A stretch of 64,000 nt of DNA, from the NCBI RefSeq assembly GCF_028290435.1, contig NZ_JAQGJV010000076.1, positions 1 through 64,000 on the forward strand. The letters are read 5' to 3'. Source of the DNA: Devosia sp. (lineage in GTDB: Bacteria > Pseudomonadota > Alphaproteobacteria > Rhizobiales > Devosiaceae). Below, in pieces: positions 1 to 64,000 of the stretch. The position numbers and the translations under genes were made by a program. The notes under the pieces were generated by a model. That model worked only from the letters and a program-made list of their open reading frames with translations. It was not told the origin of the DNA and did not search any database. The stretch's first letter is position 1; each line of letters starts with the position of its first letter.

Positions 1-602
1 CGGAACAGGATCTTGAACGGGCCGGCGCTGTCCATCTGGGCGGCCTCCCGGTATTCCTTGGGCACCGAGTCGAAGAACTGCTTGTAGACGATGATCACCA
101 CCGGAACGATGAGCTGCGGCAGGATGATGCCGGGCCAGGTGTTGAGCAGCTTGAACTGCGCCATCAAGACGAAATGGTTCACGATCAGCGCCTGCATGGG
201 CACCATGAAACAGGCCAGGATCAGCACGTAGATGACGCGCCGTCCGGGAAAATCGAGCTGGCTCAGCGCATAGGCGCAGCCGGCCGAACTGACGATAACG
301 ATGACGGTGATGAGCCCCGAGGTCACCAGCGAGTTGATGTACCAGTAGCCGATGCGGGTGTTATTCCAGATGTGCTGATAGGCCTCGGTATTGAGGTGTT
401 TTGGCCAGAGCGACAGGCCGCCGGAGATGACCTCGCTTTCCGATTTGAACGAGGTGATGACCGCCCAATAGATCGGGAAGAAGGCGGCCAACGCGAAGAC
501 GATGGTGATGGCCGAGAGGATCAACCCGCCGACATCGATGGTGCGGTCGCGGCGGGCGCGATCAGGGATGGCGCGGCTTTGGGGAATGGCGTCGGCGCTC
601 AT
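1..602 (-). CDS. Carbohydrate ABC transporter permease, MalG type (partial, 3' end off the window)
   Basis: Inner-membrane permease of a CUT1 sugar importer. The visible N-terminal 200 residues begin MSADAIPQSR, have a first membrane segment after a basic stretch, and reach the cytoplasmic EAA loop (EYREAAQMDSAG) that docks on the ATPase. The C-terminal part lies left of base 1. The start ATG (600-602) overlaps the stop of the partner permease by 4 bases (ATGA), so the two are translationally coupled. It is the last visible gene of the minus-strand operon led by the family 2 glycosidase. The family is certain; the substrate is inferred from the operon to be a beta-linked glycoside. Confidence 0.9.
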   Translation of the reverse strand, partial: MSADAIPQSRAIPDRARRDRTIDVGGLILSAITIVFALAAFFPIYWAVITSFKSESEVISGGLSLWPKHLNTEAYQHIWNNTRIGYWYINSLVTSGLITVIVIVSSAGCAYALSQLDFPGRRVIYVLILACFMVPMQALIVNHFVLMAQFKLLNTWPGIILPQLIVPVVIIVYKQFFDSVPKEYREAAQMDSAGPFKILF

Positions 603-1480
603 TTCTCACCTCGGGCTCGGAGCAGTTGATACTGCAGGACGGAAAGCACGATGATCATGGCAAACAGGATCACCGAGGCGGCAGCGGCCTCGCCGCCCTT
701 GTTCTGCTGGAACGCGGCTTTGTAGATGTATTGGACCAGCACGATGGTGGCGTCCTGCCGCCCGCCGATCGAGAACAGGTAGACCTGGTCGAAAATCTTG
801 AGCTGGGCGATGAGCTGGATGGTCAGCACCAGGGCGGTCACTGGCCAGATCAACGGCCAGGTGATGCGGCTGAACTGGCGCCAGCGGCCGGCATTGTCTA
901 GCGCGGCGGCCTCGTAAATCTCGGGCGAGACGTTGCGCAGCCCGGCAATGAACAGCAGCACGTTGAAGCCCAGTGTCCACCAGATGGTGACCACGGCAAC
1001 AGTGGGCATGAAGAACGGAATGGTGCGGGTCAGTGACAGCCCCTGGCCGCCATTGAAGGGGCGCACGAGGTATTGAATCATGCCGTATTGCACGTCGATG
1101 ATCCAGTTCCAGGTGAGGAACACCACCGAGACGGGCAGGATATAGGGCAGGAAGAAACAGGCCATGACGAAGCCCTGTTTCCAGCCCTTGAGGCGGTTGA
1201 CCGCCATGGCGATGGCTAGCGAGACCAGCGTATTGGGGATGACGGTCAGCAGGACGAAATAGGCGGTGTTGAGGAACGCGGCGCTGAACAGCTTGTGGGT
1301 CAGGATCCGGACGTAGTTCTTGAAGCCGACCCAGTCGCCGGGGCCGATCAGGGGCGCATCGGTGAAGCTCATGATCAGCATCTGGATCGTCGGCCAGACG
1401 AAGAGCACGCCGTAGATGACGACGAACGGCCCAACCAGAACCGCCGCGGCGAGATATTCCTTGCGCCTGTCCCTGAGCAT
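599..1480 (-). CDS. Carbohydrate ABC transporter permease, MalF type
   Basis: Partner permease of the same CUT1 importer, 293 residues, with about six membrane segments and an EAA-type loop (SPEIYEAAALDNAG). I chose the ATG at 1478-1480 (MLRDRRKEYL) because a clear GGAG ribosome site lies just upstream on the minus strand. Longer in-frame starts run into the palindromic repeat at 1525-1614 and give a low-complexity leader. It sits 165 bases downstream of the binding-protein gene, with the repeat in that gap, and overlaps the MalG-type gene by 4 bases. Confidence 0.92.
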   Translation of the reverse strand: MLRDRRKEYLAAAVLVGPFVVIYGVLFVWPTIQMLIMSFTDAPLIGPGDWVGFKNYVRILTHKLFSAAFLNTAYFVLLTVIPNTLVSLAIAMAVNRLKGWKQGFVMACFFLPYILPVSVVFLTWNWIIDVQYGMIQYLVRPFNGGQGLSLTRTIPFFMPTVAVVTIWWTLGFNVLLFIAGLRNVSPEIYEAAALDNAGRWRQFSRITWPLIWPVTALVLTIQLIAQLKIFDQVYLFSIGGRQDATIVLVQYIYKAAFQQNKGGEAAAASVILFAMIIVLSVLQYQLLRARGEK

Positions 1481-1524
1481 CTTCGTTCTCCTCGATATCG
1501 GGGCTAAACAACACCCCCTCACAA

Positions 1525-1614
1525 CCTCCCCCATCAAGGGGGAGGTGCCGTTCCGTATTCTGAACTCGATCCGGTTCCACCCACCGGCAGGCACCTCCCC
1601 CCTGATGGGGGAGG
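1525..1614. repeat. GC-rich intergenic inverted repeat between binding protein and permease
   Basis: The arms 1525-1549 and 1590-1614 are inverted copies matching at 24 of 25 positions, with a 40-base spacer. Each arm also folds on itself (CCTCCCCC, short loop, GGGGGAGG). The same C-run/G-run style recurs at 34077-34205, 34990-35131, 48144-48172 and 59650-59768. Lying inside an operon just after the binding-protein gene, it could stabilise the upstream mRNA or lower permease expression; that role is inferred. Confidence 0.8.
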
Positions 1615-1645
1615 CGGGGAGGGGGTGAAGCCGCTTGCTCGAAGC

Positions 1646-2920
1646 CTAAAGCTGGCCGTTGAGGTCGTCGCGCATCTGCGTGGCGGCTTCGGCGGGGTCG
1701 ATTTCGCCCGAGGTGGCGGGCACGATGTAGTTGGTCCAGGCATCGCCGAGCGGAGCGGCCGGGCCGGCGAGGATCGTGCGCGGATCGAAGACGGCGGTGG
1801 CGGCGAAGCCGGCATAATCGGACTGGGGCTTCAGGGCCTTGAACTCGGCGCTTTCACGCACTGCGTTGTAGGCCGGGATATGGCCGGCGCCGGCCCAGGA
1901 GATGGAGTGCTCGTCCATCCACTTGATGACCTGGAGCACGGCCGCGCGCTTGGCGGGATCGGCTTCCTTGCCGGCATTGGCGGGGATGACGAAGGAGTGC
2001 GAGTCAGACCAGGCGGCCGACTTGTCGAACAGGACGGGGAGCTGCACTGCGCCCCAATCGAACAGTTCTCCCTTGGCCTTGAGATCGGTCATGGTGGGGA
2101 CTTCCCAATTGCCCATGATGAAGAACGCGGCCTTGCCGGAGGTGAAGGTGGCGAGCGCCGCGGGGGATTCGATCTGCTTGGGCGTCCAGCCGTTTTCGAC
2201 CCAGCGCGCCATGGTGGCGGTTGCCGTGGTCAGCTTGGCGAGGTCTTCGTCGGTGGGGAAGAACCCGCCGGCATCGGCGTCGAACATGGTGCCGCCCTGC
2301 TGGCCGAAGAACGAGTAGACGGCGCGGTAGCGGTCGCCGGTCGGCATGGAGAGGCCGACCTGATCGTCATGGGTGAACTTGGCGAGGGCAGCCTCGAAGT
2401 TCGCCATGCCGTCGAGGCCCTTGGGCAGGCCGTCGTCGCCGATATAGCCGGCTTCTGCGAGCATGGCCTTGTTGTAATAGAGAATGAGGCCGTGCTGATC
2501 GAAGGGCACCGCATAGCGGACACCATCGACCTTGGCGGCTTCGGCGGCAGCGGGGGTGAACTGATCGTCGGCGAGGCCGACTGCGGCCAGTTCCTCATCG
2601 GTGATGGGCGACAGGGTGCCGCTGCTGACCGCCAGCGGAATGCGCGACAGGTGGTAGGTGGCGATATCGGGACCTTCCCCGATGGCCGAGGAGGTCTGCA
2701 GCTTGGTGTAGAACGGGGTGCCCCATTCGAGCGTCGTGCCTTCGATCTTGATCTGGCCGTCGTGCTCCTTGTTGAAGCCGTCGATCAGCGCCTTCATGCG
2801 CACGCCGTCACCGCCGGCCAAAAAGTCCCACCAGACCACGGTCTGTTGCGCCATGGCGCCGGTGGCGAGCGCGAAGAAGGCCGTCGAGGCCAGGGCGAGG
2901 CGTCGTATTGATTTTCTCAT
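1646..2920 (-). CDS. Family 1 extracellular sugar-binding protein
   Basis: Periplasmic solute receptor of the CUT1 importer, 424 residues. A typical Sec signal peptide (MRKSIRRLALASTAFFALA, cleavage near AMAQQ) is followed by the family 1 fold (VVWWDFLAGGDGVRMKALID near the mature start). The ATG at 2918-2920 was chosen because GGGAGGAAT lies just upstream and the signal peptide starts there. It is placed between the ATPase and permease genes of the glycosidase operon. Mature ligand residues cannot be assigned from sequence alone; the substrate is inferred to be a beta-galactoside or beta-glucoside oligomer from the neighbouring family 2 enzyme. Confidence 0.92.
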   Translation of the reverse strand: MRKSIRRLALASTAFFALATGAMAQQTVVWWDFLAGGDGVRMKALIDGFNKEHDGQIKIEGTTLEWGTPFYTKLQTSSAIGEGPDIATYHLSRIPLAVSSGTLSPITDEELAAVGLADDQFTPAAAEAAKVDGVRYAVPFDQHGLILYYNKAMLAEAGYIGDDGLPKGLDGMANFEAALAKFTHDDQVGLSMPTGDRYRAVYSFFGQQGGTMFDADAGGFFPTDEDLAKLTTATATMARWVENGWTPKQIESPAALATFTSGKAAFFIMGNWEVPTMTDLKAKGELFDWGAVQLPVLFDKSAAWSDSHSFVIPANAGKEADPAKRAAVLQVIKWMDEHSISWAGAGHIPAYNAVRESAEFKALKPQSDYAGFAATAVFDPRTILAGPAAPLGDAWTNYIVPATSGEIDPAEAATQMRDDLNGQL

Positions 2921-3021
2921 GCGTATTCCTCCCATTCGGTTTTCGCTCTATGCGGCTTGTCGAGCGGCTGGTGCGTCGCATTGAGCCTGGTAGGCGCACC
3001 GCCGGAAACTGAAGGCCGATC

Positions 3022-4098
<1,077 letters not shown>

Positions 4099-4178
4099 CT
4101 TGGTTCCTCCTTCGGGCGATAACCCGAGTTCCTCAGTGGACGCGGCGGCTCTGCGGCCGCTCGCGTCCGTTGCAGGCT

Positions 4179-6953
4179 TCAGGCGCGATCCACTTGCAGT
4201 TCCTTGGCGGTCTGCACCACGGCGTCGAACAGGGCGGCGGCGACCGGATCGGCGTTGGGCGCCTCCCGCGTCAGCCGGAAGGTGGTGGCGACGACACCGC
4301 CGCGACCGACGCGCTTTTCGCCGATGATGGCGGCGGCCTTGTGCACCCAGCCGACGACGATGCCGGCATGCACGTTCGAGCCGAATTCCCAGGGGCGGAA
4401 GCCGGTCAGCAGGTGATGCGGCACCACGTCGGAAAACGAGAGATCGAAGATCGGGCCGCCCGGAATATTGGCGAAGGGGCCGTCACGACGGATCCAGGAG
4501 AAGCCGGCGATCCAGTCGCCGCGATAGATGGTACCGTCGCGCTCCACCAGGGTGATGCCGGGCAGGTGCTGCTCGACACTGGCGCGGAACTGCTTGCCGT
4601 CGGCGACGATGCTGCGATGGGGCAGTTCGCCATCGGGCATGTCGGTGCGCAGGTTGTTGTTGGTCTTGACCGTGCCATCGGCGAGGATGGCGTAACGCGC
4701 GCCAGCCTTGATGGCTTCGACGTCGTCGCCATCGACGGCGTGGACGAGGTGCACATCGGCTTGTTCGGCGGACACCACGCGATAGCCGAGGCCGGTGGCG
4801 TAGGCGGCGAGGGTGCTATCGGCGACCGCGAGAGTGGGCAAGGCCGCTGTCTGGCGGGCGGCATAGACCGAGATATCGAGGCTGTTGCGCGACAGTTCGG
4901 TGCCGTTGGCGCTCAGCACGAAATCGAGGTGCAGGATGCGGTTTTCGCCGCCAGCCGGAATGGCCAGATTGAGCGCCGTCTGCGTGGTCGAGACCTTGCC
5001 GCTGGCGGCGATGGCGATCGAACCCGAGAGGTCGCCGCTCCAGGTCAGCTGTGCACCGGCCGGGATGGTCTGTCCGCCGCTCGCAATGGTGACATCGACG
5101 GACAGGCTGGTGCCCGTATAGGCCGAATAGCGCGATGGGCGCGGCACGATGACGATGTCATTGTTGATCTGGGCAAACACGTCATGGAAGACGCGCGGAT
5201 TGCGCTCGATATCCAAGAGGCCATTGGCCTCCCAGTGCACGTCGGTGAACTCGGTGATGACGTAGCCCATGATCGAGGCATGCTGGCGCATAGTCTCGAT
5301 TTCGTAGCGCAGGTTCATGAACTGGTACCACTGTACCGCAGTGATGAAGCCATCGAACGAGCCGAAGGTGCGGTGCAGATCGAGCGCGGCGAAACGGTCC
5401 TCGATGCCGTGGGGGAGCGCAACGCCGTCGCCCCAGAGCGAGCCGGTCTCGAACCAGTCGGGCTCGCTGCCATCGGGGCGGCGGAGCTTCTTTGGATCGG
5501 GAAGGCCCCAAACGCCGAACTCCGAAACGATGAGTGGCTCATCGCCCCGGCGTTCGGCGTCTCCCAGGGAGGAGAAGGTCCAATCGGCGCCGGCGGCGAA
5601 CTGGGCGGTGATATCATCCCATTCCTGCCGCCGCTCGGGCACCGAGCGGTAATAGTGATAGTCGTTGAGGTCGGTCTTGACGTGGAAATTGGGGAAGCAG
5701 GCCGAGTTATCGACGACAAGGCGCGTCGGGTCCTTGGCCTTGAGCCAATCATAGGTGTCCTTGACCCAACTCCGATGCTCGGCATTTTCGAGCATGCGGG
5801 TGCCCCAATCCTCGTTGATGATCGTCCAGGCGATGATCGAGGGATGGTTGCGGTCGCGCTTCAGGATGCCCGTCATGGTATCGCGCATGCGCTGGGCGGA
5901 TTTGGTGGTGAAATTGGCGACGTTCGGGATTTCGGTCCAGACGAGGAGGCCGAAGCGATCGGCGACTTCGTAATAGCGGGGGTCCGGCACCTTGATGTGG
6001 CAGCGCAAGAGGTTCAGGCCGAGATGCTTGGCTTTGCGCGCCTGGTCTTCGAGGAATTCGAGCGAAGGCGGGGTGTAGATACCGTCGGGATAGTAGTCCT
6101 GGTCGAGGGCGCCGCGCATGTAGATCGGCTCGCCGTTGAGCAGAAGCTGGCCGCCCTTGGCCTCGATGGTGCGGAAGCCAAACGTGTGGGTGGCGCGGTC
6201 GGTGCCGTCATCGAGATCGACGACCAGCGAGTAAAGATTAGGGGCCCCGGGGGACCAGAGCTTGGCATTGGCCACGGGCAGAGAGGCCGAGACGTTTGCG
6301 GCAGCGGTCAGCTCGGCGGTGGCGACCGTGGCGCCATCGGCGTCGAGCACGGTGAGCTGGACCGGGAGGCCGGCGGCGGAATCGGTGAAGGCGAGGTCAA
6401 GATTGACCGTGCCGTCCATGCCGGCGGTGATGATGACATCCTGGGTGCGGCGGCTGTCGCGGGCTTCGAGCGAGACCGACTGCCAGAGGCCGCCGATGCG
6501 GCCGTACCAGCTGATCTTGCCGTGCGGCACTTCGCTGAACGGGAAATCCGGATAGGCGCGCTGATCGGCGGTGGGCATGGTGACGCGCACTTCGATCTGG
6601 TTGCTGGCCTTGAGCAGGTGTGTGGGCAGCACGAATTCGAACGGCAGGTACGCGCCCTCATGGGTGCCGATGGCCTCGCCGTTGAGCCAAACTTCGCAGA
6701 AATAGCTGACGGCGCCGAACTTGAGCGCGAGTTCCTGGCTGCCCCAGCCTTCTGGCACGGTGAAGCTGCGCTGGTAGACCGCATGGCCGCTGGTATCGAC
6801 GAGATCGGAGAATTCGGCCTGCCATGGGCCGGGGACGTGGGCATCGCGCCACGGGCCGTCCTCGTGGCGGAAGCGCCAGACGCCATCCAGCGACAGACTG
6901 CGGCGCGAGGCCTGTTGCGATTGTTCGGATACGGCCAAATTTTGCTGGCTCAT
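4179..6953 (-). CDS. Glycoside hydrolase family 2 (beta-galactosidase/beta-glucuronidase-like)
   Basis: Retaining beta-glycosidase, 924 residues and cytoplasmic (no signal peptide). The order is an N-terminal jelly-roll sugar-binding domain, an Ig-like beta sandwich, a TIM barrel, and a long C-terminal beta-rich region. The acid/base glutamate is E381 in IINEDWG and the nucleophile is E478 in VSEFGVWG, both in the family pattern. The start is ATG 6951-6953, with GGGGAGGG upstream; a GTG two codons earlier is possible. First gene of the importer operon, so uptake and intracellular hydrolysis are coupled. The exact sugar specificity cannot be read from the sequence. Confidence 0.9.
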   Translation of the reverse strand: MSQQNLAVSEQSQQASRRSLSLDGVWRFRHEDGPWRDAHVPGPWQAEFSDLVDTSGHAVYQRSFTVPEGWGSQELALKFGAVSYFCEVWLNGEAIGTHEGAYLPFEFVLPTHLLKASNQIEVRVTMPTADQRAYPDFPFSEVPHGKISWYGRIGGLWQSVSLEARDSRRTQDVIITAGMDGTVNLDLAFTDSAAGLPVQLTVLDADGATVATAELTAAANVSASLPVANAKLWSPGAPNLYSLVVDLDDGTDRATHTFGFRTIEAKGGQLLLNGEPIYMRGALDQDYYPDGIYTPPSLEFLEDQARKAKHLGLNLLRCHIKVPDPRYYEVADRFGLLVWTEIPNVANFTTKSAQRMRDTMTGILKRDRNHPSIIAWTIINEDWGTRMLENAEHRSWVKDTYDWLKAKDPTRLVVDNSACFPNFHVKTDLNDYHYYRSVPERRQEWDDITAQFAAGADWTFSSLGDAERRGDEPLIVSEFGVWGLPDPKKLRRPDGSEPDWFETGSLWGDGVALPHGIEDRFAALDLHRTFGSFDGFITAVQWYQFMNLRYEIETMRQHASIMGYVITEFTDVHWEANGLLDIERNPRVFHDVFAQINNDIVIVPRPSRYSAYTGTSLSVDVTIASGGQTIPAGAQLTWSGDLSGSIAIAASGKVSTTQTALNLAIPAGGENRILHLDFVLSANGTELSRNSLDISVYAARQTAALPTLAVADSTLAAYATGLGYRVVSAEQADVHLVHAVDGDDVEAIKAGARYAILADGTVKTNNNLRTDMPDGELPHRSIVADGKQFRASVEQHLPGITLVERDGTIYRGDWIAGFSWIRRDGPFANIPGGPIFDLSFSDVVPHHLLTGFRPWEFGSNVHAGIVVGWVHKAAAIIGEKRVGRGGVVATTFRLTREAPNADPVAAALFDAVVQTAKELQVDRA

Positions 6954-7112
6954 GTCCACCCTCCCCTAAAGCAATATTAGTTATATTATTATCAGCATAT
7001 GGCGACGGCATGCGTCTGGCAAGGGGGTGAATCGGAAGCGCAATCGGTAGCCATTGGGCGCATCGTTCGGCTAAGACTTTCAGGGAATTGAAGGCCGTAG
7101 GGGAATTCGCGA
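6954..7112. promoter_or_regulatory. Divergent promoter region with AT-rich operator-like island
   Basis: This 159-base gap separates the glycosidase operon from the divergent LacI gene. At 6973-6987 an AT-rich dyad (AATAT, 5 bases, ATATT) stands out sharply from the GC-rich surroundings, and ATATTAG (6974-6980) is also found in the dyad in front of the second LacI gene (9281-9287). A second palindrome ATTCGCGAAT lies at 7105-7114 over the LacI start codon. Operator function is inferred. Confidence 0.5.
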
Positions 7113-8135
7113 ATGGAAAAGCGCGCGACCATGCTCGAAGTGGGCGAACTGGCGGGCGTGTCGCAGGCGACGGTGTCGCTGGTGCTCAACGGGGTGGCCA
7201 ATGCGCGAATATCCAAGGCAACGCGGCGGCGTGTGCTCGATGCAGCTGAGGCGCTGGGCTATCGCCGTGGCAAGGCCCATCCGGTGCCCGAGGGCCGCAA
7301 GCGGGTGATTGGGCTATTCATCGACGAAGTGTCGACCACGCCCTTTTCGGCGCAGTTTATCGAGGGCGCGCGCGACGAGGCGGCGCTGCAGGATGTCAGC
7401 GTGGCGACGTTCTGCACCCGAAGCGATCCGGCGCTCGAACAGGCAGCCATTGACCTGCTGGTGTCGCAAAAAACCATTGGGGTGATCTACACATCGTTGA
7501 TCACACGGCAGCTTGTGGTGCCCGAGATGTTCTCGGCGCTGCCGCTGGTGCTGCTCAATTGTTATGAGCGCAAGCTGCGCTATCCCACGGTGGTGCCGGG
7601 CGACATCGTGGGTGGTTATGTGGCGACCGAGGCGCTGCTCAAGGCGGGGCACCGCCGTATTGCGCATCTGGCGGGGGAGAGCTTTATCGAGGCGTCGGTT
7701 GATCGCCAGAATGGGTTCCGCCAGGCCATGGCGGATTGGCAGGTGCCGGTAGACGAGTCGCTGGTGTCGCTGGGCGGTTGGACCTTGCGGCATGGGCGCG
7801 AGCGGGCACTGGCGCTGCTGTCGCGGCCGGATCGGCCTACGGCGGTGTTTTGCTTCAATGACCGCATGGCGATCGGTTGCTATCAGGCGGCGCAGTCACT
7901 GGGCCTGCGCATTCCGCAGGACGTTTCCATCATGGGCTTTGATGACGAGGACCTTTCGGGGTTCCTCGATCCGGGCCTGTCCACCATGGTGCTGCCGCAT
8001 GACGAAATGGCGCGCTGGGCGGTGGGGCAATTGCTCGATGGCTATGACAGTGCCGACCAGGACGAGCGCCTGCAGAAGATCAAGATAGAGTGCGAATTTG
8101 TCGAGCGCGGATCTGTTGGACCACCAAACGCCTAG
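7113..8135 (+). CDS. LacI-family transcriptional regulator, divergent from glycosidase operon
   Basis: Repressor-type regulator, 340 residues. It has an N-terminal LacI helix-turn-helix (MLEVGELAGVSQATVSLVLN), a hinge, and a periplasmic-binding-protein-like sensor domain (from about residue 70) ending in GFDDEDLSGF. The recognition helix positions equivalent to LacI 17/18/22 read Q/A/L. Divergent placement suggests it controls the glycosidase importer. Its last four bases (CTAG, 8132-8135) are shared with the stop of the opposing LacI gene. The sensor domain is clearly paralogous to that gene, including the rare LLNCY and FCxNDRxAIGCY stretches. Confidence 0.93.
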   Translation: MEKRATMLEVGELAGVSQATVSLVLNGVANARISKATRRRVLDAAEALGYRRGKAHPVPEGRKRVIGLFIDEVSTTPFSAQFIEGARDEAALQDVSVATFCTRSDPALEQAAIDLLVSQKTIGVIYTSLITRQLVVPEMFSALPLVLLNCYERKLRYPTVVPGDIVGGYVATEALLKAGHRRIAHLAGESFIEASVDRQNGFRQAMADWQVPVDESLVSLGGWTLRHGRERALALLSRPDRPTAVFCFNDRMAIGCYQAAQSLGLRIPQDVSIMGFDDEDLSGFLDPGLSTMVLPHDEMARWAVGQLLDGYDSADQDERLQKIKIECEFVERGSVGPPNA

Positions 8136-9223
8136 GCCTTGCGCGGGGCGGCGACGGAGTCGCGCTCGACCAGGGGGCATTCGAGCTTGGTGATGGGGAA
8201 GCGTTGCGCGGAGGGTTGGGGTTCGCCGAATTGCTCGATGATCCACTGGCCCATGCCGCGATGCGGCAGGATCGAGGTGGTCAGGCGCGGATGCAGGTGG
8301 CGCGAGATTTCCTCGTCGTCATAGCCGATGACCGACATATCGCGGGGGATATCGAGGCCGGCCTCCTTGAGCGCCTCGTAGCAGCCGATGGCGGTGCGGT
8401 CGTTCTGGCAGAAGATGGCCGTGGGGGGCTCGGGCAGAGCCAGCAGTTTGCGCGTGGCCTCGTAGCCGGCGCTGGCGGACCAATTGCCCTCGACCACGAG
8501 AGCGGGGTCGAACGGAATGTCGGCGGTGGCCAGCGCGCGGCGATAGCCCTTGAGGCGATCCTGCGCGGCTTCCATCCAGATTTCGCCCGTAATGGTGGCG
8601 ATGTGCCGATGGCCATGCTCGATCAGGTGGCGGGTGCTGCGCTGACCGCCGGCGATCTCGCTGGGCACGACAGCCGGATGCGATTGCTTCTCGGTGTAGC
8701 AATTGAGCAGGAAGACCGGCACGTCGAGCGCCAGGATCTCGGGCGGCAGCTCGACCTCGCGGGTGAAGATGGTCATGTAGACGAGGCACGAAATCCCCTG
8801 GTCGACGAAGGCACGAACCACCTCGGCCTGCGTTTCGGGATCGTTGGAGGTTTGGGCAACCATGACGATCATACCGTTCGAGCGCGCGGCCGTGTGGGCG
8901 CCGTCGATGGCAACCGCAGCTTCGGGGCTGGTGGCCAATTGATCCACCACGAAGCCGACGCGGGGGACGGCGGTCTCGCGCTTGAGCGACGCGCCGCTGA
9001 GGGGCGCGATATAACCCAGACGCCGCGCCGCATCGAAAACGCGCTGCCGGGTTTCGGCCGACAGCTTGATGCCCGGCGCGCTGTTCAGCACAAAGGACAC
9101 CGTGGCCTGCGAGCAGCCGGCCTCGCGCGCCACGTCGGTCATGGTGATGCGGCGGGCCCTTTCCGCCCGGATTACACGAGCGGACCCGGCGGCGGCTACA
9201 GTGGTTTCGGAGTGCCGCGGCAT
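8132..9223 (-). CDS. LacI-family transcriptional regulator, paralogue of the convergent LacI
   Basis: 363 residues with a 25-residue basic N-terminal extension before the helix-turn-helix (MTDVAREAGCSQATVSFVLN). Recognition positions read Q/A/F, close to the neighbour's Q/A/L. The sensor domain has FLLNCYTEK, AIFCQNDRTAIGCYEA and YDDEEISRH. The start ATG 9221-9223 lacks a good ribosome site; no better start exists upstream of the DNA-binding domain. No target gene is adjacent, since the downstream neighbour is the convergent LacI. The dyad at 9256-9288 just upstream suggests autoregulation. Confidence 0.9.
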   Translation of the reverse strand: MPRHSETTVAAAGSARVIRAERARRITMTDVAREAGCSQATVSFVLNSAPGIKLSAETRQRVFDAARRLGYIAPLSGASLKRETAVPRVGFVVDQLATSPEAAVAIDGAHTAARSNGMIVMVAQTSNDPETQAEVVRAFVDQGISCLVYMTIFTREVELPPEILALDVPVFLLNCYTEKQSHPAVVPSEIAGGQRSTRHLIEHGHRHIATITGEIWMEAAQDRLKGYRRALATADIPFDPALVVEGNWSASAGYEATRKLLALPEPPTAIFCQNDRTAIGCYEALKEAGLDIPRDMSVIGYDDEEISRHLHPRLTTSILPHRGMGQWIIEQFGEPQPSAQRFPITKLECPLVERDSVAAPRKA

Positions 9224-9255
9224 GCAGTGCCCAATGCGGTTTGGAAGGCAGGTTC

Positions 9256-9288
9256 GCTAATAGGTATCAAAAATTAATTCATATTAGC
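9256..9288. promoter_or_regulatory. Inverted repeat upstream of the second LacI gene
   Basis: GCTAATA (9256-9262) and TATTAGC (9282-9288) are perfect inverted 7-mers separated by 19 AT-rich bases, 33 bases upstream of the LacI start. The island is AT-rich in a GC-rich context, as expected for promoter plus operator DNA. Binding by the adjacent regulator is inferred. Confidence 0.5.
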
Positions 9289-9308
9289 AAGCCATCTTCA
9301 CCCATGGC

Positions 9309-9339
9309 CCCTGGCGATTGATTGAAACAATCGCCAGGG
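9309..9339 (-). terminator. Hairpin downstream of the drug-export operon
   Basis: A perfect 12-bp stem (CCCTGGCGATTG at 9309-9320 with CAATCGCCAGGG at 9328-9339) closes a 7-base loop, 11 bases beyond the stop of the HlyD gene. No T-run follows on either strand, so it may block 3' exonucleases or aid Rho-dependent ending instead of acting as a classic intrinsic terminator. Confidence 0.6.
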
Positions 9340-9350
9340 TGCCGCTGGGT

Positions 9351-10421
9351 CTAGCGGGTGGCCGGAGCGGCGGCGACCGCCAGTGCAGTGTCGACCGCGA
9401 CTTCGACCGACATGCCGGGCAGCAGGCTGGTGCTCAAGGGCTGGTCGGCGTCGATCTCGATGCGGATCGGGATGCGCTGGGCAATCTTGGTATAATTGCC
9501 GGTGGCATTATCGGGCTTGAGGACGCTGAACTCGGAGCCGGCGGCGGGCGAGATTTCCGAGATATGGCCGGTCAGGCGGGCATGGTTGAGCGCGTCGACG
9601 GTGAAGCTCACCTGTTGGCCGACCGCGATGCCGAACATCTGGGTTTCCTTGAAATTGGCGATCACCCAGGTGTTGGGCGGTGTTACCGAGGTCAGCTGGC
9701 TGCCCACCGACACATATTGGCCGACCCGCGCGGTGACTTCGCCGAGTGTGCCATCGACCGGAGCGACGATCTTGGTGTTGCTCAGGTTGATGCGGGCGAG
9801 TTCCACGGTTGCCTGGGCACCTTTAACCGCGCCCTGGAGCGCAGGCAGGCCGGCATCCACCAGCGCCAGGTTTTGCTGGGCGATGCTCAGTGACGCTTGC
9901 GCCTGGGCGACGGTGGATTGGGCTTGCACCAGAGCCTGGCGGACCACATCGGCCGCGGATTGCGGCGAGATGCCGGAGGCCAAGAGGGAATCGCTGCGGC
10001 TGGATGCCGATTGCGCATTCTCAAGGGCCGCTTCCGACGCTGTCAGCTGTGCGTTGGCAAGATCGACGCTGGCTTGCTTACTGGCGTGGTTCTGCTCGAA
10101 ATTGGCCAGCACGTTTTGCTGCTGCTGCAGGGTCGCCTCCGCCTGGGCGATCTGTTGCAGATAGATGCGATCATCGAGCTGCACCAGCACGTCACCCTTG
10201 GCCACATGCTGATAATCGCTCACCGGCACGGCTACCACATAGCCGGGGAGCTGGGGCGCGATCAGCGTGACCTTGCCCTTGACGAAGGCATTGTTGGTGG
10301 TCTGGACGGTCGAGGTGAAGGGCGGCAGCTGCCAGGCATAGAGCACGGCCGCGATGCCCAGGATGCCGGCAAGCAGGACGGGAATTGTGGCCTTGGAGAG
10401 AACGATTTCTTTGATACGCAT
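9351..10421 (-). CDS. HlyD/EmrA-type membrane-fusion (periplasmic adaptor) protein
   Basis: Adaptor that links an inner-membrane exporter to the outer membrane, 356 residues. It has one N-terminal membrane anchor (about residues 12-30), a barrel-sandwich half (NNAFVKGKVTLIAPQLPGYV), a long alpha-helical hairpin rich in Q/A (about residues 90-200), the second biotinyl-lipoyl half (IVAPVDGTLGEVTARVGQYV) and a C-terminal beta barrel. It lies 20 bases downstream of the DHA2 transporter gene. The arrangement matches EmrAB-type drug export. Confidence 0.93.
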   Translation of the reverse strand: MRIKEIVLSKATIPVLLAGILGIAAVLYAWQLPPFTSTVQTTNNAFVKGKVTLIAPQLPGYVVAVPVSDYQHVAKGDVLVQLDDRIYLQQIAQAEATLQQQQNVLANFEQNHASKQASVDLANAQLTASEAALENAQSASSRSDSLLASGISPQSAADVVRQALVQAQSTVAQAQASLSIAQQNLALVDAGLPALQGAVKGAQATVELARINLSNTKIVAPVDGTLGEVTARVGQYVSVGSQLTSVTPPNTWVIANFKETQMFGIAVGQQVSFTVDALNHARLTGHISEISPAAGSEFSVLKPDNATGNYTKIAQRIPIRIEIDADQPLSTSLLPGMSVEVAVDTALAVAAAPATR

Positions 10422-10441
10422 GGGACTCTTTCGGAGAACGA

Positions 10442-12097
10442 TTAGGCCGCGGCTGTGGCGAGGGGAACTGCGGGCTTGTTGAGCGCCGTCAGCGCCATTT
10501 GAAACAACAGGGCCATGATGGTGAGCAGCGTGCCGTAGAAAATGACCAGGAACAGATCGTTATAGGCCAGGACATTGGCTTGCTGGGTGGCGGACTGGCC
10601 GAGCAGGGCCAGCCCCCTGGCGTCGCGCTGGGCCGGATCGGTCAGAACGCGCGCATACACGCCGCCATACTGCTGGATGCGCTGCGCCACGATCGGATCG
10701 AGCAGGGTAATACCCTGGCTGATGACGTTGGAATGGTACTGCTCGCGGATGGCCACGAAGGTGGTGAACACCGCGCTGCCCAGAATGCCCCCAAAGGTCT
10801 GGGTCGTGAGGAATACCGTCAGGAACGACAGGATATATTGCGGTCCGCGGGTCAGGGCCTTGGTGAAGCCATTGAGCAGAGCGGGCGGCAGGAAAATACC
10901 ACTGGCGATGCCGATAAGCCCCTGGCTGAGATAGAATTGTTCGGGGCGGCTGAGGGCCGTGCTTTGGCTATCGAGCCAGCAGGCGATGGCAATCAGGATC
11001 AGCGCCACCAGGTGGATGGCGGGCGTGCGAGACGGCTTGATGATCATGCTGAGCACGGCAGTCGCCGCAAAGGTGGCGACGCCGATAACGCCGAAAATCG
11101 GGATCAGCTGATCGTTCTGCACGTTGAGCACGGTGAACAGCCCAAAGACGCCGACCGATTGTTCCGAGAGCAGCAGACGGAAGGCTACCAGCGCGCCGGC
11201 AAAGGCCAGCATGTCTCGGCTCGAGAGCCAGCGCAGATCGATGATCGGGTTCTTGCGGTGCAGTTCCACCAGCACCAGCAGCACCGCGCTGCCAATGCCA
11301 ATGGCCAGCAGGACCCCAAGCCAAGGAACCTCGAACCACCAATAGGATCGGCCCATCGATAGCACGATGGCGAAACACCCAAAGGCAATGGTCAGCAGCG
11401 GGAAGCTGACGATATCGTCGCGGTCGAACACCTTCATGCGCGGGGGTGCGGTGAGGGGCACGCTGAACACGACGCCAAGGCTCAGCAGCGCCAGCCCGAC
11501 TTCGACCAGGTAAAGACCCTGCCAATCGCCCAATTGCAGCAGATCGGGTGAAATCACGCGGGCCAGTGGCAGAGACATGCTGCTGCCCAGCAGGCCGAAG
11601 CAGATGCCGATGCTCATCTTTTTGGCCGGGGGAAGCCATTCGAGCATGTAGAAAAACGCCAGTGTGCTCAGCGGCGCCGCGGCCACGCCCATGATGGCGC
11701 GGACCAGAATGGCGGATTGCAGGTCATGGGTGAACAGGTGGGCGATGACCACCAGCACATAGACCAGGATGCCGATCTCGGCGAAGCGACGCAGGCCGAA
11801 CTGGCTGCGCACCTTGAACATGAAAATGGTGCCGGCCATGTTGGTGGCGAAATAGGCGGCTGGCAGCCAGCCCATTTCCTGCTGGGTGGCGCCGAACGAG
11901 GCTTGCAGGCCGGGCAGGTTGGCGGTGATGAGATTGAGGCCCAGCCCTTGGGTAATGCCGAGCAGGACAGAGCTCAGCGCATAGATCGCCGACCAGAACA
12001 CGGATTTGGGCACGAAAGGCGGGGGCGCAGCCGGGGCCGCGGGCAGGGCTTCGGGCTTCTCGGTCTCGGCAATCGCTAGGCTGCTGGTGTCGCTCAT
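10442..12097 (-). CDS. DHA2-family MFS drug:H+ antiporter (EmrB-like)
   Basis: Inner-membrane exporter of 551 residues with about 14 hydrophobic segments, the DHA2 count. A proline/alanine-rich N-terminus (about residues 15-30) precedes the first segment. It overlaps the upstream MarR gene by 4 bases (ATGA) and is followed by its adaptor gene. The operon order regulator-transporter-adaptor suggests expression released by a toxic ligand of the MarR protein. The substrate is unknown; EmrB relatives expel hydrophobic acids, uncouplers and aromatic compounds. Confidence 0.92.
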   Translation of the reverse strand: MSDTSSLAIAETEKPEALPAAPAAPPPFVPKSVFWSAIYALSSVLLGITQGLGLNLITANLPGLQASFGATQQEMGWLPAAYFATNMAGTIFMFKVRSQFGLRRFAEIGILVYVLVVIAHLFTHDLQSAILVRAIMGVAAAPLSTLAFFYMLEWLPPAKKMSIGICFGLLGSSMSLPLARVISPDLLQLGDWQGLYLVEVGLALLSLGVVFSVPLTAPPRMKVFDRDDIVSFPLLTIAFGCFAIVLSMGRSYWWFEVPWLGVLLAIGIGSAVLLVLVELHRKNPIIDLRWLSSRDMLAFAGALVAFRLLLSEQSVGVFGLFTVLNVQNDQLIPIFGVIGVATFAATAVLSMIIKPSRTPAIHLVALILIAIACWLDSQSTALSRPEQFYLSQGLIGIASGIFLPPALLNGFTKALTRGPQYILSFLTVFLTTQTFGGILGSAVFTTFVAIREQYHSNVISQGITLLDPIVAQRIQQYGGVYARVLTDPAQRDARGLALLGQSATQQANVLAYNDLFLVIFYGTLLTIMALLFQMALTALNKPAVPLATAAA

Positions 12098-12549
12098 GAC
12101 GGTTTCCCGGGCGTTGCAGCGTGGGACAGTCCCGTGGACTTTAGGGCTTCGATCTTTGCCGTCAAGCTCGCAAGAACGCGGTCGGTCGCCGCGATATCGG
12201 CGGGGTCGAGGTCATCGAGCAATAGCTGTTCCAGGCGGTCGCTCACGGCACCGGCCTGTCGCGCCAGCGGCTCTCCGGTGGGGGTCAGTTCGACAAGCTT
12301 GGCGCGCCGATCATTGGGCATCGGGAGCCTGCGGATGTGGCCCAGGGCTTCGAGGCCATCCAGGATGCGCACTGCGGTGGGCGGCTCGACGCGCAGGCGA
12401 TCGGCAATGCTGGCCTGGGTCATGCCGCCGTCCGAACGGGCGAGCAGCAACAGCACGCGGACCCGTGCCGAGGTCAGCCCGAGGCCCTTGAGCTGGGCGT
12501 CGAACTCGGTCCCCAGTTCGCGGGCGGCGATGAACAGGTTTTTCAACAC
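12094..12549 (-). CDS. MarR-family transcriptional regulator of the export operon
   Basis: Winged-helix dimer, 151 residues. The DNA-binding part is visible as GMTQASIADRLRVEPPTAVRILDGLEALGHIRR followed by the basic wing PNDRRAKLVELT (quoted in family order; residues about 42-90). The start is a GTG at 12547-12549, because an in-frame TAA lies upstream and no ATG precedes the conserved helices. First gene of the exporter operon, so it probably represses its own transcript through the palindrome at 12584-12593. Confidence 0.9.
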   Translation of the reverse strand: MLKNLFIAARELGTEFDAQLKGLGLTSARVRVLLLLARSDGGMTQASIADRLRVEPPTAVRILDGLEALGHIRRLPMPNDRRAKLVELTPTGEPLARQAGAVSDRLEQLLLDDLDPADIAATDRVLASLTAKIEALKSTGLSHAATPGKPS

Positions 12550-12568
12550 GTGCGGATGTCCGGTTTGT

Positions 12569-12593
12569 TAGTGCAGCAATAGATAGTGCACTA
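12569..12593. promoter_or_regulatory. Candidate MarR operator
   Basis: TAGTGCACTA (12584-12593) is a perfect 10-bp palindrome, and TTAGTGCA (12569-12576) repeats its left half 15 bases away. The pair lies 20-44 bases upstream of the MarR start codon, where a self-repressing MarR protein would bind. This is inference from position and symmetry. Confidence 0.55.
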
Positions 12594-12706
12594 CTGATAT
12601 TGATCCAATACGAAATGCCGTACTCGCTGTCGATGCGAAAGTCCGCATGGCTGGAATGCGTCAGAGGTGGAGAGGCAGCACAAAGGCCGGACCATCGGTG
12701 CGCAAA

Positions 12707-13657
12707 TTAGCGCGCCGAGGCCGTCTCGGCGTCGTTTTGTGACAATGACCCAAGGGTCTGGCGGCGGCCATAATGGCGGGGCGAGGCGCCCATGACGCGC
12801 TTGAAGGCGGTGCTGAAGGCGCTCTCGGATTCATAGCCGAGCGACAGGGCAATCACCGAGGTGGGGTCGCCCGAATGGGTCAGCCGGTCGCCGGCCAGCA
12901 GCATGCGCCAGCGTGTCAGATAATCCAGCGGGGAGGTTCCTACCGTTTGCTTGAATTTGAGGGCAAAGCTGGAGCGCGACATGCCGGCCTTTTCGGCCAG
13001 GGTCAGCAGCGTCCAGCGCCGGGCTGGATCGGCATGCATGGCGTTGATCGCCGCGCCCATCTGCTTGTCGGCGAGGGCGAAGAGCCAGCCGACGCCGCCA
13101 CCGGCGCTATCCGCCATGTGCAGCCGCAGCGCCTGCACCATCATCATGTGGGCCAAGTGTTCGGCAATCAGGTAGCCGCCGGGTTGCGGCTCGCGCAGTT
13201 CTTGCATCATGCGCTCGACGGACCAGCGCAGCGCGGCTTTGTCGGTTTCGGTGCGGATATGCACGATGGGTGGCAGCATGCCAAGGAGCATGCTGGCATT
13301 GCCCGTGAGGGTGAAGCGGCTGCCGACAAGGAAGCAATCGCCGCCGCCCTTGTAACGGGCAACGCCGCCTTCGCGAGCCGCCGCAAAGATCGGCTGGGCA
13401 TCCGCCGAGGGCAAAGCCAAATCGCTGGCGAGGCGGAACGGCCTGCCGCCGGGCAAGAGGAAACAGTCACCGGCCTGCAGCAAGACTGGTTCGGGCACGT
13501 CGTCGACGGCAAGCCAGCATTGCCCGGACACGACGGCATAGCACTTGATGCCAGCATTGCGGGGAAAGTGGATGGCCCAGTCGCCGCCCGCGTCGAAACC
13601 GGCAGAGAGGTAGCTGCGCGGCTTGAGCAGCGAGAGCACGTCGGAGAGCGGATCCAT
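12707..13657 (-). CDS. AraC-family regulator with N-terminal cupin domain
   Basis: 316 residues. An N-terminal cupin-type sensor (residues about 10-180, AGDCFLLPGGRPFRLASD) is followed by two AraC helix-turn-helix units (LLTLAEKAGMSRSSFALKFK and SVIALSLGYESESAFSTAFK). I start it at ATG 13655-13657, where CCAGGAATCC provides a ribosome site; the frame stays open much further upstream, but that part is antisense to the SDR gene and has no family features. Divergent from the SDR gene across 126 bases, so it likely controls that gene. Confidence 0.92.
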   Translation of the reverse strand: MDPLSDVLSLLKPRSYLSAGFDAGGDWAIHFPRNAGIKCYAVVSGQCWLAVDDVPEPVLLQAGDCFLLPGGRPFRLASDLALPSADAQPIFAAAREGGVARYKGGGDCFLVGSRFTLTGNASMLLGMLPPIVHIRTETDKAALRWSVERMMQELREPQPGGYLIAEHLAHMMMVQALRLHMADSAGGGVGWLFALADKQMGAAINAMHADPARRWTLLTLAEKAGMSRSSFALKFKQTVGTSPLDYLTRWRMLLAGDRLTHSGDPTSVIALSLGYESESAFSTAFKRVMGASPRHYGRRQTLGSLSQNDAETASAR

Positions 13658-13783
13658 GCGGGATTCCTGGACGACTGCGAAGATAAGGCGGACGATACAG
13701 CATAGATCGTATTTTCTGCGGTGCCTATTGTGTGCATCAACGGGCGGCTGAGGCGGCCCGAGATGATGCCAAGGAGACGGACG

Positions 13784-14659
13784 ATGCGAGTATTTGTTAC
13801 GGGCGGAAATGGGTTTGTGGGTTCGGTCACGGTCGATGAATTGATCGCGGCGGGCCACCAAGTGGTGGGCTTGGCGCGTTCCGACGCCGCCGCGGCATCG
13901 CTGATCGCGGCGGGGGCCGAGGTGCATCGCGGCTCGCTCGAAGACCTCGACAGCCTGCGCCAGGGCGCGGCGGCGGCGGACGGGGTGATCCACACGGCGT
14001 TCAACCATAATTTTGCGACCTACCTGGCCAATTGCGCGGCGGACCGGCCGATCATCGAAGCGCTTGGTTCGGCACTGGTGGGGTCCGACCGGCCCTTGAT
14101 CGTGACGGCGGGGACGGGGTTCCTGCAGGAAAACCAGCGGGCGCCCGATTTCACCGCGCATCCCCGCCTGACCACGGAGGCGGCGGCGGCGGACGTAGCG
14201 GCACAAGGCGTGCGCGTATCGGTGGTGCGGCTGCCGCCGTCAGTGCATGGGCATGGCGACCATGGCTTTGTGCCGATGATCATCAAAGCGGCGCGCGAGA
14301 AGGGCGTTTCGGCCTATATCGGCGACGGGCTCAACCGGTGGCCGGCAGTGCAGCGGCTGGACGCGGCAGTGCTGTTCCGGCTGGCGCTGGAAAAAGGCGC
14401 CAGGGAAGCGTGGTATCACGGGGTCGGCGATGAGGGCGTGCCGTTTCGGAGCATCGCCGAGGTCATCGGGCGCCAATTGAACGTGCCGGTCGTGGCCAAG
14501 ACGCCGGAGGAAGCGCCCGAGCATTTTGGATTTCTCGCGGGCTTTGCCGGGATAGATGTGCCCAATTCCAGCGCTAAGACGCAGGCGACGCTGGGGTGGA
14601 AGCCGGTGGAAAACGGCCTACTGGCCGATCTTGAGCCAAGGTATTATTTCGAAGGGTGA
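13784..14659 (+). CDS. Atypical SDR-family NAD(P)-dependent epimerase/dehydratase
   Basis: 291 residues with the Rossmann motif TGGNGFVG at residues 6-13. The classic YxxxK pair is not evident; instead the stretch HPRLTTEAAAADVAAQGVRV occupies that region, as in atypical extended SDRs that act on diverse small molecules. The start ATG 13784-13786 follows AAGGAGACGG. Divergent from the cupin AraC gene, which suggests induction by that regulator's ligand. The substrate is unknown. Confidence 0.88.
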   Translation: MRVFVTGGNGFVGSVTVDELIAAGHQVVGLARSDAAAASLIAAGAEVHRGSLEDLDSLRQGAAAADGVIHTAFNHNFATYLANCAADRPIIEALGSALVGSDRPLIVTAGTGFLQENQRAPDFTAHPRLTTEAAAADVAAQGVRVSVVRLPPSVHGHGDHGFVPMIIKAAREKGVSAYIGDGLNRWPAVQRLDAAVLFRLALEKGAREAWYHGVGDEGVPFRSIAEVIGRQLNVPVVAKTPEEAPEHFGFLAGFAGIDVPNSSAKTQATLGWKPVENGLLADLEPRYYFEG

Positions 14660-14706
14660 GGCGAGGCTGGGGGCGAAAGTCCCCAGCCCCGGATGCTCGG
14701 CAGCCG

Positions 14707-15636
14707 TTACGGCAGCGTATGACCGGCGGCGGTGAACAGGCGGTACCATTCCTGGCGCGTCAGTTGTACGTCGGAGCCGGCGGCGGATTCGGCGACGCGG
14801 CTGGGCTTGGTGGTGCCGAGCACGACCTGGATATTGGCCGGGTGGCGGGTAATCCAGGCGACGGCGATGCCGGTCGGGGTGACGCCATGGGTCGTGGCCA
14901 GCTCGTCAATGACATCGTTCAACTCGGGGAAATTCTCGCGGTCGCCGAGGAAGACGCCGTCGAAAAAGGCCTTCTGGAACGGCGACCAGGCCTGCAGCGT
15001 CATGTTGTTGAGCCGCGAATAATCGAGCAGGCCAACGTCGCGGCTGATCGATTGATCCAGACCCGCCATATTGGCGGCAACGCCCTGCGCGATCAGCGGG
15101 GCATGGGTGATGCTGAGCTGTACCTGATTGACGATCAGGGGCTGCTTGACGGCGGTCTTGAGAAGTTCAATCTGGCCGGGTGTGTGATTGGAGACCCCGA
15201 AATTGCGCACCTTGCCCGAAGCCTTGAGAGAATCGAACGCCTTTGCGACATCCTCGGGCTCGACCAGCGTATCGGGACGGTGCAGCAGTAGAAGGTCGAG
15301 ATAATCGGTCTTGAGGGCGGCCAGCGAGCCGTCCACCGAGGCAAGCATATGCTCGGACGAAAAGTCGAAAAAACCCTTGCGGATGCCGACCTTGCTCTGG
15401 ATGACGATCTGTTCGCGCTCGGCGGGGGTCAGGGTGATCGCCTCTCCAAAACGGGCCTCGCACACATGAGGTGCGCCGCCATAGATATCGGCGTGATCGA
15501 AAACATCGACGCCGGCATCGCGCGCCGCGCCGATCAGGTGCTGAATCTCGGCATTGCTCATCGCCTTGATGCGCATCAGGCCCAGGATGACGCTGGAGAC
15601 GGTACGGTCGGTCTGCGGCAGTTGGTAGGTTTTCAT
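14707..15636 (-). CDS. Aldo-keto reductase (YdhF-like)
   Basis: NADPH-dependent oxidoreductase with a TIM barrel, 309 residues. The catalytic tetrad is D47 and Y52 in FDHADIYGG, K82 in IQSKVGI and H119 in LLLLHRPD. SNHTPGQIELL and VVLGTTKPSRV carry the cofactor-binding side. Read on the minus strand, its stop lies 47 bases from the convergent SDR gene. It is one of four aldo-keto reductases in the window. The physiological aldehyde or ketone is unknown. Confidence 0.92.
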   Translation of the reverse strand: MKTYQLPQTDRTVSSVILGLMRIKAMSNAEIQHLIGAARDAGVDVFDHADIYGGAPHVCEARFGEAITLTPAEREQIVIQSKVGIRKGFFDFSSEHMLASVDGSLAALKTDYLDLLLLHRPDTLVEPEDVAKAFDSLKASGKVRNFGVSNHTPGQIELLKTAVKQPLIVNQVQLSITHAPLIAQGVAANMAGLDQSISRDVGLLDYSRLNNMTLQAWSPFQKAFFDGVFLGDRENFPELNDVIDELATTHGVTPTGIAVAWITRHPANIQVVLGTTKPSRVAESAAGSDVQLTRQEWYRLFTAAGHTLP

Positions 15637-15684
15637 GGCGAAGGGCCTTGGCTGATTGATTCGTATCGTTCGACGGCAAGGCCC

Positions 15685-16212
15685 TTATAGCGGACGCAGC
15701 CCGGTGCGGAAGCGGGCGGCGTTGGCGACGTAGGTATCGGCGGATTTGCGCAGGCGCGCGATGGCGGCGTCGTCGAGCATGCGCACCACCTTGGCGGGGC
15801 TGCCGACGATGAGCGCGCCATCGGGGAATTCCTTGCCTTCGGTCACAAGAGCACCCGCGCCGACGAGGCTGTTATTGCCGATGCGGGCGCCGTTGAGCAC
15901 GATGGCGCCCATGCCGATCAGGCTGTTGTCGCCAACCGTGCAGCCATGCAGCAGGGCGCGATGGCCGATGGTGCAGCCTGCGCCGACAGTGACGGGGAAG
16001 CCCGGATCGGTATGCATGATCACGTGTTCCTGCACATTGGTGCGCGCGCCGACGCTGATCGGTTCGTTATCGCCGCGCAAGACGGCGCCGAACCAGATGC
16101 CGACTTCGCGGCCCAGGCTGACGCGGCCGATTACAGTGGCGTCGGGGGCGATCCAGAGGCTGGCTTCGTCATCAAAGTGGGGCGTGATGCCGTCGAGGGC
16201 AAAGATTGGCAT
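15685..16212 (-). CDS. Gamma-class carbonic anhydrase-like protein (left-handed beta helix)
   Basis: 175 residues of hexapeptide repeats (for example [20 protein letters not shown]) forming a trimeric left-handed beta helix. Zinc-ligand histidines appear at H67 (HVIMH), H84 (TIGHR) and H89 (LLHG), the family spacing. Strong GGAGGAACC before ATG 16210-16212; a longer frame upstream is arginine-rich and unlikely. YrdA-type members often have little carbonic anhydrase activity, so the real reaction is uncertain. Confidence 0.9.
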
Positions 16213-16341
16213 GGGGGTTCCTCCGGCACGGCGTCTTTGCGTGCATCGTCCCCGGACGGCTCCGATTTGTCGAGGGGCCAATAGGGATCACCATCGTTTT
16301 CGCGTTTCGCTTTTCCTGGCGTGCTGCGGTAAGGTTGGGGC

Positions 16342-16590
16342 ATGGGAGACAATATGCAGCGTACAGAGCAGTTCGAGTTCACCGTCGAGTCCTACAACAC
16401 CAATCCGCTGGGCCGGCCGCAGCAGACCGAGAGCCAGTGCGTCACGGCGGCAACCCCCGAGGCAGCCGCGGCCAAGGTGCTGCAGGAGCAGTTGTTCCGG
16501 ATCGGCAATGTCGAGCGGTTGCGCGCGACGGTGTGGCGCCTGGATGCCGCGGGCCAGCGGGTGGAAACCAAGCTCTATTTCAAAGGCTGA
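16342..16590 (+). CDS. Small conserved-looking protein of unknown function
   Basis: 82 residues, soluble, no cysteines. The sequence reads like a folded small domain (FEFTVESYNTNPLGRPQQTE, then an alanine-rich helix TPEAAAAKVLQEQL, then alternating strands RATVWRLDAAGQRVETKLYF). Two starts are possible: ATG 16342, or ATG 16354 with GGGAGA five bases upstream. It is divergent from the carbonic anhydrase gene. I do not recognise the family and propose no function. Confidence 0.65.
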   Translation: MGDNMQRTEQFEFTVESYNTNPLGRPQQTESQCVTAATPEAAAAKVLQEQLFRIGNVERLRATVWRLDAAGQRVETKLYFKG

Positions 16591-16648
16591 TTGACGTCGT
16601 GGCCGCTTGTGGCCAATTCGCAAGCCGGCGGCGGGCGGCGATGGAACT

Positions 16649-16687
16649 AATACCACTTTGGGACCACTTGCTACCAAAGCAATACCA
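16649..16687. promoter_or_regulatory. Operator-like dyad with flanking direct repeats
   Basis: AATACCA occurs at 16649-16655 and again at 16681-16687. Between them CTTTGG (16656-16661) and CCAAAG (16674-16679) form an inverted pair spaced by 12 bases. TAATACCA-like half sites are typical of FadR-type GntR proteins, but no such gene is in the window. It lies in the 293-base gap before the LacI gene at 16884; nothing else coding is seen in that gap. Confidence 0.35.
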
Positions 16688-16850
16688 GCACGGCCCTCTG
16701 TCTAGGGACATGACAAGCTAAAAAACCAGCGTCGTCAAAGCCTTGGTGGCGTCGTTCGGCGCCGTTTCCGCAACCAGGCGGGCGCCCGACTATTTTGCGC
16801 AAATGGCAAAGTGGTCATCTTGACTTGGCCCGGCGTTACAACTCTGATTG

Positions 16851-16864
16851 TGGGATCGGTCCCA
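16851..16864. promoter_or_regulatory. LacI-type operator in front of lacI (autoregulatory)
   Basis: TGGGATCGGTCCCA is one mismatch from the perfect 14-bp palindrome TGGGATCGATCCCA and has the central CG typical of LacI-family sites. It lies 20 bases upstream of the LacI start codon. A second near-perfect copy is at 18000-18013 before the binding-protein gene. Confidence 0.78.
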
Positions 16865-16883
16865 CATGGGACGAGGAGCGGCG

Positions 16884-17915
16884 ATGGCGACGATCACCGA
16901 TGTATCCAAAAGGGCTGGCGTGTCGCGCTCGACGGTGTCGCGCGTTGTCGCCGACAATGGGTATGTGTCGGAGGAAAAGCGCCAAGCAATCCTCGAGGCG
17001 ATCGCCGAGCTGGGGTATCGGCCCAACACCATGGCGCGCGGCTTGCGATCGAACCGCAGTGACATTATCGGCGGGGTGGTGGTGAACGTGTCGAGCCCCT
17101 TCTACGCGCAGATGGTGGGCGGCACGCAGATGGCCTGCCGGGCGGCGGGCAAGTCGCTGCTGGTGACCTCGGGGCATGCCGAAGTCGAGGCGGAGTCGCG
17201 CGCCATTATCGAATTGCTGGACCGGGCCTGCGATGGGCTGATCCTCTATCTCGAAAATCCGATCCAGGGCGATGTGCTGGAGATCGTGCGCAAATCCGGC
17301 GTGCCGGTGGTGACCATCGGGGGCGACGATTGCCCGGTGGCGCGGGCCAGGATCACCATCGACAATTTCACCGGCGCCCGCGAAGCGATGCGGCACCTGC
17401 TGGCGCTGGGGCATCGGCGGATCGCGCATCTGAGCGGGGGGCTGATCTATCGCGATAGCCGCGAGCGGTTGCGCGGCATCGAGGCGGCGCTGGGCGAATA
17501 TGGGATGGGGCTGAGCGATATCCGCGTGGAATATGGTGAGTTCGAAGAGCGGTTCGGCTTTGCCGGCATCGAGACGTTGCTGAGTTCGGGCGAGGATTTT
17601 ACTGCGATTTTCGCCGGTGACGATGACATCGCGGCCGGGGCGCTGCTGGCGTTGAAACGCCATGGCAAACGCGTGCCCGAGGATGTGTCGCTGATCGGGT
17701 TCGATGACAATTTCCACGCACGTCACCTGACGCCAGCGCTGACCACGGTACGGCAGCCGGTCGGCGAGGCGGGGCAATTGGCGGCGAACCTGCTGTTGCA
17801 ATTGCTGGCTGGCGAGAAGCTTGAACACACTGAAATTATTGTCCCGACCCTGTTGGTTTTACGGGAAAGCGTGACATCGCCTCGATTGCTCGAGGCCGTG
17901 AAGGAAAGGGCCTGA
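16884..17915 (+). CDS. LacI-family regulator of the Dpp/Opp-type importer
   Basis: 343 residues. The helix-turn-helix MATITDVSKRAGVSRSTVSR has recognition positions R/S/R. The sensor domain follows (GGVVVNVSSPFYAQMVGG, then IGFDDNFHARHLTPALTTVR). I start it at ATG 16884-16886, after GAGGAGCGG; an upstream extension would overlap the operator. It is 113 bases upstream of, and co-directional with, the transporter operon, with matching operators before each, so it very likely represses both itself and the importer until a sugar-like ligand appears. Confidence 0.93.
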   Translation: MATITDVSKRAGVSRSTVSRVVADNGYVSEEKRQAILEAIAELGYRPNTMARGLRSNRSDIIGGVVVNVSSPFYAQMVGGTQMACRAAGKSLLVTSGHAEVEAESRAIIELLDRACDGLILYLENPIQGDVLEIVRKSGVPVVTIGGDDCPVARARITIDNFTGAREAMRHLLALGHRRIAHLSGGLIYRDSRERLRGIEAALGEYGMGLSDIRVEYGEFEERFGFAGIETLLSSGEDFTAIFAGDDDIAAGALLALKRHGKRVPEDVSLIGFDDNFHARHLTPALTTVRQPVGEAGQLAANLLLQLLAGEKLEHTEIIVPTLLVLRESVTSPRLLEAVKERA

Positions 17916-17999
17916 CCACGCTGCCTACGGGTAGCCAAACCGTGTCGCGCTGCTGAGGGGCGCGCGGCATCGGCGCCAAAGCGGCGAAACTTACGTTTC

Positions 18000-18013
18000 T
18001 GGGATCGATCTCA
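18000..18013. promoter_or_regulatory. LacI-type operator in front of the family 5 importer operon
   Basis: TGGGATCGATCTCA matches the palindrome TGGGATCGATCCCA at 13 of 14 positions and the upstream copy (16851-16864) at 12 of 14. It ends 15 bases before the start of the binding-protein gene, so binding would block transcription or early elongation. Confidence 0.78.
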
Positions 18014-18028
18014 CACAGGGAGTGCAAG

Positions 18029-19702
18029 ATGAGCAGGACATTGATGATGCTGGCCGGCGCGGCGTTGCTGGGCACGGCTTTGACCACGGGGGCGCAGGCC
18101 GAAGTGATCATTCGCCTGGCCCCGGTGCATACCGACGCCATGGTGGAAAACTACAATCCCTATAACTATTCGGGCCCACAGGCCTATGTGCAGGATTTCG
18201 CCTACGAGCCGCTGTGGATCTATAATGTTTGGCATCCCGATGCCGATTTTCCGGGGCTGGCGACCAGCTTCGATATCGCGCCAGACCTGATGAGCGTGAC
18301 CTATCATCTGCGCGAGGGCGAGAAGTGGAGCGACGGTCAGCCCTTCACGGCCGACGACGTGGTATTCACCTACAATTACGCCAAGGAGCACCGCGACTAT
18401 CCGGTCGGCTTCGATTTTTATGATGAGGCCCAGCAGAGCGGCATCCTGACTGGCGTCGAGAAGGTCGATGACCACACGGTCAAGTTCCTGCTGCAGCATC
18501 CCGACTCGCTGGCGCATTTGAATATCGGCTCGATCTTCCCACTGCCCGAGCACATCTGGAAGGACGTGGCGGACCCCAAGAATTTCGCCAATCCGAACCT
18601 GGTGGGCACAGGGCCGTTTACGCAGGTTCGCGATTTCTCGCGCAATTCGTTCAAGCTGTGCCGCAATCCGAACTATCGCGAGAACGCCACCAACACGATC
18701 GACTGCATTGAATATCCGCAGCTATCGGACAACCTGCAGGTGATCGCCGCGATCACCAATGGCGACCTCGACTGGGCGACCGACGGCATCACCGACCCCG
18801 ACATCACCTATACGCCCAAGAGCCCGGACAACCATTACTGGTTGCCCGCCGATGCCGGCACCAATTTGCAGCTCAACACCACCAAGGCGCCGTTCAATAA
18901 TCTGGAATTCCGCAAGGCGATGTCGATGGCGATCGACCGCGAGACGCTGTTGGATATCGCCACCTTCGGGCTGACCAGCCCGGCGAAATATCCGATCGGC
19001 GAGGGCATGTTCTACAAGGACTGGATCGATGATAAGGCGCTGGAGCCATACGCGTACCTGCTCAACTACGATCCCGATGCGGCCAAGAAGGTGCTGGACG
19101 ATGCCGGGTTCGTCGACAAGGACGGCGACGGCTGGCGCGATAATCCTGATGGCACGCCAATCGCCTTCAAGATGGCAGTGCCTTCGGGCTGGGACGATTG
19201 GGTCAATTCGCTGCAGACCATTTCGGAGAACCTCGCTGATATCGGCGTCAACGCCAAGATGGAGACGCCCGAGGAAGGCGCCTGGTTCGAGAATATCCCG
19301 ACGGGGAATTTCGACGTCTACATCATGTGGACCAATCTCTCCTCGACGCCGTGGTTCACCTATCACTCGATGTTCAACCCGCGCACCATGACGCCGGGCA
19401 CGCTCAACGAGCAGTCGATGCACCAGATGCGCATTCCTGGGATTGAGGCCGATCTCGACGCCATCAGCGGCACGGCCGATATTGCGGTGCAGAAGGCCAA
19501 GGTGACCGACATCATGACCCAGGTGGCGGAAAACCTGCCGGTGATCACGCTGTTCTCCAACCCGGCTTGGTACGAATATTCGACGCGCAACTTCACCGGG
19601 TGGCCCGACGCGGACAATCCGTGGGCGCGGCCGAACAATCCGGCCGGCGTGCATGAGCGGGTCAAGGTGCTGCTGAGCTTGAAGCCGAAGGCAGCGCAGT
19701 AG
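18029..19702 (+). CDS. Family 5 extracellular binding protein of a Dpp/Opp-type ABC importer
   Basis: Periplasmic receptor of 557 residues. Signal peptide MSRTLMMLAGAALLGTALTT with cleavage near AQAEV. The family 5 hallmark appears at about residues 95-115 (LREGEKWSDGQPFTADDVVF). The family is named for peptides, but members controlled by LacI regulators commonly bind oligosaccharides such as cellobiose or related oligomers. LacI linkage here favours a sugar oligomer; peptide cannot be excluded. First gene of the five-gene transporter operon. Confidence 0.93.
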   Translation: MSRTLMMLAGAALLGTALTTGAQAEVIIRLAPVHTDAMVENYNPYNYSGPQAYVQDFAYEPLWIYNVWHPDADFPGLATSFDIAPDLMSVTYHLREGEKWSDGQPFTADDVVFTYNYAKEHRDYPVGFDFYDEAQQSGILTGVEKVDDHTVKFLLQHPDSLAHLNIGSIFPLPEHIWKDVADPKNFANPNLVGTGPFTQVRDFSRNSFKLCRNPNYRENATNTIDCIEYPQLSDNLQVIAAITNGDLDWATDGITDPDITYTPKSPDNHYWLPADAGTNLQLNTTKAPFNNLEFRKAMSMAIDRETLLDIATFGLTSPAKYPIGEGMFYKDWIDDKALEPYAYLLNYDPDAAKKVLDDAGFVDKDGDGWRDNPDGTPIAFKMAVPSGWDDWVNSLQTISENLADIGVNAKMETPEEGAWFENIPTGNFDVYIMWTNLSSTPWFTYHSMFNPRTMTPGTLNEQSMHQMRIPGIEADLDAISGTADIAVQKAKVTDIMTQVAENLPVITLFSNPAWYEYSTRNFTGWPDADNPWARPNNPAGVHERVKVLLSLKPKAAQ

Positions 19703-19708
19703 GTCGAG

Positions 19709-19743
19709 GACAATGGCCGGGGCGGTTCGCCGCCCCGGTTGTC
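19709..19743 (+). other. UUCG-capped hairpin after the binding-protein gene
   Basis: CCGGGGCGG (19717-19725), TTCG and CCGCCCCGG (19730-19738) form a perfect 9-bp stem with a UUCG tetraloop, extended by GACAA/TTGTC. It sits between the binding-protein stop and the first permease. Such hairpins protect the upstream mRNA end, so receptor can be made in excess of permease; that role is inferred. Confidence 0.75.
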
Positions 19744-19755
19744 GGGAGACGGAAC

Positions 19756-20739
19756 ATGGCATTTCTAGCACGAAGATTGGGGTTCTATTTCGCCGCGTTC
19801 ATGGTGGCGATTACGCTCAACTTCTTTTTGCCGCGCTGGATGCCGGGCGATCCGACGACGCGCATCTTCATGGCTTTGCGCGGCAAGATGCGGCCCGACC
19901 AGATGGAAATGCTGAAGAAAGCTTATGGGTATGATGGCTCGCTGCTGGAGCAATATGGGCAATATCTGTGGAAGCTGCTGCATCTGGATTTCGGCATTTC
20001 GACGGTCAATTTTCCCGAGCCGACTTCCAGTCTCTTATTTTATGCCGCGGGGTGGACGCTGTTCCTCGTCGGGGTGGCGACCTTCCTGTCGTTCGGCATC
20101 GGGTTGGTGATGGGGATTTATTCGGCGTGGCATCGAGGCGGGTTTTTCGACAGCGTGTTTACGCCGATCAATGTGATGATGAATGCCTTCACGCCGGCCG
20201 TGGTAGCGCTGCTGTTGTGGTACGCCTTTGCGCTGGAATGGGCGGTGTTTCCGCTGGGCCGGGCGCATGACATCAACCTCGTGCCCGGCTGGAATTGGGA
20301 GAGCGCAGTCAGCATCTCTTGGCACGCGGTGCTGCCGGTGCTGTCCATCGTGCTGGTCAATTTCGGCTCGTGGCACCTGGGTATGCGCAACACCATGATC
20401 AACCTGCTGAATGAGGATTTCGTGGTTCTCGCCAAGGCCAAGGGCTTGTCCGACCGGCGCGTGCGCTATCGTTATGTGGCGCGCAATGCCATCCTGCCGC
20501 AGATCACTTCGCTGGCGCTGTCGGTGGGGTTCGTGTTCGGAGGGGCATTCATTTCGGAGGTGGTGTTCAACTATCCCGGCCTGGGCAAGTTCACCCTCAA
20601 TGCCATCGAGTCACGCGACTACACGTTCATTCAGGCGCAGTTGACGCTGCTGACATGCAGCGTGCTGATCGCCAACCTGATTAGCGACGTGCTCAACGTC
20701 ATCTTCGATCCGCGCCTGCGCACGTCGGGAGGGCATTAG
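19756..20739 (+). CDS. ABC transporter permease, DppB/OppB type
   Basis: First inner-membrane permease of the importer, 327 residues, beginning MAFLARRLGFYFAAFMVAIT with the N-terminal membrane helix. Family features include the periplasmic stretch RIFMALRGKMRPDQMEMLKK, six membrane segments and the cytoplasmic loop DFVVLAKAKGLSDRRVRYRY that contacts the ATPases. A GGGAGACGG ribosome site precedes the ATG. It is separated from the next permease by one base. Confidence 0.94.
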   Translation: MAFLARRLGFYFAAFMVAITLNFFLPRWMPGDPTTRIFMALRGKMRPDQMEMLKKAYGYDGSLLEQYGQYLWKLLHLDFGISTVNFPEPTSSLLFYAAGWTLFLVGVATFLSFGIGLVMGIYSAWHRGGFFDSVFTPINVMMNAFTPAVVALLLWYAFALEWAVFPLGRAHDINLVPGWNWESAVSISWHAVLPVLSIVLVNFGSWHLGMRNTMINLLNEDFVVLAKAKGLSDRRVRYRYVARNAILPQITSLALSVGFVFGGAFISEVVFNYPGLGKFTLNAIESRDYTFIQAQLTLLTCSVLIANLISDVLNVIFDPRLRTSGGH

Positions 20740-20740
20740 C

Positions 20741-21772
20741 ATGAGCGAATTGACCGAGATCGGGCCGTTTATCGCCAGCCTGTCGCAGGGGGCGCAAGGC
20801 AATCCGGCGCCGACGCTGGATGAGCTGATGGGTGAGCTGAAGATCAAGCGGCGGCCGGGATTTTTGCGGAAATTTCCCTCGGGCGTGCAGACGTTTTTGA
20901 CCAATGGCAAGGGCGTGGCCGGGCTGATCATCCTGACGGTGTTCGTGGTGATGGCGGCGCTGGCGCCGCTGCTGTCGCCATTTGATCCGTATCGGCGCGC
21001 CGGCAAGCCGCATGTGCAGCCGGGGGTGGAGCACTTTCTGGGCACCTCGCGGCAGGGCAAGGATATTTTTAGTCAGCTTTTGGAGGGCGGGCGGACCAGC
21101 CTGACGGTAGGCTTCATCGCCGGCATCAGCGCGACGCTGATCGGATTGGGCGTGGGGATTTCGGCCGGTTATTTCGGCGGCAAGGTGGATGAGGTGCTGA
21201 CGTTTTTCGTCAATGTGGCGCTGGTGTTGCCGGCGCTGCCGCTCATCATCGTGCTGGCCTCCTTTGTCGAGGAGGCAAGCCCGACAATCATCGGCCTGGT
21301 GCTGGCCTTTACCGGCTGGGGCTGGAGTGCGCGGACCATCCGCACGCAGACGCTGTCGATCAAGAGCCGGGAATTCGTGCTGGCGGCCGAGCTGATGGGC
21401 GAGAAGAAATGGCGCATCATCGTGCGCGAGATATTGCCCAATATGAGCTCGTTCGTGGTCGGCGGCGCGGTACTGGCGACGATCTACGGGATCTTGGCGG
21501 AAGCGGCGCTGGAGTTCATCGGGCTGGGTAGCCCGAGTTCAGTGACCTGGGGCACGATGCTCTATTGGGCGCAGCGGTCGCAGTCGCTGCAGACCGGAGC
21601 GTGGTGGGAAGTGTGGCCGCCGGCAGTGGCGATCATGGTGACTGGCGCCGCTTTGGTGCTGATCAATTTCGGGGTCGACGAGATCACCAGCCCGCAACTG
21701 CGCGCCGCGCGGCTCAGCGGCCGGATCAAAAAATTCCTCAAGCGCCGGGGAAGGTCCGTCGATGTTTTCTGA
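20741..21772 (+). CDS. ABC transporter permease, DppC/OppC type
   Basis: Second permease, 343 residues, with an approximately 55-residue N-terminal cytoplasmic stretch before the first membrane segment (GVAGLIILTVFVVMAALAPL). FLGTSRQGKDIFSQLLEGGR is the conserved DppC stretch, and EFVLAAELMGEKKWRIIVRE is the coupling loop. Its end overlaps the next ATPase gene by 11 bases, which indicates tight translational coupling. Confidence 0.94.
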   Translation: MSELTEIGPFIASLSQGAQGNPAPTLDELMGELKIKRRPGFLRKFPSGVQTFLTNGKGVAGLIILTVFVVMAALAPLLSPFDPYRRAGKPHVQPGVEHFLGTSRQGKDIFSQLLEGGRTSLTVGFIAGISATLIGLGVGISAGYFGGKVDEVLTFFVNVALVLPALPLIIVLASFVEEASPTIIGLVLAFTGWGWSARTIRTQTLSIKSREFVLAAELMGEKKWRIIVREILPNMSSFVVGGAVLATIYGILAEAALEFIGLGSPSSVTWGTMLYWAQRSQSLQTGAWWEVWPPAVAIMVTGAALVLINFGVDEITSPQLRAARLSGRIKKFLKRRGRSVDVF

Positions 21773-22730
21773 GAGCTTGATGGAGGTTCGCAACCTCACC
21801 GTCGACTATGTGGGCGAGACCTCGATCGCGCGGGCGGTGAACGGGATTTCCTTCGATATCCGCAAGGGCGAGGCCTTCGGGTTGGCGGGCGAGAGCGGTT
21901 GCGGCAAGTCCACCGTGGCTTTCGCGCTGGCGCGGTTGACGCGATTGCCGGGGTTGGTGAGCGGCGGCACGGTCCGCTTCGAGGGGCACGATGTGCTGCA
22001 ATTCGACAAGGCGCGGCTCAAGGCCTATCGCTGGCGCGAGACCAGCTTTGTGTTCCAGAGCGCGATGAACGCGCTCAATCCGGTGATCCCGGTGGCCGAG
22101 CAGATCATGGACGTGGTCGAAACGCACCAGCCGGAATTGGGCAAACGCGGGGCGCGAGCCCGGGCGGTCGAGATGTTCGAGCTGGTGGGCATACCGCCGC
22201 AGCGGCTGGACGATTTTCCGCATCAGTTCTCCGGCGGCATGCGGCAGCGCATCTGCATCGCCATCGCGCTGGCGCTCAATCCCAAACTGATCATCATGGA
22301 CGAGCCGACGACGGCGCTCGATGTGGTGGTGCAGCGTGACATCATCGAGCAGATCGTCGAGCTGAAAAGCCGGTTGGGCTTTTCGGTGCTGTTCATCACC
22401 CATGACCTGGGGCTGATGATCGAATTCTGCGACCGCATCGGGGTGATGTATTCGGGCGAACTGGTTGAGGTCGCGGCGGCGTCCTCGATCCTGACGGCGC
22501 CGCAGCATCCCTATACGCGGGCGCTGGGCAATTCGTTTCCGCCGCTGACCGGGCCGCGGCAGCGGCTGGAGGGGATCGCTGGCTCGCCGCCAGATTTGCG
22601 CGCGCTACCGCAAGGCTGCCGGTTTTCGCCGCGTTGCCAGCATGCCATGGCGGTGTGCGCAGAGGTGGCGCCGGAGCTTCGTTATTATCCGCAAAGCGAG
22701 GGGCAGGCCGCATGTCACTTGCTGCAGTAG
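21762..22730 (+). CDS. Importer ATP-binding protein, DppD/OppD type
   Basis: ATPase of 322 residues. Walker A GESGCGKST, the Q-loop region FVFQSAMNALNPV, signature FSGGMRQR, Walker B LIIMDEPTTALD and switch histidine LFITHDLG are intact. The C-terminal extension has the cysteine-containing motif (about residues 285-318: GCRFSPRCQHAMAVC) that carries an iron-sulfur cluster in many Dpp/Opp ATPases. ATG 21762 and the internal ATG at 21780 are both possible starts. It overlaps the preceding permease and, by 19 bases, the next ATPase. Confidence 0.93.
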   Translation: MFSESLMEVRNLTVDYVGETSIARAVNGISFDIRKGEAFGLAGESGCGKSTVAFALARLTRLPGLVSGGTVRFEGHDVLQFDKARLKAYRWRETSFVFQSAMNALNPVIPVAEQIMDVVETHQPELGKRGARARAVEMFELVGIPPQRLDDFPHQFSGGMRQRICIAIALALNPKLIIMDEPTTALDVVVQRDIIEQIVELKSRLGFSVLFITHDLGLMIEFCDRIGVMYSGELVEVAAASSILTAPQHPYTRALGNSFPPLTGPRQRLEGIAGSPPDLRALPQGCRFSPRCQHAMAVCAEVAPELRYYPQSEGQAACHLLQ

Positions 22731-23722
22731 AATTGGACACGCCGGTGATGCCGGCCGGCCGGACCGTGGTCGAAATGGACAATGTCACCGCCGAATTCGT
22801 GCTGGGTGGCGCGTTCTTCGGGCAGGTGGTGTTGCGGGCGCTATCGGGCGTGTCACTGAAGCTGGTGAGCGGGCGGGCACTGGCGCTGGTGGGCGAGTCG
22901 GGTTCGGGCAAGAGCACCTGCGCGCGGATGCTGGCGCGGGTCTATTCGCCGCAGCGTGGCAGGATCACCTTCGAGGGCGAGGATATTTCGGCGTTCAAGG
23001 GGCGGCGGCTCGATCAATATCGCAGCGACGTGCAGATGGTGTTCCAGGACCCGTTCGGCTCGCTCAATCCGGTGCAGACTATCGGCTATCATCTGGAGCG
23101 GCCGATCCGGCTGCACCGGCCCGACCTGCGCGGGGCGGCGGTCAACGAGGAAATGCTGGCGCTGTTGGATCGGGTGGGCTTGAAGCCGGCGGCGGATTAT
23201 CTGGCGCGGCGGCCCCATGAACTTTCGGGCGGGCAGCGCCAGCGGGTTGCCATTGCGCGGGCGCTGTCGGTACAGCCGGTGGTGCTGTTGGCGGACGAGC
23301 CGACCTCGATGCTCGACGTATCGGTGCGGCTGGGGATTTTGAACCTGCTGGAAGACATGAAGGTGCAACGCAACCTCGCGGCGCTCTACATCACCCATGA
23401 CATCGCCACGGCGCGGTATTTTGCCGAGGATACGGCGGTGCTCTATGCCGGCCATCTGGTGGAGCAGGGACCGAGCGAGGAGATTACCGAGCGGCCCCAG
23501 CATCCCTATACGCAATTGCTGATCGAGGCCGTGCCGAACCCGGCGCGCAAAATTTCCACCACGCGGACACGGCGGGCCACGGATATTCCGCTGTGGACCA
23601 ACAAAAGTGTCGGCTGTCCATTCGTGTCGCGCTGCCCGCGCGTCACCGCCATCTGCAAGCAGGTGATGCCCGATCCGGTCTTTGTCGGCGCGGCCCATAG
23701 CGTGCGGTGTCATCATATCTGA
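22712..23722 (+). CDS. Importer ATP-binding protein, DppF/OppF type
   Basis: Second ATPase of the heterodimer, 336 residues. Walker A GESGSGKST, QMVFQDPFGSLNPV, LSGGQRQRV, LLADEPTSMLD and YITHDIATARYF are all present, followed by the C-terminal cysteine motif GCPFVSRCPRVTAICKQ. The start ATG 22712-22714 overlaps the DppD-type gene by 19 bases and gives the usual family length; an upstream ATG in frame would overlap by nearly 100 bases. Confidence 0.92.
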   Translation: MSLAAVELDTPVMPAGRTVVEMDNVTAEFVLGGAFFGQVVLRALSGVSLKLVSGRALALVGESGSGKSTCARMLARVYSPQRGRITFEGEDISAFKGRRLDQYRSDVQMVFQDPFGSLNPVQTIGYHLERPIRLHRPDLRGAAVNEEMLALLDRVGLKPAADYLARRPHELSGGQRQRVAIARALSVQPVVLLADEPTSMLDVSVRLGILNLLEDMKVQRNLAALYITHDIATARYFAEDTAVLYAGHLVEQGPSEEITERPQHPYTQLLIEAVPNPARKISTTRTRRATDIPLWTNKSVGCPFVSRCPRVTAICKQVMPDPVFVGAAHSVRCHHI

Positions 23723-23739
23723 ATGCATAGGAGCCTAGT

Positions 23740-24207
23740 GTGACTGACCTTCTGGTCCGCCTTTACGACCTGCCCGTGTTCGAAGCCGAAGCGCGCGTTG
23801 CCGCCGCCGGTATCGTCGTGCGGCGCGCGATCGCGCCCGAGGCGCATGTGGTGCTGGCGTGGATAGCCAAACATTTTGGACCGGCCTGGGTATCGGAGGC
23901 GACACATGGCCTGGCGCTGGCGCCGATCACGGTGTGGATCGCGGTGCGCGACGGCAAGATGGTTGGTTTTGCCTGCCATGATACCTCGGCCAAGGGCTTT
24001 TTTGGTCCCACCGGGGTGGATGAAGCCGAGCGCGGTCAGGGCATTGGGGAGGCGCTGTTGATCGCAACGCTCAAGGGCATGCGCGAAGCCGGCTACGGCT
24101 ACGCGGTGATCGGCGATCCGGGTCCGGTGGCGTTTTATCAGAAGCGGCTGGATGCCATGGACATCCCGAAGTCCAAGCCGGGGGTGTATGCGGGGATGTT
24201 GCGCTAG
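23740..24207 (+). CDS. GNAT-family N-acetyltransferase in the importer operon
   Basis: 155 residues. The acetyl-CoA-binding loop is ERGQGIGEALL (about residues 94-104) after the strand FFGPTGVDE. The start is GTG 23740-23742, with AGGAG seven bases upstream. It lies 17 bases after the last ATPase gene, so it is part of the operon and may acetylate an imported amino sugar or amine, or protect against one; this is inference. Its stop shares CTAG (24204-24207) with the opposing TerC gene. Confidence 0.85.
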   Translation: MTDLLVRLYDLPVFEAEARVAAAGIVVRRAIAPEAHVVLAWIAKHFGPAWVSEATHGLALAPITVWIAVRDGKMVGFACHDTSAKGFFGPTGVDEAERGQGIGEALLIATLKGMREAGYGYAVIGDPGPVAFYQKRLDAMDIPKSKPGVYAGMLR

Positions 24208-24836
24208 CCCTTGAGCAGCGGAATATCCGGCAAAGTATGCCCCATCAACTGGTCGGCGCCTTCATACAGCATGGTGACGGCGACGTAGACGATGATCAAG
24301 AGGCCGATCCAGGCAATCCAGCGATAACGATCCAGAATCCTGGCGACGAGGCTGGCGGCTAGACCCATCAAGACCACCGAGAGCACGAGGCCGAATACGA
24401 GAGCCGCGATGTTGTGTTTGGCGGCACCGGCGACGGCCAGAACGTTGTCGAGCGACATCGACACGTCGGCGATGATGATCTGGGTGACAGCCTGGCGCAG
24501 GGTTTTACGCGGAAGGCGGGCGATTTCCTCAGCCGTCGGATGCTCGGCCTGGTCCTGCGCGCGCAGTTCCTCGTACATTTTCCAGCAGACCCAGAGCAGC
24601 AGCAGGCCGCCGACCAGTTGCAGGCCGGGAACGGCGAGCAATTGGGTCGCCAGCAGCGCAAAGCCGATGCGGATCACGGTGGCAGCGGCGATGCCGGCCA
24701 GGATCGCCTTGGAGCGCAATTCGGGCGCCAGGGTCGCCGCCGCCATGCCGATAACAACGACATTGTCGCCCGAGAGCACGACATTGATGGTGATGATTTC
24801 GAGATAGGCGGAGATGGTGGCGGCGTCGAAAAGCAT
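24204..24836 (-). CDS. TerC-family integral membrane protein
   Basis: 210 residues with about seven membrane segments. It has the paired acidic TerC signatures VLSGDNVVVIGMAA (first helix) and ADVSMSLDNVLAVAG (about residue 120), which line a metal-ion path in the family. A cytoplasmic loop ELRAQDQAEHPTAEEIARLP lies between. Members act in manganese export or in loading metal onto secreted proteins, or in tellurite resistance; which applies here cannot be told. The start ATG 24834-24836 has only a weak ribosome site. Confidence 0.9.
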   Translation of the reverse strand: MLFDAATISAYLEIITINVVLSGDNVVVIGMAAATLAPELRSKAILAGIAAATVIRIGFALLATQLLAVPGLQLVGGLLLLWVCWKMYEELRAQDQAEHPTAEEIARLPRKTLRQAVTQIIIADVSMSLDNVLAVAGAAKHNIAALVFGLVLSVVLMGLAASLVARILDRYRWIAWIGLLIIVYVAVTMLYEGADQLMGHTLPDIPLLKG

Positions 24837-24951
24837 CAACAATGTTCCAGGGCCGGGCCGGTGATCAGGCCAATTCCTGACGCGGGATCGTAGCAAGAAT
24901 TGCGGGGTCGTAGACCTAGCCGATAGTGCTATGGCGCAACAACTGCCACGG

Positions 24952-25728
24952 CTACGGCATCAACTGGCCGCCATTGACCTCGATGGTCTGGCCGATGATG
25001 TAGCCGGACAGGGCCGCGGACGCCAGGAACAGGAACGTGCCGAGGCAATCCTCGGCGGTGCCGACACGGCCCTGTGGGATGGTGGCCAGCATGGCCTGCA
25101 TCTGCGCCTCGGTGGAGTAGCGTTCGTGGAATGGGGTATCGATGACGCCGGGCGCTACCGCATTGACGCGGATGCCGTGGGCGATGAGTTCCTTGGCCAT
25201 GCCGCGGGTGACGTTGGAGACGAAGGCTTTGGACGAGCCATAAATGCCCGCGCCGTTGCTGGCGCCATTGCGGGCGGCGATCGAGGTGGTGTTGATGATG
25301 AAGCCGCCGTGCTGGCGCTTCAAATGCGGGATGGCGGCGGTGCAAGCGGCCAGCACTGAGCGGCCGTTGAGGTCCATCACCGCGTCGTAATGGGCGTCGG
25401 TCATGTCCTCATATTTGACGCGGGCCACCATGCCGCCGGCATTGTTGATCAGCCCGTCGAGGCGGCCGAACTTTTGCGCAGTTTCGTCGACGGCGCGGGC
25501 CATTCCGCTGGAATGATTGGCGTCGGCCTTGATCAACACGACCGTGCCGCCGGCCGCTTCGATGTCTCTCGCGACCGCATTGGCAGCGTCACTGCTGGAA
25601 TTGTAATGCAGGCCAACCAGCGCGCCTTGGGCGGCGAAGCCACGCGCCAGCGCGGCGCCTATGCCGGTGGAGGCGCCGGTGATGAGTACGGCCTTGCCGG
25701 CGAGATCTGGAATAGTGAGCGTAGTCAT
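24952..25728 (-). CDS. Classical SDR oxidoreductase
   Basis: 258 residues with a full classical SDR set: TGASTGIG at 17-24, NNAG at 95-98, catalytic S149, Y163 and K167 (IYGSSK), and the PG loop VNAVAPGVIDTPF. The C-terminus GYIIGQTIEVNGGQ is typical of sugar- or polyol-acting members and FabG relatives. The start ATG 25726-25728 follows AAGGC. Probably co-transcribed with the aldo-keto reductase 52 bases upstream, giving two oxidoreductases in series. Confidence 0.92.
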   Translation of the reverse strand: MTTLTIPDLAGKAVLITGASTGIGAALARGFAAQGALVGLHYNSSSDAANAVARDIEAAGGTVVLIKADANHSSGMARAVDETAQKFGRLDGLINNAGGMVARVKYEDMTDAHYDAVMDLNGRSVLAACTAAIPHLKRQHGGFIINTTSIAARNGASNGAGIYGSSKAFVSNVTRGMAKELIAHGIRVNAVAPGVIDTPFHERYSTEAQMQAMLATIPQGRVGTAEDCLGTFLFLASAALSGYIIGQTIEVNGGQLMP

Positions 25729-25780
25729 GGGACTGCCTTGTGATGGGGTGGGGCCGGACATGCGTCCGGCCCAATAAAGC

Positions 25781-26749
25781 CTAGAAGCCGGTGACGACCA
25801 AGGGCTTGTAGGGCGCTTCGAGCTTGGCGATCTCGTCGGCGGTCAGCACCAGATCGACCGACGCCACGGCGTCTTCCAAATGGCTCATCTTGCTGACGCC
25901 GACGATGGGCGAGGTGACGTCCAGCTGGGCGAACACCCAGGCCATGGCGACCTGCGCCATCGGCACGCCGCGGGCCTTGGCGACGGCTTCGACCGCGTCG
26001 ACGATGGGCTTGGCGTCGTCCTTTTCATACATCGACTTGTTGTAGCGGTCGGTGGTGGCGCGCTTCGTGGCAGCGCCCCAGGGGCGGGTGACTTTGCCAC
26101 CGCCCAACGGGCTCCAAGGCAGGACGGCAATGCCCTGGTCGTGGCAGAGGGGGAGCATTTCGCGCTGTTCCTCGCGATAGACTAGGCTGAGCTGGTCCTG
26201 CATGGAGACGAACTTGGTCCAGCCATGCGCGGCAGCGGCGTTCTGCAGCTTGGCGAATTGCCAAGCATACATGGAGGAGGCGCCGATGTAGCGGGCCTTG
26301 CCGGCGCGGACGACGTCATTGAGCGCTTCCATGGTCTCTTCGACCGGGGTGAACGGATCGAAGCGGTGGATTTGGTAGAGGTCAACATAATCGGTGCCGA
26401 GGCGGCGCAGACTATTGTCAATTTCGGCCATGATGGCGCCGCGCGACAGGCCCTGACCATTGGGGCCCGGACGCATGCGGCCGAACACCTTGGTGGCCAG
26501 TACGATCTCCTGGCGCGGCGCCAGTTCCTTGATCAGGGCGCCGGTGATTTCCTCGCTGGTGCCCTGGGCATAGACATTGGCGGTGTCGAAGAAGTTGATG
26601 CCCTCGTTCCAGGCGCGCTGGAACAGTGGGCGGGCTTCGTCGAGGCCGAGCACCCAGGGGCGTTCTTCCGTTACTTTGCCAAAGGACATGCAGCCCAAGC
26701 AGATGCGGCTGACTTCGAGGCCAGTGCGGCCAAGCCGAACGGTTTTCAT
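25781..26749 (-). CDS. Aldo-keto reductase (YajO/voltage-gated K+ channel beta-like group)
   Basis: 322 residues with tetrad D55 and Y60 (FFDTANVYAQG), K87 (LATKVFG) and H128 (LYQIHRFD). The start ATG 26747-26749 follows AGGAAA. It heads the pair with the SDR gene on the minus strand. Family members reduce diverse aldehydes and sugar derivatives with NADPH. Proximity to the Rbs-type importer (ends at 27121, same strand) suggests a role in rare-sugar breakdown, but a strong terminator (27061-27088) separates the transcripts. Confidence 0.9.
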   Translation of the reverse strand: MKTVRLGRTGLEVSRICLGCMSFGKVTEERPWVLGLDEARPLFQRAWNEGINFFDTANVYAQGTSEEITGALIKELAPRQEIVLATKVFGRMRPGPNGQGLSRGAIMAEIDNSLRRLGTDYVDLYQIHRFDPFTPVEETMEALNDVVRAGKARYIGASSMYAWQFAKLQNAAAAHGWTKFVSMQDQLSLVYREEQREMLPLCHDQGIAVLPWSPLGGGKVTRPWGAATKRATTDRYNKSMYEKDDAKPIVDAVEAVAKARGVPMAQVAMAWVFAQLDVTSPIVGVSKMSHLEDAVASVDLVLTADEIAKLEAPYKPLVVTGF

Positions 26750-27060
26750 GGCAATTTCCTTTTGCGATGCGCCGGGCGGTCGCTGCCAGAGCAATATCTG
26801 GGCGGGGGAGCCGGCGCTGAATGAGATGGTGATGACCAATGGACGCGCGGGGAGGCGCGGCTGAAGGTTACACCGGGGTTTGGACGCGCGGCAACCCGAT
26901 TATTGACATTTGTTCGCGAGGACGAGGCGTGGGGCGGTGGCCCGGCGGCGCCGGAGTGGAGCGCAGGGGTGCGGTTGGCGTGGCGGGCAGGCGTCGCGCG
27001 AGCAAAGCGGTCGCAGATCGGAGCGCAGTTCGAGCGAAGCTGGGAGCATTACATCGACGC
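26750..27060. other. Non-coding gap upstream of the aldo-keto reductase
   Basis: No gene-like frame is supported here. It must hold the promoter for the minus-strand aldo-keto reductase and SDR pair, but I see no convincing boxes. TGGACGCGCGG occurs twice (near 26838-26848 and 26881-26891). Long open frames across it are GC-driven. Confidence 0.5.
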
Positions 27061-27088
27061 ATAAAAAAGGGCGCTCCGAGGAGCGCCC
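27061..27088 (-). terminator. Intrinsic terminator of the Rbs-type importer operon
   Basis: A perfect 9-bp stem (GGGCGCTCC 27069-27077 with GGAGCGCCC 27080-27088) has a 2-base gap. Read on the minus strand it is followed at once by six T residues (27068-27063). It lies 32 bases beyond the stop of the binding-protein gene, so it ends that operon. Confidence 0.93.
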
Positions 27089-27120
27089 AGTGTTGGCCGT
27101 TGGGTGGCCGAAATTGTGGT

Positions 27121-28248
27121 TTACTGGCCGCCCCAGGCGGTGGGGTAGTTGGCCATGGCTTCGCAGCCGCACATCGCATAATGCAGCGGCGGCATTTTGG
27201 GGCTCACGAACTTATCGAGCGTTTCCATGGTGATGGCAGGCTGCGGCAGGATCCATTCCGGGCTGGGGACCGCTTCGCCCTTCAGCGTCTTGACGGCGGC
27301 GATGATCGCCGTGCGCCACTGATAGGTCGGGTAGGTGGGGGCAATGGCAGTCATGCCATTGGCCTGCCAGGTCTGCAGGTAATCCTGCTGGTCTTCGCCC
27401 ACGAAGACCGGGATGGGGTAGCCGCCATCCTGGAAGGCTTCGACGGCTGCGACGGCAGTGGCGCCGGCATCCATCCACACGGCGTCGATGGTGCCGCGCT
27501 GCAGGTAATCCTCGACGATCGACTTGGTCTTGGCATTGTCGCCGTCGGTGAATTCGGCACCGACGATGTTGAGGCCTGCGTCTTCAAGCACGTGCTTGCC
27601 ACCCGAATAGCGGGTTTCGAGCACGTCCACGCCGGGCAGGATGCGCAGCATCAGCACATTGGCGCCCTTCTTGACGTTGGCGGCGATGAACTCGGCGCCC
27701 TGGATGCCGAAGCCGTAACCGCCGACCGGATGCACGAAGGTGACCGGGCAATCGGTGTTAACGCCACGGTCGAAGACGATGACCGGCAGTACGGCGCAGG
27801 CTTTTTCGACGGCCGGCGTAAGGGCGGCAGTGGTGTTGGGCGAGACGATCAGGATCGAACACTTGCCGCCGGCGAGCAGGTCATCGATATCGGCGATCTG
27901 CTTGTCATCGGAGCCTTCGGCATCGACATGGACGAGTTCGCCGATTTCAGGATGCAGTGCAACTTCCTGCTGCAGATCGGTGAAGCCGACCACGCGCCAG
28001 GGGTTGTTCACGCCGGCATTGGAGAAGCAGACCGTATAGGGGCCGTCCTTCTTGAACGAAGCGGTGTCCTTCATGCCATCGACAAGATACTGCTCCCAAG
28101 GCATGTCCGCCGGGCCCATCGGGGCGGTGGTCAGCAGGGTCTTCTGGCGGGCGAATTCGGCGGGATCGTCAAAATTGGGGGCTTGCGCGAACGCGGCCCC
28201 GGTCAGTGCCAGCCCGGCGGCGAGCGCCAGAGCCAAAATCTTCTTCAT
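27121..28248 (-). CDS. Sugar ABC transporter periplasmic binding protein, RbsB-like (Peripla_BP_4)
   Basis: 375 residues with signal peptide MKKILALALAAGLALTGAAF cut near AQAPN. The fold has VCFSNAGVNNPWRVVGFTDL near the N-terminal ligand lobe, AEGSDDKQIADIDDLLAGG, and FVHPVGGYGFGIQGAEFIA, typical of CUT2 receptors. The C-terminus has two neighbouring cysteines (YAMCGCEAM). The start ATG 28246-28248 follows GGGAGGATTT. Last gene of the operon; its stop is followed by a strong terminator. The ligand is inferred to be a rare pentose or hexose or a polyol, from the epimerase gene in the operon. Confidence 0.93.
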   Translation of the reverse strand: MKKILALALAAGLALTGAAFAQAPNFDDPAEFARQKTLLTTAPMGPADMPWEQYLVDGMKDTASFKKDGPYTVCFSNAGVNNPWRVVGFTDLQQEVALHPEIGELVHVDAEGSDDKQIADIDDLLAGGKCSILIVSPNTTAALTPAVEKACAVLPVIVFDRGVNTDCPVTFVHPVGGYGFGIQGAEFIAANVKKGANVLMLRILPGVDVLETRYSGGKHVLEDAGLNIVGAEFTDGDNAKTKSIVEDYLQRGTIDAVWMDAGATAVAAVEAFQDGGYPIPVFVGEDQQDYLQTWQANGMTAIAPTYPTYQWRTAIIAAVKTLKGEAVPSPEWILPQPAITMETLDKFVSPKMPPLHYAMCGCEAMANYPTAWGGQ

Positions 28249-28325
28249 GATAAAATCCTCCCTAGGGTTGCGGTCGTCGTTCGCGCGACCGGGTTGACCG
28301 GCTCGTGCGAATGCAGGATCGGGCA

Positions 28326-29312
28326 CTAGCGCCCGGTATGCTTGCGCCGTTGCATGGCCACGGCCACGGCGGCGATGAGAATGAGGCCCTGGACCACCTG
28401 CCGGATCGGCTGCGGCAGGCCCAGGAAATTGAGCAGGGTGAAAATGGCGTTGAGTGTCAGCGCGCCGGCGATGGCAGCCGGGACCGAGCCACGCCCGCCG
28501 AGCAATTGGGCGCCACCGAGCACGGCGGCGGTGATGGCCTGCAGCTCATAGCCGGTGCCCACGTCGGTCGAGACGCCGGCAAACCCGCCGAGCAGGATGC
28601 CTGCCGCGACGGCGCTGAGCGAGGAAACCATGAAGGCCAGGATGCGGACGCGATTGACCGGCACGCCAGCCAGATTGGCGGCGCGCGGATTGTCGCCGAT
28701 GGCGTGGATCATGCGGCCCAGATTGGTGCGATGCATCAGCCAATAGAGCGCAAAGCCCAGCACGATCAGCACGATGAGGGCGACAGGCAGGATCCGGATC
28801 AGCGGCAGATCGGGGATGTTGAAGCGGCCGAAGAAGCGGAACTGGTCGGTGAGGTAGCCACGCGGCGAGCCGCCGGACCACATGAAGGCGACGCCGTTCA
28901 GCGTGATCATCATGCCCAGGGTGGCGATAAGGGACGGCACCTTGAGGTAGCAGACCACGAGCCCATTGATCAGGCCGACGCCGGCGCCGATGGCGAACAT
29001 GGTGGCGATGACCCACCAGGTGGAGTTGGGATCGTTGTTGGAGAGGATCGAGGAGCCGACCACCACGAGCGTGATGACCGAGCCGACCGAGAGATCAAAG
29101 CCACCCGAGACGATGACGTAGAGCTGCCCGGCGGCGAGGATCGCCAAAGGCGCGGCGCGCTTGAGGAAATTCATGTAGCCGGTGGGTTCGGCAAAGGCCG
29201 GGTTCATGACCACGATGGCGACGATTAGCGCGGCCAGCACGAAATAGACCGGGTTGATCTGCGGGAGCTGGCGCTTGCGCCTGTCGGCATGGGGCAGGGT
29301 CTGTTCGGTCAT
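28326..29312 (-). CDS. Sugar ABC transporter permease, RbsC/CUT2 type (second)
   Basis: 328 residues with eight to ten hydrophobic segments and the CUT2 signatures GGFDLSVGSVITLVVV and LINGLVVCYLKVPSLIATLG. The stretch GDNPRAANLAGVPVNRVRI is the coupling loop to the ATPase. The start ATG 29310-29312 overlaps the upstream permease by 4 bases (ATGA); longer frames upstream are antisense-like. It forms the membrane channel with the permease at 29309-30292. Confidence 0.93.
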   Translation of the reverse strand: MTEQTLPHADRRKRQLPQINPVYFVLAALIVAIVVMNPAFAEPTGYMNFLKRAAPLAILAAGQLYVIVSGGFDLSVGSVITLVVVGSSILSNNDPNSTWWVIATMFAIGAGVGLINGLVVCYLKVPSLIATLGMMITLNGVAFMWSGGSPRGYLTDQFRFFGRFNIPDLPLIRILPVALIVLIVLGFALYWLMHRTNLGRMIHAIGDNPRAANLAGVPVNRVRILAFMVSSLSAVAAGILLGGFAGVSTDVGTGYELQAITAAVLGGAQLLGGRGSVPAAIAGALTLNAIFTLLNFLGLPQPIRQVVQGLILIAAVAVAMQRRKHTGR

Positions 29313-30292
29313 GCTACCAGCCTCTTGGAGCGCACGGCATAGAAGGCGACGGCTGCCACGATGATGATGCCGCGCAGCACCTGCTTGGCGAAGGCGTCGA
29401 CGCCGGCCAGGTTGAAGATCGAGTCGATCAGGGAGAAGATGATGACTCCCGCCATGGTGCCCCAGATGCCGCCGCGGCCGCCGGCCAGGATGGTGCCGCC
29501 GATGACGACGACGGCGATGGATTCCAGATCGTAGACGCCATCGCTGCCGATCCACGGCGCGCCCGAGCGCAGACGGCTGGCGAGATAAAGCCCCGCCATG
29601 GCGGCGCAAAGACTGCACAGGATATGGGCGCCAATGGTGACGCGGGCGGTCTTGATGCCGGCCACGCGGGCCGCGTCCTTGTTGCCGCCGACCGCGTAGA
29701 TATCGGAACCGAAGCGGGTGTGGCGCAGCACGAACCAGGCGGCGACGGCCAGCAGGGCCAGGAAGATCAGGCTATAGGACAGGCTGCCAAAACCCCCATA
29801 GGCGAAGACCTGGAATTCGGGTGGGACGGAGCCGGCGAAATTGGACACGAAGGCCGACAGGCATCCCTGGATGATCAGGCTCATGCCCAGCGTGGCGATC
29901 AGCGGATTGACCTCGAGCCGGGTGATGATGAGTCCGTTGACGAGGCCGACCACAAGCCCAAGGGCGAGCGCGGCGACGATGGCCGGGATCACCATGGCGG
30001 GATTGCCGTTCATGATCACCGAAGTCAGCACCGAGACGGCAGAGATGAGGCTGGCGACCGACAGGTCGATCGAGGCGACCAGGATGGCGAAGGTCTGGCC
30101 GACGGCAGTGATGCCCAGCGCGATGGAGCGGCCGAGCACGGAGATGAGGTTGTCCACGGTCAGGTACTGGGTCTGGCCGGTATAGAGCGCGATGGCGATG
30201 TAGGCGAGGAGGGCGATGGCCAGCAACAAAGCCGGTGCCCAGCGGTCGAAACGGAATGTCAGTTTTGGCCGGGTTGCGATGAGGTCGGTCAT
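29309..30292 (-). CDS. Sugar ABC transporter permease, RbsC/CUT2 type (first)
   Basis: 327 residues with the CUT2 pattern ASIDLSVASLISAVSVLTS and LVNGLIITRLEVNPLIATLG and coupling loop GGNKDAARVAGIKTARVTI. It overlaps the ATPase gene by 4 bases and the second permease by 4 bases, so three proteins are translationally linked. Having two different permeases rather than one marks a heterodimeric CUT2 channel. Confidence 0.93.
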   Translation of the reverse strand: MTDLIATRPKLTFRFDRWAPALLLAIALLAYIAIALYTGQTQYLTVDNLISVLGRSIALGITAVGQTFAILVASIDLSVASLISAVSVLTSVIMNGNPAMVIPAIVAALALGLVVGLVNGLIITRLEVNPLIATLGMSLIIQGCLSAFVSNFAGSVPPEFQVFAYGGFGSLSYSLIFLALLAVAAWFVLRHTRFGSDIYAVGGNKDAARVAGIKTARVTIGAHILCSLCAAMAGLYLASRLRSGAPWIGSDGVYDLESIAVVVIGGTILAGGRGGIWGTMAGVIIFSLIDSIFNLAGVDAFAKQVLRGIIIVAAVAFYAVRSKRLVA

Positions 30293-31800
30293 GCGGCCAC
30301 CTCCGTCTCGCCGGTTGCCGCCAGCATGAGGTCGGTTTCGGCGGCGCCGTGGGGGAATTCGGCCACGATGCTGCCGGCGCGCATGACCAGAATCCGGTCA
30401 GCCGCGCCGATGACTTCGGGCAGGTCCGAGGAAATCATCATGATTGCGGTGCCGGCGCGGGCCAGATCACGCATCAGGTGGTAAATGCCGGCCTTGGCGT
30501 TGACGTCGATGCCGCGCGTGGGTTCGACGAAGATCAGCACTTTGGGTTTGAGCGCCAACCAGCGGGCGACCACGGCCTTCTGCTGGTTGCCACCGGAAAG
30601 GAACTTGATGTCCTGCTCATAGGAGGCGGCCTTGACCTGCATCTGGTCGAAGAGCGCGTCCATGCTGGAGAGGCTGGCATGAGCGTTGGATTTTTGCGTG
30701 CCGACCAGCGGCGCGAAGGCGCGGGCGGTGAGGAGGCCATTGTCGCGGACCGATTGCATCAGCACCAGGGCTTCGGCCTTGCGGTCGCCGGGGAGCAGGC
30801 CGATACCGCCGCGAATGGCGTCGCGCGGATTGGCGAAGGCCGCATTGGCGCCGTTGAGGGTGACGGTGCCCGTCGTGAACGGCACCTGGCCGAACAGCGC
30901 CATGGCCAGGGCGACGCGGCCGGCGCCCTGGATGCCGGCAAAACCGACGATTTCACCGGCGCGCAGGTCGAGATCGATATGGCGCAGGAAGGCGTTGCCG
31001 CCATTGCGCACGCTCAGTACCGGGGCGCCGATTTCGGCTTGCGTGGCGGGTGGGGCGTAATAATCGGCGATGTCGCGGCCCACCATGGCGCGGACGATGG
31101 CGTCGGGGGCTGGGGGCGTGTCGAAGTGGGCGGCGACTTCACCGTCCTTGAGCACGGTGACGCGGTCGGCGAGACGGGTGACTTCGCGCATGCGGTGGGT
31201 GATGTAGATGATCGCCGTGCCGCGCTCGCGCAGCTTGTCGACGGTGGCGAACAGCACTTCGCATTCGGCCTCGTTGAGGGCTGCGGTGGGCTCGTCCATC
31301 ACCACGACGCGGGCGTCCAGAGAAATAGCCTTAGCGATTTCAACCATTTGCTGGGTGGCGACGTCGAGATCGGCGACCAGCGCATCGGGCGAAACGCGGG
31401 CGCCGGCGCCGAACAGGTCGAGCACGCGGCGGGTCTCGGAGCGCATGGCGGCATGGTCGAGCAAGAGGCCTTTGCGGGGTTCGCGGCCGAGAAAGATGTT
31501 TTGCGCCACGGTACGTTCGGGGAGCAGAGAGAATTCCTGGTAGATGACGGAGATGCCAGCACGCAGGGATTCGACCGGGTGCTTAAAGTTGGCGTTGGCG
31601 CCGTTGAGCACGATATTGCCGGCATCGGGGCGGTAGACGCCTGAGAGAATCTTGATCAGTGTCGACTTGCCGGCACCATTTTCTCCAACCAAAGCATGTA
31701 CTTGGCCGGCATGGCAGGCGAAGCTGACATCGTTGAGCGCTCGCACGCCGGGGAAGGATTTGGAGATGTGGGCCATGGCTATGACGGGTGCGTCGCTCAT
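30289..31800 (-). CDS. Sugar ABC transporter ATPase, RbsA/MglA type (two NBDs)
   Basis: 503 residues with two fused nucleotide-binding domains. In domain 1 Walker A GENGAGKST (39-47), the signature region and Walker B VVMDEPTAAL are intact. Domain 2 has a degenerate Walker A (GIQGAGRVAL), usual for this family, and its Walker B reads VLIFVEPTRG, with valine at residue 425 where relatives carry aspartate. LSGGNQQKAVVARW is intact. So domain 2 seems less able to hydrolyse ATP. It overlaps both neighbours by 4 bases. Confidence 0.94.
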   Translation of the reverse strand: MSDAPVIAMAHISKSFPGVRALNDVSFACHAGQVHALVGENGAGKSTLIKILSGVYRPDAGNIVLNGANANFKHPVESLRAGISVIYQEFSLLPERTVAQNIFLGREPRKGLLLDHAAMRSETRRVLDLFGAGARVSPDALVADLDVATQQMVEIAKAISLDARVVVMDEPTAALNEAECEVLFATVDKLRERGTAIIYITHRMREVTRLADRVTVLKDGEVAAHFDTPPAPDAIVRAMVGRDIADYYAPPATQAEIGAPVLSVRNGGNAFLRHIDLDLRAGEIVGFAGIQGAGRVALAMALFGQVPFTTGTVTLNGANAAFANPRDAIRGGIGLLPGDRKAEALVLMQSVRDNGLLTARAFAPLVGTQKSNAHASLSSMDALFDQMQVKAASYEQDIKFLSGGNQQKAVVARWLALKPKVLIFVEPTRGIDVNAKAGIYHLMRDLARAGTAIMMISSDLPEVIGAADRILVMRAGSIVAEFPHGAAETDLMLAATGETEVAA

Positions 31801-32648
31801 GCGGCAGCCTTCCAGCCGGCGCGGATGAAGGCGATGGATTCGGCGAACAGGGTCTCGAAATCGGGAAACAAGGGGCGCCAGACGCGGGTGGCGGCGGCGA
31901 GTTCGGGCAGGCCGGCGCCGAAGGCCTCCAGCGTTACCCAGCCGTCGAAGCCGGTTTTTCTGGTGGCGGCGAAAACCTCGGCGAAGTCGATATGGCCGCG
32001 ACCGGGAATGCCGCGGTCGTTTTCGGAAATGTGCAGCACGCCCATGCCGTCGCCCAGTTTGGCGATGGCAAGTGGTTGTTTCTGTTCTTCAATATTGGCG
32101 TGGAAGGTGTCGTACATGATGCGGAAGGCGGGGTGGTCGACGCGGTCCACATAGGCGCGGGCCTGATCCATGGTGTTGAGAAAATAGGTCTCGAAGCGGT
32201 TCAAATGCTCGAGCGCGAGGAACATGCCATTGGCGCTGGCGCGGATTGCCATGCGGTGGTGGGCCTCGGCGCCGTGGGCCAATTCGCTCTCGGTGGGGCC
32301 GGAGCCGGTGAAGTGGCCGATGGGGGCGTGGAAGGGTCCGCCGACGCTTTCGGCACCAATCGCGATGGCGCAATCGAGCGCCCAATCGAGGTGTTTTTGT
32401 CCAGCATGCTGGATTTCTGGATCGCTGCTGACCGGACTGGCTTCGGGCGAGGGAATGACCGAGGTGGTGGTGCGGCGCAAACCGATGGAATCGAGCTCGC
32501 GACCGAGCCAGGCATAGTGAGATGGGTCACCGCGCAGCACGGGGACTTCGACGCCATCATAGCCGAGTTCCTTCAGCCGCCTGATCTGAGGCAGGTGATG
32601 GTCTTCGATGAACCCGCTTAGGCACAGCAGATTGATGCCGACCTGCAT
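31797..32648 (-). CDS. D-tagatose 3-epimerase-like sugar epimerase (TIM barrel)
   Basis: 283 residues, first gene of the importer operon. Metal-binding and catalytic residues can be placed as E147 (ALEHLNRFE), D180 (IMYDTFHAN), H206 (VLHISEND) and E241 (WVTLEAFG). Their spacing is exactly that recalled for the known D-tagatose/D-psicose 3-epimerase quartet (152, 185, 211, 246), offset by 5. It should need Mn2+ and invert C3 of a free ketose. The start ATG 32646-32648 has GGGGAG upstream. Specificity between ketohexoses, ketopentoses and erythrulose-type sugars is undetermined. Confidence 0.87.
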   Translation of the reverse strand: MQVGINLLCLSGFIEDHHLPQIRRLKELGYDGVEVPVLRGDPSHYAWLGRELDSIGLRRTTTSVIPSPEASPVSSDPEIQHAGQKHLDWALDCAIAIGAESVGGPFHAPIGHFTGSGPTESELAHGAEAHHRMAIRASANGMFLALEHLNRFETYFLNTMDQARAYVDRVDHPAFRIMYDTFHANIEEQKQPLAIAKLGDGMGVLHISENDRGIPGRGHIDFAEVFAATRKTGFDGWVTLEAFGAGLPELAAATRVWRPLFPDFETLFAESIAFIRAGWKAAA

Positions 32649-33004
32649 TGCTTCTCCCCACCGGCCTCTTTTGCGAGGCCTTGTTATGCATTCAGTATTT
32701 TGGAAGCTGGGTGAGCGTGCAATGCGCAAACTTTACCCAAAGTCCGATAGTTGACACAAAACGGCTTGAGGTGCGTGCCTCAAAATCCGTTCCGGCGATT
32801 TTCGAACGTCAGCGATACTGACCCTTCCGGCGGGGCCGACCCGGTCCCGCCTTGTCGGCTAGCCGGGAAATTGCCCGTAGCGTTGACTTTTCCGGCGTCT
32901 CCTCCCTAGGATCACGGCGCGGCTGGTGTTGGGCGATCATTGTCCAGCCGCTGGTGATTTGCGTTCGAAATGGCGCGCCGGTAAATTTTGAACACGAGGG
33001 CGGG
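32649..33004. promoter_or_regulatory. Divergent control region between epimerase operon and AraC gene
   Basis: 356 bases without a gene. TTGAGG (32766-32771) and CCTCAA (32778-32783) form a 6+6 dyad, a good candidate AraC-family or repressor site. TTGACA lies at 32751-32756. GGCCTC (32663-32668) and GAGGCC (32675-32680) form a hairpin in the operon leader, just upstream of the epimerase ribosome site. The assignment to specific proteins is inferred. Confidence 0.5.
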
Positions 33005-34036
33005 ATGGATATCAGGGCCGTGGCATTGGGGCGACCGGCGGTGTTCCGCGAGCCGGGCGCCCTGCTCTATGCCGGCAATTGCAAGGATTTGCTGGATGCC
33101 TCGCTGGCCGGGAAGGTAACGCTGAACGCCTGGACGCGGCGGGGTTATCCGGGGCGCGATCTGGGCGAAGCGCTGCCGCAGGTCTGTTCGGTGGGGGGCT
33201 GGGACGCGACGGCGCCGCAGGATTGGGGCCTCAAGGTGCATTGCAACGAGGGCGTCAAGATCGCCTATCTGGCGCGGGGCAGCCTGACGCTGACGCTGGA
33301 TGGCCGGAAGCACGATATCCAAGAAGGCCAGATGTTCGTGGTGCGGCCGTGGCAATTGCACGCCATGGGCGATCCGCATGTGGTGGCGAGCCAGATCGTC
33401 TGGGTGCTGTTCGACATGGGCACGCGGCGACCGCACGATCCGTGGCTGTGGCCGGACTGGCTGGCCTGGCCGGAGCGGGACCAGAGGCGGCTGACCGAGC
33501 TGCTGTCCAAGAACGAACAGCCGTTTTACCAGGCGTCACGCGAGGTGGCGCGCGACTTCGAGAGCATTGCGGATATCGTGGCGACTGGCGATATCGAGGG
33601 CGGCGAAATCCGGCTGCGGCTTACCATTTCGATGATGCTGATGCATTTCATGGTGCAGATCGAAGCGCAGGCGCCGGCGCTGGATCAGGCCCTGGCGCAT
33701 TCCAAGCGCACGGTGCAGATCTTTCTCGAACGGCTGCGTCATGCGCTGGATGAGGACTGGACGCTGGAGAACATGGCGGCGGAGTGCAATCTGTCGCGCA
33801 CCCAGTTTACCCAGCATTGCCTGGGGCTGACCAATATCACGCCGGTGCGATATCTGCAGATGATAAGGCTGGACGCGGCGCGGAGGCTTTTAGTGGAGCA
33901 GCCCGGATTGGCGGTGACGGCGGTGGCCTATGATTGCGGGTTTTCGTCGAGCCAGTATTTCGCGACCTGCTTCAAGAAGCGGTTCGGGATTTCGCCGGTG
34001 GATGCGCGGCGGCAGGTGATGGTAGCGGCGGAGTAA
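33005..34036 (+). CDS. AraC-family regulator divergent from the Rbs-type operon
   Basis: 343 residues. An N-terminal AraC-type cupin sensor (NEGVKIAYLARGSLTLTLDG) is followed by a helical linker and two helix-turn-helix units (WTLENMAAECNLSRTQFTQH and VTAVAYDCGFSSSQYFATCF). I start at ATG 33005-33007, with GAGGGCGGG upstream. It is divergent from the epimerase and importer operon across 356 bases, so it probably activates that operon in response to its sugar. Confidence 0.92.
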   Translation: MDIRAVALGRPAVFREPGALLYAGNCKDLLDASLAGKVTLNAWTRRGYPGRDLGEALPQVCSVGGWDATAPQDWGLKVHCNEGVKIAYLARGSLTLTLDGRKHDIQEGQMFVVRPWQLHAMGDPHVVASQIVWVLFDMGTRRPHDPWLWPDWLAWPERDQRRLTELLSKNEQPFYQASREVARDFESIADIVATGDIEGGEIRLRLTISMMLMHFMVQIEAQAPALDQALAHSKRTVQIFLERLRHALDEDWTLENMAAECNLSRTQFTQHCLGLTNITPVRYLQMIRLDAARRLLVEQPGLAVTAVAYDCGFSSSQYFATCFKKRFGISPVDARRQVMVAAE

Positions 34037-34076
34037 CGACCCCTGACCCTGACCATTCTGCCGGACGCAGAACGGT

Positions 34077-34205
34077 CCCCTCTCCCTTGAGGGGAGAGGG
34101 GAGCAAAGGGCGGATGAGGGGGCGTTGCCCCAACATCGAGCTTGGTAAAGGCCCCCTCACCCGACCCAAGAGGTCGACCTCTCCCCCAAAGGGAGAGGTG
34201 AAGAG
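34077..34205. repeat. GC-rich palindromic repeats, including upstream copy of a gene-flanking direct repeat
   Basis: The block opens with a self-complementary unit (CCCCTCTCCCTTGAGGGGAG region, 34079-34103) and ends with a 59-base stretch (34147-34205) recurring almost unchanged at 35074-35131. The shared part reads CACCCGACCCAAGAGG, then TCGACCTCTCCC, then GGGAGAGGTGAAGAG. It lies between the convergent AraC and isomerase genes and stops two bases before the isomerase stop codon. Confidence 0.8.
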
Positions 34206-34206
34206 C

Positions 34207-34962
34207 CTAAAGCCCGATCTTTTTCATGTAGTCGATGGAGCGTTTGGCGAAGGCTTGCCAGTCGGTGGGGTTGTCGTGTTCGGCGACCAGGTGGTCGGCG
34301 GTGGTGGCGCGGAACAGGGGGGTGAGGTGGCCCCACTCGATGATGCCGTCGCCGGTGGCGGTCCAGCCGTCATCTTCCTTCGTGCCGATCGGCGCGGTGT
34401 CCTTAAGCTGGATGGCGATGATGCGCGAGGCATAGCGCTTGAGCTCGGCGGCGGGGTCGGCGCCGGCGCGGACGATCCAGCCGCAGTCGATCTCGAACCA
34501 GGCGTCGCCGCTCTCGGCAAAGATGTGCTCGATGGGGCGGGTACCGTCGGGCAGGGCGTAATATTCGAAATCGTGGTTGTGCCAGGCAACCTTGAGGCTG
34601 TGCGGCTTGGCGGCGTCGGCGCCCTTGGCGAGCTTGTGGCCGAGGGCCTGCCAGTAGGCGGGCGTGTTCTCGCGCTCTTCGGCGGTGACATAGGGCGGGA
34701 TCAGGACGGTGGCGCCCAGGGTCAGCGCGATGTCGATGAAGCGGTTGGGGTCGGAGACGAGGCCGGCCAGCGGCATGTGGAAGCCGTAGCAGGCGAGGCC
34801 CGCGTCATCGAGCTGGCGGCGGAAGAGTTTGGGATCGGCTTCGTAGGCGGGGAGCCAAGGCTCGATGGCGTCGTAGCCCATGGATTTGAGGATAGGAAGC
34901 TGGTCGGCCAGCGGGGGGAAATTGCGGGAGGAATAGAGCTGGTAGGCGATAGGGTAGGTCAT
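34207..34962 (-). CDS. Sugar phosphate isomerase/epimerase-family TIM barrel protein
   Basis: 251 residues of the xylose isomerase-like AP2-endonuclease superfamily. Metal-site stretches are WHNHDFEY (about residues 127-134), WFEIDCGWIVRAGADP (155-170) and IQLKDTAP near 190. The motif set resembles YcjR/IolE-like sugar isomerases and dehydratases. The start ATG 34960-34962 gives MTYPIAYQLYSSRN, the usual strand-1 start. The gene is bracketed by nearly identical direct repeats (34147-34205 and 35074-35131). The substrate is unknown. Confidence 0.85.
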   Translation of the reverse strand: MTYPIAYQLYSSRNFPPLADQLPILKSMGYDAIEPWLPAYEADPKLFRRQLDDAGLACYGFHMPLAGLVSDPNRFIDIALTLGATVLIPPYVTAEERENTPAYWQALGHKLAKGADAAKPHSLKVAWHNHDFEYYALPDGTRPIEHIFAESGDAWFEIDCGWIVRAGADPAAELKRYASRIIAIQLKDTAPIGTKEDDGWTATGDGIIEWGHLTPLFRATTADHLVAEHDNPTDWQAFAKRSIDYMKKIGL

Positions 34963-34989
34963 GGGGGTTCCACGTGGTTTGGCGAGGGC

Positions 34990-35131
34990 AGGCACCCTCA
35001 TCCGGCCCTTCGGGCCACCTTCTCCCCCGACGGGGAGAAGAATAAGGGGGTCTTTCCGAGCATCGCGTGTTGGAAAGGCCCCTCACCCGACCCAAGAGGG
35101 TCGACCTCTCCCCCAGGGGAGAGGTGAAGAG
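34990..35131. repeat. GC-rich palindromic repeats, including downstream copy of a gene-flanking direct repeat
   Basis: A hairpin unit around 35000-35045 (CTTCTCCCC ... GGGGAGAAG) is followed by the second copy of the direct repeat (35074-35131). It fills the gap between the isomerase start and the VOC gene stop and must also contain any isomerase promoter. Confidence 0.8.
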
Positions 35132-35137
35132 GTGCTC

Positions 35138-35617
35138 TTAGTTCTGTGGCTCTTTGTCGTTGTCGAATTCGAGCAGTTCGATCATGACGCCCAGGGCTTT
35201 GACGGTGTCGTAGTAGGCGTAGCGGCCGTGGGAGCCGTCGAATTCGCCGCGCTGCAGCAGTTGGTGGCCCTTGGATTCAAGGTATTCGTTGCGCTTGGTG
35301 AGGTTGCGGGTCTTGAAGGCGATGTGGTGGCAGCCGGGGCCTTTTTCTTCCAGCAGGTCGCGCCAGGCGCTCTTTTCCGGGCCGGGCTCGAGGAATTCGA
35401 CGTCGATATTGCCGAACTTGAACATCATGATGCGGCAGCCTACTTCGGCCGGCTTGCCCATATAGATGGCCTGCGCCTCTTCGGGGTCGGCGGCGCGGCC
35501 TTCGGAGGGAACCGGCTTGCCGGTCAAGTCGGAAAACCATTGCGCTGATTTCACCACGTCGTCGGTGACGAAGCAGATCTGCATCACCGCATCTTCATCA
35601 AGCAAGCGCTTGTCCAT
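35138..35617 (-). CDS. VOC-superfamily (glyoxalase/dioxygenase-like) protein
   Basis: 159 residues with two beta-alpha-beta-beta-beta modules: MQICFVTDDVVKSAQWFSDL in the first and GCHHIAFKTRNLTKRNEYLE in the second, ending in GVMIELLEFD. Likely metal ligands are histidine in the second module and glutamate in IELLEF. The annotated start ATG 35615-35617 has a weak ribosome site; an internal ATG (MQICFV, residue 12) is an alternative. It is next to the sugar isomerase and sugar importer, so a sugar-derived substrate is plausible. Confidence 0.85.
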   Translation of the reverse strand: MDKRLLDEDAVMQICFVTDDVVKSAQWFSDLTGKPVPSEGRAADPEEAQAIYMGKPAEVGCRIMMFKFGNIDVEFLEPGPEKSAWRDLLEEKGPGCHHIAFKTRNLTKRNEYLESKGHQLLQRGEFDGSHGRYAYYDTVKALGVMIELLEFDNDKEPQN

Positions 35618-35648
35618 TTAGGCATCCACTGGTTGGATTTTGAAACAG

Positions 35649-35680
35649 AGCGGCCCGGTGCGAGGGGGCACCGGGCCGCT
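35649..35680 (-). terminator. Strong hairpin downstream of the second CUT1 importer operon
   Basis: A perfect 13-bp stem (35649-35661 with 35668-35680; core GCGGCCCGGTGC) closes a 6-base loop, 17 bases beyond the binding-protein stop. On the minus strand the stem is followed by CTGTTTC, a modest T-rich tail, so it is a probable intrinsic terminator. Confidence 0.8.
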
Positions 35681-35696
35681 TTCCTTGGGAGGAAAC

Positions 35697-36950
35697 TTAG
35701 CCGAGGATGGTCTCGTAGTTTTCTTTCATCTTGGCGATGGCGTCTTCGACGGTCATCGAGGGATCGCTCCAGTAGTTGAAGACGACGTCCCAGATGGAAT
35801 TGCGCCAATCGGCATCGGTGATGGCGTTAGGCGTCTGCACGCCTTTCGTCGGGTCCGACAGGATGCTCAGAACTTCGCTCGAGCAGGCGTCGAGGCTGGC
35901 GGCAGGCGCATCGCTGCGCACTGGCGTCGAGCCCTTGGCAGCGGCGAACTTGGCCTGGATTTCCGGATCGACGACGATCGAAGCGAAGTCCAGTTCGGCC
36001 TTCTTGACGTCGTCGGCGACGCCGCTACCGCCCAGCAGGCCCCAGGAGTCGACCGAAGCCGAAACGGCCATAGCGCCCGGAATCGGCAAGCAACCGAAAT
36101 CGGTGCCTGCCTTCTTGCCGGCGGCCAGCCATTCGCCCTTCATCCAGTCACCGTGGATCTGCATCAGCGCCTTGCCGGAGATGACCTCGTTGGTGGTCTC
36201 GTTCCAGGGACGGTTCTGCGACTCTGGGCCGGCTTCGTTGGCGAACAGGCGCAGCTCTTCGAGGGCCTTGGCAAATGCCGGATCGTCCAGCGCGGTCTCG
36301 TCGACATCCTCGCCATAGACGCGGTTGTAGAGTTCCTGGCCGGCAACGGCTGCCACCAGCGTGTGGAACAGGTAGCCGACCTGGAAAGGCTGGCTGCCGA
36401 CGGCGAGCGGGGCGAAGCCGGCTTCACGGATCTTGGGGAAATCGGCGAACATGGCGTCGAGCGAAGTCCAGCTCGCGGGATCGACACCGGCCTTCTTGGC
36501 CACGTCCATGTTGTAATAGACCATGCCGTCGATGTGCAGAGCCATCGGCACCTTGACGATCTTGCCATCGACCGAGAGCGAGTCGGCGACGGCCTTGGGT
36601 AGGTTCTCAAGGATGTGGTTGTCGGCGTACCACTGGGTCAGGTCGAATTCATAACCGAGGCCCGCGAGGTCGCGATAAATGCCGGGATTGGATTCAACGA
36701 ACAGGTTCGGTGGCGAGCCGCCGGTGACCATGCTCATCAGGTTCACGTTGGAGCCGGTATCGTGCGGAATGGCGATATCGGTCCAGGAGTGGCCCTTGGC
36801 CTCGAGCGCTGACTTGAGCACGTTGAGGGCGGCGACTTCGGGGCCAGCGGACCAGGTGTGGTAAATTACCAGATCGGTGGCCATGGCGCTGAACGAGGCC
36901 GTGCTCAGCATGAGCCCGGCCATGACGGCGGCTAGAGTTCTCTTAGACAT
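35697..36950 (-). CDS. Family 1 extracellular sugar-binding protein (glucose/mannose-type)
   Basis: 417 residues. Signal peptide MSKRTLAAVMAGLMLSTASF, cleaved near AMATD, then LVIYHTWSAGPEVAALNVLK. The pattern NVNLMSMVTGGSPPNLF and the C-terminal region with LDACSSEVL resemble glucose/mannose receptors of GtsA type. The start ATG 36948-36950 follows GGGAGAGAG; a much longer frame upstream overlaps the ATPase gene and is not credible. Last gene of the importer operon. Confidence 0.92.
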   Translation of the reverse strand: MSKRTLAAVMAGLMLSTASFSAMATDLVIYHTWSAGPEVAALNVLKSALEAKGHSWTDIAIPHDTGSNVNLMSMVTGGSPPNLFVESNPGIYRDLAGLGYEFDLTQWYADNHILENLPKAVADSLSVDGKIVKVPMALHIDGMVYYNMDVAKKAGVDPASWTSLDAMFADFPKIREAGFAPLAVGSQPFQVGYLFHTLVAAVAGQELYNRVYGEDVDETALDDPAFAKALEELRLFANEAGPESQNRPWNETTNEVISGKALMQIHGDWMKGEWLAAGKKAGTDFGCLPIPGAMAVSASVDSWGLLGGSGVADDVKKAELDFASIVVDPEIQAKFAAAKGSTPVRSDAPAASLDACSSEVLSILSDPTKGVQTPNAITDADWRNSIWDVVFNYWSDPSMTVEDAIAKMKENYETILG

Positions 36951-36975
36951 CGGTCTCTCTCCCTTTGATGTCGAC

Positions 36976-38076
<1,101 letters not shown>

Positions 38077-38080
38077 GGGT

Positions 38081-39010
38081 TCAACCCTTGATGGCGCCGG
38101 CGGTAATGCCCTGGACGAAGAGCTTGCCGACGAAGAAGTAGATGACGAGCGGGGGAATGGCGGTCTGCAGGGCGGCTGCCATGTTGTCATTGTAGCGGGT
38201 GGTGCCGGTCGAGATGGTGATCAGGTTGGCCAGGTTAACCGTCATGGGCTGGCTGCCCATGCCACCGAAGGTGACGCCGATCAGGTAATCGTTCCAGATC
38301 GAGGTGATCTGCATGATCAGCACCACGATCAGGATATTGCCGCTCATGGGCAGGATGATCTCGGTGAAAATCTTCCAGAACGAGCCGGAATCCATCACCG
38401 CCGCGTTCATGATCTCCTGCGGGATGTCTTTGTAGTAATTGCGGAAGATCAGGGTCAGCACCGGCATGGCCAGCACGGCATGGACGATGGCGACACCCCA
38501 GATATTGCCATAGACCTTGATCGCGGCCGTCATCGAGATCAGCGGGAACATGATGATCTGGAACGGCACGAAGGCGCAGATGAACAACAGGAACAGGAAG
38601 CCGCCGGCCCAGCGCACATTCCACAAGGCCAGCGCATAACCGGTGATCATGGAAATGGCGATGGAGAGAATCAGCGAGGGGAAGAGGATTTGGACGGAGT
38701 TCCAGAAGCCGACCTTGAGGCCGTTGCAATTGATGCCGGAGCAGGCGCTGTTCCAGGCGTGATCCCAGGCTTCCAGCGTCCACACGCTCGGGAGCGAGAA
38801 CATGGCGCCCTGGCGGATCTGCTCCATGGTCTTGAACGAAGTGATGACCACCACGTAGAGCGGAATGCAGAAGAACAGCGCGCAGATCGACAGGAAGACG
38901 ATGATGCCGATCGAGCGGCTGGAGATGCGCTTTTTCTGGCGCGGGAAGTAGGGGGCGCTGCGGACGGCGACTTCGGCGCCGAGAGCCTTTTGGGCCATGG
39001 TGTCGCTCAA
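38081..39010 (-). CDS. Carbohydrate ABC transporter permease, MalG type
   Basis: 309 residues with six membrane segments and the EAA loop DIPQEIMNAAVMDSGSFWKI. The start is probably a TTG at 39008-39010: GGGAGGG sits at proper distance, and it overlaps the upstream stop as TTGA. The ATG at 38996-38998 (residue 5) is the alternative but lacks a good ribosome site. It has an unusually long periplasmic part with two cysteines (NSACSGINCNGLK), a feature of glucose-type GtsC permeases. Confidence 0.92.
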   Translation of the reverse strand: MSDTMAQKALGAEVAVRSAPYFPRQKKRISSRSIGIIVFLSICALFFCIPLYVVVITSFKTMEQIRQGAMFSLPSVWTLEAWDHAWNSACSGINCNGLKVGFWNSVQILFPSLILSIAISMITGYALALWNVRWAGGFLFLLFICAFVPFQIIMFPLISMTAAIKVYGNIWGVAIVHAVLAMPVLTLIFRNYYKDIPQEIMNAAVMDSGSFWKIFTEIILPMSGNILIVVLIMQITSIWNDYLIGVTFGGMGSQPMTVNLANLITISTGTTRYNDNMAAALQTAIPPLVIYFFVGKLFVQGITAGAIKG

Positions 39011-39903
39011 TGTGCTGCCCTCCCGGTGCGGCGTTGCTGCCAGGCGGTGAGCATGACCAGCGGCAGGAAAATCACGGCAGTGATGACCAGCATCATGACG
39101 GCGGCGGCGGAGGCGAAGCCAAGATTGCCCTTGGCCGACAGCGCCTGAATGGTGAAATAGGCCGGCACGAAGGTGGACTGGCCGGGGCCGCCATTGGTCA
39201 TGGCGACGATCACGTCATAGGCCTTGATCACGCCCAGCGAGAGCAGGATGGCGCAGGTGACGAAGGTGAACTTCATCATCGGAATGATGATTTCGGTATA
39301 GAGGCGGAAGAGGCTGACGCCGTCGAGGCGGGCGGCGCTCCAGATTTCCGAATTGATCGACTTCAGGCCCGCCAGCATCAGGGCCATGTAGAAGCCCGAG
39401 CTCTGCCAGACCGACGCCAGGATCACGCCGTACATGGCGGTTTCGCCGGTGGCGAGCCAGGAGAAGTTGATCCAGGTCAGGCCGATGGAATGGAGCGCAT
39501 GCTCGACGCCCAATTCCGGATTGAACAGCCAGCGCCACGCGGTGCCGGTGACGATCAGTGAGACGGCCAGCGGATAGAGGAAGACGGTGCGGAACAGGCT
39601 CTCGCCGCGCTTTTCCTTGTCCATCATGGCTGCAAGGATGAAGCCGAAGACGATGGCCAGGGCGCTCCCGAGGCCGAGGATGATCAGGTTCTTGAGGGAA
39701 ATCGCCCAGGCGTCGTCGGCGAACAGGCGGGTATATTGCCGCAACGGTTCGGACCAGTCGATCTCGTATTCCGGCAAGCGCCGGCTGCGGGTCAGCGACA
39801 GGTAGATGGTCCAGCCGATCGCGCCCACAAAGGCGACGGCTGTGACGGCAACCGCAGGCACCAAAGCCAGTTGCGGCGACCATCGGCTCCACCGAAAGGC
39901 CAT
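39007..39903 (-). CDS. Carbohydrate ABC transporter permease, MalF type
   Basis: 298 residues, first gene of the four-gene CUT1 operon, six membrane segments, EAA-type loop NSEIWSAARLDGVSLFRLYT. AAAGGGAGAGGG precedes the ATG at 39901-39903. Together with the genes downstream it forms a complete importer (two permeases, ATPase, receptor). The operon promoter lies in 39904-40097, which also holds a LacI-type palindrome and serves the divergent aldo-keto reductase. Confidence 0.93.
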   Translation of the reverse strand: MAFRWSRWSPQLALVPAVAVTAVAFVGAIGWTIYLSLTRSRRLPEYEIDWSEPLRQYTRLFADDAWAISLKNLIILGLGSALAIVFGFILAAMMDKEKRGESLFRTVFLYPLAVSLIVTGTAWRWLFNPELGVEHALHSIGLTWINFSWLATGETAMYGVILASVWQSSGFYMALMLAGLKSINSEIWSAARLDGVSLFRLYTEIIIPMMKFTFVTCAILLSLGVIKAYDVIVAMTNGGPGQSTFVPAYFTIQALSAKGNLGFASAAAVMMLVITAVIFLPLVMLTAWQQRRTGRAAH

Positions 39904-39974
39904 ATCCCTCTCCCTTTCACATGCACCAGGTCAGATTGTTCTGCTCTTCGGCATCTGAGCCCTTGCGAGCTATA

Positions 39975-39984
39975 TTATCGTTAA
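39975..39984. promoter_or_regulatory. LacI-type operator candidate between importer operon and aldo-keto reductase
   Basis: TTATCGTTAA differs by one base from the palindrome TTAACGTTAA, has a central CG, and sits in an AT-rich island of the divergent promoter region. A related sequence, TTAACGTTCC, lies at 40962-40971 just after the promoter of the VOC gene. The LacI gene at 41597 is the natural candidate to bind both; this is inference. Confidence 0.5.
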
Positions 39985-40097
39985 ACTAAGGTCATCCGGA
40001 ACAGTCCGTCAATAAAAAAATCGGCCTGTGCTAGCGGCAGCATCGAGGCTGTGGAAAATAGGAAGCGGCCCGAGGAGGCCCGTGGAGGGTAAAAGTG

Positions 40098-40910
40098 ATG
40101 ACAAATCAATATGGTATCCCGGCAATGGGGTTCGGCACTTATGGGCGGACCGGGGAGGCGGGAATCGCCGCCATGCTGGTGGCGCTGGAGACCGGTTATC
40201 GACATTTGGACACGGCGCAAGATTATGGCACCGAGACGGAAGTGGGCGAAACGGTGAAGCTCTCGTCTCTCAAGCGTTCCGAAGTGTTTGTCACCACCAA
40301 GATCAAGACCGGCAATTTCGGGAAGGGCATGCTGGTGCCATCGCTGCGCCAGAGCTGCGACAACCTGCAGGTGGACCAGCTCGATTTGACGCTGATCCAT
40401 TGGCCGTCACCCAACGAGGAAATCGCGCTGGAGGTCTATATCGAGCAATTGGCCGAGGCGCATGCACTGGGGCTGACGCGGCTGGTGGGGGTTTCCAACT
40501 TCACCATCGCGTTGATCGAACAGGCGAAAACCGTTTTGGGCGAGGTACCGATCGCCAACAATCAGTTTGAGCTGAACCCGCTGCTGCAAAATCGTAAGCT
40601 TGCAAACTATTGTTTAAGCAACGGAATTTCGGTGACCTGCTATCTGCCGATCGCGCGGGGCGTGCTGGGGGGCGAGCCGGTGGTGCGTGCAATCGCCGAC
40701 AAGCATGGGGCTACGCCCGAGCAAGTGGCTTTGGCCTTCGAATTCGCCAAGGGCTACATCGCCATCCCCACTTCAGGCAAAGCGGAGCGCATCCGCTCGA
40801 ACTTCGAGGCGACAAAACTGCGCCTGAGCGCTGAGGATATCGTGGCCATCGAGGGCGTGGATCGCGGTCAGCGCGAGATCAATCCGGGCTGGGGCCCGGC
40901 CTGGGACTGA
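40098..40910 (+). CDS. Aldo-keto reductase (2,5-diketo-D-gluconate reductase-like group)
   Basis: 270 residues. Tetrad D38 and Y43 (HLDTAQDYG), K68 (TTKIK) and H101 (LIHWPSP), plus SNFTIALIEQ and IPTSGKAERI on the cofactor side. It belongs to the shorter AKR5-type group that reduces keto-sugars and aldehydes. GGAGG lies upstream; ATG 40098 and an in-frame GTG at 40095 are both possible. Divergent from the glucose-type importer, so a sugar-linked substrate is likely. Confidence 0.9.
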   Translation: MTNQYGIPAMGFGTYGRTGEAGIAAMLVALETGYRHLDTAQDYGTETEVGETVKLSSLKRSEVFVTTKIKTGNFGKGMLVPSLRQSCDNLQVDQLDLTLIHWPSPNEEIALEVYIEQLAEAHALGLTRLVGVSNFTIALIEQAKTVLGEVPIANNQFELNPLLQNRKLANYCLSNGISVTCYLPIARGVLGGEPVVRAIADKHGATPEQVALAFEFAKGYIAIPTSGKAERIRSNFEATKLRLSAEDIVAIEGVDRGQREINPGWGPAWD

Positions 40911-40925
40911 CGCCGCCGAGGGCTG

Positions 40926-41055
40926 TTGACAAGCTCAAAGCGTGGCGTATGGTCCGTCGTATTAACGTTCCTACAAGTGGAACAGGACCTCCGGGTGCAT
41001 TGGCGCCCGGGGCTCCGGGGAAGTTTGGCCGCAATGACGGCCGGGAGGATTTCGC
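40926..41055 (+). promoter_or_regulatory. Promoter and structured 5' leader of the VOC gene
   Basis: TTGACA (40926-40931) and TATGGT (40948-40953) with a 16-base spacer resemble a sigma-70 promoter. The leader then holds three successive stems: GTTCC/GGAAC (40967-40983), CCGGGTGC/GCGCCCGG with loop ATTG (40991-41010) and GGCCG/CGGCC (41027-41042), the last abutting the GGGAGG ribosome site (41043-41048). TTAACGTTCC at 40962-40971 overlaps the expected start site. Confidence 0.6.
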
Positions 41056-41499
41056 ATGAAGGGCATTACCAGCATCGGGCACGTGGCTATCAACACCGCT
41101 GACCTCGGCAAGTCGCTGGATTTCTACATCGGCACGATGGGATTTCCCGAGATGATGCGGATCAACCATGATAGCGGCGAGCCATGGCTGGTCTATCTGC
41201 GGGTCACCGATGATCAGTTTATCGAAATCTTTCCCGGCGCCGAAACCGAGAAGACCTCGGAGAGCTGGCATGCCAATGGCTTTGGGCATCTGTGCCTGAT
41301 GGTGGACGATCTGGACGCTGTGGTGGGGGAACTCAAGGGTAAGGGCGTCACCATTATGATCGAGCCGAAATCGGGCGCCGACGGCAATAGCCAGGCCTGG
41401 CTGCTGGATCCCGATGGCAACAAGATCGAGCTGATGCAGATGCACCCCAATAGCCAGCAATTGCAGGCGATCGCGCGATTGCGTCAACAGGGCATTTGA
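41056..41499 (+). CDS. VOC-superfamily protein (glyoxalase I-like)
   Basis: 147 residues in two modules: ITSIGHVAINTADLGKSLDF with H9-type ligand histidine, then FGHLCLMVDDLDAVVGELKG, ending LDPDGNKIELMQMHP with the ligand glutamate. The ligand pattern H/E/H/E fits a metal-dependent lyase, isomerase or dioxygenase. Its structured leader and LacI-like operator are unusual for this family. It lies between the sugar-linked aldo-keto reductase and a LacI gene, so it may act on a sugar intermediate; the reaction is unknown. Confidence 0.87.
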   Translation: MKGITSIGHVAINTADLGKSLDFYIGTMGFPEMMRINHDSGEPWLVYLRVTDDQFIEIFPGAETEKTSESWHANGFGHLCLMVDDLDAVVGELKGKGVTIMIEPKSGADGNSQAWLLDPDGNKIELMQMHPNSQQLQAIARLRQQGI

Positions 41500-41596
41500 T
41501 TGGATAACGCCAGTGGGTTCGATTACCGCTCGCCGCCGTATTTAAGCGTGCTAGTGAGCCACAATCGAGCGGCTGAAGCGGGATAGACAGCAAGCC

Positions 41597-42610
41597 ATGG
41601 GCCGATCCATCGTACGCCTGAAGGACATCGCCGAGCGCACCGGGTTTTCGGTGAACACGGTGTCGCTGGCCTTGCGTCAAAGCGCACGCATTCCCGAAGA
41701 TACGCGCCTCGTCATCCAGCAGGCCGCCGAGGCGCTGAACTACGCGCCCAATCATGTAGCCAAGTCCCTGGTGAGCCGGCAGACCATGACGATTGGGCTG
41801 GTGCTGACGGAAATCACCAATCCGATGCTGACCCATGTGGCGCAGGCGATTGAGCTGGCACTGGCGGAACGCGGCTATTCCACCCTGTTTGCGACCTCGA
41901 ACAATGACCTGGCGACCGAGAAGAGGGTCATCGAGATGTTCCGCTCGCGCCAGGTGGACGGCATGCTGATCTATCCGCGCAACCATCGCGATCTCGATCA
42001 CATCAGGCGGCTGCGCGACAACAATTATCCGGTGGTGCTGCTGGTGGCCGATCTCGATGCGGGGATCGACGCGGTGTGCATGGACGAGAGGCGGGGCGCC
42101 TATCAGGCGACGCGGCACCTGATCGATATCGGCCACCAGCGCATCGGCATCATCGATGGCGCCAAGCCGGGCGGCAATTTCGAAAAGCGCGAGGGTTATG
42201 CAAAGGCCCTGACCGAAGCGGGATTGAGCACCGACGAAAACCTCGTCGCCGACCCGCAGGGCAATGCGGTCATTCGCGGCTATTGGGCCATGGATCGTCT
42301 GATGAATCTTCCTCAGCGGCCCACCGCCTTGCTGGCGGCCTGCGACAGCCTGGCGATGGGGGCACTGCGCTGGACCCAGAAGAATGGCTATCGGGTGCCG
42401 CAGGACGTCGCCATCATGGGGTTCGACAATATCGAATTCGCCGAGCACGCGGCGACGCCGATATCGAGCGTCAATTACGCGGTGCAGATGGTGACCGAGC
42501 AGGCCGTGGAGCGGCTGATCGGGCTGATCGGCGCCGGCGACGTGCTGCCCGAGCCGCGCGTCACGATGATCGAGCCGGATCTGGTCATCCGCGATAGCAC
42601 CAACGGCTAG
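41597..42610 (+). CDS. LacI-family transcriptional regulator
   Basis: 337 residues. Helix-turn-helix RLKDIAERTGFSVNTVSLAL with recognition positions V/N/L, then the sensor domain (IGLVLTEITNPMLTHVAQAI; IMGFDNIEFAEHAATPISSV). The start ATG 41597 has only a weak ribosome site. It lies downstream of the VOC gene and near the CUT1 importer and aldo-keto reductase. TTAACGTTAA-like sites before those genes suggest a local sugar regulon. The gene is followed by a hairpin repeat (42621-42758). Confidence 0.92.
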   Translation: MGRSIVRLKDIAERTGFSVNTVSLALRQSARIPEDTRLVIQQAAEALNYAPNHVAKSLVSRQTMTIGLVLTEITNPMLTHVAQAIELALAERGYSTLFATSNNDLATEKRVIEMFRSRQVDGMLIYPRNHRDLDHIRRLRDNNYPVVLLVADLDAGIDAVCMDERRGAYQATRHLIDIGHQRIGIIDGAKPGGNFEKREGYAKALTEAGLSTDENLVADPQGNAVIRGYWAMDRLMNLPQRPTALLAACDSLAMGALRWTQKNGYRVPQDVAIMGFDNIEFAEHAATPISSVNYAVQMVTEQAVERLIGLIGAGDVLPEPRVTMIEPDLVIRDSTNG

Positions 42611-42620
42611 GTGCGCCGAT

Positions 42621-42758
42621 ATTCAGGTGAGGCCGGTCTGCAAACTGCACTCTTCTGCGCTTCCGGTGCTCACGTACTTGAGTACGCTCCCCTCCGGTTC
42701 TCCAAGAGCACAGTTTTCGCTAACGCGGACCTACGGTTCGACTCGGCCTGACCTGAAT
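42621..42758. repeat. About 140-bp hairpin repeat, copy A
   Basis: A long imperfect palindrome. Outer arms ATTCAGGTGAGGCCG (42621-42635) and its 14-of-15 inverted match (42744-42758); inner arms around AAACTGCACTCTT and AAGAGCACAGTTTT; a core CTCACGTACTTGAGTACGCT at the centre. Copies B (52956-53096) and C (60941-61080) share the core and overall length but have different outer arms. It lies between convergent genes. Confidence 0.88.
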
Positions 42759-42825
42759 CTCGACGCACCTCGGCGCAAGCGGCGAAGAGGGGATTTGGGT
42801 TTCCTCCGAGCCGTCACAGGAAGTG

Positions 42826-44214
42826 TCAGGCGGGGCTGAACAGGCGGAAAGTCTTTCGGCCGGCGGCTTTGGCGGCGTAGAGGGCGGTGTCGGCTTGTTT
42901 GAAGAGCTGGTCCGGAGAAACCTCGGGCGTGGCGCGGGCAATGCCGACGGAGGCGCCGAGCTGCAGGATCTGATCGCCGCGGGTGACCGGGCGACCGAGG
43001 ATTTCGACGATCTTGCCGGCCAGCGCTTCGGCGGTGGCGCAATCGGTCTGGGGGCCCAGCAGGACTGCGAATTCGTCGCCGCCGATGCGGGCAACCAGTT
43101 CCGCCTCGATGCCGACGGCTTCGAGACGCAAAGCGGTTTCCTTGAGGCATTCGTCACCCAGGGCATGCCCGAAGGTGTCGTTGATCGACTTGAAGCCATC
43201 GAGGTCGACCAGCAGCAGCGCGCCGATCGCCTGGGCCGGGTCGGCAAGGCGGGACTGGAAGCGGCTGCGGTTGGCCAGCCCGGTCATGACATCGAATTCG
43301 GCCAGATAGCGGGTGCGATCAGCGAGTATCTTTTCTTCGGTGATATCCTGCTTCATGCCAAACAGGCGGGTCGCGACGCCGTTTGCGGTTTCGACGCTGG
43401 TGGTCAGCCGCATCCAACGCCGATTGCCCTTATGGGTGGTGATTTCGGCGTCCAGCGTGAAGCCAATGCCCTGTGCCACGGCTTGGGCGCGCAGTTTTTG
43501 CAATAGCGCCAGGGACGCCGGGGCATAGCATTGCAGGGTCGTGGCGCGGTCGACGGAACTGCCACGCGGCAGTTCGAACATGTCGTAGACGCCGTCGGTC
43601 CAAGTCAATTCCTCGGTCGCCAGATCGCATTCCCAAACGCCGATCCGCGCGGTGGCGGCGGCGCGTTCGAAGATCAGCCGGCTATGGTCCAGCGCATCGG
43701 CCTGCTCGTGGATCAGGCGGGCCTGGTCTGCTAATTGCCCCCGGAGGGTGGCGATGAGCCGCTGCTGGCTCGGCGGTTCGTCGACCGGCCGCATGGCGTT
43801 GGCCGCCAGAACGGCGAGGCGCGCGGCCAGTTTGAGAGGACGCGGCGAATGGTCGAACAGGCTGAGCAGCCCGATAGTGGCGCCCTCGGCGGTCACCAGC
43901 GGAATGCCGGCGTAAAACCGGATCGTGCGGTGGTCGCTGAACCGGGCATCCAGCGCCGTGTCCGGCACGACGAGGGGAGCGATCAGGGCACGGCTGGAGA
44001 AACGGGCTTCATTTTCGAGCGCCGGGGGCGGTGCGCCGGCCGAACCGGCAAGCACCAGACGATCATCATCGAGTAGCCGCAGCGTAGCGAAATCGACATC
44101 GAGACGCTGGCGGATGCTTTCGAGCAGGGGCGCCAGGCCGCTGGCGGCACGACCGACCCGAGAGGGGGTTTGGAACGGTGCGGAAGCCATCTGGGCCGAA
44201 GCGGCGGCGAGCAT
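42826..44214 (-). CDS. GAF-PAS-GGDEF diguanylate cyclase
   Basis: Makes cyclic di-GMP from GTP. About 462 residues from ATG 44212-44214. A GAF domain (about residues 25-145) is followed by a PAS fold (about 185-300, RIGVWECDLATEELTWTDGV) and a GGDEF domain (about 305-460) with intact GGDEF at 378-382. The RxxD inhibitory site is absent (IEAE at that place), so product inhibition is unlikely. The start is uncertain: a GTG at 44332-44334 would add 40 unconserved residues, and no start has a good ribosome site. No membrane segment is seen. Confidence 0.88.
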   Translation of the reverse strand: MLAAASAQMASAPFQTPSRVGRAASGLAPLLESIRQRLDVDFATLRLLDDDRLVLAGSAGAPPPALENEARFSSRALIAPLVVPDTALDARFSDHRTIRFYAGIPLVTAEGATIGLLSLFDHSPRPLKLAARLAVLAANAMRPVDEPPSQQRLIATLRGQLADQARLIHEQADALDHSRLIFERAAATARIGVWECDLATEELTWTDGVYDMFELPRGSSVDRATTLQCYAPASLALLQKLRAQAVAQGIGFTLDAEITTHKGNRRWMRLTTSVETANGVATRLFGMKQDITEEKILADRTRYLAEFDVMTGLANRSRFQSRLADPAQAIGALLLVDLDGFKSINDTFGHALGDECLKETALRLEAVGIEAELVARIGGDEFAVLLGPQTDCATAEALAGKIVEILGRPVTRGDQILQLGASVGIARATPEVSPDQLFKQADTALYAAKAAGRKTFRLFSPA

Positions 44215-44351
44215 CGCTGAACTCGGTTGACGTGCGGGTGCACAATTGGTGAACCCTAGCGCGGGGGCGATTAAGAATTTCTGTTCATCGAGGGACAGGA
44301 GACTAAGACATTGTGCGCAGTTGCCCTTGGGCACGCCCGCGACGGCAGCGA

Positions 44352-44618
44352 TCAGGCGAAACGCACTTTGGACCGTTCGCGCGCCTTGGCAGCCTCGATT
44401 TCGCGATCATGGGGCGGTGCATTGGTTTCGAGGGCGGCGAGCAGGCGGCGCGTGGCGGCGGCGACTTCCTCGACGGCATGCTCGAAAGCGGCCTGATTTT
44501 TCTGCGAGGGATGGGTGGAGCCGCTCAGCTTGCGCACATATTGCAGGGCCGAGGCGTGGATTTCATCGCCGGTGGCGGGGGGCTCGAAATTGAACAGGGT
44601 TTTGATGTTGCGGCACAT
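44352..44618 (-). CDS. DUF2277-family protein
   Basis: 88 residues beginning MCRNIKTLFNFEPPAT, then a helical domain EVAAATRRLLAALETNAPPH and a basic C-terminus AKARERSKVRF, the recognisable DUF2277 pattern. The function of the family is unknown. AGGAG precedes the ATG and overlaps the end of the preceding MBL-fold gene (9 bases apart), so the two are co-transcribed. Confidence 0.88.
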   Translation of the reverse strand: MCRNIKTLFNFEPPATGDEIHASALQYVRKLSGSTHPSQKNQAAFEHAVEEVAAATRRLLAALETNAPPHDREIEAAKARERSKVRFA

Positions 44619-44627
44619 AGAGGGCTC

Positions 44628-45431
44628 CTACGCGATCAGTTCGATGTATCGGGCGGCCGAGCGGGCGACGATGGCAGGGGCGTCCGTGGGAATATATTGG
44701 CCGGCGAAGGCGCCGTAAATGCGATCATAGCGCCAGGGGGCGATGGCGTCGGTGACGTGGCGAATTTTGGCGGCGGAGAGCGGCATCATGTTGGGATAGC
44801 TCCACATGAAGGAGACGCGGTGGCCGCCGGGGGTGACCTGCAGGATATCGCCGACGAGAAGGGCACCGGCCTTGTCTTCGGTATCGGCCCAATGCAGCAC
44901 GGTGCCGCCCTCGAAGTGGCCGCCGGCGCGGATCAGGGTGACGCCGGGCAGGAGCGTGCGGGTTTCCTCGTGCCACAGATGCACATTAGCGTCGGGACGC
45001 ACGATATGGGCTGCGTCGGCGGCATGCAGGTGGATGGTGGCGCCGAAGGCTTCGGCCCAATCCTGCATCAGGGTGTAATAGTGCGGGTGGGAGATGGCGA
45101 TGGCAGCAATGCCGCCCAGGCTATCGACCAGGGCTTTGGTGGCATCATCGAGCAGGGCGACACAGTCCCAGAGCACATTGCCGGACGGCGTGCGGAGCAG
45201 GAAGGCGCGCTGGTTGATGCCGAGAGCCGGCACCGGCTGGATGGAGAACAGGTTGGGTTCGTGGTGCTGCCAGGCATTGCGATAGGTTTTGGCGAGGGCT
45301 TCGCGCGTGGTCCAGGACTGCCCCGTGGCGGGGACATATTGGCGCTCGTCGTCGCAGATGGGGCAGGCGGCGGGGGGCTGGGGGGCGTCGGGAAACGAGG
45401 TGCCGCAGGTGGCGCAGAGAAAAATGGTCAT
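44628..45431 (-). CDS. MBL-fold metallohydrolase with N-terminal zinc ribbon
   Basis: 267 residues. Residues 4-30 form a C4 ribbon (FLCATCGTSF ... ACPICDDE). The metallo-beta-lactamase fold follows, with the first metal motif reading SHPHYYTLMQDW instead of HxHxDH, then IHLHAADAAHIVRP, GGHFEGGTVLHW and LLVGDILQV. Loss of the DH pair suggests a one-metal or altered site, which seems characteristic of this subgroup. The start ATG 45429-45431 has CGGAGC upstream. The substrate is unknown. Confidence 0.85.
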   Translation of the reverse strand: MTIFLCATCGTSFPDAPQPPAACPICDDERQYVPATGQSWTTREALAKTYRNAWQHHEPNLFSIQPVPALGINQRAFLLRTPSGNVLWDCVALLDDATKALVDSLGGIAAIAISHPHYYTLMQDWAEAFGATIHLHAADAAHIVRPDANVHLWHEETRTLLPGVTLIRAGGHFEGGTVLHWADTEDKAGALLVGDILQVTPGGHRVSFMWSYPNMMPLSAAKIRHVTDAIAPWRYDRIYGAFAGQYIPTDAPAIVARSAARYIELIA

Positions 45432-45445
45432 GGGTTGCTCCGGCA

Positions 45446-45488
45446 GTCTCATTCCGCAGCCGCCAAACTGGCAGGCTGGGAATGAGAC
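45446..45488. other. Hairpin between DoxX-like and MBL-fold genes
   Basis: GTCTCATTCC (45446-45455) and GGAATGAGAC (45479-45488) are perfect inverted 10-mers, extended inward by CAGCC/GGCTG and GCCA/TGGC with single-base bulges. The 43-base hairpin lies immediately upstream of the MBL gene ribosome site. No T-run follows, so it may modulate expression or mRNA stability. Confidence 0.65.
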
Positions 45489-45501
45489 CGCAAGATCGTG
45501 G

Positions 45502-45918
45502 CTAGCGGATGATCGGGAAGATGGCGCGCAGTTTGGCATTGCGCAGCCACAGACCGCCCCAGGCAAAGAGGCCCATATAGACGCCGAACAGGTCGTGGGT
45601 GAACAGCGGGGAGCCGATGCGCAGGTGGGCGGAGACGGCGCCGCCCAAATAGGCGGTGAGCAGAACCGCGCCCAGGATCGAGGTGCGTGGGATGGCGTAG
45701 AGCAGGGTCGCGCCCAGGCCCAGCGCGCCGAGCAGGCGGGCATATTCGACGGGGTAGCCCAGCTCGGTCAGGCTATCGATCACCGGCTGGATCGGCACCA
45801 GCTTGATGCCGCCATCGAAGATCATGAAGGCGATAAACAGGCCCGACAGGACCCAGCCGAGCCAGAAGGTCCAGTTGCGGGGCGTGGCGAGCGCGGTAGA
45901 ATTGTCGATGGTGGTCAT
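45502..45918 (-). CDS. DoxX-like integral membrane protein
   Basis: 138 residues with four membrane segments (WLGWVLSGLFIAFMIFDGGI; EYARLLGALGLGATLLYAI; ILGAVLLTAYLGGAVSAHLR; LFGVYMGLFAWGGLWLRN), the DoxX_2/DoxX-like pattern. AGGAGACCC precedes the ATG. DoxX-like genes frequently accompany ECF sigma/DGPF clusters and redox-stress genes; the role here is unknown. Probably in one transcript with the PhnB-like and MBL genes. Confidence 0.87.
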   Translation of the reverse strand: MTTIDNSTALATPRNWTFWLGWVLSGLFIAFMIFDGGIKLVPIQPVIDSLTELGYPVEYARLLGALGLGATLLYAIPRTSILGAVLLTAYLGGAVSAHLRIGSPLFTHDLFGVYMGLFAWGGLWLRNAKLRAIFPIIR

Positions 45919-45939
45919 GATGGGTCTCCTGCTCGCGCG

Positions 45940-46341
45940 TTATTTCTTGACTGACTGGCCGATGGTCCAGACGACGCCGTAGGGGTCGGTGAGCTGGCCA
46001 TAGATATCGCCCCAGAACTCCACCTTGATGGGCGACTTGATGGTGCAGCCGGCCGCGACGGCGCGATCCCACCAGACCTGGGCGTCCTCGACCTGCAGGT
46101 GCAGCATGAAGGCGGCAGGGGCGACGGCGGGATAGCCGTAATCGGGGAAGAAATCGGAGATGAACAGCGGCGCATTGTTGATCTGGATCTGGCTGTGGAT
46201 GACTTTGCCTTCCATGCCATCGGCGTCGCGAACGTCGATAATCTGGCCGGCAAAGGCTTTTTCGTAGAAGGCGAGGGCGGCCTTGGTGCCGTCGATGCTG
46301 ATATAGGGCGTTAGGCCGCTGGTGGCTGGTGCGTCGGTCAT
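45940..46341 (-). CDS. PhnB-like VOC-family protein
   Basis: 133 residues beginning MTDAPATSGLTPYISIDGTK, with AALAFYEKAFAGQIIDVRDA, then HLQVEDAQVWWDRAVAAGCT and the end DPYGVVWTIGQS that marks PhnB/YdeE-type members. GAGGACCACACC precedes the ATG 46339-46341. Such proteins are typical neighbours and targets of ECF42-type sigma factors, and the sigma gene lies 73 bases upstream. The enzymatic role is unknown. Confidence 0.87.
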   Translation of the reverse strand: MTDAPATSGLTPYISIDGTKAALAFYEKAFAGQIIDVRDADGMEGKVIHSQIQINNAPLFISDFFPDYGYPAVAPAAFMLHLQVEDAQVWWDRAVAAGCTIKSPIKVEFWGDIYGQLTDPYGVVWTIGQSVKK

Positions 46342-46414
46342 GGTGTGGTCCTCCGTTGATTGGTGTCTGCAAGTACGACGAGTGGCATCTGGCGACTTCG
46401 ACAGAGCGCGTCGC

Positions 46415-47683
46415 TTATTTTGCAATCGCCGCCGGATCAGGCAGCGCGGGCGCGCTCAGGGCATCAAGATGGGTGCGGATATGAGCGGCTTCGGCGGGTG
46501 AATTGGCCAGCGCGATGGCGCGGTTGAAGGCGGTGCGGGCGGCAGTTGCATTGCCGAGCTGCTGCAACAAGCCGCCGCGGACGCCGTGGAAATGGAAATA
46601 GTTGTCGAGCTGGTCGGCGAGGGGGGCGATGAGGGCGAGGGCGGCTGCCGGTCCGCGGGATTTGGAGACGGCCACGGCGCGGTTGAGGGTGATGACCGGG
46701 GACGGCTGGATCACTTCGAGAATTTGGTAGAGGCGATCGATGGCGGCCCAATCGGTGCCCTCGGCGCGCAGGGCGCGGGCGTGCTGGGCGGCGATGGCGG
46801 CTTGCACCTGGTAGCTGCCGGGCGTGCCGTGGCGCACCGCCTTGTCGACCAGCGCCAGGCCTTCGGCGATCATGGGGCGGCTCCAAAGGGTGCGGTCCTG
46901 TGCGTCGAGCAGCACGATCTGGCCATTGGCATCGGTGCGGGCGGGTGAGCGCGAGTGTTGCAGCAGCATCAGGGCGCAAAGGCCCATGATTTCGGGCTCG
47001 GCGGGGAACAATTGCAGCAGCAGGCGGGTGAGGCGGATGGCCTCGTCGCAGAGTTGGGCGGCGGCGGGATCGGCATGGCCGCGCGAATAGCCCTCGTTGA
47101 ACACCAGATAGAGCATGATGGCGACAGTGCCGAGCCGTTCCTGCCGCGCCACGGCGTCGGGCGGATCGAAGGGCGTGTCATTGGCGGCGACGCGGGCCTT
47201 GGCGCGGGTTATGCGCTGTTCCATCGCCGTCTCGCGGACAAGGAAGGCGCGGGCGATCTGCGCGGTGGGAACGCCGGCGACGATGCGGAGCGCCAGCGCG
47301 ATCTGCTGGTTGGCGGGCAGGTCGGGGTGGCAGCAGATGAACAGCAGGCGCAGAATGTCGTCGCGGTAATGCTCGCCGTCGAGGCGCTCGGCCATATCGG
47401 CTTCGGTGTCATCGAGATCCGACAGCAGGTCTTCGGGCGGCAGGGCGACATTGCGGCGGGTCTTGCGGATGGCGTCGACGCCCGAATTGCGGCCGACAAA
47501 GATCAGCCAGGCAGTCGGATCGCGCGGTGGACCCTTTTCGGGCCAAGTGCGAATGGCGCGCAGGCACGCCTCCTGGAAGGCTTCCTCGGCGGTATCGAGC
47601 TGGCGGAAATAGCGCAACAGCGCACTGACCGCCTGTGGGCGGGCGGCGGCAAGCGCAGCGCCGATCCAGGCATTGTCGGTCAT
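46415..47683 (-). CDS. ECF42-type RNA polymerase sigma factor with C-terminal extension
   Basis: 422 residues. Sigma-2 (ALLRYFRQLDTAEEAFQEAC, WPEKGPPRDPTAWLIFVGRN) and sigma-4 (LALRIVAGVPTAQIARAFLV) are in the first 190 residues. The rest is a helical repeat-rich extension (IMLYLVFNEGYSRGHAD; VITLNRAVAVSKSRGPAAAL) typical of ECF42 factors, which use it in place of an anti-sigma factor. The start overlaps the DGPF gene by 4 bases (ATGA). Likely targets are its own operon and the PhnB/DoxX genes downstream. Confidence 0.92.
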   Translation of the reverse strand: MTDNAWIGAALAAARPQAVSALLRYFRQLDTAEEAFQEACLRAIRTWPEKGPPRDPTAWLIFVGRNSGVDAIRKTRRNVALPPEDLLSDLDDTEADMAERLDGEHYRDDILRLLFICCHPDLPANQQIALALRIVAGVPTAQIARAFLVRETAMEQRITRAKARVAANDTPFDPPDAVARQERLGTVAIMLYLVFNEGYSRGHADPAAAQLCDEAIRLTRLLLQLFPAEPEIMGLCALMLLQHSRSPARTDANGQIVLLDAQDRTLWSRPMIAEGLALVDKAVRHGTPGSYQVQAAIAAQHARALRAEGTDWAAIDRLYQILEVIQPSPVITLNRAVAVSKSRGPAAALALIAPLADQLDNYFHFHGVRGGLLQQLGNATAARTAFNRAIALANSPAEAAHIRTHLDALSAPALPDPAAIAK

Positions 47684-48069
47684 GTGGCCCCGCTTCCTGC
47701 CGCGATGGTGTGGGGGAAGAACAGGGAGACAGGGCGCAGTTCATAGGCGCCGATGCCGGGATTGGCCACGGCCAGGTCCTTGGCAAAGGCGATGGCCTCA
47801 TCGAGCGTATCGGCCTCGACGACGTAGAAGCCGAGGAACTGCTCCTTGGTTTCAGCAAACGGGCCATCGATGACCATGGTGCCGGTGGCGGACTTGCGCA
47901 AAGTGGTGGCCGCAGTGGTGGGCAGCAGGCGGGCGACCGGGCCCATCTTGCCCTTGGCAGCCATATCGCCCTGGACCTTGGCGAGACGTGCCATGCAGGC
48001 ATCGTCCTCCTCCTTGGTCCAGGAAGCGACGGCGTTTTCATCGTTATAGCAGAGGATGGCGTATTGCAT
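47680..48069 (-). CDS. DGPF/YciI-family protein, partner of the ECF42 sigma factor
   Basis: 129 residues of the YciI-like fold. The hallmark IDGPFAETKEQFLGFYVV is at about residues 67-84. AGGGACA lies upstream of ATG 48067-48069. DGPF genes are the conserved partners of ECF42 sigma factors; the protein is thought to act with, or be controlled by, the sigma factor. First gene of the operon. Confidence 0.92.
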   Translation of the reverse strand: MQYAILCYNDENAVASWTKEEDDACMARLAKVQGDMAAKGKMGPVARLLPTTAATTLRKSATGTMVIDGPFAETKEQFLGFYVVEADTLDEAIAFAKDLAVANPGIGAYELRPVSLFFPHTIAAGSGAT

Positions 48070-48143
48070 GGCGTGTCCCTGTCATGAGGTTATGACGGAC
48101 GACTATGCCCAAGACAGACACGGCTTGCAGCCTTTTTTGCTTT

Positions 48144-48172
48144 CTCACCTCGCCCCTCTGGGGAGAGGTGAG
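48144..48172. repeat. Short GC-rich palindrome between DGPF and EamA genes
   Basis: CTCACCTC (48144-48151) and GAGGTGAG (48165-48172) are perfect inverted 8-mers around a C-run/G-run core, the same style as the repeats at 34077-34205. It sits just past the EamA stop on the minus strand and could help end that transcript; no T-run follows on that side. Confidence 0.6.
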
Positions 48173-48178
48173 GAAGGG

Positions 48179-49045
48179 TTACGCGATTGGCGGGGATTGA
48201 CTGCGAGCGATGGTCGCGGTGCCGCCGATGGAGGCGAGGACGATGCAGGCGATGCCGGCGATCTGCGAGGGGCTGAGCCGTTCGGACAGGATGATGAAGC
48301 CTGCAATCGCCGCGAGGCCCGGATGGGCGCTGGCGAGGATGGAGAACAGGCGCGTCGGGATGTGGGGCAGGGCGATCATGTCGAGGGTGTAGGGGATGGC
48401 GCTGGACAGCAGGGCCACGCCCAGGGCAATTGGCAGGATGGCGGGATCGATGAGGGCCATGCCGGCTTCGGCGATGCCGAAGGGCAGGGCGATGATGGCT
48501 GCAAGGCCGACGCCGAGGGCGGCGATATGGGGGCCACCACCGGTGCCGGCGCGCTGGCCGAAGACGATATAGCCGGCCCAGCAGATGCCGGTGGCAAGCG
48601 CCAGGGCAATGCCGAAGGGGTCAAGCGCGCCGCTCATCTTGCCGAAGGGCAGGAGGGCGACAAAGCCGAGCAAGGCCATGGCAATCCAGACGAAATCGAG
48701 CGGTTTGCGGGAGCCCGCCAGAGCCACGGCGAGCGGGCCGGTGAATTCGAGGGCGACGGCAATGCCTAGAGGAATGCGGGCGATTGCGCCATAGAACAGC
48801 AGGTTCATGGCGCCCATGGCGGCGCCGTAGAGCAGTACGGCACGCCATTGGCGGGCGTCGAGCTTATGGCGCCAGGGGCGGAACAGGGCCAGCAACACCA
48901 GCGCCGCCAGGGTCAGCCGCAGCGCGGTAGCGCCCGAGGCACCGACTGCGGGAAACAGGCCCTTGGCCAGCGAGGCGCCGATTTGCGTCGCCACCATGCC
49001 GAGGGCGATGAGGGTGACGGGCAGGATGATGGAGGACGGGCGCAC
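48179..49045 (-). CDS. EamA-family transporter (RhtA-like, drug/metabolite exporter)
   Basis: 288 residues with ten membrane segments in two EamA repeats (for example LRLTLAALVLLALFRPWRHK and SSAIPYTLDMIALPHIPTRL). The pattern SRKPLDFVWIAMALLGFVAL fits RhtA/YbiF-type threonine/homoserine exporters. The start is a GTG at 49043-49045 with AAGG nearby; no ATG gives the full first helix. Single gene, divergent from the aldo-keto reductase. The 197-base gap 49046-49242 shows nothing else I can name. Confidence 0.88.
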   Translation of the reverse strand: MRPSSIILPVTLIALGMVATQIGASLAKGLFPAVGASGATALRLTLAALVLLALFRPWRHKLDARQWRAVLLYGAAMGAMNLLFYGAIARIPLGIAVALEFTGPLAVALAGSRKPLDFVWIAMALLGFVALLPFGKMSGALDPFGIALALATGICWAGYIVFGQRAGTGGGPHIAALGVGLAAIIALPFGIAEAGMALIDPAILPIALGVALLSSAIPYTLDMIALPHIPTRLFSILASAHPGLAAIAGFIILSERLSPSQIAGIACIVLASIGGTATIARSQSPPIA

Positions 49046-49242
49046 AGGAAGGCCTTCGGAATTGCGCCGCTGGCCTAGCAGGGTTTGTGGGCAATTCCCA
49101 CTGCGTCATTCCGGCGACGGGGAGAATCCATTCGTTCTTTTTGTGTTCCCACGCCTTCGCGGCAATGGCGCCGTGCTTTATGTAGGTGCGATAGGTTCCG
49201 TGAGTCTGCCTCGCCGCAGCATCGGGCAAGAGGAGGTTGATT

Positions 49243-50304
49243 ATGGAATATCGGTTGCTGGGCCGTTCAGGGCTCAAGGTTTCGGTGCTGACCATGGGCA
49301 CGATGACGTTTGGCGGCAGCGAGAAGGTCGGCCATACCGACCAGGCCAATGCCAACCGGCAGATCGACCTGTGTCTCGACCATGGCATCAACCTGCTCGA
49401 TACGGCCAATGTCTACAATGCGGGCGTCTCCGAGGAGATGATCGGCGTGGCGCTGAGCGAGAACGGGCGTCGCGACAAGGCGCTGGTGGCCACCAAGGTG
49501 CGCTTCAAGATGGGCAATGGGCCCAACGAGATCGGCCTGAGCCGGCACCATATCGTGGCGCAGGCGGAGGCCAGCCTCAAGCGGCTCAAGACCGATGCCA
49601 TCGACCTCTATCAGGTGCATGAATGGGATGGGCTGACCCCCATCGAAGAGACGATGGAAGCGCTCGACACGCTCGTGAAGCAGGGCAAGGTGCGCTATAT
49701 CGGCTGCTCGAATTATTCGGGCTGGCACATCATGAAGGCGCTCGCCGCCGCCGATGCGCGCCACGGACAGCGTTTCGTCAGCCAGCAGATCCACTACACG
49801 CTGCATTCGCGCGAAGCCGAATATGAGCTGGTGCCGATCACGCTCGACCAGGGCCTGGGCATCCTGATCTGGTCGCCGCTGGCCGGCGGATTGCTGAGTG
49901 GCAAGTATCGTCGCGATGGCGGGCCGGAGGCGGGGCGCCATGTGGGGGGCTCGAAGGAGCCGCCGGTTCCCGATTGGAACCGTCTCTATGATATCGTCGA
50001 CGTGGTCGTGGAGATTGCGGATGCACGTGGCGTATCGGGCGCACAGGTGGCGCTGGCGTGGGAACTGGGTCGCCCGGGCGTGACCTCGGTGATTATAGGC
50101 GGGCGCAGCGAAGCGCAATTCCAGGATAATCTGGCTGCGGCCGAGCTCAAGCTGACGAACGACGAGCGTGCTCGGCTGGACAAAGTCAGCCAGCCGCCGA
50201 TGCTCTATCCCTATTGGCACCAGACGTTCACCGCTGCTGATCGCGCGGGCCCGATCGACATGACCCTGTTGGCCCCCTTTGTGGAAGAAGACCGCCGTGG
50301 CTGA
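49243..50304 (+). CDS. Aldo-keto reductase
   Basis: 353 residues with tetrad D53 and Y58 (LLDTANVYNAG), K85 (VATKVRF) and H126 (LYQVHEWD); SNYSGWHIMKAL and VIIGGRSEAQFQ bind cofactor. It belongs to the long AKR group related to YajO. AGGAGG lies six bases before ATG 49243. Head of a four-gene set in which every junction overlaps; the FAH-family gene starts inside its last codons. Confidence 0.92.
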   Translation: MEYRLLGRSGLKVSVLTMGTMTFGGSEKVGHTDQANANRQIDLCLDHGINLLDTANVYNAGVSEEMIGVALSENGRRDKALVATKVRFKMGNGPNEIGLSRHHIVAQAEASLKRLKTDAIDLYQVHEWDGLTPIEETMEALDTLVKQGKVRYIGCSNYSGWHIMKALAAADARHGQRFVSQQIHYTLHSREAEYELVPITLDQGLGILIWSPLAGGLLSGKYRRDGGPEAGRHVGGSKEPPVPDWNRLYDIVDVVVEIADARGVSGAQVALAWELGRPGVTSVIIGGRSEAQFQDNLAAAELKLTNDERARLDKVSQPPMLYPYWHQTFTAADRAGPIDMTLLAPFVEEDRRG

Positions 50305-50980
50305 TTTTCTGTTTGAACCTTATGCTCCTGCCAGCGTGCCGATTGCACGGGGTGGGCTGTTCGCCGTGCGTCGCATCTATTGCGTGGGGCGCAACTATGC
50401 CGAGCACATCCGCGAGATGGGCAATGACGAGCGCGATCCGCCGTTCTTTTTTGCCAAGCCCGCCGATGCGCTGGTGATTGGCGGCGCGGATACGCCCTAT
50501 CCCAGCCTGACCAGCGATTTCCATCACGAGATCGAACTGGTCGTCGCGATTGGCAAGGATGGCGAGAACATTGCCGAGGCCGATGCGCTGGACCATGTTT
50601 ATGGTTATGCGGCGGGCATCGACATGACGCGGCGCGACCTGCAGGCCGTGGCCAAGAAGGCCGGGCGGCCGTGGGAAATGGCCAAGGGGTTTGATCATTC
50701 GGCGCCGATCGGCTCAATCGAACCGGCCAGCAATATCGGACATCCGGACAAGGGCGCGATTACACTGAGCGTCAATGGGCAGGAACGGCAGCGCGGCGAT
50801 CTGGGTGATCAGATCTGGAGCGTGGCGGCGACGATTGCCGAACTGTCGCGCTTCGTGGCGCTCAAGGCCGGCGACCTGATCATGACCGGCACGCCTTCGG
50901 GCGTTAGCGCGGTGGTGCGTGGCGATGTGCTCGAAGGCAAGATCGAGGGTGTCGGCACGGTTCGGACCAAGATCATCTGA
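50297..50980 (+). CDS. Fumarylacetoacetate hydrolase (FAH) family protein
   Basis: 227 residues, a metal-dependent C-C hydrolase or decarboxylase fold. Metal ligands are E78 and E80 (FHHEIELVV) and D109 (GIDMTRRD). PFFFAKPADALV and IMTGTPSGVSAV are family motifs. The start is a GTG at 50297-50299, inside the preceding gene's end (8-base overlap), with GAAGAAG upstream. Family members include fumarylpyruvate and acylpyruvate hydrolases and oxaloacetate decarboxylases; which reaction applies is open. Confidence 0.9.
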   Translation: MADFLFEPYAPASVPIARGGLFAVRRIYCVGRNYAEHIREMGNDERDPPFFFAKPADALVIGGADTPYPSLTSDFHHEIELVVAIGKDGENIAEADALDHVYGYAAGIDMTRRDLQAVAKKAGRPWEMAKGFDHSAPIGSIEPASNIGHPDKGAITLSVNGQERQRGDLGDQIWSVAATIAELSRFVALKAGDLIMTGTPSGVSAVVRGDVLEGKIEGVGTVRTKII

Positions 50981-52068
50981 TGGTTGAATGGTCGCCCCAG
51001 CAGGACGCGGCGCTCGTCGCTGTCGCCGAATGGCTCAAGGACAAGAACGGGCCGCAAGTGTTCCGCCTGTTCGGCTGGGCGGGCACGGGCAAGTCGACGC
51101 TGGCGGTGCATCTGGCGCAGGATGTGAAGAGCGTCAAATATGCGGCCTTTACGGGCAAGGCGGCGCTGGTGATGCGCAAGCGCGGCTGCAAGGGCGCGCA
51201 GACCATCCATAGCCTGATCTATACGCTGGTCAGCGAAAAGGAAGGCGAGCCGCGCTTCGTGCTGGATCCCGAATCCTCGGCTGCCGACGCCGACCTGATC
51301 GTCATCGATGAAGTCTCGATGGTGGACGAGCAGCTTGGACGGGACCTACTTTCGTTCGGGGTCAAAGTTCTCGTGTTGGGCGATCCGTTCCAATTGCCAC
51401 CGGTGCAGGGGGCGGGCTTCTTCACGGCCGAAGAACCCGATATCATGCTGACCGAAATTCATCGCCAGGCGGCGGATAATCCGATCATTCACCTCTCCAT
51501 GCAGGTGCGCGAGGGCGGCTTCCTCGAGCGGGGTAGTTATGGCGAGTCTGTCGTGGTCGGCCGCGAGGACGTCGATCGCGGTGCGGTGCTGCTGGCCGAC
51601 CAGGTGCTGGTGGGACGCAACAAGACGCGCTTGCAATACAATGACCGGCTGCGCGAGCTGAAAGGTTTGCCCTTCCACGAGCCGGTCGAGGGCGATCGCA
51701 TGGTGTGCCTGCGCAATAATCCGCGCAAGAAGCTGCTCAATGGGCAGATCTGGATTTGCACCGAAGTGACGCGCCGTACCAATGGCAAGTGGAGCCTGCT
51801 GATGGCTGATGACGAGGGCAAAGGCGAGACGCGCGTCTTGACGCACAAAGCGTTCTTTTCGGGTGAGGAAGACGCCATGAGCTGGCCCGAGCGGCGGCAA
51901 TTCGACGAGTTCACTTTTGGCTATTGTCTGACTGTGCACAAGGCGCAGGGCAGCCAGTGGGACGATGTCTATCTGTTCGACGAGAGCTTTGTGTTCCGCG
52001 AGGAGCGGGCGCGCTGGCTTTATACCGGCATTACCCGCGCGGCCGAAAAGATCACGGTCGTTTCGTGA
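50980..52068 (+). CDS. RecD-like ATP-dependent DNA helicase (AAA_30/UvrD_C_2)
   Basis: 362 residues of superfamily 1. Walker A GWAGTGKST (32-40), motif Ia TGKAALVMRKRG, Walker B VIDEVSMVDE (108-117), motif III LVLGDPFQLPPV (131-142) and a C-terminal UvrD_C_2 domain (GYCLTVHKAQGSQWDDVYLF, LYTGITRA) make a complete compact helicase. It lacks the N-terminal domain of RecD. ATG 50980 overlaps the FAH stop by one base. Phage Dda-like and stand-alone relatives handle replication forks or nucleic acid repair; the role here is unknown. Confidence 0.9.
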   Translation: MVEWSPQQDAALVAVAEWLKDKNGPQVFRLFGWAGTGKSTLAVHLAQDVKSVKYAAFTGKAALVMRKRGCKGAQTIHSLIYTLVSEKEGEPRFVLDPESSAADADLIVIDEVSMVDEQLGRDLLSFGVKVLVLGDPFQLPPVQGAGFFTAEEPDIMLTEIHRQAADNPIIHLSMQVREGGFLERGSYGESVVVGREDVDRGAVLLADQVLVGRNKTRLQYNDRLRELKGLPFHEPVEGDRMVCLRNNPRKKLLNGQIWICTEVTRRTNGKWSLLMADDEGKGETRVLTHKAFFSGEEDAMSWPERRQFDEFTFGYCLTVHKAQGSQWDDVYLFDESFVFREERARWLYTGITRAAEKITVVS

Positions 52069-52955
52069 CCCTGCTGCAAGTCAGTCATCAGACGGTCTAC
52101 AGCTACGCCACGCCGGTGCGGTTCGGCGAGCATCGCATTCTGGTGCGGCCGCGCGACAGCATGGAGCAGACGCTGGAGCAGTTCAGCCTGCGCATCTGGC
52201 CGGAGCCCAAGGTTGTGCGCTGGATTCACGACGTGTTCGGCAATGGCATCGCCATCGCGGAGTTCGAGGGCGAGGCCAGGGAGCTGCGGATCGAGGCCAA
52301 TATGGTGCTCGATCACACGCCAGAACTGACGCCGGATTTCGAGATCGATACGCGGGCGCGCCTCTATCCGTTCGAGTATGCGGCCGGAGACGCGATCGAC
52401 CTGGCATCGACGACGCTGCGACAGTTTCCGGAGCAGACCGAAGTCGGCGCCTGGGCGCTGCGGTTCGTCAATGCGAGCGGGGCGACCAATACGGGCAACC
52501 TGTTGATGACGATGACTTATGCCATCAAGGAAGGGTTCAAATATCTGCGCCGGCCCGATCCGGGCACGCAGACGCCGGCGGTGACGCTGTCGAGCCGGCA
52601 GGGGACATGTCGCGATTTCGCCTGGCTGATGATGGAGGCGTGCCGGTCGCTGGGTTTTTCGGCGCGGTTCGTGACGGGCTATCTCTATTCGCCGGCGCGG
52701 GACGGCTATCATCGGGGCGGCGGGGCGACGCATGCCTGGTGCCAGGTGTATCTGCCCGGCGCTGGCTGGGTGGAGTTCGATCCGACAAATGGCATTATCG
52801 GCACGCGAGATTTGATCCGGGTGGGGGTGGCGCGGGAGCCGAGGCAGGCGATCCCGATTGCGGGAACGTTTATCGGTAGCAAAGGGGATTATATCGGCAT
52901 GGAGGTCGAGGTGAAGGTGGAGCGCGTGACCTCGCCGCAGGATAGTATGGGCTGA
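52065..52955 (+). CDS. Transglutaminase-like cysteine protease-fold protein
   Basis: 296 residues. An N-terminal beta-sandwich (bact_transglu_N, LLQVSHQTVYSYATPVRFGE) is followed by the core with catalytic C182 (QGTCRDFAW), H223 (ATHAWCQVY) and D239 (VEFDPTNG). The start is a GTG at 52065-52067 overlapping the helicase stop as GTGA; longer frames run antisense-style through the helicase. No signal peptide, so cytoplasmic. The acceptor substrate is unknown. Confidence 0.9.
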   Translation: MTLLQVSHQTVYSYATPVRFGEHRILVRPRDSMEQTLEQFSLRIWPEPKVVRWIHDVFGNGIAIAEFEGEARELRIEANMVLDHTPELTPDFEIDTRARLYPFEYAAGDAIDLASTTLRQFPEQTEVGAWALRFVNASGATNTGNLLMTMTYAIKEGFKYLRRPDPGTQTPAVTLSSRQGTCRDFAWLMMEACRSLGFSARFVTGYLYSPARDGYHRGGGATHAWCQVYLPGAGWVEFDPTNGIIGTRDLIRVGVAREPRQAIPIAGTFIGSKGDYIGMEVEVKVERVTSPQDSMG

Positions 52956-53096
52956 GCGTTCATTCGTAAACGCGTTTTGACGGCCATCTAGCGCGAGTTT
53001 TCTGCGCTCCGCTGCTCACGTACTTGAGTACGCTCCGCTCCCGTGCTCAAAAACTCACGCTATCTGACTCGCCATAACACGTTTCCAAACGAACGC
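52956..53096. repeat. About 140-bp hairpin repeat, copy B
   Basis: Outer arms GCGTTCATTCG and its inverted partner ending GAACGC, inner arms GCGCGAGTTTT and AAAACTCACGC, and the core CTCACGTACTTGAGTACGCT. It fills the gap between two convergent transglutaminase genes and would form a very long hairpin in either transcript. Confidence 0.88.
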
Positions 53097-53118
53097 TGCG
53101 GCGCGGGGGAAAGTAGAA

Positions 53119-53955
53119 TTAAACCCGCGCCACGCTCACCGCGTCGGTGGTCCATTCCTCGGTCTTGTCGCCGTCGATGGCTTCGCTCCACACCCGGATG
53201 GGCATGGAATTGACGTTGCCGTAGATGGTGGCGAAGGCCGTGTCGGCAGCGTCGCGGCCGCAGCCGATGCGGACCATGCCATCGAGCGCGGCCATGCGGG
53301 TGGCGTCGAACAGATACCAGCGGTCGCCCAGATAAGCCTCGAACACGGCATGGAAATCCTGCGGCTGCAATTGCCAGGCGTAGCACGAGACAAAGCGGGC
53401 CGGGATGCCGAGCGCGCGGCAGAAGGTGATGCCCAGATGGGCAAAATCGCGGCAGACGCCGGCGCGGGTCGAGAAGGTGTCGGCGGCGGTGGTGCTGGTG
53501 TCGCTGGAGCCGAACATGTAGTCGACTTCGCTATTGATCCAGTTGCAGATTTCGGTAACGCGCTGGAAGCCGGGCTGGATATTGCCGAACTGGCGGCCGG
53601 CAAAGCGGGCGAGCTGGTCGGAGGGGCAATACCGCGACGGATTGATATACGCCATGGTGTCGAGCGGCAGCTTTGCCACCGGCACCTCGCCGATGAAATC
53701 GGGCTGCCGGTGCACCGGATCGAGCTCGACAACGGCCTCGTAGCGCAACTGCACCGGGCCTTGCGGCGCGGTGAGGCGGAGATAGCGGTTGCCCGTATCT
53801 GCGGCGGTGTTCTCGTCGGCCTCGTATTGGGGGGTGATGGTGAGGGTTTCGTGCAGAATGGACTGCCGCCCGCCGCGCATGGCCTCGATGTTGAAAATCA
53901 GCGTTGCCGCGTCATTGACCTCATAGCCGATTTCACAGCCGACATTGAATTTCAC
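53119..53955 (-). CDS. Transglutaminase-like protein (second, convergent)
   Basis: 278 residues. N-terminal beta domain (MKFNVGCEIGYEVNDAATLI), then the transglutaminase core with C168 (AGVCRDFAHLG), H202 (DFHAVFEAYLG) and D217 (WYLFDATR). The triad is intact. It differs enough from the gene at 52065-52955 to belong to another subgroup. No signal peptide. The two face each other across hairpin repeat B, and both may process the same class of peptide or amide. Confidence 0.9.
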   Translation of the reverse strand: MKFNVGCEIGYEVNDAATLIFNIEAMRGGRQSILHETLTITPQYEADENTAADTGNRYLRLTAPQGPVQLRYEAVVELDPVHRQPDFIGEVPVAKLPLDTMAYINPSRYCPSDQLARFAGRQFGNIQPGFQRVTEICNWINSEVDYMFGSSDTSTTAADTFSTRAGVCRDFAHLGITFCRALGIPARFVSCYAWQLQPQDFHAVFEAYLGDRWYLFDATRMAALDGMVRIGCGRDAADTAFATIYGNVNSMPIRVWSEAIDGDKTEEWTTDAVSVARV

Positions 53956-54011
53956 GGGCGTTCCTCTGCCATATCGGCGTTAAACACTGGCGACGGGCCG
54001 AAGTTCCGAGG

Positions 54012-54344
54012 TCAGGCGCCCGAAATCTTCATCTCGCGGATTTTGCCATCGGCAAGAACGAAGGTGAAGACGCCCGGGCCGGTGTAGAAGCTGCTGGTCC
54101 AGTCGACGTTCAGGCTAATGCGATCTGGCGTCTCTTCGATGACGGAGCCGAAGGTCATGGTGCCCTTGGCGCCGATCAGTTCCTTGTCGCTCCAGCCGCG
54201 AATGGCGGTGAGGCCGGAAAAGCGGCGGCCCCAGTCTTCGACAATGCCCGACGGGGGAAAAAAGCCCAGGAAGGCGTCGGTGTCGCCGCCATTGATGGCA
54301 TCGCGGACCTGAATGAGGATAGGTGGAAGGCTTTCGTGCGCCAT
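54012..54344 (-). CDS. SnoaL/NTF2-like small protein
   Basis: 110 residues, alpha+beta cone fold: ILIQVRDAINGGDTDAFLGF, FPPSGIVEDWGRRFSGLTAI and VFTFVLADGKIREMKISGA. The pattern matches NTF2-like (SnoaL_2-type) domains, which serve as isomerases, hydrolases or binding modules. GGAGGATTTGCA precedes ATG 54342-54344. Single gene between the transglutaminase and the antiporter; the function is unknown. Confidence 0.82.
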   Translation of the reverse strand: MAHESLPPILIQVRDAINGGDTDAFLGFFPPSGIVEDWGRRFSGLTAIRGWSDKELIGAKGTMTFGSVIEETPDRISLNVDWTSSFYTGPGVFTFVLADGKIREMKISGA

Positions 54345-54543
54345 TGCAAATCCTCCGGCGTGCTGGTTACGCCATGACAAAGCCGAACTTATCCTGATGT
54401 ATCGCCTAATGTGAAGGCTTGCGGCCAAACATGCGGGATTGCTCGATTTTCCGACGCCATGCGCTTGCATGCGGAAGGCCGATACCCCATCTTGTCCGTA
54501 GAGTTTTAGTTCGACAGGTTTTTACCCACTCCGGAGGCGCCCC

Positions 54544-57081
54544 ATGCAGCATGAAACCCCCCTGATCACCATGATCGTCGCGGGTCTTGTGCTTGCATAT
54601 ATATTTGGGATGATCGCGAACCGGTTCAAGATGCCCCCCTTGGTGGGATATCTGTTCGCCGGCATGCTGGCCGGGCCCTATACGCCAGGCTTTGTGGCCG
54701 ACCAGGCGCTGAGCGCCGAACTTGCCGAAATAGGCGTGATCCTGCTTATGTTCGGCGTCGGCCTGCATTTTTCGCTCAAGGACCTGTTGAGCGTGCGGGC
54801 CCTGGCTATTCCCGGGGCATTGGTACAGATCGCCTTCGCCACACTGCTCGGACTGGGGCTGGCGACGCTGCTGGGCTGGGGCCTGGGCGCCGGCATCCTG
54901 TTTGGCCTGGCGCTATCGGTGGCCTCCACCGTGGTGCTGCTTAAGGCCCTGCAGGACAAGCGCCTGATCGAGACTGAAAAGGGCCGCATCGCCGTCGGCT
55001 GGCTGATCGTCGAAGATCTCGCCATGGTGCTGGCTCTGGTGCTGATCCCCGCCTTTGCCAGCCTGTCAGGCAATGCCGAAAGCGCCATCCACGATCCCTT
55101 CGTGTCGTTCGTCGAGCGCATCCTGGGCATGCAGATCGGCATTTATGGCGTGATTGCACTGACCCTGGTCAAGGTTGCGGCCTTTGTGGGCTTCATGCTG
55201 ATCGTCGGACGCCGGGCGATTCCCTGGGCCTTGCATGCCACGGCCCATACCGGCTCGCGCGAATTGTTCCGTCTGGCGGTTCTGGCCATTGCGCTGGGCG
55301 TGGCGCTGGGTTCCTCGCTATTGTTCGGCGTGTCGCTGGCGCTGGGCGCATTCTTTGCCGGCATGATGCTGGCGGAAAGCGAACTGAGCCAGCGGGCAGC
55401 GCAGGAAACCCTACCGCTGCGTGATGCTTTCGCGGTGCTGTTTTTCGTTTCCATCGGCATGCTGTTCGACCCCTCCATTCTGGTCAGCCAGCCGCTGCAG
55501 GTATTGGCGACGGTGTTCATCATCGTCATCGGCAAGTCGGTGGCGGCCTTTGCGATCGTGCTGCTGTTCCGTCGACCGGTGGCCACGGCGCTGACGATTT
55601 CGGCCAGTCTGGCGCAGATCGGTGAATTCTCGTTCATCCTGGCGAGTATGGGCGTGTCGCTGGCGATCCTGCCCAAGGAAGGGCAGGATTTGATCTTGGC
55701 CGGTGCGTTGATTTCCATCGTGCTCAATCCCGTGGTGTTCTGGGCCGTCGAGATGGCCAAGCCGCGGCTGGAGCAGCGGGTAGCGCGCCGTCGCGGCGAG
55801 CCCGAAGTGCGGATCGAGCCGGGCGACAATACCGTTGCGGTCGAAGGCGCGGTTGTGCCCGAAGCGCCCGCGGCAGAGGCGCCGGTTTCGGACCATGAGG
55901 ACGAAGCGCAGCCAACGCGGCAGAAGGATCATACGATCCTCGTCGGTTTTGGCCGGGTAGGTCGCGTCGTCGGGCAGGGCCTCAAGGATGCAGGCGCATC
56001 GCTGGTGGTGATCGAGGATTCCGATCACAGCATCGCTTATGCGCGCTCCAAGGGCATCGAAGTGGTTAGCGGCAACGCGGCCAGCGCCGACGTGCTGAAG
56101 CTGGCCAACCTGGCGCAGGCCAAGGTGTTGATGATGGCCATCCCCAATGGTTTTGAAGCCGGGACGGTGGTCGAGGTTGGCCGCAAGATCAATCCGGGCA
56201 TCCGCATTCTGGCGCGGGCGCATTCGGAAGACGAAGAGAACCATCTGCGGCACCTGGGCGCCGACCAGGTGATCATGGGCGAGCGCGAGATCGGCCTGGG
56301 CATGCTGGCCTGGCTGCGCGGCGAACGCACCGAGGATATCGTCGACACGGCCCCGGTGCCGCCGGTGGAGCCCAAGCTGGCACCGGTGGACAATATTCTG
56401 GAAAAGGCCGCGGCGACCGCTGCGGTGGTTGCGGCCCAGCCCCCGGTCGCGGCCGAGGCGCCCGTGCCGGTGGAACTGGTGGCGACGCTGGAGCCGATCG
56501 ATGCGGCCGAACCTGCCGCCGTGCAGCCCGCCGCAATGGCGGAAGCCGCGGCCGTGGCGGCACCCGAAAACGTCATCGAATTGCCGCCGCCCGAAGCGCC
56601 GGCTGCGCCGCTCGAGGATGTGGCGGTGATCAAGGCGGTCGAGGCAGCGCCGGTTGGGGCGACGGAACCGGTGGTCGGTGAAGAGGCCACTATCGTCGAG
56701 GCTGCAACACTGGAAAGCGTCGAGGCGACGCCGGCCGTGGCAGAGACGCCGCAGGAGATTGCCGAGCCCGCCTTGCCTGCCGAAGAGACGCCCGAAGAAG
56801 AGGCGGCGGAAGACGAGATTTATGAAGGCAGCCCGGTGATCGTGCCGGAGGCGCCTGGGATTGCGGATGCGGCCCCCGACGAACTCGCGGCTGTGCCTCC
56901 GGCCGAGCCGGTGAGCGAGGTGCAGGCCGAAATCACGGCCGAGGCTGAGGCAGAAATCGAAGCTGAGGATGAAGTCTCCGAGGGTAGTCCGGTAGTTTCG
57001 CCTGAAGCCGAGCCTGCGCCGGAGCCGAGCAAGCCCGAAGAGTCCAAAGTGCCGCCTGTCGTGCCAGAACCCAAGATTTGA
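54544..57081 (+). CDS. CPA2-family monovalent cation:proton antiporter (Kef/YbaL-like) with acidic C-terminal tail
   Basis: 845 residues. About 12 membrane helices (residues 1-400) carry the Na/H exchanger fold (MPPLVGYLFAGMLAGPYTPG; VGLHFSLKDL). An RCK/TrkA-N NAD-binding domain spans about 460-580 (HTILVGFGRVGRVVGQGLKD). Then comes a 250-residue tail rich in A, P, E and V, far beyond the usual family length of about 560-620. The tail has a repeated unit, EIYEGSPVIVPEA near 758 and EVSEGSPVVSPEA near 809. CGGAGGCGC precedes the ATG. Role: K+ or Na+ efflux gated by nucleotide or redox state; tail function unknown. Confidence 0.9.
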   Translation: MQHETPLITMIVAGLVLAYIFGMIANRFKMPPLVGYLFAGMLAGPYTPGFVADQALSAELAEIGVILLMFGVGLHFSLKDLLSVRALAIPGALVQIAFATLLGLGLATLLGWGLGAGILFGLALSVASTVVLLKALQDKRLIETEKGRIAVGWLIVEDLAMVLALVLIPAFASLSGNAESAIHDPFVSFVERILGMQIGIYGVIALTLVKVAAFVGFMLIVGRRAIPWALHATAHTGSRELFRLAVLAIALGVALGSSLLFGVSLALGAFFAGMMLAESELSQRAAQETLPLRDAFAVLFFVSIGMLFDPSILVSQPLQVLATVFIIVIGKSVAAFAIVLLFRRPVATALTISASLAQIGEFSFILASMGVSLAILPKEGQDLILAGALISIVLNPVVFWAVEMAKPRLEQRVARRRGEPEVRIEPGDNTVAVEGAVVPEAPAAEAPVSDHEDEAQPTRQKDHTILVGFGRVGRVVGQGLKDAGASLVVIEDSDHSIAYARSKGIEVVSGNAASADVLKLANLAQAKVLMMAIPNGFEAGTVVEVGRKINPGIRILARAHSEDEENHLRHLGADQVIMGEREIGLGMLAWLRGERTEDIVDTAPVPPVEPKLAPVDNILEKAAATAAVVAAQPPVAAEAPVPVELVATLEPIDAAEPAAVQPAAMAEAAAVAAPENVIELPPPEAPAAPLEDVAVIKAVEAAPVGATEPVVGEEATIVEAATLESVEATPAVAETPQEIAEPALPAEETPEEEAAEDEIYEGSPVIVPEAPGIADAAPDELAAVPPAEPVSEVQAEITAEAEAEIEAEDEVSEGSPVVSPEAEPAPEPSKPEESKVPPVVPEPKI

Positions 57082-57097
57082 AGGTCACTGAGCTTCG

Positions 57098-57526
57098 ATG
57101 ATTTCGCAGAAGGCCAAATATGCTTTGCGCGCGCTGGTATCGCTGGCGCGGGCTCAGCGTGGCGCCACGATGATGATCGGCGATATTGCGCGCGAGCAGG
57201 CGATCCCCAAGAAATTTCTCGAACAGATTCTTCTGGAGTTGAAGCGCGCCGGGTTTGTGGCCAGCCGGCGCGGGCGGACCGGAGGCTATGAATTGCTCAA
57301 GGCGCCCGAGGAAATTCGCTTCGGCGAGGTGCTGCGGCTGATCGATGGGCCGATCGCGCCGCTGCCCTGTTTGTCCAAGATTGCCTATCGCAAATGCGAG
57401 GATTGCCGCGAGGAAAGCTCCTGCGAAATCCGGCATGTGTTCGAGCGGGTGACGCTGGCAACGCGGGCAGTGCTCGACAGTACAACTCTGGCGGATTCGC
57501 TGCGGCTGGAAGATCTTCCGGTCTAG
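57098..57526 (+). CDS. Rrf2-family transcriptional regulator
   Basis: 142 residues with an N-terminal winged helix (AKYALRALVSLARAQRGATM; QAIPKKFLEQILLELKRAGF; SRRGRTGGYELLKAPEEI). Four cysteines at 91, 100, 103 and 109 (CLSKIAYRKCEDCREESSC) fit an iron-sulfur or redox-sensing site. It starts 17 bases after the antiporter stop on the same strand and may be co-transcribed, which would link the antiporter to redox or metal status. Confidence 0.92.
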   Translation: MISQKAKYALRALVSLARAQRGATMMIGDIAREQAIPKKFLEQILLELKRAGFVASRRGRTGGYELLKAPEEIRFGEVLRLIDGPIAPLPCLSKIAYRKCEDCREESSCEIRHVFERVTLATRAVLDSTTLADSLRLEDLPV

Positions 57527-57529
57527 GCA

Positions 57530-57559
57530 AAAGAAAAGGGTCGCATTGCTGCGACCCTT
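57530..57559 (-). terminator. Intrinsic terminator for the 24-codon gene (minus strand)
   Basis: AAGGGTCGCA (57536-57545) and TGCGACCCTT (57550-57559) form a perfect 10-bp stem with a 4-base loop. On the minus strand the stem is followed by TTCTTTT. On the plus strand the tail is weaker (CCATGAG), so it mainly serves the small gene at 57615-57689 but could also stop the Rrf2 transcript. Confidence 0.85.
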
Positions 57560-57614
57560 CCATGAGTATTCGGCCTCAAGTGCCTGACGATTTCTCGTCT
57601 GAAGGAAGTGTGTT

Positions 57615-57689
57615 CTAGCCGAGGCTTACCCCCGACACGAACACATTATATCCAAGACCCTCTTCGAGCGCCGTAATCTCATAAGCCAT
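57615..57689 (-). CDS. 24-residue peptide gene with extended Shine-Dalgarno
   Basis: A short frame starting MAYEITALEEG and ending NVFVSGVSLG, net acidic, with a hydrophobic glycine-rich C-terminus and no cysteine. Just upstream of the ATG (57687-57689) the plus-strand sequence TTGGATCACCTCCTT (57689-57703) equals the usual 3' end of 16S rRNA. On the minus strand the whole ribosome site is therefore complementary to the anti-Shine-Dalgarno region, with GGAGG 8 bases from the ATG. A TATAAT box lies about 110 bases upstream and a terminator 55 bases downstream. E10 and Y14 have the E-x-x-x-Y spacing of PqqA, but other PqqA features and pqq genes are absent. I do not recognise the peptide; a secreted, signalling, RiPP or regulatory peptide is possible. 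Confidence 0.62.
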   Translation of the reverse strand: MAYEITALEEGLGYNVFVSGVSLG

Positions 57690-57764
57690 TGGATCACCTC
57701 CTTCACGTTGGTTGAACATGAGGAAAGCATGCGCCCGTTTTTCCGACCTGTAAATAGGCCCATT

Positions 57765-57807
57765 TATGAACGAAACGCGAACTAACTATGAACGAACACG
57801 GATTATA
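57765..57807 (-). promoter_or_regulatory. Promoter-like box and direct repeats upstream of the 24-codon gene
   Basis: TATAAT on the minus strand (57807-57802) is a perfect -10 box; no good -35 is seen. TATGAACGAA occurs at 57765-57774 and 57787-57796, 22 bases apart (two helical turns), just downstream of that box. The pair could bind a regulator at or after the start site. Inference from position. Confidence 0.5.
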
Positions 57808-57844
57808 TTTTACGTGATCGACAGTGTGGCGTGAACGACTCAGT

Positions 57845-58654
57845 TCAGGCGCGCGCCTTTTTGGGGCGCGAGCGGAGCTGGAAGATGGTGGCGGCGAAGA
57901 CGCCGAGGGCGACGATGCCGATGATGATGGTGGCCAGCGCATTGACGTCGGGCGAGACGCCGAGCTTGACCTTGGAGAAGATCACCATGGGCAGGGTGGA
58001 CGAGCCGGGGCCGGAGACGAAGCTGGCAATCACCAGATCGTCGAGCGAGAGGGTGAAGCCGAGGAGCCAGCCGGACACCAGGGCGGGCGCGATGATGGGC
58101 AGGGTGATGTCGAAGAAGACCCGGGCCGGCGTGGCGCCGAGGTCCATGGCGGCTTCTTCGAGGCTCATGTCGAAATCGGCGAGGCGCGACTGCACCACGA
58201 CGCACACATAGGCCATGCAGAAGGTGGAATGGGCGAGGATAATGGTGAGCATGCCGCGGCCGGCGGGCCAGCCCAGAATGCTCTCCATGCCGACGAACAG
58301 CAGCAGCAGCGACAGGCCGGTGATGACGTCGGGCATCACCAGCGGCGCCGAGACCATGCCGGAGAGCACCGTGCGGCCGCGGAAGCGGCGGAAGCGGACC
58401 AGGGCGATGGCGCAGAGCGTGCCCAGCACCAGCGCGATGGTGGCCGAGACGGCGGCGATGCGCAGGCTCAGCCAGGCGGCGCCCAGCATTTGGGGATCGG
58501 CGAACAGCTCGCCATACCACTTGGTGGAAAAGCCTGACCAGACGGTGACCAGCTTGCTTTCGTTGAACGAGAACACGACCAGCGAAATGATCGGCGCGTA
58601 GAGAAAGACGAAGCCCAGGATCGCCATTGTGGGCAAGAACCAGCCGCGGCGCAT
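57845..58654 (-). CDS. potI: Polyamine ABC transporter permease, PotI/PotC type
   Basis: 269 residues with six membrane segments and the coupling loop MSLEEAAMDLGATPARVFFD. The N-terminus FLYAPIISLVVFSFNESKL is the PotC/PotI signature. It overlaps the upstream permease by one base (TAATG). Last gene of the importer operon. Symbol assigned by family and operon order; putrescine versus spermidine is inferred from the PotF-like receptor. Confidence 0.9.
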   Translation of the reverse strand: MRRGWFLPTMAILGFVFLYAPIISLVVFSFNESKLVTVWSGFSTKWYGELFADPQMLGAAWLSLRIAAVSATIALVLGTLCAIALVRFRRFRGRTVLSGMVSAPLVMPDVITGLSLLLLFVGMESILGWPAGRGMLTIILAHSTFCMAYVCVVVQSRLADFDMSLEEAAMDLGATPARVFFDITLPIIAPALVSGWLLGFTLSLDDLVIASFVSGPGSSTLPMVIFSKVKLGVSPDVNALATIIIGIVALGVFAATIFQLRSRPKKARA

Positions 58655-59616
58655 TATTTGGCCCTCGCTGTGTCTTGCACGGCGTCCTGCGCCTTCTGCA
58701 GCAGCATGATCGGCACCACGACAACGACCAGCATGGCGATGGCCACGGCGGCGGCGCGCGGCCAGTTGGTATTGGTGAAGAACTCATCCCAGAGCACGCG
58801 GCCGATCATCAGCGTTTCGGGCCCGCCCAGCAAAGACGGGATGACGAATTCGCCGATGGCCGGGATGAAGACCAGCATCGAGCCGGCGATGACGCCCGGC
58901 ATGGAGAGCGGCAGGGTGATGGAGAAGAATGTCCGCATCGGGCGGCCGCCCAGATCGGCAGAGGCTTCGAGCAGCGCGCCGTCGAGCTTCACCAGATTGG
59001 TGAACAGCGGCAGGATCATGAAGGGCAGGTAGGTGTAGACGATGCCCACATAGACGGCGAAATCGGTCTGCATCATCACCAGCGGCGGAATGTGGAACAC
59101 CCCCAGGATCTGGTTGATGACGCCATTGCCGCGCATGAAGCCGGTCAGCGCGTAGACGCGCAGCAGGAACGAGGTCCAGAACGGCAGGATCACCAGCATC
59201 AGCAGGATATTGCGCCAGCGATCGGACGAGCGGGCGATGAAATAGGCCATCGGAAAGCCGATCAGCAAAGCGAAGATGGTCGAGATGAAGGCGATCTTGA
59301 TGGAGTTGAGGTAGGCCGCGACATAGAGGCTGTCGGTGAACAGGCGGACATAGTTGGAGAGGTGCAGGGTCAACTGCACGGTGCCGTCCTCGGTGGTGAG
59401 GAGATCGGAATAGGGCGGCTTGCCGAATTGTTTGGTGGCGAGAGATATGCCGAAGACGACGGCGAGGGGGACGAGGAAGAAAACGGTCAGCCAGATGGCG
59501 GGCGCAGCGATGACGAGGGCGCGGCCGGACAGGCCAACGGCGGCGAAAGCGCGCTCGATGCCGGTCCAGGGACGACGGCGGGGCGGGGCGGGGTTGTCGA
59601 TGTCGAAGGAGCTCAT
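58654..59616 (-). CDS. potH: Polyamine ABC transporter permease, PotH/PotB type
   Basis: 320 residues. An N-terminal cytoplasmic stretch of about 30 residues, then six membrane segments; LPFWTSFLLRVYALTGFMRG and LLEASADLGGRPMRTFFSIT are family signatures. CCGGAGC precedes ATG 59614-59616. A large inverted repeat (59650-59768) fills the gap to the ATPase gene upstream. Confidence 0.92.
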   Translation of the reverse strand: MSSFDIDNPAPPRRRPWTGIERAFAAVGLSGRALVIAAPAIWLTVFFLVPLAVVFGISLATKQFGKPPYSDLLTTEDGTVQLTLHLSNYVRLFTDSLYVAAYLNSIKIAFISTIFALLIGFPMAYFIARSSDRWRNILLMLVILPFWTSFLLRVYALTGFMRGNGVINQILGVFHIPPLVMMQTDFAVYVGIVYTYLPFMILPLFTNLVKLDGALLEASADLGGRPMRTFFSITLPLSMPGVIAGSMLVFIPAIGEFVIPSLLGGPETLMIGRVLWDEFFTNTNWPRAAAVAIAMLVVVVVPIMLLQKAQDAVQDTARAK

Positions 59617-59649
59617 GTGCGAGCTCCGGCGGCGGGCGCGGAGCTAAAG

Positions 59650-59768
59650 CCCCTCCCCCTTGAGGGGAGGGGTTGGGGTGGGGGGAGATCGCAAAGAGGG
59701 TGGAGATTTGGGACGCCACTCTTGTGGGGGCTTCCCCCCACCCTGGCCCTCCCCTCAAGGGGGAGGGG
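59650..59768. repeat. Inverted repeat with 38-base arms inside the pot operon
   Basis: The left arm 59650-59687 (starting CCCCTCCCCCTTGAGGGG) and the right arm 59731-59768 are inverted copies with only a few mismatches, around a 43-base spacer. It is the longest of the C-run/G-run repeats in the window. It separates potG from potH and could lower permease expression or mark an mRNA processing point. Confidence 0.85.
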
Positions 59769-59797
59769 ACCGATCGAGTGTGTGGTGACGTTCGCGC

Positions 59798-60940
59798 TCA
59801 TACCGTCAGCACCGAGCCGGCGTCGTTGTGCCAGGTGCAGAAGACCGGCTCGTCCCAGGTGATGGCGTCGGGATTGCCACGCACGGTGTTGGTCTGGGTG
59901 ACGCGCAGGCGTTTGCCGCTGTCGAGGAGGATCTGGTAGACGCTCATGTCGCCGAGGTAGCCGATGTCTTCGACCAGGCCCTTGGTGACATTGGCGTCGC
60001 CTTCGGGGCGTTCGCGGCTGAGGGCGATCTTTTCGGGGCGGATGGCCCACCACAGGATCTGGTTGGGGGCGCAATCGACGCCGTGACCGACGAAGATATC
60101 GCAGCCGAGTTCCGCCGAGCGGATGCGGACATGGTCGGCCTCGTCCTCGGTGACGACGCCCTCGACCATGTTGACCGAGCCAATGAAGCCCGCGACGAAC
60201 TTGGAATTGGGGAATTCGTAGATATCGGTGGGCTCGCCGATCATGGCGATTTCGCCGTAGTTCATCACGCCGATGCGGGTGGCCAGCGACATGGCCTCTT
60301 CCTGGTCGTGGGTGACGACGATGAAGGTGACGCCCAGCGTTTCCTGGATTTTGACCAGCTCGAACTGGGTCTCCTCGCGCAGCTTCTTGTCGAGCGCGCC
60401 GAGGGGTTCGTCGAGCAGCAACAATTTGGGGCGTTTGGCGAGCGAGCGAGCCAGGGCGACGCGCTGGCGCTGGCCCCCGGAGAGCTGGTCGGGGCGGCGC
60501 TTGCCGTAATCCTGGAGTTTGACGAGGGACAGCAGTTCGGCGACGCGGTCGGCGATCTCGGCCTTGGGCAGGTGGTCGCGCTTGAGGCCATAGGCGATGT
60601 TCTGTTCCACGTTCATATGCGGGAACAGCGCATAGGATTGGAACATCATGTTGACGGGGCGGTTATAGGGCGCCACGCCGGTCATATCCTGGCCGTCGAT
60701 TTCGATCTTGCCCGAGGTAGGCTCCTCAAAGCCCGCCAGCATGCGGAGCAGAGTAGATTTGCCCGATCCGGAGCCGCCGAGCAGACAAAACAGTTCGCCC
60801 TTGTAGATGTCGAGAGAGACGTCCGCGACGGCGTAAACGTCACCGAATTTCTTGGTGACGTTGCTGATCCGAACGAACGGTTTTGCCGATGGATCGCGCC
60901 AGGGCCGAGTGTCAGCAGCAATCTGAGGCTTCTTTGCCAT
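59798..60940 (-). CDS. potG: Polyamine ABC transporter ATP-binding protein, PotG/PotA type
   Basis: 380 residues. Walker A GGSGSGKST (55-63), Q-loop MMFQSYALFPHM, LSGGQ (153-157), Walker B LLLLDEP (173-179) and HDQEEAM are intact, followed by a TOBE domain (WWAIRPEKIALSRERPEGD). The ATG 60938-60940 directly abuts hairpin repeat C, and no Shine-Dalgarno sequence is visible between them. Confidence 0.94.
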   Translation of the reverse strand: MAKKPQIAADTRPWRDPSAKPFVRISNVTKKFGDVYAVADVSLDIYKGELFCLLGGSGSGKSTLLRMLAGFEEPTSGKIEIDGQDMTGVAPYNRPVNMMFQSYALFPHMNVEQNIAYGLKRDHLPKAEIADRVAELLSLVKLQDYGKRRPDQLSGGQRQRVALARSLAKRPKLLLLDEPLGALDKKLREETQFELVKIQETLGVTFIVVTHDQEEAMSLATRIGVMNYGEIAMIGEPTDIYEFPNSKFVAGFIGSVNMVEGVVTEDEADHVRIRSAELGCDIFVGHGVDCAPNQILWWAIRPEKIALSRERPEGDANVTKGLVEDIGYLGDMSVYQILLDSGKRLRVTQTNTVRGNPDAITWDEPVFCTWHNDAGSVLTV

Positions 60941-61080
60941 GGCGCGATGTAAACTCTACTCTGGCGGCCATCTGCCGCGATTTTCTGCGCTTCCGGTGCT
61001 CACGTACATAAACGTACGCTCCGCTCCGGTTCTCGAAAATCACACCAGCTGACTCACCAGAGCGATTTTCCATTCGCGCC
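60941..61080. repeat. About 140-bp hairpin repeat, copy C, abutting potG
   Basis: Outer arms GGCGCGA (60941-60947) and TCGCGCC (61074-61080), middle arms CTCTGG and CCAGAG, inner arms GCGATTTTC and GAAAATCAC, and core GCTCACGTAC ... GTACGCTCC with a different loop (ATAAAC). Unlike copies A and B it lies inside an operon, between potF and potG, and replaces the expected ribosome site of potG. Confidence 0.87.
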
Positions 61081-61133
61081 ATCCGGTGCCGGACGACGAA
61101 GAAAGGCGGAGCCGAAGCCCCGCCTCAAATGTC

Positions 61134-62225
61134 TTACTGGCCGGTCTTGATCTTGGTCCAGGTGCGGGTCAGCACTTCTTCAAAATCGGGATTGTGCGCG
61201 CTCAGCACGAAAGCCTTGGCGATGGTTTCGGCAGGCGGATAGATGCCCGGATTGTTCTTGACCGCGTCATCCACGAACTCGGTCGCCTTGAGGTTGGGGT
61301 TGGCATAGAACACCGTATCGGTGATCGCGGCGACGACCTTGGGCTCGAGGATGTAGTTGATGAACTTCATCGCATTGTCCGGATGCGGCGCATCGGCGGG
61401 AATGGCTAGGAAATCGAACAGGGTCGCGGCGCCTTCCTTGGGGATGACATATTTGACTTCGGCGGGTGTTGCGGCCTTGGCAGCGGCGTCGATCGCCTGG
61501 AACACGTCGCCCGAATAGCCCAGGGCCACGCAGGTTTCGCCATTGCCCAGGTCGTCGATATACTGGCTGGAGCTGTAGTAGCGGATATAGGGCTTGATCG
61601 AGGTCAGCAGTGCCTCGGCCTTGGCGAGGTCGTCCTCGCTCTCCGAATTGGGATCGAGCCCCAGATAGTTCAGTGCGATGCCGACGACTTCGGACGGGCT
61701 ATCGAGCAGGCTGATGCCGCAGGAGGCCAGCTTTTCGGCATTTTCGGGCTTGAAGATCAGGTCCCAGCTATCGATCGGGGCAGCATCGCCCAAAGCTTCC
61801 TTGACCTTGGCGACATTGTAGCCGTAGCCGATGGTGTTGATCATGTAAGGCACGGCATGGGCGTTATCGGGGTCTTGCTTGGCAGCAGTCGCCATCACGG
61901 CGGGGTCGAGATTGGCGAGGTTGGGCAGCTTGGATTTATCGAGCGGCAGGATCAGGTCGGCCTTGATCTGGCGTTCGAGGAAATTGCCCGAGGGCACGAC
62001 GATGTCATAGCCCGATGAGCCAGCCAGGAGCTTCGCATCGACGATCTCGTTGTTGTCGTAGACGTCGTAATTGACCTTGATGCCGGTTTCCGCCTCGAAA
62101 TTGGCGATGGTGTCCTCGGCAATGTAGTCTGACCAGTTATAGACGTTGAGCACGGCTTCTTCCTGGGCCACGGCGGGGGCCGCGACCATCAGGGCGCCAA
62201 GGGCGAGGACGAGCGATTTGTTCAT
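61134..62225 (-). CDS. potF: Polyamine-binding periplasmic protein, PotF/PotD type
   Basis: 363 residues with signal peptide MNKSLVLALGALMVAAPAVA and mature start near QEEAV, then the classic LNVYNWSDYIAEDTIANFEA. YDIVVPSGNFLERQIKADLI and VALGYSGDVFQAIDAA match PotF family stretches lining the polyamine pocket. The start ATG 62223-62225 has AGGAG upstream; longer frames are not credible. First gene of the pot operon; the hairpin repeat after it may stabilise its mRNA. Confidence 0.92.
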   Translation of the reverse strand: MNKSLVLALGALMVAAPAVAQEEAVLNVYNWSDYIAEDTIANFEAETGIKVNYDVYDNNEIVDAKLLAGSSGYDIVVPSGNFLERQIKADLILPLDKSKLPNLANLDPAVMATAAKQDPDNAHAVPYMINTIGYGYNVAKVKEALGDAAPIDSWDLIFKPENAEKLASCGISLLDSPSEVVGIALNYLGLDPNSESEDDLAKAEALLTSIKPYIRYYSSSQYIDDLGNGETCVALGYSGDVFQAIDAAAKAATPAEVKYVIPKEGAATLFDFLAIPADAPHPDNAMKFINYILEPKVVAAITDTVFYANPNLKATEFVDDAVKNNPGIYPPAETIAKAFVLSAHNPDFEEVLTRTWTKIKTGQ

Positions 62226-62620
62226 CTGGATTGCACTCCTGTAGTGGGTCGATTTTTGGTGTTTTGCGCGTGGCGATGGGCGACGCCGGACGCGCTTATC
62301 TTTGCGGGCCGGGAAGGATTGAAAAAACGAACAGGGTTGCACCAAGGGGATGCCGGCGGGCATCGGGACAGTCGCTGGTCATGGGCCCGGGGCCGGGCGC
62401 GTATCGATCCGCCAATGGGGCGCAATCAATGATGATCGTCTTCAGCGAAGTAACCCTTGGCGCGAGGAATATGGGGGCAAGCTAGAGCCAAAATTGCGGG
62501 GCGACAAGAGATTGCGTGGCAAGATTTTGCAGGGGTTGACGCGCGGCGCGCCGCAAGCGCAAAACCGGCACAACAGGGCCGCAGCAGGCGGCCGTTTGAC
62601 CCAAGTGACGGAGCGCAAAA
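62226..62620. promoter_or_regulatory. Divergent intergenic region between potF and psuG
   Basis: 395 bases without a supported gene. It must carry promoters for both divergent operons. TTTTGCAGGGGTTGACGCGC around 62523-62542 contains TTGACG, but no matching -10 is convincing. No large repeat or known riboswitch pattern was recognised. Confidence 0.45.
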
Positions 62621-63568
62621 ATGAGCGCCAAAGCCTATCTGTCGATCAGCAATGAAGTGAAGTCTGCCCTGGCGGCCGGCAAGCCGGTTGTGGCGCTGGA
62701 ATCCACAATCATCACCCATGGCATGCCCTATCCGCAGAACCTGGAAATGGCCAAGAATGTCGAGGCCGTGGTGCGCGCGAACGGCGCGGTGCCGGCGACG
62801 ATCGCCATCATGGACGGGCGTTTTGCGGTCGGTGTTTCGGGCGACGATCTGGAGCGGCTGGCGCTGGAGGGCGGCAAGGCGGCCAAGGCGTCGCGGCGCG
62901 ACGTGGCGGCGCTGCTGGTGCAGGGCGGCATGGCGGGCACCACGGTGGCGACCACGATGCAGATCGCGGCGCTGGCGGGGATTGCCATTTTTGCTACTGG
63001 CGGCATTGGGGGCGTGCATCGCGGGGCCGAGGACACGTTCGATATTTCGGCTGACCTCGAGGAACTGAGCCGCACGCCAGTGGCGGTGATTTGCGCGGGG
63101 GCCAAGTCGATCCTCGATATCGGCAAGACGCTGGAAGTGCTGGAGACCAATGGGGTGCCGGTGCTGGGTTATGGCACGGACGATTTCCCGGCGTTCTGGG
63201 CGCGGATCAGCGGACATAAGGTGGATCACCGCTTCGACGATGTTGCCGATCTCGCCAAGGTGGTGGCGTTGCAGATCGAACTGGGCATGGGGGGCGTGCT
63301 GATCGCCAATCCGATCCCCGAAGCCGATGCGCTGGACGCAGCCAGCATCGAGGCGCGCATTGCCGAGGCTATTCGCGGCGCCGATACCGAAGGGGTGTCG
63401 CGCAAGGCGTTGACGCCGTTCCTGCTCAACCGCATTTTCGAATTGACCGAAGGCAAGTCGCTCAAGTCCAATATCGCGCTGGTGGAAAATAACGCCAAGG
63501 TGGCGGCGCAGATCGCAGTGGCGCTGGCCGCGCGGACCCAGCCCAAGCCGGCGATCCGCCGCGCATGA
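62621..63568 (+). CDS. psuG: Pseudouridine-5'-phosphate glycosidase
   Basis: Splits pseudouridine 5'-phosphate into uracil and ribose 5-phosphate (physiological direction: breakdown). 315 residues. Key residues fit the E. coli enzyme with an offset of 4: E27 (ALESTIITHG), D145 in the stretch GGIGGVHRGAEDTFDISADL, and Schiff-base K162 (VICAGAKSILD). CGGAGCGC precedes the ATG. It overlaps the kinase gene by 4 bases (ATGA), giving the standard psuG-psuK pair. Confidence 0.95.
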   Translation: MSAKAYLSISNEVKSALAAGKPVVALESTIITHGMPYPQNLEMAKNVEAVVRANGAVPATIAIMDGRFAVGVSGDDLERLALEGGKAAKASRRDVAALLVQGGMAGTTVATTMQIAALAGIAIFATGGIGGVHRGAEDTFDISADLEELSRTPVAVICAGAKSILDIGKTLEVLETNGVPVLGYGTDDFPAFWARISGHKVDHRFDDVADLAKVVALQIELGMGGVLIANPIPEADALDAASIEARIAEAIRGADTEGVSRKALTPFLLNRIFELTEGKSLKSNIALVENNAKVAAQIAVALAARTQPKPAIRRA

Positions 63569-64000
63569 GCCGTCAGGTTCTCGTCATCGGCGATGTGATG
63601 ACCGATGTTATCGTCATGCCGGAGGGGCCATTGGTTAGGGGCAGCGACCGGCGCGCCAAGGTGCGCAGCCGGCCCGGCGGCTCGGGCGCCAACCAGGCGG
63701 TGTGGCTGGCCGCCATGGGGGCCGAAGTGGGGCTGGTGGCGCGGGTTGGCGACGAAGAGCTGCATATGTACGAAAACTACTTTCGCGGACTGGGCGTGGT
63801 GCCGTTTCTAGCCGGCGACAAGGAATTGCCATCGGGCGTGCTGGTGACCATCGTTGATCCGGATGGGGAGCGGAGCTTTCTGACCGATCGCGGGGCGAAC
63901 CTGAACCTGTGTGCCGACGATCTGTCGGAGAGCCTGCTCGACGGGCTCGGTATGGTGGTCGTCTCCGGTTATTCGCTGTTCGCACCGGGACCAAGGACCG
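63565..64000 (+). CDS. psuK: Pseudouridine kinase, PfkB family (partial, 3' end off the window)
   Basis: Phosphorylates pseudouridine to feed the glycosidase. The visible 145 residues begin MSRQVLVIGDVMTDVIVMPE and include the PfkB motif 1 (RPGGSGANQAVWLAAMGAEV) and VTIVDPDGERSFLTDRGAN. The catalytic C-terminal motif lies beyond the window. ATG 63565-63567 overlaps the psuG stop. Assignment as psuK rests on pairing with psuG. Confidence 0.9.
   Translation, partial: MSRQVLVIGDVMTDVIVMPEGPLVRGSDRRAKVRSRPGGSGANQAVWLAAMGAEVGLVARVGDEELHMYENYFRGLGVVPFLAGDKELPSGVLVTIVDPDGERSFLTDRGANLNLCADDLSESLLDGLGMVVVSGYSLFAPGPRT

Follow-up and report, generated by a model that had tools for sequence, protein, structure and literature searches.

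A small unit on the minus strand of a Devosia contig, set between an ABC permease gene and an Rrf2 regulator gene, appears to be an mRNA-like riboregulator, whose ribosome site would be masked by an imitation of the 16S rRNA tail within the same RNA and unmasked by ribosome loading; we put the probability of this reading at about 0.55. By alignment, the element can be placed with the RNA family CC2171 (Rfam RF01867) as a divergent relative, though it lies under the formal cut-off of that family. Coordinates refer to the window, i.e., the whole 64,000-nt stretch of DNA that was analysed, in which the unit and its flanks comprise the following features.

57845-58654, minus strand: ABC permease gene, flanking the small unit
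57098-57526, plus strand: Rrf2 regulator gene on the other flank, convergent with the RNA gene
57749-57754, minus strand: -35 hexamer TTTACA of a conserved promoter-like site; TTTACA, TGGACA or TAGACA stands at the same place in most of 35 genus elements
57726-57731, minus strand: -10 hexamer CATGCT of the promoter-like site, spacer 17 nt, kept in relatives
57690-57704, minus strand: extended ribosome site GAAGGAGGTGATCCA, complementary to the 16S rRNA tail (pairing and motif searches)
57615-57689, minus strand: 24-codon reading frame, ATG to TAG, MAYEITALEEGLGYNVFVSGVSLG (open reading frame and genus alignment)
57678-57684, minus strand: predicted 5' strand of helix P1, TTATGAG, covering the final base of codon 2 and codons 3 and 4, found in the minimum-energy fold
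57560-57566, minus strand: predicted 3' strand of helix P1, CTCATGG, adjoining the terminator
57695-57705, minus strand: predicted 5' strand of masking helix P2, TGAAGGAGGTG, which is the ribosome site (compensated insertion in Rhizobiaceae)
57600-57610, minus strand: predicted 3' strand of masking helix P2, anti-Shine-Dalgarno segment CACTTCCTTCA, starting 4 nt past the stop codon
57536-57559, minus strand: intrinsic terminator AAGGGTCGCA-gcaa-TGCGACCCTT, then a T-rich tail (terminator rule and scan)
57537-57713, minus strand: full-length match to Rfam RF01867 (CC2171) in the Rfam search, 35.2 bits, below the 75-bit cut-off

The first-pass annotation had described a free-standing 24-codon gene with an exceptional ribosome site and a terminator 55 nt past its stop, and in these points it proved correct, i.e., the frame is as described and the terminator stem starts at that distance. 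When the 64 kb were scanned on both strands in 25-nt windows at 5-nt steps, the two best of 25,590 windows for pairing with the 16S tail both fell on the leader of the element. The tail used as reference, GCGGCTGGATCACCTCCTTTCTAAGG, was taken from the 16S 3' end of a second genome in the family (L124), and against it the leader forms 14 contiguous pairs, or 15 with a G-U (-26.5 kcal/mol); the commoner form in the family, GAAAGGAGGTGATCCAG, would match this tail over 17. The sequence AAGGAGGTGATCC occurs with zero mismatches at 57691-57703 and within two mismatches at one further place in the 64 kb. The complementary 14-mer TGGATCACCTCCTT is found a single time in the whole assembly, at the element, and the genome's own 16S gene did not turn up in that search. 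In Caulobacter, 75.4% of genes are given as starting without Shine-Dalgarno-type sites (profiling passages of PMC4117421).

At the gathering threshold, Rfam returned zero matches in the window. At a looser threshold all ten loci submitted, the window element included, aligned to CC2171 over its full length, and one of them, L045, which has the same 5' block as the window element, passes the cut-off with 95 bits. The window match (E 1.6e-5, model positions 1-159 of 159) is the sole one in the 4.58-Mb genome and contradicts the earlier "matches no family", which had been said of the peptide. Within the class, 61 of 289 genomes had a match to CC2171, nine of them above the cut-off; of 14 named control genomes one did, that of Caulobacter vibrioides. 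The element and CC2171 are co-linear in a 5' block with an extended ribosome site, a closing helix to the pre-terminator sequence and a terminator. The family block CGAAAGGAGGUGAUCCARUGUCU has a close form in the window, GAAGGAGGTGATCCAATGGCT, linked to it by a graded series through the genus and the order, and the closing helix before the terminator is represented in the window by 7 pairs, two of them G-U. The Rfam model differs in that it contains no reading frame and places the ribosome site in a 2-bp mini-hairpin only, and elements of our genus differ from CC2171 in the masking segment 3' of the stop. The original Caulobacter paper on CC2171 is reportedly that of Landt and others. The literature searched yielded no function in print for CC2171, and the name appeared in two relevant papers: as one line in a table of R-scape-improved structures, in the part of the Rfam 15 paper that concerns it, and as entry MH_s33 in the sRNA list of Mesorhizobium huakuii (PMC5596092).

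Conservation of the frame and the ribosome site in close relatives had been set as a test beforehand, and both are kept. A DNA match was obtained in 40 of 61 genomes, the element's own included, and these comprise each of the 37 genus genomes drawn. Among genomes of the genus as a whole 71 of 75 gave a match, and one of the four misses (G189) has the block after all (L052). The exact block AAGGAGGTGATCCARTG occurs in 62 of 199 genomes of the order, in a single copy each, compared with 0 for the reversed-pattern control. In a named collection there are at least 120 loci; 80 of these were listed, of which 76 were new and long enough for frame analysis, where new means not identical over the first 80 nt; many are related to earlier loci. 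The titles of the 80 are unspecific (e.g., Proteobacteria bacterium) or belong to alphaproteobacterial organisms. Among the matches listed are Rhodobacterales, Hyphomicrobiales, Azospirillum and Roseomonas-type bacteria, Caulobacterales and a Sphingomonadales MAG.

An origin from a mobile element was considered and discarded, a search of 50,697 phage records having given nothing credible (best E 1). Among plasmids, 16 records matched: 12 large replicons of Rhizobium and Sinorhizobium (E 7e-2 to 2e-2), one of Shinella (E 0.8) and three of Thioclava, the last in the terminator end only (2e-2 to 2e-1). Six IMG/VR contigs labelled viral (L356-L361) contain the block AAAGGAGGTGATCCARTGTC, which may be host flank or prophage cargo in them. 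Transcription attenuation of a neighbouring gene was rejected likewise, as no neighbour is shared across six loci from six families. For this comparison the 20 longest neighbouring frames at ten loci were collected, several of them spurious-looking, and ten frames at six loci were scanned. Nine of the ten carry Pfam domains with no relation to one another (M3 peptidase, ABC1, EAL, short-chain dehydrogenase, CobW, methyltransferase, CoA transferase, decarboxylase and EcKL/APH) and one is without any; two annotated plasmid copies have other neighbours. Given these unrelated neighbours, no downstream gene under cis control is seen. In the window, the Rrf2 regulator has a cysteine cluster C-x8-C-x2-C-x5-C and scores below the cut-offs of the named IscR, RirA, NsrR and CymR models. 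The plus-strand gene at 54544-57081 encodes a Sodium/hydrogen-exchanger family protein with a TrkA-N domain and a long low-complexity C-terminal tail rich in Ala, Glu, Pro and Val.

A promoter-like site keeps its place relative to the ribosome site. Promoters were scored in the first 40 genus loci, which comprise 35 unique elements; by raw counts, the best -10 ends 20-22 nt upstream of the ribosome site in 30 of the 35, and the spacer is 17 in 31. Outside the genus, the best -10 ends 19-23 nt upstream in 96 of 117 elements, also by raw counts. The conserved site at 57754-57726 thus points to a transcription start that is probably near 57719 and to an RNA of about 190 nt; the transcript of about 260 bases suggested at first is unsupported. 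A start further upstream is also possible, given that a generic promoter scan flags 57835-57807 and misses the preferred site. The TATAAT box of the first-pass annotation is present at 57802-57807, but as a promoter it is unsupported, as it reads TCTAAT in the 95%-identical neighbour L002 and relatives keep the other site. The direct repeat pointed out with it also exists, as two copies of CGTTCATA 22 bp apart, but a role in the unit is unsupported.

The reading frame is kept far more strictly than its product, and across families it mostly runs to a stop at 14-31 codons, well above what shuffled sequence gives. All 70 unique genus frames have 22-24 codons, with GTG (47) or ATG (23) as the start and TAG (43), TAA (24) or TGA (3) as the stop. 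The four distinct gaps within the genus frame are each 3 nt long, and gaps up- and downstream are of mixed length. The alternative frames are not kept open, frame 1 being closed before codon 20 in 48 of 70 and frame 2 in 70 of 70. Outside the genus, a stop at 20-31 codons is found in 101 of 115 elements (10 stop earlier, 4 later), while shuffling gives a mean of 22.7 and a maximum of 36 in 200 shuffles. A further sample of 76, picked by the block GAAAGGAGGTGATCCARTGTC alone, has 41 stops at 20-31 codons, against a shuffled mean of 14.4 and maximum of 23, and none under 14; the other frames have 14 codons (9), 18 (22), 33 (one) or 57-59 (three). In all, 219 loci were scored, with L033 and L121-L127 outside this scoring; 12 loci had more than three mismatches to the core, and 11 of them were left out of the frame counts, while L117, with a spacer one base longer, was retained after manual adjustment of its frame.

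Codon positions 1, 2 and 3 are similarly variable in five equal-length groups (e.g., 1.02, 1.05 and 1.00), and their entropies in the genus are 0.79, 0.80 and 0.82. In the genus dN/dS is 0.86, or 0.74 when the first six codons are left out, and codons 7-16 show some coding-like conservation, with third-position-rich variation at some of A/V-L-E-E-G-L-G. The peptide may have a role at these codons, and LG[FY] within them coincides with predicted RNA pairing. The recurrent peptide words EQPS and TWIVAS are two frames of a single RNA motif, TGGA...CCTYY. The 24-mer gave zero matches in Pfam and NCBIfam at E up to 10, and E10 and Y14 vary in the genus, so that the E-x-x-x-Y core is not kept; the candidate of a PqqA-type RiPP precursor, raised by the earlier likeness to PqqA, was rejected on these two grounds. 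The frame is kept open, and its amino acids are barely constrained between families.

Some elements have frames of other forms. The 14-codon form (L256, L262, L266, L267, L279, L288, L290, L303 and L185-L189), in which the named loci are from Bradyrhizobium or Bradyrhizobiaceae, is invariant in every letter from about codon 7 until shortly before its end, and the entropy of 0 over 10 unique frames argues that this stretch is fixed at the RNA level. Rhodobacterales-type loci (e.g., L268, L278, L286 and L313) run to 18 codons and have, besides a second internal GGAGAGAGGTG, a TCTCCTT-type segment about 110 nt or more past the start, i.e., a different masking layout. In the Azospirillum loci L275, L299 and L308 the same 5' block precedes a frame of 57-59 codons with a start that by eye resembles a signal peptide (MSHGA...LFGLAALLTAG), as though the gene of a small exported protein had captured the strong leader or been fused to it.

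Two pairings of the RNA can be predicted. In P1, about codons 3-5 pair with the bases preceding the terminator across families, in strand pairs such as CATTGTC/GACAATG, ATGAGATT/AATCTCAT, GTGAGA/TCTCAC and CATGGTT/GACCATG. Over 56 distinct 5' strands, each represented by one element, P1 covariation scores 9.27 against a permuted 6.11 (sd 0.39; maximum 7.30 of 1000), a kind of test that relatedness inflates; eight elements without a terminator by rule, some with a clear hairpin and a poor T tail, were left out. The significance lies in this cross-family permutation alone, as single-element searches gave p of 0.02 or less in 5 of 183 cases and P1 of the window is not significant by itself (p 0.70).

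In P2, the ribosome site pairs with a segment near the stop, over 11 pairs in the window, and a P2 of at least 6 bp within 22 nt past the stop occurs in 65 of 70 genus elements, compared with 35% of shuffles. Contiguous pairing has a mean z of 2.23 in the genus and 1.09 elsewhere, and the duplex energy departs modestly from dinucleotide shuffles (mean z -0.70 and -1.10, respectively). In Rhizobiaceae, which have an A inserted in AAGGAAGG, the partner reads CTTCC in 10 of 10 and CTCC in 0 of 10. The tail-mimic motif, whose codon frame differs between elements, occurs in 66 of 115 elements, while shuffling gives 18.5 (maximum 29), and in 46 of 76 of the GAAAGGAGGTGATCCARTGTC sample, against 13.8 (maximum 24). 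All these conservation statistics correct only partly for relatedness. Covariation between the mimic and the base before the start codon was not detected (35 of 66 against a permuted mean of 33.3, reached by 575 of 2000). The genus association of the start base with codon 12 (ATG with CTT 17, CTG 0; GTG with CTG 28, CTT 9) runs in the direction that pairing would predict, and it was left uncounted as shared clade-wide. P1 and P2 cross, which implies a pseudoknot or two alternative folds; folding programs cannot show both and pick either for the window, depending on the ends given. The fold of the window element has a z of -5.2, with 0 of 200 shuffles as stable. In the genus members L027 and L029, a palindromic stretch of the GAAAAGTGGAC...CACTTTTCC type, like an inserted repeat, lies between the stop and the anti-Shine-Dalgarno segment; L147 is grouped with them by its longer spacing, and further genus members have additional hairpins downstream. 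The loops tolerate insertions and the pairing segments stay.

We hypothesize that the element produces a free-standing RNA of about 190 nt that would start near 57719 and end at its own terminator. Its 5' end would combine a stretch complementary to the free 16S tail with an RTG start and the short frame. This 5' stretch could pair internally with the anti-Shine-Dalgarno segment near the frame end (P2), and codons 3-5 with the pre-terminator sequence (P1); either pairing would bury the start region, and the unbound RNA would be closed. The earlier reading of the unit as heavily translated is unsupported. What the analysis shows is the relation to CC2171, the promoter-like site, the kept frame and a covarying pairing potential; we infer from the sequence that the RNA is transcribed and translated and that it switches by strand exchange, in which a 30S subunit with an accessible tail would displace the internal mimic. 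The ribosome would translate a peptide that is itself not strongly selected and stop where the mimic is covered or already unwound, by which the site would stay open; when loading ceases, the RNA would reclose. The product would thus be an RNA whose state reports ribosome loading. In our genus and in Rhizobiaceae the terminating ribosome would cover the masking segment and in many others would have unwound it, but Rhodobacterales-type elements misfit this position, with a CCTCC-like segment far beyond the 18-codon frame.

A bolder version, which we offer only tentatively and would not expect to hold in full, takes the whole CC2171 family as a stand-alone sensor of ribosomes with an exposed 16S tail (e.g., without bS21 or on newly finished 30S subunits). 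The real tail would open the mimic by strand exchange, and the frame, selected for translation and not for its product, would serve only to place the ribosome at a set distance. Extended sites are favoured by bS21-less ribosomes in Flavobacterium, in the portion of PMC9976891 that bears on this, and for E. coli a passage of PMC13009471 proposes that bS21 impedes extended pairing; these cases make tail accessibility plausible as a signal, and its link to the CC2171 family is our inference.

Other explanations have to account for the same frame and pairings. An ordinary small mRNA for a functional peptide, with RNA structure merely tuning its translation, would agree with the strictly kept frame and with the dN/dS of 0.74 and third-position-rich variation from codon 7 of the genus. 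We nevertheless consider it improbable, since the peptides of different families share by eye little beyond the codons of P1 or the tail mimic, one RNA motif is read EQP in some families and TWI-AS in others, the codon positions vary alike and the domain databases give no match. The opposite view, in which the RNA is an entirely non-coding sRNA with the 16S tail or the ribosome sites of mRNAs as its pairing partner and the frame is incidental, has in its favour that the family is entered as sRNA both in Rfam and in the Mesorhizobium paper and that the conserved stretches are the pairing stretches. Profiling of 133 Caulobacter ncRNAs is likewise reported to show untranslated regions (PMC4117421, in passages where CC2171 is unnamed), which counts against the translation step of the preferred reading. 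One third of 54 new small frames of S. meliloti sit on annotated sRNAs, according to the relevant part of PMC10117765. A frame kept far above chance, in which start and stop codons interchange and gaps measure 3 nt, makes the non-coding view unlikely as well.

Titration of ribosomes, by an RNA that sequesters 30S subunits or shields the 16S 3' end while it matures, draws on the complementarity to nearly the whole free tail. It would presumably require very high abundance and would leave the spacing of the start codon, the frame and the self-masking without explanation, and we regard it as very improbable. That a chance open frame met a lucky ribosome site is practically refuted by conservation: the conserved block, the CC2171 matches, the spread in the genus, the loci of the named collection, P1 covariation and the kept frame all stand against it, and nothing was in its favour once relatives had been seen. 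The self-masked riboregulator opened by ribosome loading is the reading that we prefer.

This riboregulator resembles several known systems in single traits. The type I toxin mRNA of Helicobacter pylori is reportedly also a small mRNA in which folding governs access to the ribosome site, but the peptide of the element is not conserved. The likeness to PqqA is limited to the E/Y spacing and comes without a family match. The rnTrpL/peTrpL of Sinorhizobium, in the passages of PMC10117765 that describe it, is likewise a small alphaproteobacterial RNA with a short frame that is also called an sRNA; it is a leaderless trp attenuator, whereas the element has a strong ribosome site, a promoter-like site of its own and no conserved downstream gene seen. 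The rpsU leader of Flavobacterium, as covered in part of PMC9976891, shares an exceptionally strong extended Shine-Dalgarno sequence where this is not the rule and is read by ribosomes without bS21, but it sits on the bS21 gene itself, while the element stands alone, is much shorter and masks itself.

An RNA catalogued as a non-coding sRNA spans many alpha-proteobacterial families with a near-complete complement of the ribosome tail, and CC2171-type RNA keeps a reading frame while hardly keeping the peptide. The element of the window provides a single well-defined locus for testing the switching model. If this model is true, ribosome loading would be read directly by a small RNA, and this in a class whose model member, Caulobacter, has no such site at most of its genes.
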